Source of the DNA: a virus
Direction: 5' to 3' (one strand)
DNA length: 24,845 nucleotides
Virus record (IMG/VR): IMGVR_UViG_3300011261_000088
Location: 1 to 24,845 of that record
Shown: positions 1 through 24,845 of the stretch, one piece after another
How positions within the stretch are numbered: the stretch's first letter is position 1
Layout: each line of letters starts with the position of its first letter
Program-made: the position numbers and the translations under genes
The notes under the pieces: model-generated
Databases searched by the model: none
What the model saw: only the letters and a program-made list of their open reading frames with translations
What the model was told of the DNA's origin: nothing

Positions 1-658
1 CCCCTCTAAACAAAGTATTCAAGTAGTCCTCACTAAAGGGAGACTGAGTGTAGCTTTGGTTAGTAGCGTTTAAAGCCTGCATTATAGTGGGGTTTCCACC
101 AGTATTAAATGCTTGGCCGAACAGTTGGTTTTGAAGCATCTGTGCTTGAGGGCTTAACTGATTCATACCTTGAACCGCACCTACACCCAGGTTTAAGTAA
201 GGATTACTAGCACCACCGCCTGGATTAGTTAATAACTGATTTTGCGTAGCCGTTGCGTCTGCAACCTGACCAGGCAAAGAACCAGCATTAGGTACAGTCT
301 GCGGTGGTGGCGGTGGCGGAATTGGTGGCGTAGCAGGGCCTCCAGTTGGTACTGGGTGAGGCGCTCTATTATAATCTGGTTTTACTGCAACAGGCTGAGG
401 CGGTGTCACTGGTGCGGATACAGGTGCTACATTAGTGGTTGCCATTGCGGGTGCAGGAGCAGCTACTGGTAACGGAGCTGGCGTCTGAGATACTACCGGA
501 GTCGGTCCTGGCGGAGCGGGTATAGGTGTTGTGGCAGCATTTAAAGTTGCTCCATCCGTAGCAGGGCCAGGTACTTGAGGGGTTATATTAGGAAAACCTC
601 CGACACCAGCTGTTATTTTTGGAAAATCTCCAAAAGATCTTGAAAAAGGTTGATACAT
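1..658 (-). CDS. Partial proline/alanine-rich virion-type protein (C-terminus off the left edge)
   Basis: An open frame runs from the ATG at 658 to the left edge, giving 219 visible codons and no stop. The start has a GGGAG Shine-Dalgarno (SD) sequence 7-8 nt upstream and lies 3 nt after the stop of the preceding gene. The first 120 residues are low in complexity and rich in Pro, Ala, Thr and Val, including a run of six prolines near residues 113-118. After that come Gln/Asn-rich segments and a more ordinary sequence ending in Tyr-Leu-Asn-Thr-Leu-Phe-Arg-Gly at the edge. As the last gene of the structural operon it is probably a virion or tail-associated protein with a flexible N-terminal linker. 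The family is not recognised. Confidence 0.8.
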   Translation of the reverse strand, partial: MYQPFSRSFGDFPKITAGVGGFPNITPQVPGPATDGATLNAATTPIPAPPGPTPVVSQTPAPLPVAAPAPAMATTNVAPVSAPVTPPQPVAVKPDYNRAPHPVPTGGPATPPIPPPPPPQTVPNAGSLPGQVADATATQNQLLTNPGGGASNPYLNLGVGAVQGMNQLSPQAQMLQNQLFGQAFNTGGNPTIMQALNATNQSYTQSPFSEDYLNTLFRG

Positions 659-661
659 AAA

Positions 662-1285
662 TTAACTCCCAAATCCACCGAACAAGCTCAGTCCCTGCAG
701 ATTTCCTAATTGGTCGAGAGGAACCCCTAATTGAGGACTGTTAATTAGAGCTGAGTCTGATATACCACCTCTAACTACATTACTTGTTCCAGGAATAGAC
801 CCGCCTCCAGTAGTATCAGCTACTATTACCTGACCGTCAGGCCCTACAATTTCTGCTACTTCAGGATTGTTTACCCGAGCTGGCGTACCTGTAACACCAG
901 AGCCCACTGCAGGTGTTATACCATACCCCATACCCTGAACAGGAGCTATACCTGGGGGCAGGTTATTATTGGTATTTGGCGAAGTTGGAGCTGCAACAGC
1001 CATATCAAAGTTGCTAAATATAGGGGAACTATAATTGGGTTGTTGCGGAGTATTAACTCCACCTGTAGCATAGTTCAACATCAGTTGCTGTGCTTGTCTC
1101 TGAATATCATTTACAGGAGCAATGCTGCTTTGGTCAGGAGGTAAGTCTCTTTGTCCAGCATTAAATTCAAGGGAAGCCCCACGAGCTGCCTCTTGTAAAT
1201 AAGGTTTTAAAAATTCAGGCGGTTCTGTTTTCGTAGTGGTATCTCCACCACCGCCCATTGCGATACTAGCTGTAATAAGTTTCAT
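662..1285 (-). CDS. Putative virion structural protein, 207 aa
   Basis: The ATG at 1285 is preceded by a strong GGGAGGA SD sequence. The N-terminus is short and hydrophobic, followed by a Gly4 run and then Pro-Pro-Glu-Phe-Leu-Lys-Pro-Tyr-Leu at about residues 22-30. A segment of the type 'PPxfLkPyL.ea' after a glycine-rich start is common in small structural proteins near the tail end of phage late operons. The rest is rich in Pro, Gly, Asn and Thr with little predicted order, like the next gene downstream. The two genes are separated by only 3 nt. A structural or DNA-ejection role is inferred from context; the exact function is unknown. Confidence 0.75.
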   Translation of the reverse strand: MKLITASIAMGGGGDTTTKTEPPEFLKPYLQEAARGASLEFNAGQRDLPPDQSSIAPVNDIQRQAQQLMLNYATGGVNTPQQPNYSSPIFSNFDMAVAAPTSPNTNNNLPPGIAPVQGMGYGITPAVGSGVTGTPARVNNPEVAEIVGPDGQVIVADTTGGGSIPGTSNVVRGGISDSALINSPQLGVPLDQLGNLQGLSLFGGFGS

Positions 1286-1337
1286 AAATCCTCCCAGGTA
1301 TATTCACAGTATATACTCATACCATTCAGATAGCAAT

Positions 1338-1502
1338 CTAAGGGTGTAGTGCTTCTAGAGCTGCAATCCTGTCAACTAGAGCTTGAAGAGTTCTTGATAC
1401 CTTAAGGTGCTCCTCATAAATGTAATTCTTAAGGTAAGAAACTTCATCTGTGTCAGGAGGGGGTACTGGTAAATATATATCAATTTCACTGCCCAAAGCC
1501 AT
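1338..1502 (-). CDS. Small conserved-type phage protein, 54 aa, overlapping the stabilisation-type gene
   Basis: ATG at 1502 with an AGGAGAG SD sequence 4-5 nt upstream; stop TAG at 1338-1340. The frame overlaps the last 17 nt of the 528-aa gene (+1 frame), matching the tight packing of the rest of the operon. The protein starts Met-Ala-Leu-Gly-Ser and has a Leu-Pro-Val-Pro-Pro-Pro turn at residues 11-16. The remainder is a predicted amphipathic helix (about residues 20-52) with heptad-like Leu/Val/Ile spacing, ending Leu-His-Pro. A short proline-turn plus helix next to tail genes is typical of small phage virion accessory proteins. It fills an otherwise empty 200-nt gap. Function unknown. 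Confidence 0.72.
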   Translation of the reverse strand: MALGSEIDIYLPVPPPDTDEVSYLKNYIYEEHLKVSRTLQALVDRIAALEALHP

Positions 1503-3072
1503 ATTGCTCTCCTTCCTGTGCGAACCTGAATTCTATTTTATTTAAAGAGAAATTAGGGCTACTCGTTTTAATCCTAATAGCAGCAAACACCGTGCTAAAC
1601 ATTACATCTATTTTACGAGTAAGTAAAGGATTAACCTCAACGTAGTCTTCCCAAACTATTTCCTGAGACAGGGTTTCTTGTCCACCCATTTGAACTTCGA
1701 ATATGTCATTTAGACTACCGTAGAACCAAATCTCACCTACGATTTTAACCTGTTTAAAGTCGGGGACTATTACCCCATCTCTTGTAAGTGGGCCCAATGG
1801 GAGTGCTAGTCTCTCTAATAGTATTTCCTGAGAGATGCCGAAGTCAGTTCCGTCAGGTGACTCTCCTATTAAAGGGTCGTTCCCTGTTCCGATAAGAGTG
1901 AGCTGTGCTTCTAAGTCCCTGAAATAGTTATCGGTAAAGTTACCTCCCTGAGTAAAATTCCCAGTAACGTTATCAAATGTTCGAGGGGGATATACTGCTC
2001 TCTCTGCATATACCCCAGATGTGATAGATTTTGTAAATACTTTACGTCCCCAGGTATTCTTCTTCCAATTCCAGATTAAAGCTTCGTTAGGAATAGAGTT
2101 CCCTATTGTGGGATAGAATACCCAAATCTGAGACTTAACTATATTAGCGACAACAAACGTATTTTTGAAATTCTCCTTATCCATAGTCTCGAAGAAGTAA
2201 TCTTTTATAATATCTGAACCTATAGCCTCAGACTTAAATCCATCATGTATACGAAAATCTTCTTCTGTAATTACAAAGTGTTTGTTATCAAACTCCACTA
2301 CGCAGTTAGGTGCGAGAACTCCAAAGGCAGAGAATCTTTTCTTGAAGTTAAATACGTAACTACCTCCAGTAAATTCTACAGCATATACGGAATCTCCTTT
2401 ATAAACATAAAGAACTTCTCCTAACACAAGAGCATCTCGTATCCCTAATCTAGATGGAAGTATATTGTCGCCTGCTTTATTCGTAGTAAGTCCGTAGTTC
2501 CACGAGGAAGGGACTGAGCCAGGGTCTGCTGGAGTTGACCATATTAAACGATGGGGGTTAAACGTGACCCCTGCATCCTCGGAGGTTCCTAATCCAAAGA
2601 GAAAATTCTTATAGGCAACAATACGCTGAAATTGTGTGTTAGGCTGTAGGTTAGGGAGGTCGGCTAATATCCCAGTACCATTAATATATTGAATCTTATC
2701 CTGAGAATTGTTAAAACAACTTAACCCATTCAAGTCTGCCATACTCCACGGGGAAGTAATAGCATCCGCATTATAGTCTCCCGATAACCGAGTTACATCT
2801 GTCTCTATTAAACCATCGAAGAACTGAACCTTCGCATCACCAGCCACTACAATTAAAGAATCTGAAGAGCTGATAGGTTGGTAAAAAATCGAGTGAGGAG
2901 TGTTAGTGGGTATTAAACCTAAATCTGCAAACCCTACGGTAGATTCAAGCCCCTTACTGCCTACAACGAAATTATAACCTCCTGTAAGTGCTCCCGCTGG
3001 TAAATCCTCAGCGGGTAAATCAGGCACAAAGCCTGCGCTAGTCCTGAAATTATGAACATTAATAAGTTCCAT
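1486..3072 (-). CDS. Phage stabilisation/tail-hub-type structural protein, 528 aa
   Basis: The N-terminus has the pattern Phe-Val-Pro-Asp-Leu-Pro-x3-Leu-Pro-x-Gly-Ala followed by Gly-x-Asn and Gly-x-Lys-Gly-Leu-Glu (residues 15-43). This pattern is typical of large beta-rich phage proteins annotated as packaged-DNA stabilisation or tail proteins (P22 gp10-like). The rest is beta-strand-rich with repeated Trp/Tyr/Gly motifs, compatible with a propeller-like fold, for example a 'W.FYPT....NEALIWNWKKNTWG' style segment near residues 316-345. It follows the 133-aa gene with 1 nt between stop and start. In short-tailed phages such proteins sit at the head-tail junction or tail knob. Structural assignment is good; the exact position in the virion is inferred. 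Confidence 0.7.
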   Translation of the reverse strand: MELINVHNFRTSAGFVPDLPAEDLPAGALTGGYNFVVGSKGLESTVGFADLGLIPTNTPHSIFYQPISSSDSLIVVAGDAKVQFFDGLIETDVTRLSGDYNADAITSPWSMADLNGLSCFNNSQDKIQYINGTGILADLPNLQPNTQFQRIVAYKNFLFGLGTSEDAGVTFNPHRLIWSTPADPGSVPSSWNYGLTTNKAGDNILPSRLGIRDALVLGEVLYVYKGDSVYAVEFTGGSYVFNFKKRFSAFGVLAPNCVVEFDNKHFVITEEDFRIHDGFKSEAIGSDIIKDYFFETMDKENFKNTFVVANIVKSQIWVFYPTIGNSIPNEALIWNWKKNTWGRKVFTKSITSGVYAERAVYPPRTFDNVTGNFTQGGNFTDNYFRDLEAQLTLIGTGNDPLIGESPDGTDFGISQEILLERLALPLGPLTRDGVIVPDFKQVKIVGEIWFYGSLNDIFEVQMGGQETLSQEIVWEDYVEVNPLLTRKIDVMFSTVFAAIRIKTSSPNFSLNKIEFRFAQEGEQYGFGQ

Positions 3073-3073
3073 A

Positions 3074-3475
3074 TCATAGACTCAACTTATAATAGTAAGC
3101 TCTCCACGGACCTCCAGATCCTACTTGCTCAATCCTTTCAAATAGGGAACCCGCAGGAATGGAAGCTAGTGCTAACTCAGAGGTCGCGTAGGTGGCAGTC
3201 TGTTTAACTGTACCAAATACAGCCCTAACTGCAGAGGGTAAAACAAATTTAGTATCCGCTGCTCCTGTGATTACAGTAGTGTTACTATAATTACTTACAT
3301 TACCCAGCCCGACAGTCACTTTGCTTATCGCAAGAAAATCTGTATTAAGGTTTTTTAAGACCAGTTTTATATTTCTAAGATGGTCATCAGTAGTGGATAA
3401 ACCATCAGAAACTAAAGGCCAGTCAGCGTTCAAGTCTGCAGGTGTGCCCGCAGGAGCTATTGTTTCTAAGCCCAT
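3074..3475 (-). CDS. Small tail-fibre-type protein, 133 aa
   Basis: The N-terminal half contains 'W(P)LVSDGLSTTDDHLRNIK' (residues 19-36). The Gly-x3-Asp-Asp-His-Ile/Leu-Arg-x2-Lys element is a recurring module in phage tail-fibre proteins, where it precedes a helix leading to the trimeric shaft. Here the protein ends after about 100 further residues in a beta-rich stretch, so it is a short fibre or fibre-adaptor rather than a full receptor-binding fibre. The start codon shares one base with the stop of the adaptor gene (TAATG), with a GGGAGA SD sequence 8 nt upstream, which indicates coupled translation. Fibre family likely; specific role inferred. Confidence 0.65.
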   Translation of the reverse strand: MGLETIAPAGTPADLNADWPLVSDGLSTTDDHLRNIKLVLKNLNTDFLAISKVTVGLGNVSNYSNTTVITGAADTKFVLPSAVRAVFGTVKQTATYATSELALASIPAGSLFERIEQVGSGGPWRAYYYKLSL

Positions 3476-4080
3476 TATAATTCTCCCATGCTAAATTCAA
3501 AGTTTACCATATCCATCTCTTCTGACTTAGCCATAAGAGATTGCTTAGCAGATAATGCTCGAGCTTCAAAACTACTCCAATTCTTATCCCTAGCTGATTG
3601 AGCCATAATAGAAACTGTACTCCAAATCAACCAAGCAGACCCATCCTCTAACCAAGGATTAGAAATATTAGTAAGTAAATCCGTTCCGACATAGTTGAAA
3701 GTTCTCAACAGATAGTTTTTATCTGGAGTAGGAAACAACCTAAAGTACTGACCCATCCTCGCGTAATGTGTGGGGACTCCAGAACTTCTATCAGCCCACT
3801 GGTCGGGAGTAGTCTTCCTAAGCATACGGAAGCAGCCGTCAACCTCTACCCACAAAGCACCATTCTCATACTCAGCCAACATTTTAGAAGGCACAGGAAT
3901 ACGAGCTTCCGCTGCTACAGTTTCGTAATACTGATTCTCGCTAAGAAGGAAGTGGGGGTGGAATATATCCTGCTCCAACTCCACCTTCACAGTTTCTACG
4001 GTAGACTCAGCTAAAGTCTTCAGGCCTGCTCGATTGCCCAGCCTAAATAATATCTGACTTACTAACCCATCCCTATCCAT
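3475..4080 (-). CDS. Head-tail adaptor (SU10-adaptor-like), 201 aa
   Basis: Layout matches phage portal-adaptor proteins: a helical N-terminus (Ile-Leu-x-Arg-Leu-Gly), a strand region, then 'YFRLFPTPDKNYLLRTFNY' (about residues 111-129), a Leu-Thr segment, 'NPWLEDGSAWLIW' and a C-terminal helical stretch. The R-L-x-P-x-P-x3-Y-x-L pattern with a downstream N-x-W-L is what I recognise from adaptor proteins that dock on the portal ring of short-tailed phages. It starts inside the previous gene (8-nt overlap ATGGATAG) with a GAGGAAG SD sequence and ends in a TAATG overlap with the next gene. Confidence 0.7.
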   Translation of the reverse strand: MDRDGLVSQILFRLGNRAGLKTLAESTVETVKVELEQDIFHPHFLLSENQYYETVAAEARIPVPSKMLAEYENGALWVEVDGCFRMLRKTTPDQWADRSSGVPTHYARMGQYFRLFPTPDKNYLLRTFNYVGTDLLTNISNPWLEDGSAWLIWSTVSIMAQSARDKNWSSFEARALSAKQSLMAKSEEMDMVNFEFSMGEL

Positions 4081-4489
4081 TATAAACTTCCTCGCCTACC
4101 CCATCAACCAACACAGCAGTTCTCTCAGGCCCAGTCATGCCAATAGCATCAGCCATAGCAGTGAATTTAATTAAAAAAGACTCATCAATTAAATCCACGA
4201 ACCTATTATAATTTATATCGTCCCAGAAAAACTTCACAGTGTCACTACTTGAATTCTGTATAGAAGTCCTATCCTTTTTAAGAAACCTTTGATAAAACTT
4301 AGTAGATTTTATCTTAGGGTTTTCGTATAAGAAAGTACTGTCATCAACCCCTAAATTTAAATTACCACTGTACTCAGCGTAAACGTAACCACCTCTTATT
4401 TTTACCTTAGTAAAATAGAAAGCCTTGTCAGGATAGTCTATTAGGTTAGAGCCTTCAGTTTTTATCAATAAAAATTTAACTTTCTTCAT
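4073..4489 (-). CDS. Hypothetical protein in the tail operon, 138 aa
   Basis: Start ATG at 4489 shares its A with the stop of the upstream gene (TAATG) and the end overlaps the adaptor gene by 8 nt. The protein is Lys/Asp/Tyr-rich with a beta-strand-rich N-terminal half, a Phe-Tyr-Gln-Arg-Phe-Leu-Lys-Lys segment near residue 85 and a helical C-terminus ending Tyr-Asn-Gly. No family is recognised. Its position between fibre-like genes and the adaptor suggests a virion or assembly protein. No signal peptide or membrane segment is visible. Confidence 0.6.
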   Translation of the reverse strand: MKKVKFLLIKTEGSNLIDYPDKAFYFTKVKIRGGYVYAEYSGNLNLGVDDSTFLYENPKIKSTKFYQRFLKKDRTSIQNSSSDTVKFFWDDINYNRFVDLIDESFLIKFTAMADAIGMTGPERTAVLVDGVGEEVYNG

Positions 4490-5334
4490 TATAATAACCC
4501 CAGGTATTCATCTATATGTCTAAAGAAATCAGCTTTATCAAAGTAGCGAGGGCCAAAGTATTGCACCGCCCCTGTATTTATAGACATAACAGCAATATAC
4601 GGCCCCCACATACCAATAGTTGCGATAGTTCCCCCCATCCCGTCTATTGGTATGTATCGGTAGTTATAATTACCAGAATCTGCATTACACGTGTTAATCA
4701 TCACACCAGGAGCAATCGTATTAGTAGGACTAAAAGACGTGTTACTGATAGCATAATTATTATTTGGATCTAGTAAACCGAAGGCTTCATTTTCAGACCC
4801 CGAAGCTGTTTGACCGGCGGGAGCCCACACCACGTCACTGGACACCACACCCGCCGAGGTAATAACGTATTTTCTACCCTTCGATAAACAAGTGAAATCC
4901 CCACTATCCTCTGCTGCGCGTATAGAGGGGATAAAGCTACCGAATGAAGCTGAAAAATTAGTGCTTTGAAAGTTGCCGCGCTGCACTATTGCCCCGTCAG
5001 TTATGGCGATTGTTGCCATGTAGTGAGTGTTAGGGGTGGTGCCTGTGTCGGTAGCAACTACCCAGATTAAACCGTTTATACTGTCAAAGCTTAAAAAGCC
5101 CGACCACCTGTCGGCAGTGGCGTTAATATCAGTGTGAGCAACAGACCACACAGCAGAACCACCCATGTAGTAACGAGCAATACCCAAAATACTGCTTCCG
5201 GGTAATAATATATAATCGCTACTGGCAGGATCTAAGGTTGACATTACCCCGACGTTTGAAGTTTCAACCGCTACAAAAGGCTTTATCGGAGGGGCTATAC
5301 CTCCATTCTTTATAAATGCTTTATCTTTTAACAT
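4489..5334 (-). CDS. Putative beta-propeller-like tail/fibre protein, 281 aa
   Basis: I place the start at 5334 (Met-Leu-Lys-Asp-Lys), not at the in-frame ATG at 5349. The 5334 ATG overlaps the upstream stop as TAATG and has a GGAG SD sequence 9 nt before it, while the earlier ATG has no SD. The protein is strand-rich with repeated Gly/Trp/Asn-containing turns spaced about 45-50 residues apart ('WSGFLSFDS..GLIWVVA', 'KGRKYVITSAG', 'MWGPYIAVMS'), which suggests a WD-like or propeller repeat. It ends in a helical Leu-Gly-Leu-Leu tail. Neighbours are fibre and connector genes. No named family is recognised; a receptor-binding or tail surface role is an inference. Confidence 0.65.
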   Translation of the reverse strand: MLKDKAFIKNGGIAPPIKPFVAVETSNVGVMSTLDPASSDYILLPGSSILGIARYYMGGSAVWSVAHTDINATADRWSGFLSFDSINGLIWVVATDTGTTPNTHYMATIAITDGAIVQRGNFQSTNFSASFGSFIPSIRAAEDSGDFTCLSKGRKYVITSAGVVSSDVVWAPAGQTASGSENEAFGLLDPNNNYAISNTSFSPTNTIAPGVMINTCNADSGNYNYRYIPIDGMGGTIATIGMWGPYIAVMSINTGAVQYFGPRYFDKADFFRHIDEYLGLL

Positions 5335-6287
5335 TAAAGTAATCTCCATCCAATAGTAGAATCTACGTACATAAACTCATAGGTTTCCCATTGTATAGTA
5401 CAAAGGAAATCATCATCAATCCCCATCACCTTACTTGCACCTGAAAGCAGGGTTACGTTATTAACATTCCATGTTCCAAAATAATCTCGAATTGCAAACC
5501 TATACCCAGCTGAAGGTGAAACAGGCATAGTAAGGGAGATAGTTCCTAGCCTAGTGTCAGCGTCTATTCCATCCATAGACAGGATAGCTAACTCAGCGCC
5601 AGAAGAGGTATCCGTTACCAGTCTCCAGTCATATACCTCACCAACCCCTATTGGCCCTTGAAGACCTCTTTCTCCTCTAGTTCCAGATATACCATCTACA
5701 AATTCAAAAACTAAAACATCAGTAGCAAAGGTACCTGTTATAGTATAGGGCAGAGGGGCGGCTTCAGTTAGTTTATAATAAACAATAGTACCTGGAACCT
5801 CCTCAGTTATAATTATAGTTGTCCTAGTAGGAACCTCTACAGCAGTTCCATAAACCACAGACCCCGCGAATCCATAAAATGCCCAAGGAACTTTCCCCGA
5901 TAAACCAGTAGCAAAGTTAGCTCCACCCAAAAGCGCGGGGTCTGTTTTAGCTCCCCCTACTGTAATTAAAGCGGTGTCACTAGAAGATATGAATGGACTG
6001 TTTACCTGTATAACCTCTGCTACAGACAATACCCCAGAAGTAACGTCTACAGTTATCTGACTATCGTCGAGATTGACATACGTGATGGAGAAGATAGCAC
6101 CTCCAGATAAACCAATACCTGTACCTCCCACAGCTAAATCTACGATACTATCAAGTGTGAGTACGTTGCTAGTGATATAAGATATTGTACGAGTTACTTC
6201 CTTTACTTCAGCAGTAACTCTAGCTAGGTTAGAGATTCTACCTACCTCTAGGTCACGCATAACAAGAGAATCAAGAGACTTTGACAT
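5334..6287 (-). CDS. Tail fibre-like protein with a short collagen-like stretch, 317 aa
   Basis: The N-terminus is helical and capsid/tail-anchor-like, followed by beta-rich sequence. Residues 199-214 carry five Gly-x-y triplets (GIS GTR GER GLQ GPI G), a collagen-like trimerisation stub seen in many phage fibres. The last about 100 residues have the pattern 'YRFAIRDYFGTWNVNNVTL' plus 'YVDSTIGWRLL', which matches the small C-terminal domain common at the tips of short fibres. Start ATG at 6287 follows the upstream stop with no gap (TAA ATG) and a GGGAG SD sequence. The fibre call is well supported; the receptor is unknown. Confidence 0.75.
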   Translation of the reverse strand: MSKSLDSLVMRDLEVGRISNLARVTAEVKEVTRTISYITSNVLTLDSIVDLAVGGTGIGLSGGAIFSITYVNLDDSQITVDVTSGVLSVAEVIQVNSPFISSSDTALITVGGAKTDPALLGGANFATGLSGKVPWAFYGFAGSVVYGTAVEVPTRTTIIITEEVPGTIVYYKLTEAAPLPYTITGTFATDVLVFEFVDGISGTRGERGLQGPIGVGEVYDWRLVTDTSSGAELAILSMDGIDADTRLGTISLTMPVSPSAGYRFAIRDYFGTWNVNNVTLLSGASKVMGIDDDFLCTIQWETYEFMYVDSTIGWRLL

Positions 6288-6608
6288 TTAAACTCCCATG
6301 TGGATTGAACCACTAAACCTATAATCTGGAACCTCAGTAACTTCAATATATATATTACCAGAGACATCGACTATATAATCTATGTTAGTTAATCGACTAT
6401 CTGTATCGAAGATTCTTACTGGAACATTACCAGCCATTCCGTGTTCGGAGGCTAGAATTGAGAGTGTGTGGACGCCACTAACGGCAGCTGAGAAGTCAGT
6501 TGAAAGGAAGGTCTTGTTAAAACTTATACCCGCTGTTTCACTTTCCTTCGGGTACAGGGGCTTCTCGTGTAACCACTGACGAGGCCCGTCTATCACTACT
6601 TTTGTCAT
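6288..6608 (-). CDS. Small beta-rich structural protein, 106 aa
   Basis: The start at 6608 (Met-Thr-Lys-Val-Val) is chosen over an upstream in-frame ATG at 6635 because it has an AGGAG SD sequence 7 nt upstream. Even so, the gene overlaps the coiled-coil/membrane gene by 71 nt in another frame. The protein shows alternating strands ('GVHTLSILASEHGM', 'VPVRIFDTDSRL', 'GNIYIEVTEVP'), resembling the small beta-sandwich modules that sit beside fibre genes. It directly abuts the 317-aa fibre gene. It could be a fibre-base, decoration or chaperone protein; none can be chosen from sequence alone. Confidence 0.6.
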   Translation of the reverse strand: MTKVVIDGPRQWLHEKPLYPKESETAGISFNKTFLSTDFSAAVSGVHTLSILASEHGMAGNVPVRIFDTDSRLTNIDYIVDVSGNIYIEVTEVPDYRFSGSIHMGV

Positions 6609-6900
6609 TATCGACTCCTGTGCTTTTGTTAACAAAACCTGTAACCAAAGCAGTTATGAAGGCAGTGAAGACGACAATTAATGTAGTCTTAGCTACTCTT
6701 TTTAACAATTTAACTGGCTCAATAGAGTGCTCTAGGAGTTCTAGCCTAGTCTCCAATTTACTTAAATCACTAGAAAAGCTCATTTGCGTACCTTCTATTC
6801 TAGTAAGTACAGCCAGCCCTTTATTTATACCAGACACTTCCTTGCTAAGACTGATTAACCGTTTGTCAATACTCACTAAAAACTCATTATTATCGGACAT
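6538..6900 (-). CDS. Coiled-coil plus single-membrane-segment protein (XhlA/holin-like), 120 aa
   Basis: Residues 5-66 form a charged amphipathic helix with heptad-like Leu/Ile/Val spacing (for example 'LETRLELLEHSI'). A basic residue pair is followed by one clear hydrophobic segment at about 69-90 ('TTLIVVFTAFITALVTGFV') and a hydrophilic, charged tail of 30 residues. A coiled coil followed by a C-proximal transmembrane segment is the layout of XhlA/haemolysin-type phage proteins that act with holins at the inner membrane. SD AAGGAA lies 5 nt before the ATG. The gene sits away from the lysozyme gene (18 kb), so a holin role is plausible but not proven. Its last 71 nt are shared with the next gene. 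Confidence 0.6.
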   Translation of the reverse strand: MSDNNEFLVSIDKRLISLSKEVSGINKGLAVLTRIEGTQMSFSSDLSKLETRLELLEHSIEPVKLLKRVAKTTLIVVFTAFITALVTGFVNKSTGVDNDKSSDRRASSVVTREAPVPEGK

Positions 6901-6914
6901 CTGAGTTCCTTACT

Positions 6915-6941
6915 ATTGCTATTAAGTTGAACCTTCAACTT
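6915..6941 (-). promoter_or_regulatory. Intergenic hairpin with a recurring CAACTTAATAGCAA motif
   Basis: The 45-nt gap between the 95-aa gene and the holin-like gene holds a perfect 8-bp stem (AAGTTGAA/TTCAACTT, 6924-6931 and 6934-6941) with a 2-nt loop. On the minus strand the flank reads CAACTTAATAGCAA (6916-6929), which recurs at 19612-19651. It could be a protein-binding site or an mRNA processing hairpin. There is no T tract, so it is not an intrinsic terminator. Confidence 0.4.
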
Positions 6942-6945
6942 ACTA

Positions 6946-7233
6946 TTAATCTTCTTCCAACATCTCGCTTATAGCCTTAGACGTCTTTGGAACTATTATG
7001 CTGGATTCATCTAAAACAATCTCAATTCTACTATGTCTCTTATTGGACTCAAGAGACTTAATCTTACCCTTTAAAGTAATCTCACAGGTATCACCCAGTG
7101 AATAGCTCTTTAACTGTTCTGGCCCCACAGGAATATTCACCATAGGATTCACCTTAGCCCTCTTACTATTAGAAGGACTATCAACCATATCACTATCCCA
7201 GTCAGTCTCAGTAGCTTTGTATTTATATTTCAT
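6946..7233 (-). CDS. Hypothetical protein downstream of capsid gene, 95 aa
   Basis: ATG at 7233 with AAGGAA SD sequence 8 nt upstream. The N-terminal 30 residues are polar and probably disordered (Asp/Ser/Asn/Lys). Residues 35-90 look like a small beta barrel ('YSLGDTCEITLKGKIKSLES', 'SRIEIVLDESSI') and the tail is acidic (Leu-Glu-Glu-Asp). Its position after the capsid gene and the strand pattern would fit a capsid accessory or a small OB/SH3-like protein, but no family is recognised. It lies beyond the capsid terminator, so its expression would depend on read-through or another promoter. Confidence 0.65.
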   Translation of the reverse strand: MKYKYKATETDWDSDMVDSPSNSKRAKVNPMVNIPVGPEQLKSYSLGDTCEITLKGKIKSLESNKRHSRIEIVLDESSIIVPKTSKAISEMLEED

Positions 7234-7247
7234 GTTAAAATTTCCTT

Positions 7248-7274
7248 AAAAAAAGGGGCAGCCTACTGCCCCTT
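7248..7274 (-). terminator. Rho-independent terminator after the capsid gene
   Basis: On the minus strand GGGGCAG (7272-7266) pairs with CTGCCCC (7261-7255) over a 4-nt loop and is followed by seven T (7254-7248). It starts 19 nt after the capsid stop codon. The T tract runs almost straight into the ribosome-binding site of the next gene (AAGGAA), so termination and translation of the downstream gene occupy the same 30 nt. It probably isolates high-level capsid transcription, with partial read-through feeding the tail genes. Confidence 0.88.
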
Positions 7275-7292
7275 GTCTAGCTCAAGACTGAC

Positions 7293-8513
7293 TTAGGCAA
7301 CATCGCCCATACCACCAGCATAAGCCATAGTCTTCTCGTGATGAACTTCCAGTCCAGTCTCGGCAAGCCACTGACCTTTTTTACTATCCGAATCTGGAGC
7401 CTGGATATTATCCTTAAAGTCTAGCTTACGGAAAGGACGTTCAACAATACCTTTCGGATTGATAACCGCCATAGACTTAGACATCTCAGGATGTATGTTC
7501 ATGAGAGGGTGAGTCCGTAGGAAGATTTCGCCTTGAGGCAGAATCCAACGTGTAAAGCTCATACCGTAAACATCTTTAATGGCTTTATCAAAGTTGATAC
7601 GAGTACTAGAGCTATTACGAGCGAGCTTATTAATCGCAGTCAATGCAGCATTACCACAGAATGCGATACGCTGATTACCTGCACCCTCGCCATTGTAGTT
7701 AAATACAGAAGCAAAGAAGTCAATCAGATTATCTTCAGTCCAGGCTGTCTCACCCCCACCACCGCCAAACTGAGTTCGGTTAGTGGTAATGTGTGAAAGC
7801 AAACCAGCTGTAGTCCGGCGGGGTTTGCCATTCGGGCCTGTGCTTTCTGACGCACGGCCATAAAGCATAGCCATTTCCATATCACGGTTAACATCAAACA
7901 GCTTGCGTCTTTTGTCATTGGCAATAGGGTCACCTGTACGAAGCTTAGTACCAGCTGCCGTGTTAGTGATGTCATAAGTAGTTTTGAAAATCTGACAGTA
8001 ATTAGTTAGTTTTATTGGATTACGGTTCGTAGCTTTAGGAGAAGTTGTACCTTCTTCGAAAGCATTACCAATCTTTAACAGAAATGCCCCATCTGCAATA
8101 GCAGCTGCTGTCGAACCTGCGAAACCACGAGCTACTGTAAGGCCAACATCGGTAGTTGGGTTAGCAGTAACCAACAGTTGCTCACCAGTTAGAATACCAC
8201 CCGCTGTTTCCACAATTAAGATGTCACCAGCTACAACTGCAAACGCCCCATTCACGGGGTCGGTATCTACTACAATAGCAGTAGGAACACCATCAGCAAT
8301 AGCACCATTAATGCTAAGGCGTACATGGCCTTGTGCTTCTTCAAACCAATTAAACTCGGGGTCAGATGGTTTCTCAGAACGCATCTTACTAAGCAAGCCC
8401 TGTAAGGGGGTCTCGCCATTTGGGTCTAACCATAAAATCGTTTCACGAAAGTCTTTAGGACGCTCATCAGCACCCCAATCACCTGTTCCACGTAAACCAG
8501 CAATAGCTGTCAT
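7293..8513 (-). CDS. Major capsid protein (SU10-type), 406 aa
   Basis: The N-terminus has the pattern Thr-Gly-Asp-Trp-Gly-x-Asp-Glu-Arg-Pro-Lys-Asp-Phe-Arg-Glu followed by 'LWLDPNGETPLQGLLSKM' (residues 10-44). I recognise this as the start of the SU10-like capsid family in podoviruses. The central and C-terminal parts show HK97-type features: a long N-arm region, then 'RIAFCGNAALTAINKLAR' and 'PQGEIFLRTHPLMNIHPEM', then a beta-rich tail ending Gly-Asp-Val-Ala. It has the strongest SD of the operon (AAGGAG, 5 nt). It follows the scaffold-like gene and is closed by an intrinsic terminator, as expected for the most expressed late gene. Confidence 0.88.
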   Translation of the reverse strand: MTAIAGLRGTGDWGADERPKDFRETILWLDPNGETPLQGLLSKMRSEKPSDPEFNWFEEAQGHVRLSINGAIADGVPTAIVVDTDPVNGAFAVVAGDILIVETAGGILTGEQLLVTANPTTDVGLTVARGFAGSTAAAIADGAFLLKIGNAFEEGTTSPKATNRNPIKLTNYCQIFKTTYDITNTAAGTKLRTGDPIANDKRRKLFDVNRDMEMAMLYGRASESTGPNGKPRRTTAGLLSHITTNRTQFGGGGGETAWTEDNLIDFFASVFNYNGEGAGNQRIAFCGNAALTAINKLARNSSSTRINFDKAIKDVYGMSFTRWILPQGEIFLRTHPLMNIHPEMSKSMAVINPKGIVERPFRKLDFKDNIQAPDSDSKKGQWLAETGLEVHHEKTMAYAGGMGDVA

Positions 8514-8522
8514 ATTAACTCC

Positions 8523-9497
8523 TTATTGCTCCAATAGCAATTCACTTATATAAGTTTCGTTTTTACCGACATTGCTGTCACTTGAAACGGGTACTGTAGC
8601 TCCTCCTGGAGAAGCTGGTTGATGCACTGCTGCACTTCTTACAACCTTCTTAGCCGGAGGGGCTGCTGCTTTAGTTACTCCTAGTAACCCAGTGATAGCT
8701 CGACCTACCATACTCATCACATCAGCCCTTGACGGATTCGCATTTCCCTGACTAACTAAAATAGCTTTAGCCTGTTTAACTAAAGGGTTTATACCAGTCG
8801 AGTCCGGTTGTAACAACCCAGACACTGTTGTAGAGTGTTCCTTCAATTCTGGGTTAAGAGTATAAAACTCATTAGCAGCCGCTTCCTCAGCCGAATTACT
8901 GTTATTAAGATTGTTCATATAAACAGGTAATTGATTTACTGTATGGTCAATCTGAAACTTCATCATGGCCATAGAGTCTGTCATTGCCTTATGATACACC
9001 TTAGCTAACAGCTCAGGCATGACTTTTTCCGGCGCTGTCAGTAACATATTAGCATGGTCTTCGGAGACTTCAAACTCCCGTACTAAATCAGAATAAGCAG
9101 CCGCCCTTCTTGTCTCTATTTGAGCTATTTCCTCTGGCGTAAGATCTTTCTTAGCCGCAGGTTGATCTTGGGCGGGCGCAGGTTTTACTACTGGCTCTGG
9201 TACAGGTGCCTTTACTTCCTCAACGGGAGCTACTTCCTTCTTGACAACAGGGACTTCCTCGACTTCCTCGACTTCCTCTACAGCAAGCTCATCTACTTCA
9301 CCTTCTTCCTCTGCTTCTACAGCTTCTATTTCTTCGGTTCCCAAGTTTTCATCAATCAGACTATTCATGAAACTAGAAAAAGCAGAATCATCCTCTTCAG
9401 AAGCCGCCCCTTCTATAGCTCCGTTGTCTTCTTCTTCCCCGCCCATTGCCAGACTACAAAATAGTACGCCTCTTCTTAACTTGAATTTATTCGCCAT
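8523..9497 (-). CDS. Capsid scaffold-like acidic protein, 324 aa
   Basis: Start at 9497 (ATG, SD GGAG 7 nt upstream) rather than the in-frame GTG at 9503. Residues about 20-85 are extremely acidic with Glu-Val-Glu repeats, encoded by three tandem copies of the 9-mer GACTTCCTC on the plus strand (9252-9278). A Pro/Val/Lys-rich linker follows (about 85-115), then a helical domain ('LTPEEIAQIETRRAAAYSDLVREF') and a basic Ala/Pro-rich C-terminal region. A disordered acidic N-terminus with helical middle and basic capsid-binding tail directly upstream of the capsid gene is the usual make-up of scaffolding proteins. Overlaps the preceding gene by 11 nt. Confidence 0.72.
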   Translation of the reverse strand: MANKFKLRRGVLFCSLAMGGEEEDNGAIEGAASEEDDSAFSSFMNSLIDENLGTEEIEAVEAEEEGEVDELAVEEVEEVEEVPVVKKEVAPVEEVKAPVPEPVVKPAPAQDQPAAKKDLTPEEIAQIETRRAAAYSDLVREFEVSEDHANMLLTAPEKVMPELLAKVYHKAMTDSMAMMKFQIDHTVNQLPVYMNNLNNSNSAEEAAANEFYTLNPELKEHSTTVSGLLQPDSTGINPLVKQAKAILVSQGNANPSRADVMSMVGRAITGLLGVTKAAAPPAKKVVRSAAVHQPASPGGATVPVSSDSNVGKNETYISELLLEQ

Positions 9498-9795
9498 TTT
9501 CACTCTCCGCTATTTCACTATTTAAATCGTCTATCTGCATCTGTATCTCTTGGATTAACAGAGAAGGATAGTCTATTATCTGCTGCATTCCATACAGCTC
9601 AGCCTTAGCCGAGTTATACGCAATTAACAGGTCGAGACTAGTAGCAATGCTATTAGCCTCTTTGCTCAACTGTCTCCTACTAAACTCCACCTGTTGGGAT
9701 AGGAGCTTGTAAAGCGGGCACTCCAGCATCTCCTTGGTTAGGTAAAGCTCCTCCTGGAGAAGGTTGACTTGCGATTCCAGTTCCTGTCTTGCCAT
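9487..9795 (-). CDS. Coiled-coil protein between portal and scaffold, 102 aa
   Basis: ATG at 9795 with an AGAGGA SD sequence 8-9 nt upstream. The protein is almost all helix with heptad Leu/Ile spacing ('ELESQVNLLQEELYLTKEML', then 'LLIQEIQMQIDDLNSEIAE') and no membrane segment. Its first 116 nt are also the C-terminal coding region of the portal gene in another frame. Small coiled-coil proteins at this place in phage operons are often portal- or scaffold-associated assembly factors. Function not recognised. Confidence 0.65.
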   Translation of the reverse strand: MARQELESQVNLLQEELYLTKEMLECPLYKLLSQQVEFSRRQLSKEANSIATSLDLLIAYNSAKAELYGMQQIIDYPSLLIQEIQMQIDDLNSEIAESENGE

Positions 9796-11689
9796 TGAGT
9801 TTGTCCTCTTTTATTAGTTGTAATAATTCTTCATCACTTACAGACCTTACCTTAAACCTATCAATGATGTTTAGCCCAGCATTCTTCATGATGAAACGCA
9901 TGATACTAGGCAGTCTATACTCCTCAGCGAACCCAGGAATCTGCATAGCCTGCTGCATATACTGCAAATATACTTGACTTTGTGTTGACCTATCTACAGG
10001 CCCCGTACCATCCACAGTCATCAAGTCATACTCCCCAGAGATGTCCTCCGGTGAGAAAGTAACCGCACCATTCTCTATTTTAAACTGACCTGTCTGAGGG
10101 TCAGTCAACACAGGAATATTATCCCCTGCAATCTTAACCGTCATTTCATCCGAATAATTATCCAAAGAAGCACTAACCAAACTACGAGCAAGAGACTGAT
10201 ACCCAGTGCAGCTAAAATATAACACTGAATCGGCGAGTCGGTTAGCGCTAAACTCACTAGTTCCTCTAAACTCTGTAGCGCTTCTTCTCGAAGACCCTTG
10301 ACTGGTTCCAGCGACATCATCATTAATCCCCACTGTTCGTTGCATCATTCTTTCAAGAATCTGACTATCCTGATAATTACTCATAGTAACATCTTGAACA
10401 GGCAGCTGACTTAGACAAGTCCTAACGTCTACTCCATAGGCAGTAGGTTTAAGCCTTACTATTTTACCTGGAGACTTACGAAGCAAATCCTTTACTACAA
10501 TTTTCGAGGGGTCGGCTACGAACTGATTATAAATACTCTGTTCTTTATTATACATATGACTGTTAAATAGCCAGCTTAGCATATCATTCATTTCTTGATT
10601 AATCTCAAGCAACCCACGAGACTGATGGAAGTAACCATCTATCTCCTGCTCCAAGGCGTGAAAAGGAAATATATCATCCCTTCTTCCCAGAGGCCTTGCA
10701 CCAATAACCAGTTCCTTATTGACGACAGTGAACACCCACTTCTCAGGATAATCACTACCACCTTCCATTCCCCAGTCTGCTGGTATTATCTCGACAACCA
10801 TTTCAATACATTGTAGGTTATCGTTTTTCTTGCCCTTACCCGTCCCTACGCCGTCATAGCTATTATTGTCACCGTTGTTAGTCTTATCAATGGATGAGTC
10901 CCTACTGGTCGTCCTAGACCCCCTACCTTTCATCTTTTCCGCTTCCTTTTCGTTAACGTATTCGCCATCCTTAACTCGCTTCACAAAATCATTCCATGAA
11001 ATATTAACGTGTCTCCCAAAAAATTCTCCCGACTGGAGCTGACTAAGAGGAACTCTCGGGTCAGGTAATGCGTCATAAGGCAATATGTTAAAAACCTTAC
11101 TCCCTACATAACCGGGAATCCTAGTAGTCTGTGTACCAGTTACAGACTTCCCAGTGGAAACCCCGTCTATCATCTCAGGGATTTCTATTATCTCAGTCTT
11201 GGTAGTCTTGGACTCTACCCAATAATCGCAGACGAATCCCACGCCATACCGCGCGACATCTAAAAGCCAAACCATAAGAGGAGCAATCATATTACCCTTT
11301 CTGACCTGATACTGCAGGAGGCTTTCAACTATCTGTTCCTTTAATGCACCCTCCCCATTCATACTGTCTATGGGAAAGATTACAGGTCTAGCAAGAAAGG
11401 TGCTTACATAGTATGCGTGAGCAGTCATCATAAGAGTATAAGAGTGGCTAACATCTATTCCTTCCAAGTCATCAGAAGAACCTCTTTCACAATCATCCAC
11501 ATCCCCAGCCTTTTTAGCCTTCTTCTTTTTATGCAGCATAAATCTACGTTCTAACTCTTGCCACTTAGTATAACTATCAGACAACCTTGACTCAGAAAGA
11601 CGAACTCTCTCCATAACGTTATCAAGAATCTTCCTATGGGCAGATGTATCACTATCTGTCTTTGGTAACTTTATACTTCTAATGCTCAT
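9680..11689 (-). CDS. Portal protein, 669 aa
   Basis: It is the large gene directly after the large terminase (ATGA overlap at 11689-11686) and upstream of the scaffold and capsid genes, the canonical portal position. The sequence fits podovirus-type portals: a charged helical N-terminus, 'SYTLMMTAHAYYVSTFLARP' near residues 83-102, a 'VWLLDVARYGVGFVCDYW' segment near 139-156, 'VFNILPYDALPDPRVPLSQL' near 198-217, the long helical region with 'GINDDVAGTSQGSSRRSATE', and a Pro/Gly-rich tail. The usual length of this class is 600-700 aa. The last 38 codons overlap the coiled-coil gene. Confidence 0.86.
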   Translation of the reverse strand: MSIRSIKLPKTDSDTSAHRKILDNVMERVRLSESRLSDSYTKWQELERRFMLHKKKKAKKAGDVDDCERGSSDDLEGIDVSHSYTLMMTAHAYYVSTFLARPVIFPIDSMNGEGALKEQIVESLLQYQVRKGNMIAPLMVWLLDVARYGVGFVCDYWVESKTTKTEIIEIPEMIDGVSTGKSVTGTQTTRIPGYVGSKVFNILPYDALPDPRVPLSQLQSGEFFGRHVNISWNDFVKRVKDGEYVNEKEAEKMKGRGSRTTSRDSSIDKTNNGDNNSYDGVGTGKGKKNDNLQCIEMVVEIIPADWGMEGGSDYPEKWVFTVVNKELVIGARPLGRRDDIFPFHALEQEIDGYFHQSRGLLEINQEMNDMLSWLFNSHMYNKEQSIYNQFVADPSKIVVKDLLRKSPGKIVRLKPTAYGVDVRTCLSQLPVQDVTMSNYQDSQILERMMQRTVGINDDVAGTSQGSSRRSATEFRGTSEFSANRLADSVLYFSCTGYQSLARSLVSASLDNYSDEMTVKIAGDNIPVLTDPQTGQFKIENGAVTFSPEDISGEYDLMTVDGTGPVDRSTQSQVYLQYMQQAMQIPGFAEEYRLPSIMRFIMKNAGLNIIDRFKVRSVSDEELLQLIKEDKLNGKTGTGIASQPSPGGALPNQGDAGVPALQAPIPTGGV

Positions 11690-13224
11690 CTTAAGAAGCC
11701 TCCAATATCTAAATCTTCGTATTCGTCTTCCGAGATAACTTCATAATCGCCTTCTATTACACTGGAGGCGTGAAGCATCGCGGGGTTAACTATCATTATA
11801 CCTATTGAAGCCGCGTCTAACAAATCATCAAACTCAACTTGTGGGTAATCTAAGAATTGTGCAATGAATTCTATATGCTCGCTTTTAACATGATAACGTC
11901 CTTTCATTGCCAGGTCATAAACGGTATCTTTAATCCTGTTAAACTTCTTCCTCTTATCCTCTATCGGAACAACCAGGAAGTAGATACCTTTCTCATGCTG
12001 TACGTTATCAATTGCTTCTTTAACAGTACGAGCAAACAACACAGTCTCAATCCCACTAAAGGTAGGTCTATACCTAACATAAAACTCTACAAACTTAGAG
12101 GCAAACTCAGCCGTGACTGGACTCTTACAAGTATAATACTCAACTAAATAGAAGTGTCCTTTGTACATTGCCTGAATCATTATGACAGCATCATCCAGTT
12201 TATCCAAGTCAATCTCGTTACCACCCCCCTGCTTAGGTGGCGGGGTCGGGTCAGCACTAAGGATATACATAACCTTCTCAGGCAACGTTTCATATACAGT
12301 ATCAAAAACCCACTGAGGCTTGCCCAATTGTAGCTCAGTAGAAGTTATCTTAACCTCCATTTCCCTGTACCAAACACTCAGTTGGTTAGTCCTGATATGC
12401 ATATTCTTTTCTTGCAACAAATCTTGAAACCCAAACCAAGCAGGCCAAGTACTTCCAATAGCGACTCCCTTCTTATCATAAGTAAAGCAGCTGAAAGATT
12501 TTGTAATCCATGCAGGATCGTCCATAATGCTTTCTATGAAATCATCTTTGTGGCAAGGTGTCTGAAGAAACAACGCAGTAGCATTAGGATTAGCTTGATT
12601 AGGAACCAAACTCTTAAGCAGTGCGCCTGTAACCAGCTTCTTAATCTTGTCCCTCTGTTCCTTAGTCGCAGAGTTCTCATCATCAATTATATCATCTCCA
12701 ATAATGAAATCAGGACGAGCGTCATTAATATTAACCCCGCGAATTTGGCCAGTAATACCATAAGCCACAAGATGAATCTCGCAGTCAGCAACAGAATTAT
12801 AAATCGTAATCCACTCATCAGTCCACTTCTTAGGTCTATTGGTATCACCGTCAAGAGCTTTACTTATACCGAAAGTCTTAGCCCACTTAGTATTATTAGT
12901 TACCTGATGCTTTACCCAGAGTATACTTTTAATTGCGTGGTCTTGGCTCTTAGAAGTAAAGAGAATACACTTACTTAAAGCATATGCAATTCTCTTGCTT
13001 ACTATAGTTCTCGCGAGGGTAGTCTTGGCATGGCCCCTAGCAACCTTAACAGCTTTAAAGCGCCCAGGTCTTTCCATAACATCTATAATGTCTCTATGAA
13101 AAGCTGGGCTTTCAACACTAAAGGTTGTAGGAAGAAAAACCTTTCCATAAAATAAAGTATCAACAGCACATAACTCTATGATATTAGCCAGACTTAAATC
13201 TTCTTCTCTTATTTCCACCTGCAT
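11686..13224 (-). CDS. terL: Large terminase subunit (ATPase-nuclease), 512 aa
   Basis: Packages phage DNA into the prohead with an N-terminal ATPase and a C-terminal RNase H-like nuclease. Visible motifs: Walker A variant Ala-Arg-Gly-His-Ala-Lys-Thr-Thr (residues 62-69); 'GQIRGVNIND' before the Walker B strand 'DFIIGDD' (172-178) with catalytic acid near 178; 'LFLQTPCHKDD' coupling region (218-228); first nuclease acid in 'ILSADP' (Asp325); last acidic cluster Asp466/Asp467/Asp470 in 'EFDDLLDAAS'. Length is normal for the family. The start has only a weak SD (GGTGGGA), overlapping the nuclease gene by 16 nt. The C-terminus is very acidic, as in portal-binding tails. Confidence 0.92.
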   Translation of the reverse strand: MQVEIREEDLSLANIIELCAVDTLFYGKVFLPTTFSVESPAFHRDIIDVMERPGRFKAVKVARGHAKTTLARTIVSKRIAYALSKCILFTSKSQDHAIKSILWVKHQVTNNTKWAKTFGISKALDGDTNRPKKWTDEWITIYNSVADCEIHLVAYGITGQIRGVNINDARPDFIIGDDIIDDENSATKEQRDKIKKLVTGALLKSLVPNQANPNATALFLQTPCHKDDFIESIMDDPAWITKSFSCFTYDKKGVAIGSTWPAWFGFQDLLQEKNMHIRTNQLSVWYREMEVKITSTELQLGKPQWVFDTVYETLPEKVMYILSADPTPPPKQGGGNEIDLDKLDDAVIMIQAMYKGHFYLVEYYTCKSPVTAEFASKFVEFYVRYRPTFSGIETVLFARTVKEAIDNVQHEKGIYFLVVPIEDKRKKFNRIKDTVYDLAMKGRYHVKSEHIEFIAQFLDYPQVEFDDLLDAASIGIMIVNPAMLHASSVIEGDYEVISEDEYEDLDIGGFLR

Positions 13225-13706
13225 ACTTTATTCCCACCTACCCATTCAGGATTCCCTATATCAGCAAACTCAATTACTCTAGGAGATTCAGGGTACTTTA
13301 TAGAAGGTTGATAATTCTTAAAGACCTGAACACCCCTTGTCTTAAACTCAGGGTGCCAAGCCTCTATCACAGGTCTATATAACTTATTTATTTGATGCCA
13401 AGCTTGAGCACAAAAAGTATATTTACACTCTACTATAGTAACTATTTTATTAACTGCATCAATATAAATTCCATCTGGTTGGCATATTCTAGGCTTTTCA
13501 TTCCTAAGGAAATATCTCAGCCAAGGAGATTTAACGTATTGCCTTCCTAAATTTTTTCTAAGTTCCTTGTTAACCCTCTCTTCAAATAATTGACCCTGTC
13601 TTTTAGAGCCCCTTAGTATTTTCAAACTAGACGTAAAAGCGGGAGCCTCGCAAGGCTCCACATTAAGAATCTCTTTCTTCGAGTGTATCGGTCGAAACTT
13701 CCCCAT
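13209..13706 (-). CDS. PD-(D/E)xK-type nuclease between the terminase genes, 165 aa
   Basis: Residues 36-50 'RQGQLFEERVNKELR' match the first helix of restriction-endonuclease-like folds (Glu43/Glu44). 'QPDGIYID' (76-83) supplies the conserved Pro-Asp, and 'IVECKYTF' (91-98) gives Glu-x-Lys (Glu93, Lys95) on the next strand. 'AWHQINKLY' (102-110) follows with a Gln in the helix, as in the Cas4/lambda-exonuclease type of active site. Start ATG at 13706 with GGAG 9 nt upstream; an in-frame TTG lies one codon earlier. It overlaps the small terminase by 44 nt and the large terminase by 16 nt. Likely role: DNA cleavage or junction trimming in packaging or replication. Fold call is good; substrate unknown. 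Confidence 0.75.
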   Translation of the reverse strand: MGKFRPIHSKKEILNVEPCEAPAFTSSLKILRGSKRQGQLFEERVNKELRKNLGRQYVKSPWLRYFLRNEKPRICQPDGIYIDAVNKIVTIVECKYTFCAQAWHQINKLYRPVIEAWHPEFKTRGVQVFKNYQPSIKYPESPRVIEFADIGNPEWVGGNKVCRWK

Positions 13707-14289
13707 CAACTATATCTCCATTATCAGCAAACTTTTTAGACATAGACGCATTAGCTGCATTAAGCATTTCCTGCGTAACCCCCAATTTCTCACTTGGCCT
13801 AGTATCAACGTTAACAGATACCGAGGCGGGCTGAACCTGCGAAGTAGCTCCCTTAAACAAAGAGAAAGCATCCCCGTCAAACAGCAACTTAGCAGCAGCT
13901 ATCTTCTCCTTAGCCGTAACATCCTCTAAATCCGAGGTAAGGATTTCGCTTATGGCCAGCAAAGCATCTGCAGTAGTATTAGATACCTTCTCCACCAGAC
14001 TTTGCCTAAACTGCTTATAGGCGTCTTCAACCCGAGCCTCATACTCCAGTACGAATATAGGAGTTCTTCTCAACTTGGATATATAACCCGCCGAATACCC
14101 ATGCATTGCTCCCAAATCAGAAGCGGATATTCTCGGGTTCTCCAGTAAAGCCTCTATCACCGCATAGTGGGCAGGGCTAAGTTCTGCGATGGGGGCAAGC
14201 CCCATTCTATCAGAAGCCTTCTTGAAGTCCTCTCCTGTCAAAGCCTCCAGTTCTGCTTGTTTTGCTAAAGCCTCAGTCATGCGACTCAT
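13663..14289 (-). CDS. terS: Small terminase subunit-like DNA-binding protein, 208 aa
   Basis: It is first in the packaging operon, upstream of nuclease and large terminase. Residues about 38-75 form a helix-turn-helix ('HYAVIEALLENP', then 'SASDLGAMHGYSAGYISKL'), as in small terminases that recognise the packaging site. Next comes a helical central region (about 80-140) expected to oligomerise, and an acidic C-terminus that usually touches the large subunit. Start at 14289 has a GGGGGGT SD-like run 5 nt away; the second ATG at 14280 has none. The identification rests on position plus HTH and length. Confidence 0.75.
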   Translation of the reverse strand: MSRMTEALAKQAELEALTGEDFKKASDRMGLAPIAELSPAHYAVIEALLENPRISASDLGAMHGYSAGYISKLRRTPIFVLEYEARVEDAYKQFRQSLVEKVSNTTADALLAISEILTSDLEDVTAKEKIAAAKLLFDGDAFSLFKGATSQVQPASVSVNVDTRPSEKLGVTQEMLNAANASMSKKFADNGDIVDGEVSTDTLEERDS

Positions 14290-14315
14290 TAAATACCCCC
14301 CTTAAATAAAAATAA

Positions 14316-14369
14316 ATAATAACATCTACCTGTCAGCCTACAACCTTTTTGTCCTATTTATTCTGACAG
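14316..14369 (-). promoter_or_regulatory. Candidate late promoter with overlapping inverted repeat (operator-like)
   Basis: On the minus strand TTGTAG (14343-14338), a 16-nt spacer and TATTAT (14321-14316) form a weak sigma70-like promoter about 27 nt before the small terminase start. A 7-bp inverted repeat, CTGTCAG (14330-14336) and CTGACAG (14363-14369), brackets the -35 box, as an operator might. The spacing and -10 match are reasonable, the -35 is poor. Nothing else was seen in 14370-14485. Confidence 0.35.
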
Positions 14370-14485
14370 ACCCAACCTAAACCCTCTGAAAATAAACATT
14401 GTACAAAATTTGATCACTCTCTGGTCGAGTATATAATAAGTAGTGCCGTAGAAGTGGGAGAACCTGAAAAGGTAGAGAACGGAAA

Positions 14486-14670
14486 GTATAACCCTCAGTA
14501 AATAAAAGATATGACAAAGGGAACCCTGGCTTTCGTGAATAGCTACGCATGCGGACGCCCCCAAACCCCGCCACTTCGCAGCAAGCTGCTTGTATCGGGT
14601 AGGGGCGTAGCCGCCTGCTAAGGCTATCACGAGCCTCCCTTAGTAAATCCTTTTTTTACTTGGGTTATAC
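14486..14670. repeat. 185-nt imperfect palindrome (foldback element or giant RNA hairpin)
   Basis: Left arm 14486-14561 and right arm 14602-14670 are reverse complements with small bulges. Shared blocks, from the tips inward, are GTATAACCC, AGTAAA, AAGGGA, GGCT, CGTGA, TAGC, GCA, GCGG and ACGCCCC, with extra bases in the left arm (5-nt ACCCT, 2-nt TT, single A) looping out. The 40-nt centre has its own hairpin GCAGC-AA-GCTGC (14578-14589). It begins at the last codons of the tailspike gene and fills most of the gene-free stretch before the small terminase. It could be a MITE-like element, an attC-like recombination site, or a structured 3' UTR. Confidence 0.8.
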
Positions 14671-16278
14671 ATGCAGTTTTGTTATTAGCCGAGTCCTTCT
14701 AGTTACTTCCGTAGCTCCGCCTAAGTCAGGGGGCGGGGGTTCGGCGGCGTTAGCTGTAGTATAAGCTGTATAAAGTAATGCAGCGCCTGCTGCAGCTACG
14801 TCATCTTGCTTCATGTGAATCCCATCATTACCAACAGCAGTTGTGGTGTGAATATCCTGGGTCGCTAAATCCCCTCCGTCAAAGACGTTAGTTCTCGCAG
14901 CGATTACATCATCATAAGCTTCTCTTATCCCAGTCCAGATTGTTAAGTCTTGTCCAGTAGTTCCATTAAAGAACGTAGTACCGTCTCCAAGATTACCTCC
15001 TCCTGTGGTATCCCCTATAGGGAACTTACACAAGAATATCTGTACGCCTGGGAAGTCTGTGGTTATGTCGTCTACGAGGGCCAGCATGTTAGTATACATG
15101 GTGGCCTTAGACATACTATTACTGGAATCCGTTTCCCCTATAATAATATAAACCACATCGACCCCGCCCACCAACGCACCATAGGTAGTTAATCGAGCGT
15201 AGTAATCTTCCACTGCCCCTTTCTGCCACTGGGTTATTGACGTGCTGTCTTTGGCAAGGTTAGCTAGTCCTATGGGTACTCCATCGTCTGCCATAGAAGA
15301 ACTCCACAGCGGCCACATAGAACCGCCGGAGACTCTGCTATATTTGGTGGGGTCTGTCAGGTTATCAAATCCATCAGGCGTCCACATATTTGGCACGGGG
15401 CCTGTGGTGCTGACGACCTGGTTACTTGACAAAGGCCCAGCGGCATTTGACTGTCCTAGTATTGCTACGCTAAGAGCAGCCATTACACCAGAGACTAAAC
15501 TGGTGGTGGTTGGGGCAGTCTTATATCTGGTAGATATATTCTTGCGGCCATTCACAGTTACGTTGCCAGTGTATGTGAGTGCTGTTCCTGGGGTTGCGAG
15601 GTCGAACCAATTAGCCCCGCCATTTATAGTATACTCTATGTCAGTATCTGTGGCGTCCTTAGCTCCGCCAATTGGGAATATGGCGTCACCAGATACGTCT
15701 TTCTTTTTGAACGCGTTGTTTACTATCGAGGTGATTGTAAGTGTAGAACTCGTAAAGTCCCCTGTTACAAACCCAGTTAATGTTCCGTCAGTAGAGGGGC
15801 CACTAATTAAATCTGGTAGGGTAGTACTTCCTGGGGGTTGCTCAAAGTCATAGTTTCTAGCGCCAAGGCCGCCCCCAGTCATGCTAAGTTCCATTATCTC
15901 GTTGTTGAACTTAGTGCCCGCAGTACCCGCATTATTGGAGCCAAGCTTATTGAAGGAGCCTCCTTCCTTATTAACGACTGCGGAGGTTCCTACTCCATCA
16001 CTTATAGTAAAGTCGTTCGCCCCGTCCCTGATTATAGCCAAGCCCACTATGTCGTCATCTACATAGGAGCCAGCTAAAGTAGCTACTGTAGAGAAGTTTA
16101 TACGAAGTTGAAAACCTCCGTTAGTAAGTCTCAGGTAGTTTGCTGTACCAGACCCTGATAGAGGGTAACGATCGTTGCCAGTTGTAGAGTACTTCAGTTT
16201 TATATGAAGTTCAAAAGCCCCCACCGGGAGGTATTCTAGAAAGTTTACTACCCCTGCTGCATCAAAGAGGAGTCCCAT
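14665..16278 (-). CDS. Tailspike with C-terminal SGNH/sialate O-acetylesterase-type domain, 537 aa
   Basis: The N-terminal 160 residues are a LamG/concanavalin-like beta sandwich ('AFELHIKLKYSTTGNDRYPL', 'FQLRINFS', 'NNEIMELSMTGGGLG'). A small beta linker follows (160-265). The C-terminal domain carries the SGNH esterase blocks: 'ILGQSNAAG' with nucleophile Ser277, 'IIIGETDSS' with Glu382/Asp384, and 'NDGIHMKQDD' with Asp485 and His488. Such domains on phage spikes remove O-acetyl groups from surface polysaccharide. The tail after residue 512 is Pro- and Arg-rich. It lies upstream of the packaging genes, far from the other fibre genes. Start at 16278 abuts the 98-aa gene (1-nt gap). Confidence 0.8.
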   Translation of the reverse strand: MGLLFDAAGVVNFLEYLPVGAFELHIKLKYSTTGNDRYPLSGSGTANYLRLTNGGFQLRINFSTVATLAGSYVDDDIVGLAIIRDGANDFTISDGVGTSAVVNKEGGSFNKLGSNNAGTAGTKFNNEIMELSMTGGGLGARNYDFEQPPGSTTLPDLISGPSTDGTLTGFVTGDFTSSTLTITSIVNNAFKKKDVSGDAIFPIGGAKDATDTDIEYTINGGANWFDLATPGTALTYTGNVTVNGRKNISTRYKTAPTTTSLVSGVMAALSVAILGQSNAAGPLSSNQVVSTTGPVPNMWTPDGFDNLTDPTKYSRVSGGSMWPLWSSSMADDGVPIGLANLAKDSTSITQWQKGAVEDYYARLTTYGALVGGVDVVYIIIGETDSSNSMSKATMYTNMLALVDDITTDFPGVQIFLCKFPIGDTTGGGNLGDGTTFFNGTTGQDLTIWTGIREAYDDVIAARTNVFDGGDLATQDIHTTTAVGNDGIHMKQDDVAAAGAALLYTAYTTANAAEPPPPDLGGATEVTRRTRLITKLHV

Positions 16279-16279
16279 G

Positions 16280-16576
16280 TTAGCCCCCTTGCAGTACTGT
16301 CAGTGTCGTAGTACCTGTGGCTGCTGCTGTGACTATTCGAATTGCGAGTACTGGGGTTGCTATTCCGTAAAAATTTCCGGCGGTCTGTGCATTATATACA
16401 GCATCCGTTATCCAGATTTCTTCGCCGATAGCGTTTGTTCCGAAGAGATATTCGATTGACCAAGTTCCTGTGGCCCCCGCCGAGCGTGATACTGCGACTG
16501 TGGCTAAGAATCCGTTTTGTTGGGAATTGACAGATAATTTATCTGATGTACCTGAACCTACTACTTCTACTTGCAT
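16280..16576 (-). CDS. Small beta-rich virion-type protein, 98 aa
   Basis: Start at 16576 (Met-Gln-Val-Glu) is favoured because AGGAG lies 8 nt before it; an in-frame ATG two codons upstream is only 2 nt from the same SD. The protein has alternating strands ('GFLATVAVSRSAGATGTWSIEY', 'PVLAIRIVTAAATGTTTLTVLQ') with a Trp-Ile-Thr-Asp-Ala turn. I recognise this type of compact strand-rich protein ('sGtatysVeyt.d...') from capsid-decoration or fibre-associated proteins next to spike genes. It precedes the tailspike by 1 nt, so the two are probably co-translated. A specific role is not assigned. Confidence 0.6.
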   Translation of the reverse strand: MQVEVVGSGTSDKLSVNSQQNGFLATVAVSRSAGATGTWSIEYLFGTNAIGEEIWITDAVYNAQTAGNFYGIATPVLAIRIVTAAATGTTTLTVLQGG

Positions 16577-16640
16577 TATCATAACTCCTAGTTTCTACAT
16601 TAGAAGTTATGATAATAACTGATTACCGACAGACTACAAT

Positions 16641-16964
16641 CTAAAGCCTAAAAGAGTCTCCTTCCTCAGTGTCTGTCTTGTCGCCTTCGTCAAGTTCAGC
16701 TGGGACTGACTCAGGCCCTTCTTCGTCGATAGGCTCATGGCACCTCAGGTACTGTTCCCTGTTCAGCCAGATTATGCGCCCATCGTCGTACTCTACATAT
16801 ATGTCCCCGTTACTGGGTGTCCCTTTCAGGAAGAAGTCCGATGGAACCTTTACGGGGCTCTCATTATCTTTCAGGTATACAAAATATCCGTTCAACCCAT
16901 ACCCCGTAATAACGGCGACCTGGACTGGCGTTATCATATGTCTTGTGTGGAGAACTCGTCTCAT
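16641..16964 (-). CDS. Hypothetical acidic-tailed protein, 107 aa
   Basis: Although the frame is open further upstream, the real start is ATG 16964: it overlaps the lipoprotein stop as ATGA and has AGAGGG 7 nt before it. Residues 10-85 look like a small SH3-like beta barrel ('TPVQVAVITGYGLNGYFVYL', 'VPSDFFLKG', 'GDIYVEYDDGRIIWLNREQY'), with the 'G..V.YDDG..W' turn common in small phage proteins. The last 25 residues are Glu/Asp-rich. It closes the lysis and small-gene cassette. Function unknown. Confidence 0.62.
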   Translation of the reverse strand: MRRVLHTRHMITPVQVAVITGYGLNGYFVYLKDNESPVKVPSDFFLKGTPSNGDIYVEYDDGRIIWLNREQYLRCHEPIDEEGPESVPAELDEGDKTDTEEGDSFRL

Positions 16965-17188
16965 TCTTTTACCCTCTCTGCGCAGAACAAATCCCGCGCG
17001 GTTTGTTGGTTTACTGTCCAGTTGCGCTGGGCAGCTATGGTACTGATGGGGCTGCATAACTTCATTGCAGCCGCTTCCAGGCTGACATCGTTTGCGGTAG
17101 CCGCAGTACTGTATGCATCTGTGACTGTACAACCGCTCACAATAAAAGCTGCTGCGAGGCCAGTTATTAAGGTTCGCTTGTTTATCAT
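16961..17188 (-). CDS. Small lipoprotein, candidate outer-membrane spanin, 75 aa
   Basis: Start ATG 17188 overlaps the DUF1353 stop (ATGA) with GGAGT 5-6 nt upstream; the longer open frame to 17257 has no SD. Residues 1-19 are a lipoprotein signal: Lys-Arg followed by 'TLITGLAAAFIVSG' and lipobox Val-Ser-Gly-Cys (Cys20). The mature 56 residues contain two more cysteines (45 and 69) and helical Ala/Thr-rich sequence. A small lipoprotein two genes after a lysozyme fits an Rz1-type outer-membrane spanin, but it lacks the Pro richness usual for Rz1 and no partner spanin is visible. A superinfection-exclusion lipoprotein is an alternative. Confidence 0.65.
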   Translation of the reverse strand: MINKRTLITGLAAAFIVSGCTVTDAYSTAATANDVSLEAAAMKLCSPISTIAAQRNWTVNQQTARDLFCAERVKE

Positions 17189-17592
17189 TTTATACTCCAG
17201 GTTGGGCCGAAGATTTGAACTGCTCGGGCCATCATGTAACGTCGAGGATTTCGACAACCCTCACTATAAATCATCTCTTCCCAGAGTTCATGTACTATGT
17301 CTGCAGGGATGGTTTGGTCTACACAAAGTACGTCATGTATTGCAGAGCTCATTCTATACTTACCTGTATAGGGGCCACCTGTAATACTCCAAAACGCGCG
17401 GGGTATGGATGCGCCATCGACCGTAGAACCCTGCGGGGCAACGAACTCCTTCTGCCTTACTATAAAACCCTCTGCAGATACCCAACTCCAGGTGCGGGGG
17501 CTGATGTAGCGTATATATGAATCCAGCCGAAACAAGTTTGTTCCGTCCACGAATTCTCCTGAGAACTTTCCTAAGAATTTTCCTTTAACCAT
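17185..17592 (-). CDS. DUF1353 family protein, 135 aa
   Basis: The signature 'VDGASIPRAFWSITGGPYTGKY' is clear (residues 58-79 region), followed by Ala-Ile-His-Asp (84-87), as in DUF1353 phage proteins, many of which sit in lysis modules. His86 and Asp87 with the earlier Asp59 would be the conserved polar residues. The function of the family is not established. Start ATG 17592 overlaps the lysozyme stop by 8 nt (ATGGTTAA) with GGAGAGG upstream. Confidence 0.8.
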   Translation of the reverse strand: MVKGKFLGKFSGEFVDGTNLFRLDSYIRYISPRTWSWVSAEGFIVRQKEFVAPQGSTVDGASIPRAFWSITGGPYTGKYRMSSAIHDVLCVDQTIPADIVHELWEEMIYSEGCRNPRRYMMARAVQIFGPTWSIK

Positions 17593-18037
17593 TATTATCC
17601 TCTCCGATAAGTCTATCTAAATAAGTAGCTGTCAGTTGCGCGCGGTCCGGAGTATCTTCTCTGGCCCACTTACTATCTAACATTTCTACTCGCATGTTTC
17701 GCCAGTTCCTATGGCCTATCGCTTTCCACATTTTCTTAAACCCCTTCAACTTGAAGTAGCCTAGTTGAAAGGACATAAGTATCAAAACTTTCTGCACCTC
17801 TGCTGGGAGCGTTTCCCAGATGAAGCCCTTTGAAGTAACCAGCTTTTGTACTTCGGAGAGGGCGTCTATAATATCCTGCTGTAAGATAATCTCAGCTGCT
17901 CTACGCGGAATTGGCCGGGTCATGAGGTGGCCCCATCCAATTGTGTCATTCCCGAGGGTGTCTTTGTACATGTAGAGGCTGAGCCCTTCGGCTAACTTTA
18001 ATTCCCCCGCGATATGATGCAGATTTACTTTTAGCAT
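17585..18037 (-). CDS. Endolysin, T4-type lysozyme (GH24), 150 aa
   Basis: Hydrolyses peptidoglycan for lysis. The catalytic region 'EGLSLYMYKDTLGNDTIGWGH' (17-37) gives Glu17, Asp26 and Thr32, with the same 9- and 6-residue spacing as Glu11/Asp20/Thr26 of T4 lysozyme. The helical C-terminal lobe ('VLILMSFQLGYFKLKGFKKM', then 'RAQLTATYLDRLI') matches the family, and the length is usual. No signal peptide or SAR segment is visible, so release probably needs a holin. SD GAGGAAG lies about 11 nt before the ATG, rather far. First gene of the lysis cassette, preceded by a strong terminator. Confidence 0.9.
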   Translation of the reverse strand: MLKVNLHHIAGELKLAEGLSLYMYKDTLGNDTIGWGHLMTRPIPRRAAEIILQQDIIDALSEVQKLVTSKGFIWETLPAEVQKVLILMSFQLGYFKLKGFKKMWKAIGHRNWRNMRVEMLDSKWAREDTPDRAQLTATYLDRLIGEDNNG

Positions 18038-18058
18038 ATTATATTAGTCTTCCTCTAT

Positions 18059-18075
18059 TAGCGCCGAAGGCGCGG
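18059..18075. repeat. Hairpin arm copy: GCGCC-GAA-GGCGC (17-nt match to 22955-22971)
   Basis: A 5-bp palindrome with triloop, whose 17-nt context is the exact reverse complement of 22955-22971. A related hairpin GCGCC-AA-GGCGC lies at 18444-18455. It is upstream of the lysozyme leader. The meaning is unknown; it may be a recurring protein-binding or RNA element. Confidence 0.5.
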
Positions 18076-18139
18076 AGAGCCCAGAAGCAAAGCACTTCTT
18101 ACAGTTACTTTTCCACCAGACTCCTATGAAACTCGAGAT

Positions 18140-18183
18140 AAAAAAAGGTCAGCCGACACCACTGCACGTAAAGCCGACTGACC
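18140..18183 (-). terminator. Strong Rho-independent terminator upstream of the lysis genes
   Basis: On the minus strand arms 18183-18173 and 18157-18147 pair over 11 bp (two G-U) with a 15-nt loop and are followed by seven T (18146-18140). No gene ends nearby: the previous gene's terminator is at 18560-18581. It therefore appears to end a non-coding transcript that crosses 18183-18526. Confidence 0.8.
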
Positions 18184-18377
18184 GAGCCAGAGAGGACAAT
18201 AGATTGCCTAAGCTCGAAGGTAGTATAGCCCCCCGCTTCGCAGGGTGCAAGATAAAGCTCTTACTGCGCACTCCCGCGAAAGGCTAGAAATACAGTCAAT
18301 CCGCACCCCGCATGGGGGGAGGCCACCCCCTATCATCCAATCGCCCTGTACGCCGCCGCCCTGCCGCTATCGCCCAT

Positions 18378-18407
18378 CCCCTACCCTACCCTACCCTACC
18401 CTACCCC
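18378..18407 (-). repeat. Telomere-like (CCCTA)5 tandem array, G-quadruplex-capable on the minus strand
   Basis: Six C tracts (4,3,3,3,3,4 nt) separated by TA on the plus strand make a perfect pentamer array. The complementary strand reads TAGGG repeats, meeting the four-tract rule for G-quadruplexes with 2-nt loops. It is flanked on both sides by a CGCCGCCCTG direct repeat (18354-18363 and 18412-18421). Confidence 0.9.
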
Positions 18408-18532
18408 ATCACGCCGCCCTGGTACCCTACGCTTCGCCATACCGCGCCAAGGCGCCCCGCTCCACAATGGCACCAGCCCATACATCGCTCTAGGGAACAG
18501 TACAGCTATTCATTTGCGCAGCTGCATCGAAG

Positions 18533-18561
18533 ATTAGACCTTTCCTTATCCGCAGACGCAA
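18533..18561 (-). promoter_or_regulatory. Candidate sigma70 promoter of the non-coding unit
   Basis: On the minus strand TTGCGT (18561-18556), a 17-nt spacer and TCTAAT (18538-18533, 5 of 6 to consensus) start inside the T tract of the preceding terminator. Predicted start is near 18526. The -35 is a weak match (3 of 6). Confidence 0.4.
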
Positions 18562-18581
18562 AAAAGCCGCAATTAAGCGGC
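18560..18581 (-). terminator. Rho-independent terminator of the 72-aa gene
   Basis: GCCGC (18581-18577) pairs with GCGGC (18570-18566) over a 6-nt TTAATT loop, followed by six T (18565-18560). It lies 31 nt downstream of the stop codon of the 18612-18830 gene. Confidence 0.85.
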
Positions 18582-18611
18582 CCTTCATCCTCCCTCAAAA
18601 CCTACATATAG

Positions 18612-18830
18612 CTAAGCTTTATTAGCCTTGAAACTCTTACCATATACACCCTTGTCTGGCTCATCTTCAGTTGCTATCCAAGTAACCTTTACTCCCTTAT
18701 ACCCTTCAGCCTTCCAATTGCCATACTCACAATCCCTTTCACATTCACAGTCATCCTTATCAAACGACCCAAATAAAACTTCTTTATCTCCATCAACATT
18801 AGTAGCAACTACCTGATAATATTTATTCAT
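18612..18830 (-). CDS. Small acidic protein, 72 aa, unknown
   Basis: ATG 18830 with GGAG 6 nt upstream and a terminator right behind the stop. The protein reads as a short beta-rich domain ('KYYQVVATNVDGDKEVLFGS', 'GVKVTWIATEDE') with a Cys-Glu-Cys-x3-Cys cluster (residues 28-34), which could bind a metal or form disulphides. It is monocistronic: the neighbouring genes have their own terminators. Early or regulatory genes are often packaged like this, but no family is recognised. Confidence 0.65.
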   Translation of the reverse strand: MNKYYQVVATNVDGDKEVLFGSFDKDDCECERDCEYGNWKAEGYKGVKVTWIATEDEPDKGVYGKSFKANKA

Positions 18831-18901
18831 AACCTACTCCAATATTTATTTAAAATTAACCATCCCAGTCAGCTTAGCCTATCCATATCTGAATTGCAAA
18901 C

Positions 18902-18928
18902 AAAAAAAAAGCCCCCTTTACGGAGGCC
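18902..18928 (-). terminator. Rho-independent terminator of the 185-aa paralogue gene
   Basis: GCCTCC (18927-18922) pairs with GGGGGC (18916-18911, one G-U) around GTAAA, followed by nine T (18910-18902). A second stem lies just after the stop codon (GAGGTAC-TTC-GTGCCTC on the plus strand, 18956-18972). Confidence 0.82.
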
Positions 18929-18989
18929 TTCTACTTCACTATTTAATCTATACTAGAGGTACTTCGTGCCTCAAAACCTAGCCATTGCT

Positions 18990-19547
18990 TCATAGGTCGA
19001 ACAACCCGCTCAAGTCAATATCGTCAGCTTCCATTTGCTTAGTCTTAAGCGCTTTATATTCCTCGCTATACTTCGCTTTCAATGCGGCGCGTTCTTCTTT
19101 CTGCATCCCTTTCAGCTTAACCGTCACAGCGATTACATCAACTTGGCTCTTCTTATCCCTACCCGCATTAATAACATCGGTCACGACTTGTGCCAATATA
19201 GCATCAACCTGCAAGCCACCGCCCGCACGTTCTACCGTCTTCTTCCATTCGCCCCCAAGGAACATATCATAGGTACTTTGATACGCGCCAACACGCGCCT
19301 CAACCGCTTCCAAGCTTCCCTTTTTCAATCCTAAGTCACTTTCCATATAACCAACGGTCAGTCCGCTATTCCTATCTTGTACCAACTTCAACAACCCATA
19401 GCTTAAAACCTGCTCCTTTATATCATCCGGTAGCTTGTCCGCATCCATCTTAAACTTACTTACTTCCTTCCATTCTTTGCCATCTTCGCTAACCACAGTT
19501 TCAAGATTAACAACTGTAGCGTTTTGACTAAAATTCAACTTATACAT
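18990..19547 (-). CDS. Unknown protein, paralogue A, 185 aa
   Basis: Start at 19547 (Met-Tyr-Lys-Leu-Asn-Phe) is supported by an AAGG SD and by alignment with paralogue B, which begins Met-Ser-Lys-Leu-Asn-Tyr. The longer frame would need a TTG start. Shared blocks are the N-terminus, 'YGLLKLVQDRNSG' (residues 50-62), and the extreme C-terminus 'IDLSGLF'. The middle is helical and Lys/Glu-rich. No membrane segment or catalytic motif is visible. The gene is monocistronic, with hairpin and terminator downstream and a pair of 16-nt repeats upstream. As one of the first leftward genes after the divergence zone it may be early-expressed. Confidence 0.75.
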   Translation of the reverse strand: MYKLNFSQNATVVNLETVVSEDGKEWKEVSKFKMDADKLPDDIKEQVLSYGLLKLVQDRNSGLTVGYMESDLGLKKGSLEAVEARVGAYQSTYDMFLGGEWKKTVERAGGGLQVDAILAQVVTDVINAGRDKKSQVDVIAVTVKLKGMQKEERAALKAKYSEEYKALKTKQMEADDIDLSGLFDL

Positions 19548-19611
19548 AATGTGATACCTTTTCAAATTGGCCCTGCGTTATTGCTTGACCTTCTTACAGC
19601 TTACACCATAT

Positions 19612-19651
19612 CAACTTAATAGCAACTTTAATTTGCAACTTAATAGTAACT
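19612..19651. repeat. Two direct repeats CAACTTAATAG(C/T)AACT
   Basis: Copies at 19612-19627 and 19636-19651 differ at one base and are 24 nt apart, in the leader region of paralogue A. The first 14 nt recur on the minus strand at 6929-6916, and a diverged version (TTGATAGCAACTTAA) lies near 23030. The pattern suggests binding sites of a phage regulator. Confidence 0.6.
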
Positions 19652-19725
19652 TTCTTTTCCTGACCCTTCACACCCAGCACCCCATCCCACCCCTCCGTAG
19701 CGAACCCAACCTCATCCCTCTAGGC

Positions 19726-19752
19726 AAAAAAAAAGGCCACATTTCTGTGACC
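19726..19752 (-). terminator. Rho-independent terminator of the 188-aa paralogue gene
   Basis: GGTCAC (19752-19747) pairs with GTGGCC (19740-19735, one G-U) around a 6-nt loop, followed by nine T (19734-19726). An ACTAGG/CCTAGT hairpin (19776-19798) lies between it and the stop codon. The 11-mer TCAAAACCTAG (19787-19797) is shared with the 3' region of paralogue A (18971-18981). Confidence 0.85.
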
Positions 19753-19803
19753 TTATAAAGCCTTGCAGCTTTTCAACTAGGAGGTATCAAAACCTAGTCA
19801 TTA

Positions 19804-20370
19804 CTACGCTTTAACTTCTTCGCTTTCGCCTGCACTAGCAAACAGACCAGCCAAATCAACGCCTTCACCGCCATCTTCCTTCTGCTGAGCCTTAGCCAAT
19901 TCCGCCTTGTAAATCGCTCTAAAGGCGGCAACACTTGGATGACCAGCCATCGCCTTACGCTGTTCCTTAGTCATACTCTCCAGCTTAGCGGCTACTTGTT
20001 CTGTAGTAACCGTAACCTTGGTACTGGCTAAATAACGCTTAACTGCTTCAACCAAATCAGCACCAATCTTAGTCTTACGTTCGCCTGCCGCTTTAACTGA
20101 ACGCCAGATACCTGCTTTCAACTGCTCCATAAGTTCGCCCATCTTTTCGATACGCTCCTTAGGGTCTTTAATACCAGAAGTTCTATCCTGCAGCAATGAA
20201 CTCAAGCCATACGCAGCTAAGCTACGTTGATTGTCGCCCTCGCCAAAGCTTTCAGGCAAACCGTCAAGCGAAAAGTCCTGGCTTACGTCAGTTACTACTT
20301 CATCACCATCTTTATGAGTTAATGCTACTGTTACTGCTGCTACTGCTACTGTGTAATTTAATTTTGACAT
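19804..20370 (-). CDS. Unknown protein, paralogue B, 188 aa
   Basis: Start at 20370 has GAGAGGG 6 nt upstream; the frame stays open to 20463 without an SD, and the start matches that of paralogue A. Conserved blocks: Met-x-Lys-Leu-Asn-Tyr, 'YGLSSLLQDRTSG' (54-66) and C-terminal 'VDLAGLF' (171-177) followed by a 10-residue tail. The centre is helical with many Lys/Glu, including 'TKEQRKAMAGHP', similar to 'QKEERAALKAKY' in paralogue A. It is the first leftward gene after the candidate origin, with its own promoter and terminator, so it is probably early. No family recognised. Confidence 0.78.
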   Translation of the reverse strand: MSKLNYTVAVAAVTVALTHKDGDEVVTDVSQDFSLDGLPESFGEGDNQRSLAAYGLSSLLQDRTSGIKDPKERIEKMGELMEQLKAGIWRSVKAAGERKTKIGADLVEAVKRYLASTKVTVTTEQVAAKLESMTKEQRKAMAGHPSVAAFRAIYKAELAKAQQKEDGGEGVDLAGLFASAGESEEVKA

Positions 20371-20428
20371 TTTCTGCCCTCTCTTGTTAGTTAATAAAAC
20401 CTGTATTGATTCCTCTTTAGGAACATCT

Positions 20429-20457
20429 AATATATTACCCCTCACCGCAGTAAGCAA
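20429..20457 (-). promoter_or_regulatory. Candidate leftward promoter for paralogue B
   Basis: On the minus strand TTGCTT (20457-20452), a 17-nt spacer and TATATT (20434-20429, 5 of 6) precede the gene start by about 59 nt. The -35 match is weak (3 of 6). Confidence 0.4.
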
Positions 20458-20497
20458 GAACAATTCGCAGTTATCTTACCTATTTAACGCCTCGCTT

Positions 20498-20519
20498 CCG
20501 CTTCGCACCCGCTTCGCAC
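20498..20519. repeat. Tandem 11-mer CCGCTTCGCAC x2
   Basis: Two perfect abutting copies (20498-20508, 20509-20519) lie upstream of the leftward promoter. Ten of the 11 bases recur at 18233-18242. An adjacent AAAAAAGCCGCA (20521-20533) resembles the 3' half of the 18560 terminator but has no pairing arm. Confidence 0.6.
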
Positions 20520-20688
20520 GAAAAAAGCCGCATCCTTTATACGCCATTCATCCACCACCTTTATATACGTGCTAATAATGCCTTTCTACCCACCAAACCA
20601 ACACCACAATCAACGCTATCGTTAAACCCATCTAATCATCCACCCACCCCCACATAACGCCATACAATGCCACCCACAAAGCCATTAT
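20520..20688. other. C-rich, G-poor spacer without genes
   Basis: The plus strand has very few G between about 20545 and 20688, with many CCAC and CACC runs; the flank 20911-21031 is similar. Two TTTATA(T)ACG-like copies (near 20537-20545 and 20560-20570) are present. No ORF with an SD was found. The skew would favour unstructured C-rich RNA on rightward transcripts or a single-stranded region. Confidence 0.5.
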
Positions 20689-20911
20689 TCGAAAAACCCT
20701 ATTCTCACCCTATTTACTCGTTATTTTCCCCTATCGGGTGCTTTTTTAAACTTTGGTAGGGGGGGGGTGCGGGGGGGGTGGGTGATTTTTATTTATATTA
20801 TAATAATATATATTAAGTACTACCCCCCCCCATACCCCCCCACCCATTTTCGATTTTTACCACCGATAGGGGAATATAATGGACAAATAGGGTGGTTATA
20901 GGGTTTTTCGA
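20689..20911. other. Origin-like 223-bp inverted repeat with helically phased CCCTAT boxes
   Basis: Three blocks on the left, TCGAAAAACCCTAT (20689-20702), CACCCTATTT (20706-20715) and TTCCCCTATCGG (20726-20737), have exact reverse complements at 20898-20911, 20885-20894 and 20863-20874, all centred on 20800 with no gaps. CCCTAT boxes start at 20697, 20708 and 20729, so spacings are 11 and 21 bp. G tracts (20759-20778) face C tracts (20823-20841), with an AT-only core (20785-20818) between. It sits where transcription diverges. Layout fits an initiator-bound replication origin or a symmetric operator. Confidence 0.8.
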
Positions 20912-20960
20912 CCCCGCCAACTTACCAGCAAGCCCCGCCATATTCCGCTGCAAATAGTAC

Positions 20961-20989
20961 TTTACAGCCCAAACCCCCGCTATTATAAT
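20961..20989 (+). promoter_or_regulatory. Strong candidate early promoter for the rightward genes
   Basis: TTTACA (20961-20966, 5 of 6), a 17-nt spacer and TATAAT (20984-20989, perfect) predict a start near 20996, leaving a 36-nt C/A-rich leader before the first rightward gene. Confidence 0.72.
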
Positions 20990-21031
20990 AAATCCACAAC
21001 AAACAACCCACAACCTCTAAAGGAAACCCCT

Positions 21032-21535
21032 GTGAGCAATACTAAAACAAACCCATCTGTCGGGGATGTCATATTTGTTGGCATAGAAAAAGCTGTGTTT
21101 AAAGCAACAAGCCTGTCTAGCGAAGCTGCTATATTTTCTGGCCTCGGTCAACCCACAAGTAAGCTGTCTAAGCTCGACAAACACTTTTACAAGAGAGTGT
21201 CCGACACCGGAGCAACACATTACAACAAAAGAACTCGCTTCTTATTCCGGTATCTGATAAATTGCTGGTACGTATGTGCAGATAATGGAGTATGGTATAA
21301 ATGGAAGGGGGATGCATGTCCAAACCTGGAATCTATACCGCCCCTCGCCACCATACACACTCTTGCTGGTTTTGAAGGTGTTCAAGTTTTACCGGATGAT
21401 TGTATAAAGTTCTGTGATATGATTATCAAGTTCACAGATACAGTATCACCTAGACCTAAACATCGTGTTGCTTTTGACGTAACTAACGAAGAACGTCAGT
21501 ATATTACCGATTATCTGGAGAAGAAAAATGGCTAA
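21032..21535 (+). CDS. First rightward early gene, unknown, 167 aa
   Basis: GTG start at 21032 with AAGGA 8 nt upstream and a consensus promoter 70 nt before it. The sequence suggests an alpha/beta protein: 'PSVGDVIFVGIEKAVFKATS' at the start, 'FLFRYLINCWYVCADNGVWY' near 70-89 and a Lys/Glu-rich C-terminus ending Lys-Asn-Gly. Four Cys and several Trp are present but no metal motif is obvious. First genes after an early promoter in phages are often host-takeover proteins, which is inference. The end overlaps the next gene by 8 nt (ATGGCTAA). Confidence 0.72.
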   Translation: MSNTKTNPSVGDVIFVGIEKAVFKATSLSSEAAIFSGLGQPTSKLSKLDKHFYKRVSDTGATHYNKRTRFLFRYLINCWYVCADNGVWYKWKGDACPNLESIPPLATIHTLAGFEGVQVLPDDCIKFCDMIIKFTDTVSPRPKHRVAFDVTNEERQYITDYLEKKNG

Positions 21536-21722
21536 GCAATTAATTATATCCGTAGCGATAGTAGAGATGGGTGTAGATGGTAGTATATCAGAACCTGAAT
21601 ACCTTGAAATGGTCAGCATAGACCCTAGAGAGGCAACCACCCAAATTAGAGATGCCAATATATGGGTGTCTGAGCAAATAGTATCGGCAGCTTTGTCTGT
21701 CCTGGAGAATGGAAATGGCTAG
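21528..21722 (+). CDS. Small unknown protein, 64 aa
   Basis: Begins inside the previous gene (ATGGCTAA overlap) with GGAG 7 nt upstream. The protein is a compact alpha/beta sequence ('KQLIISVAIVEMGVDGSISEP', then 'ATTQIRDANIWVSEQIVSAALSVL'). Ends Asn-Gly, overlapping the next start by 8 nt (ATGGCTAG). No family recognised. Confidence 0.7.
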   Translation: MAKQLIISVAIVEMGVDGSISEPEYLEMVSIDPREATTQIRDANIWVSEQIVSAALSVLENGNG

Positions 21723-22380
21723 AAGTACAAATGCTGTCAAATATAATCCACAGTGGACTGCATTATTGCAGTATTTTGACAAAAGATACCACACGCCTGG
21801 CGCTGACGGCTTGCCCGACCGCGTGAAAATGCCCTGCAACGACTACAAACACGCAAAGTCGCTACAGCTGGAGTTTAACTGCTTCCTGAAAGCAGTACGC
21901 GAGACCGCCAAGTTGACATCTGGCGTAGACACCATGCAGCGTTCCATCTACAGTAAGCTGACGGCGACCGCGATGTCCATGAAGGCCCAGGTTTTATGTA
22001 GCGGCCGCGACTTCTGGCTAGAAAAGCTGAAAGAGACCGGCAAACTGGTAGACGCTGATAAAAAGGCGGCGGAAGTTGCGAAAGTTAAGGAGAAGTTAGG
22101 TACTCTTAAGTCTCAATTAGAGATATACGACTGTCGTGAGACCAGCGAAGGTGAAATTGTTGAAGGTTTCACTGGCATTCTCGCAGGATTGGGCAACCAA
22201 CTGCTACAGCACGAAATGGACAACCGAACCGAGGAAGAAAAGGATGAAGCTGAAGCCCTCATAAATGCCCTGGGCGACGGTAAGAAGGTTTCCGGTCACA
22301 ATAACGGCCTGGAATTGAAGCAGGTGCTTAGCGAAGAAGAGCTGGCCGCCGGTGTCGATCTTTCCTTGTTGGAGGATTAG
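21715..22380 (+). CDS. Unknown helical protein with shared C-terminal motif, 221 aa
   Basis: Start at 21715 (Met-Ala-Arg-Ser) is preferred over an ATG two codons upstream, because it has GGAG 7 nt before it and gives the same 8-nt overlap (ATGGCTAG) used elsewhere. The protein is Lys/Glu-rich and mainly helical, with a coiled-coil-like middle ('KKAAEVAKVKEKLGTLKSQLE', about 118-138). It ends 'AGVDLSLLED', matching the C-terminal 'VDLAGLF' and 'IDLSGLF' of the two leftward paralogues. Local codons are more GC-rich than in its neighbours, hinting at a different origin. Function unknown. Confidence 0.72.
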   Translation: MARSTNAVKYNPQWTALLQYFDKRYHTPGADGLPDRVKMPCNDYKHAKSLQLEFNCFLKAVRETAKLTSGVDTMQRSIYSKLTATAMSMKAQVLCSGRDFWLEKLKETGKLVDADKKAAEVAKVKEKLGTLKSQLEIYDCRETSEGEIVEGFTGILAGLGNQLLQHEMDNRTEEEKDEAEALINALGDGKKVSGHNNGLELKQVLSEEELAAGVDLSLLED

Positions 22381-22415
22381 TAAAAATTCTTAATTTTTAA
22401 TTGGAGGACTAGAAT

Positions 22416-22724
22416 ATGAGTAGACATACCCCGCAAAGTGCCGCTGCCTACAGCAGAAAGGTAGAAGAGAGGATCAAGAATAAGGAAGTTGACCAGCTAA
22501 AGCTGAAAGTACAAGGATTGTATGGTACTATTAATGGGCTGAGGCAAGATATTAATAATTTGGAAAAGAAGCTGGATGAGACGGAGTGTAAACTGCAGGA
22601 TGCTGAGGAAAGGGAAGAAGAATTGTTGAAGAAATTGGAGGGAAAGGTGGAAGTAAAGAGTGTCCCTGTAGAAAGAGATGGAGGTTATTGTAGAATGGTG
22701 CCTGGCTGGGGAGCTAAGCTATGA
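22416..22724 (+). CDS. Coiled-coil protein, 102 aa
   Basis: ATG 22416 with GGAGGA about 9 nt upstream, in a 35-nt AT-rich gap. From residue 14 to about 76 the sequence is a long parallel coiled-coil candidate (repeating Leu/Val/Ile every 3-4 residues: 'VDQLKLKVQGLYGTINGLRQ', 'INNLEKKLDETECKLQDAE'), then a Lys-rich linker and a Gly/Trp tail. It overlaps the small membrane gene by ATGA. The pairing of a coiled coil with a two-helix membrane protein suggests a joint membrane-associated function. Confidence 0.68.
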   Translation: MSRHTPQSAAAYSRKVEERIKNKEVDQLKLKVQGLYGTINGLRQDINNLEKKLDETECKLQDAEEREEELLKKLEGKVEVKSVPVERDGGYCRMVPGWGAKL

Positions 22725-22930
22725 CTGATAAGCAGCTGGGGATATATGGGCTGTTGAATCTGGTAATTGGTACGGGTTTTTGGGCCTTAGCCTTTCTTAG
22801 TGACTGGGAAGGGGTGGACTTCTGGCCTGCGAAGGTAGCGGTTCTGATGGTTGTCGGGGTCTGCTATTTTAATAAAGGCCTGATGCTGATGGGAGAGTTG
22901 TGTGATAGGTATCCTGATGATGAACTATAG
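22721..22930 (+). CDS. Small two-helix membrane protein, 69 aa
   Basis: Starts within the previous stop (ATGA, 22721-22724). Two hydrophobic segments at about 8-26 and 37-57 flank a short acidic loop (Ser-Asp-Trp-Glu-Gly-Val-Asp), and the C-terminus is acidic (Pro-Asp-Asp-Glu-Leu). Size and layout are holin-like, but the gene lies in the early region far from the lysozyme, so a superinfection-exclusion or host-membrane role is as likely. No signal peptide is seen. Confidence 0.68.
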   Translation: MTDKQLGIYGLLNLVIGTGFWALAFLSDWEGVDFWPAKVAVLMVVGVCYFNKGLMLMGELCDRYPDDEL

Positions 22931-22945
22931 CTATGTGCTGGTAAT

Positions 22946-22978
22946 CTGTGCCGACCGCGCCTTCGGCGCTACGCACAG
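22946..22978. repeat. Two-tier hairpin with the GCGCC-TTC-GGCGC core
   Basis: Outer stem CTGTGC/GCACAG (22946-22951, 22973-22978) and inner GCGCC/GGCGC (22957-22961, 22965-22969), 16 nt after the membrane-protein gene. No T tract follows, so it is not a classic terminator. Its core is the reverse complement of 18059-18075. Confidence 0.55.
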
Positions 22979-22991
22979 GGATAAATAACAC

Positions 22992-23020
22992 TTTCCAGAT
23001 TCAACTTACTAGTATATACT
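22992..23020 (+). promoter_or_regulatory. Candidate promoter for the 57-aa/CxxC/helicase cluster
   Basis: TTTCCA (22992-22997, 4 of 6), a 17-nt spacer and TATACT (23015-23020, 5 of 6) predict a start near 23027, giving a leader of about 100 nt. Confidence 0.45.
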
Positions 23021-23084
23021 TAATTCAAATTGATAGCAACTTAAATCTGTCAATTTTAACGGGGTACGCAGCTACCTTTCTTAA

Positions 23085-23108
23085 TCCATCCGCTGCAAAT
23101 TGGATGGA
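23085..23108 (+). promoter_or_regulatory. Leader hairpin before the 57-aa gene
   Basis: TCCATCC (23085-23091) and GGATGGA (23102-23108) form a 7-bp stem over a 10-nt loop about 6 nt upstream of the AGGA ribosome-binding site at 23115-23118. It could regulate translation or stabilise the mRNA. Confidence 0.5.
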
Positions 23109-23128
23109 GGCTAACAGGAAATAATAAT

Positions 23129-23302
23129 ATGTTACAACCAAAACAAGTATCTCGTCAAACAGATACCCTGACATTACTTATAAGAGATGGACAAGCCAGC
23201 ATTACCCAATGGTCGGGTGGCAAGTCTGTAGGAATGGTTACTGCTTCAGTAGTCGAACTTCAAAAACTCTTTAAAAATGTCGGGGTACAAGCAAATGGAT
23301 AA
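23129..23302 (+). CDS. Small unknown protein, 57 aa
   Basis: ATG 23129 with AGGA 9-10 nt upstream; stop TAA at 23300-23302. The sequence has a polar N-terminus, then 'TLTLLIRDGQASITQW', a Ser-Gly-Gly-Lys turn and a helical end 'VVELQKLFKNVG'. The stop overlaps the next start (ATGGATAA), in line with neighbouring genes, and the frame fills an otherwise empty gap with its own promoter and hairpin. No family recognised. Confidence 0.68.
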   Translation: MLQPKQVSRQTDTLTLLIRDGQASITQWSGGKSVGMVTASVVELQKLFKNVGVQANG

Positions 23303-23777
23303 CCTAGACAATGCATTTGCAGCCCTTATGGGCGACTGCGCCAAACAAGGCCTCCTCAAAACTGTAGTTGATAAAGACAAGAAAGAGCGTGTAGTCTTTG
23401 TTAAGCCCGAGGCTATTTATAAGCCAACTAACTTAGTCCTTCTATGCTACAATATAACCTGCCGTTCGTGCGGGGAATCGCGTCTGCATAGCAACGCCCA
23501 TATATTGCGGGAGAGCATAAATGCAGCGGGCGACCGAGTACTAACAACTCAGATAAATACAGCCGACACTCACCTACCCCGCCGAATTGACACTATAGAG
23601 AAGATGGAAGCCATGTGCCTCCCATGCTTCGAAAGTGAAGGGTATGAAGTGCAGACGGTATGTACAGATGTGGACGTCATCAGCAAGCAGCGTAAAACTG
23701 AAATGATGACAGACTCTAATCCCAAGGGGAACGACGACATTTTCGCCTCCTTCCAAGACGATGCAATGGAGCAATAA
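23295..23777 (+). CDS. Zinc-finger-like protein with two CxxC pairs, 160 aa
   Basis: Start at 23295 (Met-Asp-Asn-Leu) is chosen over an ATG six codons upstream because of the 8-nt ATGGATAA overlap; the SD is weak (GGGG). Two Cys-x2-Cys pairs are visible, Cys56-Arg-Ser-Cys59 and Cys108-Leu-Pro-Cys111, a probable zinc-ribbon with His65/His69/His93 nearby. The N-terminus is helical, the C-terminus acidic and Asp/Phe-rich ('DDIFASFQDDAMEQ'). Early genes of this form are often DNA-binding or host-inhibitor proteins; this is inference. Stop lies 1 nt before the next start. Confidence 0.7.
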   Translation: MDNLDNAFAALMGDCAKQGLLKTVVDKDKKERVVFVKPEAIYKPTNLVLLCYNITCRSCGESRLHSNAHILRESINAAGDRVLTTQINTADTHLPRRIDTIEKMEAMCLPCFESEGYEVQTVCTDVDVISKQRKTEMMTDSNPKGNDDIFASFQDDAMEQ

Positions 23778-23778
23778 G

Positions 23779-24042
23779 ATGTCCGAGGAACAAAGACTTG
23801 AACAAAGAAAAACATCAGCTGGTATACTACTTCAAGAAATTGGAATGGACTACTATGATACAGAGTCTCAAGCACGTAAAGTAGCTGAGTTTGCTGCAGA
23901 GAAGTTGGCTGATGCTGAAATAAACTTGCTAATAGAGAAAAGTCATTCCAGGGATTTAGTAAAGTTAGTCGAATTTAAAAATAAAACAATAACTCGCCTT
24001 AAAGACAGGCTTAAAGGAAAGTTGGAGAATGAAGATGGTTAA
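23779..24042 (+). CDS. Helical protein of unknown function, 87 aa
   Basis: Start at 23779, directly after the stop of the zinc-finger gene with GGAG 7 nt upstream, rather than the ATG 18 nt earlier. The protein is nearly all helix and highly charged ('ARKVAEFAAEKLADAEINLL', then 'LVKLVEFKNKTITRLKDRL'), probably a coiled coil or helical bundle. It ends Glu-Asp-Gly and overlaps the helicase start by 8 nt (ATGGTTAA). Its coupling to the helicase suggests a partner or loader, unproven. Confidence 0.68.
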   Translation: MSEEQRLEQRKTSAGILLQEIGMDYYDTESQARKVAEFAAEKLADAEINLLIEKSHSRDLVKLVEFKNKTITRLKDRLKGKLENEDG

Positions 24043-24805
24043 TTGGTCACAAGAACAGCTGGACATCATAGGGGAGGCCGAAGAAAGTAGGGCTAATCTT
24101 ATGGTTAATGCGACAGCCGGGAGTGGTAAGACGACACTGCTGGTTGAGGGTATCTGCGGTAGAATGCCGCGCGGTACGGTGCTTACTGCCTTCGGCAAGA
24201 AAGCAGCCGATGAGCTGCAGAAGAAGGTTCCTTCACACGTACGTGCGTGTACTATAAATTCGTATTGGTTCGCCTTCCTCAAAACTGTTATGACACGCAA
24301 CCTGAAGGTAGATGGGTATAAGTGTAGACGCATTGTAGACAGCAAGATGCCTGAACTGGAGGATGCCTCCTATAACATTATGCAGCTGGTAGGCATCGGC
24401 AAGGGCAACGGGGTCGGCCTGATAACTTCCGACGAGGAGGGGGTTTGGTTGGAGCTTATTGACCACCATGACCTGAGTGTAGAGGGCGTGGAGGATTTAG
24501 TGATTGCGCAGGCTGCTAGTAAGGTGTTGGCGTGGAGCAATAAGGACTTTGCCTCTATCGACTTTGACGATATGATGTACATGAGCTTGAAGCTGATACT
24601 GGAAAGAGGTTTTCAGCCTGACGTGGGGCCCTGTGTATTGGTCGACGAGTGTCAGGATTTAAACCCACTACAGGCTACACTACTGCCTTATATGGGTAAG
24701 AGTGTTATAAGCGTGGGAGCTGCGTTTCATGCAATCTTCGGTGTTCTCGGAGCGGGAATAGGCGCGATGGACAATCTGAAAGTGATGGTTGACATGGGGT
24801 GTTGA
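24035..24805 (+). CDS. UvrD/Rep-type SF1 helicase, N-terminal half with degenerate motif III (possibly truncated)
   Basis: Start at 24035 (Met-Val-Asn-Trp) with GGAG 7 nt upstream. Motif Q-like 'SQEQLDII' (5-12), Walker A 'ATAGSGKTT' (26-34), motif Ia 'TVLTAFGKKAADEL' (48-61), and Walker B 'VLVDECQDLNPLQ' (206-218 region) are intact and typical of SF1A helicases. Motif III, normally V-G-D-x2-Q-x-I-Y-x-F-R-G-A, reads 'VGAAFHAIFGVLGA': the Asp, Gln, aromatic and Arg are all changed. The frame then stops at 256 aa, while the family needs motifs IV-VI (about 250 more). Could be a pseudogene, a sequence error at the contig edge, or a regulatory fragment. Confidence 0.7.
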   Translation: MVNWSQEQLDIIGEAEESRANLMVNATAGSGKTTLLVEGICGRMPRGTVLTAFGKKAADELQKKVPSHVRACTINSYWFAFLKTVMTRNLKVDGYKCRRIVDSKMPELEDASYNIMQLVGIGKGNGVGLITSDEEGVWLELIDHHDLSVEGVEDLVIAQAASKVLAWSNKDFASIDFDDMMYMSLKLILERGFQPDVGPCVLVDECQDLNPLQATLLPYMGKSVISVGAAFHAIFGVLGAGIGAMDNLKVMVDMGC

Positions 24806-24845
24806 GCTATGCACACTACGGAGCGGGGTGCGAAGATCGGCGTTA

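Follow-up and report, generated by a model that had tools for sequence, protein, structure and literature searches.

The gene-free stretch that precedes the lysis genes of this phage may be the control region of the late operon and may also hold the packaging terminus, the cut being predicted near 18288/18287; from comparison with relatives and analogy with other phages, we assign this reading a probability of roughly 0.45. In kind the stretch is ordinary, a junction for late control and probably for packaging. All coordinates refer to the window, the whole stretch of DNA that was analysed, which is a podovirus-like phage fragment of 24845 bases; its minus strand carries the TerL, portal, and major capsid genes, and its plus strand carries a helicase-bearing module. 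The features on which the argument draws are:

17585-18037, minus: lysozyme gene, the first late gene after the unit (Pfam Phage_lysozyme, E 8e-7; PHROG 7 endolysin, E 3e-12)
18140-18183, minus: terminator t2, before lysozyme (11-bp stem with an inner stem, then T7; fold z -4.9)
18141-18215, minus: predicted ~75-nt RNA, with a start near 18215 and its end at t2
18222-18250, minus: candidate late promoter TTGCAC-17-TATACT, sigma70-like (rank 9 on the minus strand)
18264-18333, minus: element common to relatives and predicted packaging-terminus core (best window match of a four-relative profile)
18287-18288, minus: where the cut is predicted, 18 nt beyond the G-run, on the model of the repeat end in Kuura and of the break in the G001 contig
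18306-18319, minus: CCCCCCATGCGGGG, a C-run/G-run hairpin (same kind of motif, defined post hoc, in 10 of 15 corresponding gaps)
18378-18407, minus: the 5-nt unit GGGTA repeated 5.6 times in an array, with a G-quadruplex motif (motif scan)
18533-18561, minus: earlier-proposed promoter TTGCGT-17-TCTAAT, weak (rank ~81 on the minus strand by a sigma70 matrix)
18560-18581, minus: terminator t1, which closes the upstream transcript (GCCGC-loop-GCGGC stem, then T6; fold z -3.7)
18990-19565 and 19804-20463, minus: two PHROG 28928 paralogs, by which the upstream side of the gap is recognised in relatives

According to this reading, the phage would be podovirus-like with a large terminase of the T7 type, and the stretch would join its early/middle genes to its late operon. 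In the sequence, terminator t1 ends the upstream transcript and is followed by the GC-rich, gene-free element common to relatives; the sigma70-like promoter at 18250-18222 and t2 come before the lysozyme gene, with the late genes continuing on the same strand. The element at 18333-18264 would lie at the edge of a terminal repeat or a packaging site, and the terminase would cut replicated concatemers near 18288/18287, ~18-20 nt beyond the C-run/G-run hairpin. Late transcription would start from the promoter at 18250-18222, and any stable RNA would be the ~75-nt piece that ends at t2, not a 385-nt transcript.

To our knowledge, genome ends and late-gene switches are seldom known for uncultured metagenome phages. 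If the element is a cut site, the packaging ends of relatives would be predictable without virion reads. A broader proposition, which we regard as doubtful, is that the C-run/G-run hairpin marks a terminase cut ~18-20 nt downstream across a large uncharacterised podovirus-like group, which would allow genome ends to be located by sequence only, and that the same DNA here also carries a late promoter and a terminator gate making a ~75-nt RNA.

The gene-free gap before the lysis genes

The gap is 574 nt long (18611-18038, minus strand), and has no minus-strand ORF longer than 42 aa; the gene-free stretch between two terminators in the preliminary description is real, and a hidden small gene was rejected because all minus-strand ORFs are 42 aa or shorter. 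Plus-strand ORFs of 82 and 99 aa in the gap are proline-rich and of low complexity. The gap is flanked by the two PHROG 28928 paralogs and a small ORF (18612-18830) on one side and by the lysozyme gene on the other; the paralogs are without a Pfam match, and the pair is kept beside the gap in several relatives. Few parts of the window match the 422-nt unit (18140-18561) in GC content (58.3% vs 43.9% for the whole): only 4 of 2443 overlapping windows exceed its GC content, and all four overlap the unit itself. Neither the window nor any of six relatives contains a tRNA or tmRNA. Rfam gives no matches in the whole window at the curated gathering score; the best sub-threshold score in the gap region is 12.9 bits, vs 37 needed.

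The absence of genes over ~570 nt, earlier taken as unusual, has a counterpart of 568 nt in the same window (20464-21031). This second gap is divergent and may be an origin or an early promoter region; both of its strands carry long runs of G and of C, and it also has stretches rich in A+T. All three minus-strand G-quadruplex motifs in the window (20845-20823, 19693-19664, and 18407-18378) lie in successive gene-free gaps in its right part; the divergent gap also contains a fourth, plus-strand motif (20759-20782).

Both of the terminators that bound the stretch are convincing hairpins with T-tracts, t2 being much stronger than t1 by fold z (-4.9 vs -3.7). A simple terminator scan returns three sites, vs a shuffle mean of 3.1, and neither t1 nor t2 is among them. 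In the relatives t2 is not seen, and the hairpins at that place have no T-run. The t2 hairpin pattern finds four stretches in IMG/VR, none of which encodes any of 20 window proteins at E 1e-3; a window-specific core pattern finds no stretch there.

An element common to relatives and the predicted genome end

The phage collection contains no direct DNA relatives of 17800-18900; a search with the lysozyme gene identifies three distant loci, and a search with the 18990 gene identifies none. Among named phages of the searched collection, the Vibrio phage VS-ABTNL-3 is nearest (capsid 66%, TerL 51%); a literature search found no paper on it. In the relatives, the corresponding gaps precede lysis or terminase genes and keep to the same side of the PHROG 28928 genes. 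The gap is gene-free in L004, L005, L009, and G001 (the contig of L003) and in VS-ABTNL-3, where one small unannotated ORF lies at its start. VS-ABTNL-3 (L015) also has four copies of GGGGATGGGAA, at 19-55 and 42172-42239, that is, only in two gaps that adjoin a PHROG 28928 gene.

Alignment of the gaps of L005, L009, G001, and L004 reveals a CCCCC(C)-loop-GGGG hairpin and TGGTTTC..CCTC.TTTC. A profile of these four, with the window excluded, has its top window match at 18333-18264 on the minus strand (8.8 bits, E 0.029), and 60 column-shuffled profiles reach at most 7.3 bits; the score is modest, and the position of the match weighs as much as the score. L005, G001, L004, and the window have no fold in common, and none of the four clearly beats shuffles (best z -1.5, for L005). 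Because the sequence is common to relatives without a common fold, a DNA element is favoured over an RNA; for the same lack of a common fold, no covariance model was built.

The hairpin motif, written as C4+N2-6G4+, occurs in 10 of 15 corresponding gaps, vs 1.57 expected in shuffles; it was defined after seven of the gaps had been seen, and the other eight have it in three cases. Since the motif is post hoc and the phages are related, the nominal P of 7e-8 should not be taken at face value. The motif scan covered 29 sources; the 15 gaps do not include the sources in which the gap had not been placed (L006, L007, L010, L016-L018, L023, L113, L118, PaP2, 119X, and a Desulfofustis phage), most of which have no motif upstream of TerL, while L007 carries it elsewhere. 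L009 was dropped as a near-duplicate, and L003/L103 and L021, the same contigs as G001 and G010, were counted once. In L117 the sole copy is inside terS, and VS-ABTNL-3 and Tiera are without the motif.

A mapped genome end is available for one distant phage. The paper on Caulobacter phage Kuura gives 606-bp direct terminal repeats by PhageTerm (PMC9959647); its record has a repeat of exactly 606 bp directly upstream of terS, and Kuura stands far from the window phage (capsid 31-32%, TerL 24%). The right end of the Kuura repeat lies 18 nt past CCCCCCCCCTTGGCGGGGGG and reads ACTGTATA; in the window, ACTGTATT follows CCCCCCATGCGGGG at the corresponding distance. Kuura has four more copies of the hairpin motif outside its repeat. 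The G001 contig starts 20 nt past the G-run in its own sequence, midway through the conserved core, and its ends overlap by 141 nt. This length is a usual assembler k, so the break may be arbitrary.

The records of VS-ABTNL-3, Tiera, and CRP-810 end upstream of late or terminase genes; the records of PaP2 and 119X, which end 2.1-2.3 kb upstream of terS, count against a terminus here. Shea, a relative of PaP2, has terminally redundant ends by PhageTerm (PMC13348215). The paper on CRP-810 has no wording on a terminal repeat, PhageTerm, or termini, and a literature search for PaMx41 together with a terminal repeat finds only the Kuura/Tiera paper. The TerL of the window has its best match in the T7-type NCBIfam model (E 6e-17; 61.6 bits, below the cut-off of 150) and also matches the TerLs of N4-like phages (E 2e-6).

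From the common element and the Kuura analogy, we infer, on fair grounds, a packaging terminus at 18333-18264. A packaging or recombination site had been offered earlier as an alternative to an RNA; the comparative evidence (the element common to relatives, and Kuura) favours this alternative, with the terminus itself a prediction. The competing view is that the gap is an ordinary intergenic region, with a terminator, a late promoter, and a leader in GC-rich sequence that has no packaging role. Each of these parts is common in phages, several relatives are without the hairpin motif, and the statistics for the common element are modest; however, diverged relatives are similar in sequence at the same place and the Kuura repeat ends beside a similar hairpin. 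We consider this view unlikely.

Packaging signals might also be sought in another place: a gap without an obvious gene lies just upstream of the terS candidate in the window (14290-14664) and in L005 (8493-8965), and in the latter inverted repeats are seen by eye.

Transcription of the stretch and other alternatives

Promoters were ranked with a sigma70 matrix. From the inner promoter at 18250-18222, an RNA of only ~75 nt would extend to the end of t2, and promoter, terminator (18183-18140), and RNA plausibly form a short self-contained unit. A 76-nt version of the RNA folds with z -5.4 (0 of 200 shuffles as good), mostly owing to the terminator hairpin (z -4.9); the 5′ hairpin alone has -7.3 kcal/mol. 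Of six close gaps, among which L005 and L009 are near-duplicates, five have a late-strand sigma70-like promoter that beats shuffles of the gap alone at p≤0.03; in the window, the 18250-18222 promoter falls short of significance (p=0.10). On the opposite strand, the best site beats the shuffles in one of these six gaps. Over all 16 gaps, 9 have late-strand promoters at p≤0.05; one of the gaps tested (L109) overran into terS.

These parts could also operate as a gate like lambda pR'-tR': transcription from 18250-18222 would stop at t2 and leave the ~75-nt RNA until, later, an antiterminator allowed read-through into lysozyme and the late operon. The order of promoter, short leader, strong terminator, lysozyme, and late genes on one strand agrees with such a gate in silico, and a matrix scan found no better promoter between t2 and lysozyme. 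Against this, t2 is not seen in relatives, where only hairpins lacking a T-run occur, and no antiterminator could be named among the ORFs scanned in this incomplete genome. The gate is compatible with the late-control and packaging junction that we prefer, as its main rival or as an addition to it; we judge it rather unlikely.

The preliminary description proposed an abundant regulatory or structural RNA of ~385 nt that starts near 18526. The promoter-like sequence, TTGCGT-17-TCTAAT at 18561-18533, is present, begins in the T-tract of t1, as described, and would give such a start, but it is weak (its -35 box has only three of six consensus positions), and no conservation of it is seen in relatives. 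The two terminators with a promoter-like sequence between them and the GC-rich region are in keeping with an RNA, but the predicted 393-nt RNA, described as full of hairpins, gains nothing in stability over dinucleotide shuffles, 84 of 100 of which equal or surpass it (z +0.9), it has no Rfam family, and the relatives share no fold. A 385-nt RNA gene was rejected on promoter rank (~81), fold energy, and the lack of a common fold, and we regard this reading as very improbable. The case serves as a caution that GC-rich, gene-free phage DNA between terminators need not be an RNA gene.

A replication origin, to which the GGGTA array with its G-quadruplex motif and the GGGGATGGGAA copies in the two corresponding gaps of VS-ABTNL-3 (four, with none expected) might point, has only a slight chance, since GGGGATGGG has one exact copy in the window and the divergent gap at 20464-21031 is at least as good a candidate.

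Comparison with known systems

In the pR'-6S-tR' late control of lambda, a promoter, a short RNA, and a strong terminator precede the lysis and late genes. The window has the same succession of promoter, short predicted RNA, strong terminator, and lysis/late genes; it differs in that the predicted RNA is ~75 nt, none of the scanned ORFs could be named as an antiterminator, and the terminator is not seen in relatives.

Like the gap in the window, the 606-bp repeat of Kuura has a C-run/G-run hairpin and a short ACTGTAT match at similar spacing. However, Kuura is a distant phage of 64% GC with other flanking genes, and its terminus is mapped whereas that of the window phage is predicted.

Direct terminal repeats of 81-401 bp are described in PMC3896407 for T7-like and N4-like phages, whose large terminase appears to be related; by analogy, a repeat a few hundred nt long in the window phage would be in line with these sizes, and the gene-poor DNA of that length in the window would fit. 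The comparison is by terminase and repeat size rather than by end sequences, and, the window phage being a fragment, the copies of its repeat would not be visible in it.

Follow-up and report, generated by a model that had tools for sequence, protein, structure and literature searches.

The 24.8-kb IMG/VR record analysed here (the window, that is the whole stretch) is a fragment of a podovirus akin to Vibrio phage VS-ABTNL-3, and it carries a long inverted repeat whose arms are arrays of iterons spaced by one helical turn around an A/T-only core. The design of this element, not its sequence, is kept across the clade of the window. Judged from the sequences, the element is very probably a conserved symmetric protein-binding site and, as we suggest with less assurance, it probably serves as the internal bidirectional replication origin of the phage.

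The inverted repeat of the window

The leftward genes of the window code for structural and lysis proteins (SU10-type capsid and portal, terminase), and the rightward genes are the start of the early/replication arm including a UvrD-type helicase. The closest cultured relative is VS-ABTNL-3 (L045, capsid 66%); Microcystis phage Mel-JY34 stands further off, and PaP2 (Fredfastierviridae) much further still.

The original prediction described three blocks, TCGAAAAACCCTAT (14 nt), CACCCTATTT (10 nt) and TTCCCCTATCGG (12 nt), which are exact reverse complements in a single register with the axis at 20800, CCCTAT boxes phased at 0, +11 and +32 in both arms, and a core of A and T only. All of this could be confirmed (Table 1). 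It had overlooked a degenerate box, with which each arm consists of four iterons at 0, 11, 22, and 32, the third being degenerate, and also a further inverted repeat, G-rich in one half and C-rich in the other, that lies inside the arms and outside the core. Across the full 223 bp, pairing is found at 70 of 112 positions, which is 8.7 SD above the mean and the best of 49,242 centres in the window. With a local score of +1 for a match and −1.5 for a mismatch the repeat reaches 29, whereas 100 dinucleotide shuffles yielded at most 15.5, and no other spaced inverted repeat of the window scores as high. The CCCTAT motif as such is not enriched (20 occurrences across the whole window, 16.9 expected). 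The consensus rightward promoter that had been noted beside the repeat is present, but shuffled sequences yield about two such sites per region.

Table 1. Features of the inverted repeat and of the neighbouring genes in the window.
Feature	Position	Strand	Remarks
Left arm	20689..20737	+	four ~11-bp iterons AACCCTATTCT / CACCCTATTTA / CTCGTTATTTT / CCCCTATCGG; top inverted repeat of the window
Right arm	20863..20911	-	left-arm iterons in inverted order; 41/49 complementary to left arm, gapless
CCCTAT box 1	20697..20702	+	offset 0
CCCTAT box 2	20708..20713	+	offset +11
Degenerate box CGTTAT	20719..20724	+	offset +22; read from the sequence
CCCTAT box	20729..20734	+	offset +32
CCCTAT box, mirrored	20866..20871	-	
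Degenerate box CATTAT, mirrored	20876..20881	-	read from the sequence
CCCTAT box, mirrored	20887..20892	-	
CCCTAT box, mirrored	20898..20903	-	
G-rich half, inner inverted repeat	20754..20777	+	G9 and G8 runs
C-rich half, inner inverted repeat	20823..20846	+	C9 and C7 runs
A/T-only core at dyad	20785..20816	.	32 bp; probable unwinding element, cores of relatives compared
Sigma-70-like promoter TTTACA-17-TATAAT, rightward	20961..20989	+	outside the element; 1 found, 2.0 expected by shuffles
Family Y gene (phrog_28928)	19804..20370	-	first leftward gene; model pLDDT 88.8, no PDB fold match
Second family Y paralogue	18990..19565	-	
First rightward gene	21032..21535	+	167 aa; no family match
Weak family X member	21709..22380	+	candidate iteron-binding protein; replication side; profile E 0.014; not in Pfam/PHROGs

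A DNA search of the element region against phage records gave zero matches, and no relatives were found via the window proteins adjoining the element. The CCCTAT triple pattern had seven matches in IMG/VR, none of which resembled the element on inspection, and a pattern specific to the arms of the window matched no other contig. An unrelated contig matched by the CCCTAT pattern (L042) has GTCACCCTATC direct repeats together with a strong inverted repeat (score 20.5) around position 3203.

Conservation of the design across the clade

By a terminase profile search 80 related IMG/VR loci were collected. Most of those that extend far enough upstream have the top inverted repeat of their contig 2–8 kb upstream of TerL, and altogether about 36 distinct genomes have two mirrored arms, nearly always at this distance. 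Thirty genomes with a pairwise TerL identity below 90% contain the element inside the fetched locus and score 17–43.5, except L114 with 13.0; six further genomes were added on reading the contig ends (L071, L089, L091, L097, L111, L124). The shuffles of the window together with 116 shuffles of the relatives did not exceed 15.5, and the second-best repeat elsewhere in the same contigs almost always scores 10–16, with a maximum of 17.5 for a short-loop hairpin in L122. With a score threshold picked after the data had been seen, about 24 of 29 in-clade genomes with at least 4 kb upstream of TerL are positive, the window included. Five in-clade contigs with enough sequence are below the threshold (L113, L120, L121, L131, L146).

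In a second collection, the GTDB MAGs, the element is present in three of six TerL-positive phage contigs having some upstream sequence. These three (L166, L167, L168) have it 2.4–3.2 kb upstream of TerL with poly-A cores; the contigs L164 and L165 comprise only ~3 kb of upstream sequence.

Among the cultured phages, the best inverted repeat of the 43.6-kb VS-ABTNL-3 genome lies in the matching intergenic gap and is unrelated in sequence to that of the window. In VS-ABTNL-3 the element spans L045 40665–40790, and in Mel-JY34 it lies near record position 44210. The intergenic elements of both phages are like the element of the window in kind and map position, but they are annotated in neither record, and in both records (MF497422.1, PP438425.1) the element as well as families X and Y (see below) are unannotated or 'hypothetical'. 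A comparable repeat is absent at the expected place in PaP2, Kuura, CRP-810, and the Desulfofustis phage. The expectation that the boxes are conserved in related phages thus has to be restated: the literal CCCTAT is not kept beyond this phage, but the mirrored one-turn iteron design is. A description of the element was not found in the open-access literature, most subscription journals being outside the coverage of the search. The noncoding region of the Atoyac phage (PMC7857530) is a different, T7-like case.

Anatomy of the element in the relatives

In the relatives the arms are 22–86 nt long and the interior 50–260 nt, mostly 60–200 nt. At the dyad there is an A/T tract, usually a run of 7–26 A on the terminase-sense strand; on this strand the homopolymer is A in 23 and T in five of 28 genomes, so that the symmetry of the element is incomplete. 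In 28 of 36 genomes the A or T homopolymer at the dyad stands out within its own contig (p ≤ 0.01). An AT content of at least 80% is reached by the 25-bp core in 23 of 30 genomes, compared to 0.5% of random 25-mers from the same contigs. G/C homopolymers beside the core are exceptional for the contig (p ≤ 0.05) in 14 of 36 genomes; the longest G/C homopolymer therefore marks the element in many genomes and is not a universal mark.

The helical phasing is not restricted to the window. When the left arms of 29 genomes are pooled, their self-match peaks at lag 10 (z 7.4) and lag 11 (z 3.9) and is depleted at lags 5–6. The clearest iterons are those of L071 (L150), with TACCCCGATAC TACCCCGATAT TACCCCGATTG in one arm and their mirror in the other. 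Iteron sequences vary from genome to genome, and within one genome both arms agree. This agreement is expected if a single diverging protein reads both arms, although gene conversion between the arms is an alternative cause. In L004 (2086–2250) more copies of the iteron unit (CCATACCGCCAAATCACGCC) are found past the right arm, toward the family Y gene.

The only direct test of box conservation among close relatives in this study is the pair L073 and L080, whose TerL proteins are 99% identical. The right-arm iterons GGGACGCACTA are intact in both, while the interior of L080 (1–150) has diverged from that of L073 (5240–5460) and aligns better when inverted (255 versus 202). As the contig of L080 begins inside the interior, the apparent inversion could be real or an artefact of assembly at the contig end.

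Neighbouring genes and candidate binding proteins

The repeat had been placed exactly where leftward and rightward genes part. This is the case for the window and VS-ABTNL-3 (L045), but in many relatives the element does not lie between divergent transcription units. Profile-confirmed family Y genes that lie on the TerL side are oriented toward the element in L108, L147, L099, L133, L114, L096, L098, L078, L136, and others, and in many genomes the neighbours on both sides read in one direction, where the calls for open reading frames other than profile-confirmed Y come from a mechanical choice of the longest frame. Given such neighbours, divergent promoters do not explain the symmetry. A minimum of the GC skew at the element had been proposed as a check. 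In several of the genomes for which the skew was computed, its minima track the switch of the gene strand and not the element. As it follows the direction of transcription, GC skew neither supports nor places an origin.

Two protein families accompany the element. Of 30 genomes, 28 encode family Y (phrog_28928) within about 2.5 kb of the element, for the most part on its TerL side. Family X was found by clustering the replication-side genes; it is encoded at most 1.1 kb from the left arm in 12 of 30 genomes and further left in six more, and it is located beside the element in L046, L071, L075, L089, L091, and L119 once contig ends are considered. The family X protein has a basic N-terminal domain around R41/Y45, an acidic tail and the motif 'PFxSxxxAxxLRxRLYgFrkAL', and it is absent from Pfam and PHROGs. 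Although the AlphaFold models are confident (pLDDT 88.8 for Y, 86.4 for X), a comparison of both models to the PDB revealed no significant fold match; the weak structural matches of family X are winged-helix repressors with E about 1, which is not evidence. Among the neighbouring proteins examined, no fold of a known initiator or DNA-binding protein was found, and X and Y are candidates by position only. Family Y is disfavoured as the iteron binder, being acidic (median pI 5.6) with a fold that matches nothing.

The family Y proteins, including both paralogues of the window, often end with an acidic tail and a short hydrophobic end, for example DLSGLFDL, which is reminiscent of SSB-type C-termini. 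The product of the weak family X gene of the window has a family Y-like ending, VDLSLLED.

Replication origin or operator

An origin or a symmetric master operator had been considered the best explanation of the repeat. A symmetric, phased, AT-cored site is indeed found clade-wide and these two readings lead, with the origin ahead, but some of the arguments originally given fail, as described above. As in iteron-type origins, a regularly spaced iteron array and an adjacent AT-rich region are found. Bidirectional initiation needs a symmetric, AT-cored and iteron-flanked site, and the element fits this need.

We suggest that a phage-encoded initiator, for which the small family X proteins are the candidate, would bind each iteron array along a single face of the helix, that the two mirror-image complexes would strain and then melt the A-tract core, and that one replisome might then be loaded per direction, consisting of a family-A DNA polymerase and a DUF3987 primase as in the Vibrio relative. 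Binding of the initiator may additionally regulate the flanking early genes. In VS-ABTNL-3 the replication arm codes for a family-A polymerase, a DUF3987 primase, and a Sak4-like protein. The scanned proteins of this arm had no match to a recognised initiator family, which leaves room for an unfamiliar one.

As an operator or activator, the element would be bound at both iteron arrays by a phage regulator that switches leftward and rightward transcription in the opposite or the same sense. The divergent gene blocks of the window and VS-ABTNL-3 would suit such a function, as would the good rightward promoter that begins 50 bp past the right arm and the family X genes that directly follow the left arm in 12 of 30 genomes; direct arrays with one-turn spacing also suit repressors. 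On the contrary, the mirrored arms persist in many relatives in which the TerL-side gene reads toward the element and nothing diverges, the dyad has a long homopolymer core that does not resemble a promoter, and in one near relative the interior is inverted. Thus, we give the operator a small but real chance, and favour the origin on the grounds of the non-divergent flanks in many relatives and of the one inverted interior with intact iterons.

A role in partition or maintenance is improbable. Such a parC-like site, with two clusters of ~11-bp repeats around a spacer, would allow the phage to persist as an episome, and the 10–11-bp repeats of the element do resemble the clustered repeats of ParR/RHH centromeres. 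In parC, however, the clusters are direct and not mirrored. Episomal persistence has been reported for the Fredfastierviridae member Shea (PMC13348215), but PaP2, a near relative of Shea, is without a strong element. Moreover, a partition gene was not seen, as about 107 neighbouring proteins gave no match to ParM, ParR, or RHH proteins.

Even less probable is a packaging or terminus site read by the small terminase. TerS/TerL are always within a few kb of the element, and the contigs L075, L119, L111, L116, and L129 end at or near it. Packaging is however directional and the site is mirrored, the contigs end at the poly-A core as assembly breaks would, and some contigs have end overlaps of k-mer length (127 or 141 nt; 141 nt in L071) like circular assemblies. 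A terminus was therefore rejected as the cause of the contig ends in favour of assembly breaks. As several contigs break at or beside the poly-A core, the element may systematically fragment or truncate the assemblies of these phages.

Hardly credible, finally, is an invertible switch with the arms as recombination sites that flip the interior, as the inverted interior of L080 and the varying orientation of the A-run might suggest, because no recombinase was matched among the scanned neighbouring proteins, the arms match imperfectly, their boxes being conserved and their spacers drifting, the orientation of the A-run is biased 23:5, and the L080 contig begins in the interior, where an artefact is possible.

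Parallels to known origins

In the haloarchaeal oriC1 an AT-rich unwinding region is flanked by inverted ORBs with G-strings, which enclose a G-rich inverted repeat, and the box sequences of haloarchaeal origins vary with the adjoining initiator gene (PMC4010727). The element is alike in its mirrored boxes around an AT core, in the G-rich inverted repeat just inside them and in the diversity of its boxes. A further likeness may be the adjoining initiator gene, which for the element is only a candidate. It differs in belonging to a bacteriophage, in its short one-turn iterons instead of ORBs and in its A-tract core, and no Orc1/Cdc6 protein, as expected for a haloarchaeal-type origin, was matched when the neighbouring proteins were scanned against Pfam and PHROGs. 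In OriS and OriL of herpes simplex virus, OBP boxes are likewise inverted around an AT-rich spacer (PMC12543377), but the virus is unrelated, the sequences and numbers of the boxes differ, the interior of the element is longer and no OBP-like helicase was identified as binder. Both parallels are a likeness of design, not membership.

The iterons of phage lambda form one array beside an AT region, inside gene O. Lambda-type origins (e.g., PMC7466680) share with the element the phage iterons adjoining an AT-rich region, whereas the element has two mirrored, intergenic arrays centred on its core. Plasmid parC centromeres likewise hold ~11-bp repeats in two groups with a spacer between, but these groups are direct and not mirrored, and par genes are not seen here. 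Compared to known iteron-type origins, new would be the mirrored arms and an initiator that appears to match no known family. It is tempting, but for now quite tentative, to place the element in a class of viral replicators not described before. In this view a whole podovirus clade would use mirrored iteron origins whose boxes re-code rapidly, family X would be an undescribed initiator family that co-evolves with these boxes, and the design would be convergent on archaeal oriC and herpes OriS. If the element is an origin, it would be a new type of phage replicator with a probably unfamiliar initiator, and it would show plainly how a site and the protein presumed to read it diverge in concert under an unchanged geometry.

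To our knowledge, the replication origins of most non-model phages are unknown. They do not align and hence are beyond the reach of sequence comparison. In this clade the symmetry is kept rather than the sequence, so that a simple scan for mirrored arms finds the site in about 36 genomes, and in two cultured phages the scan provides a precise, testable locus.
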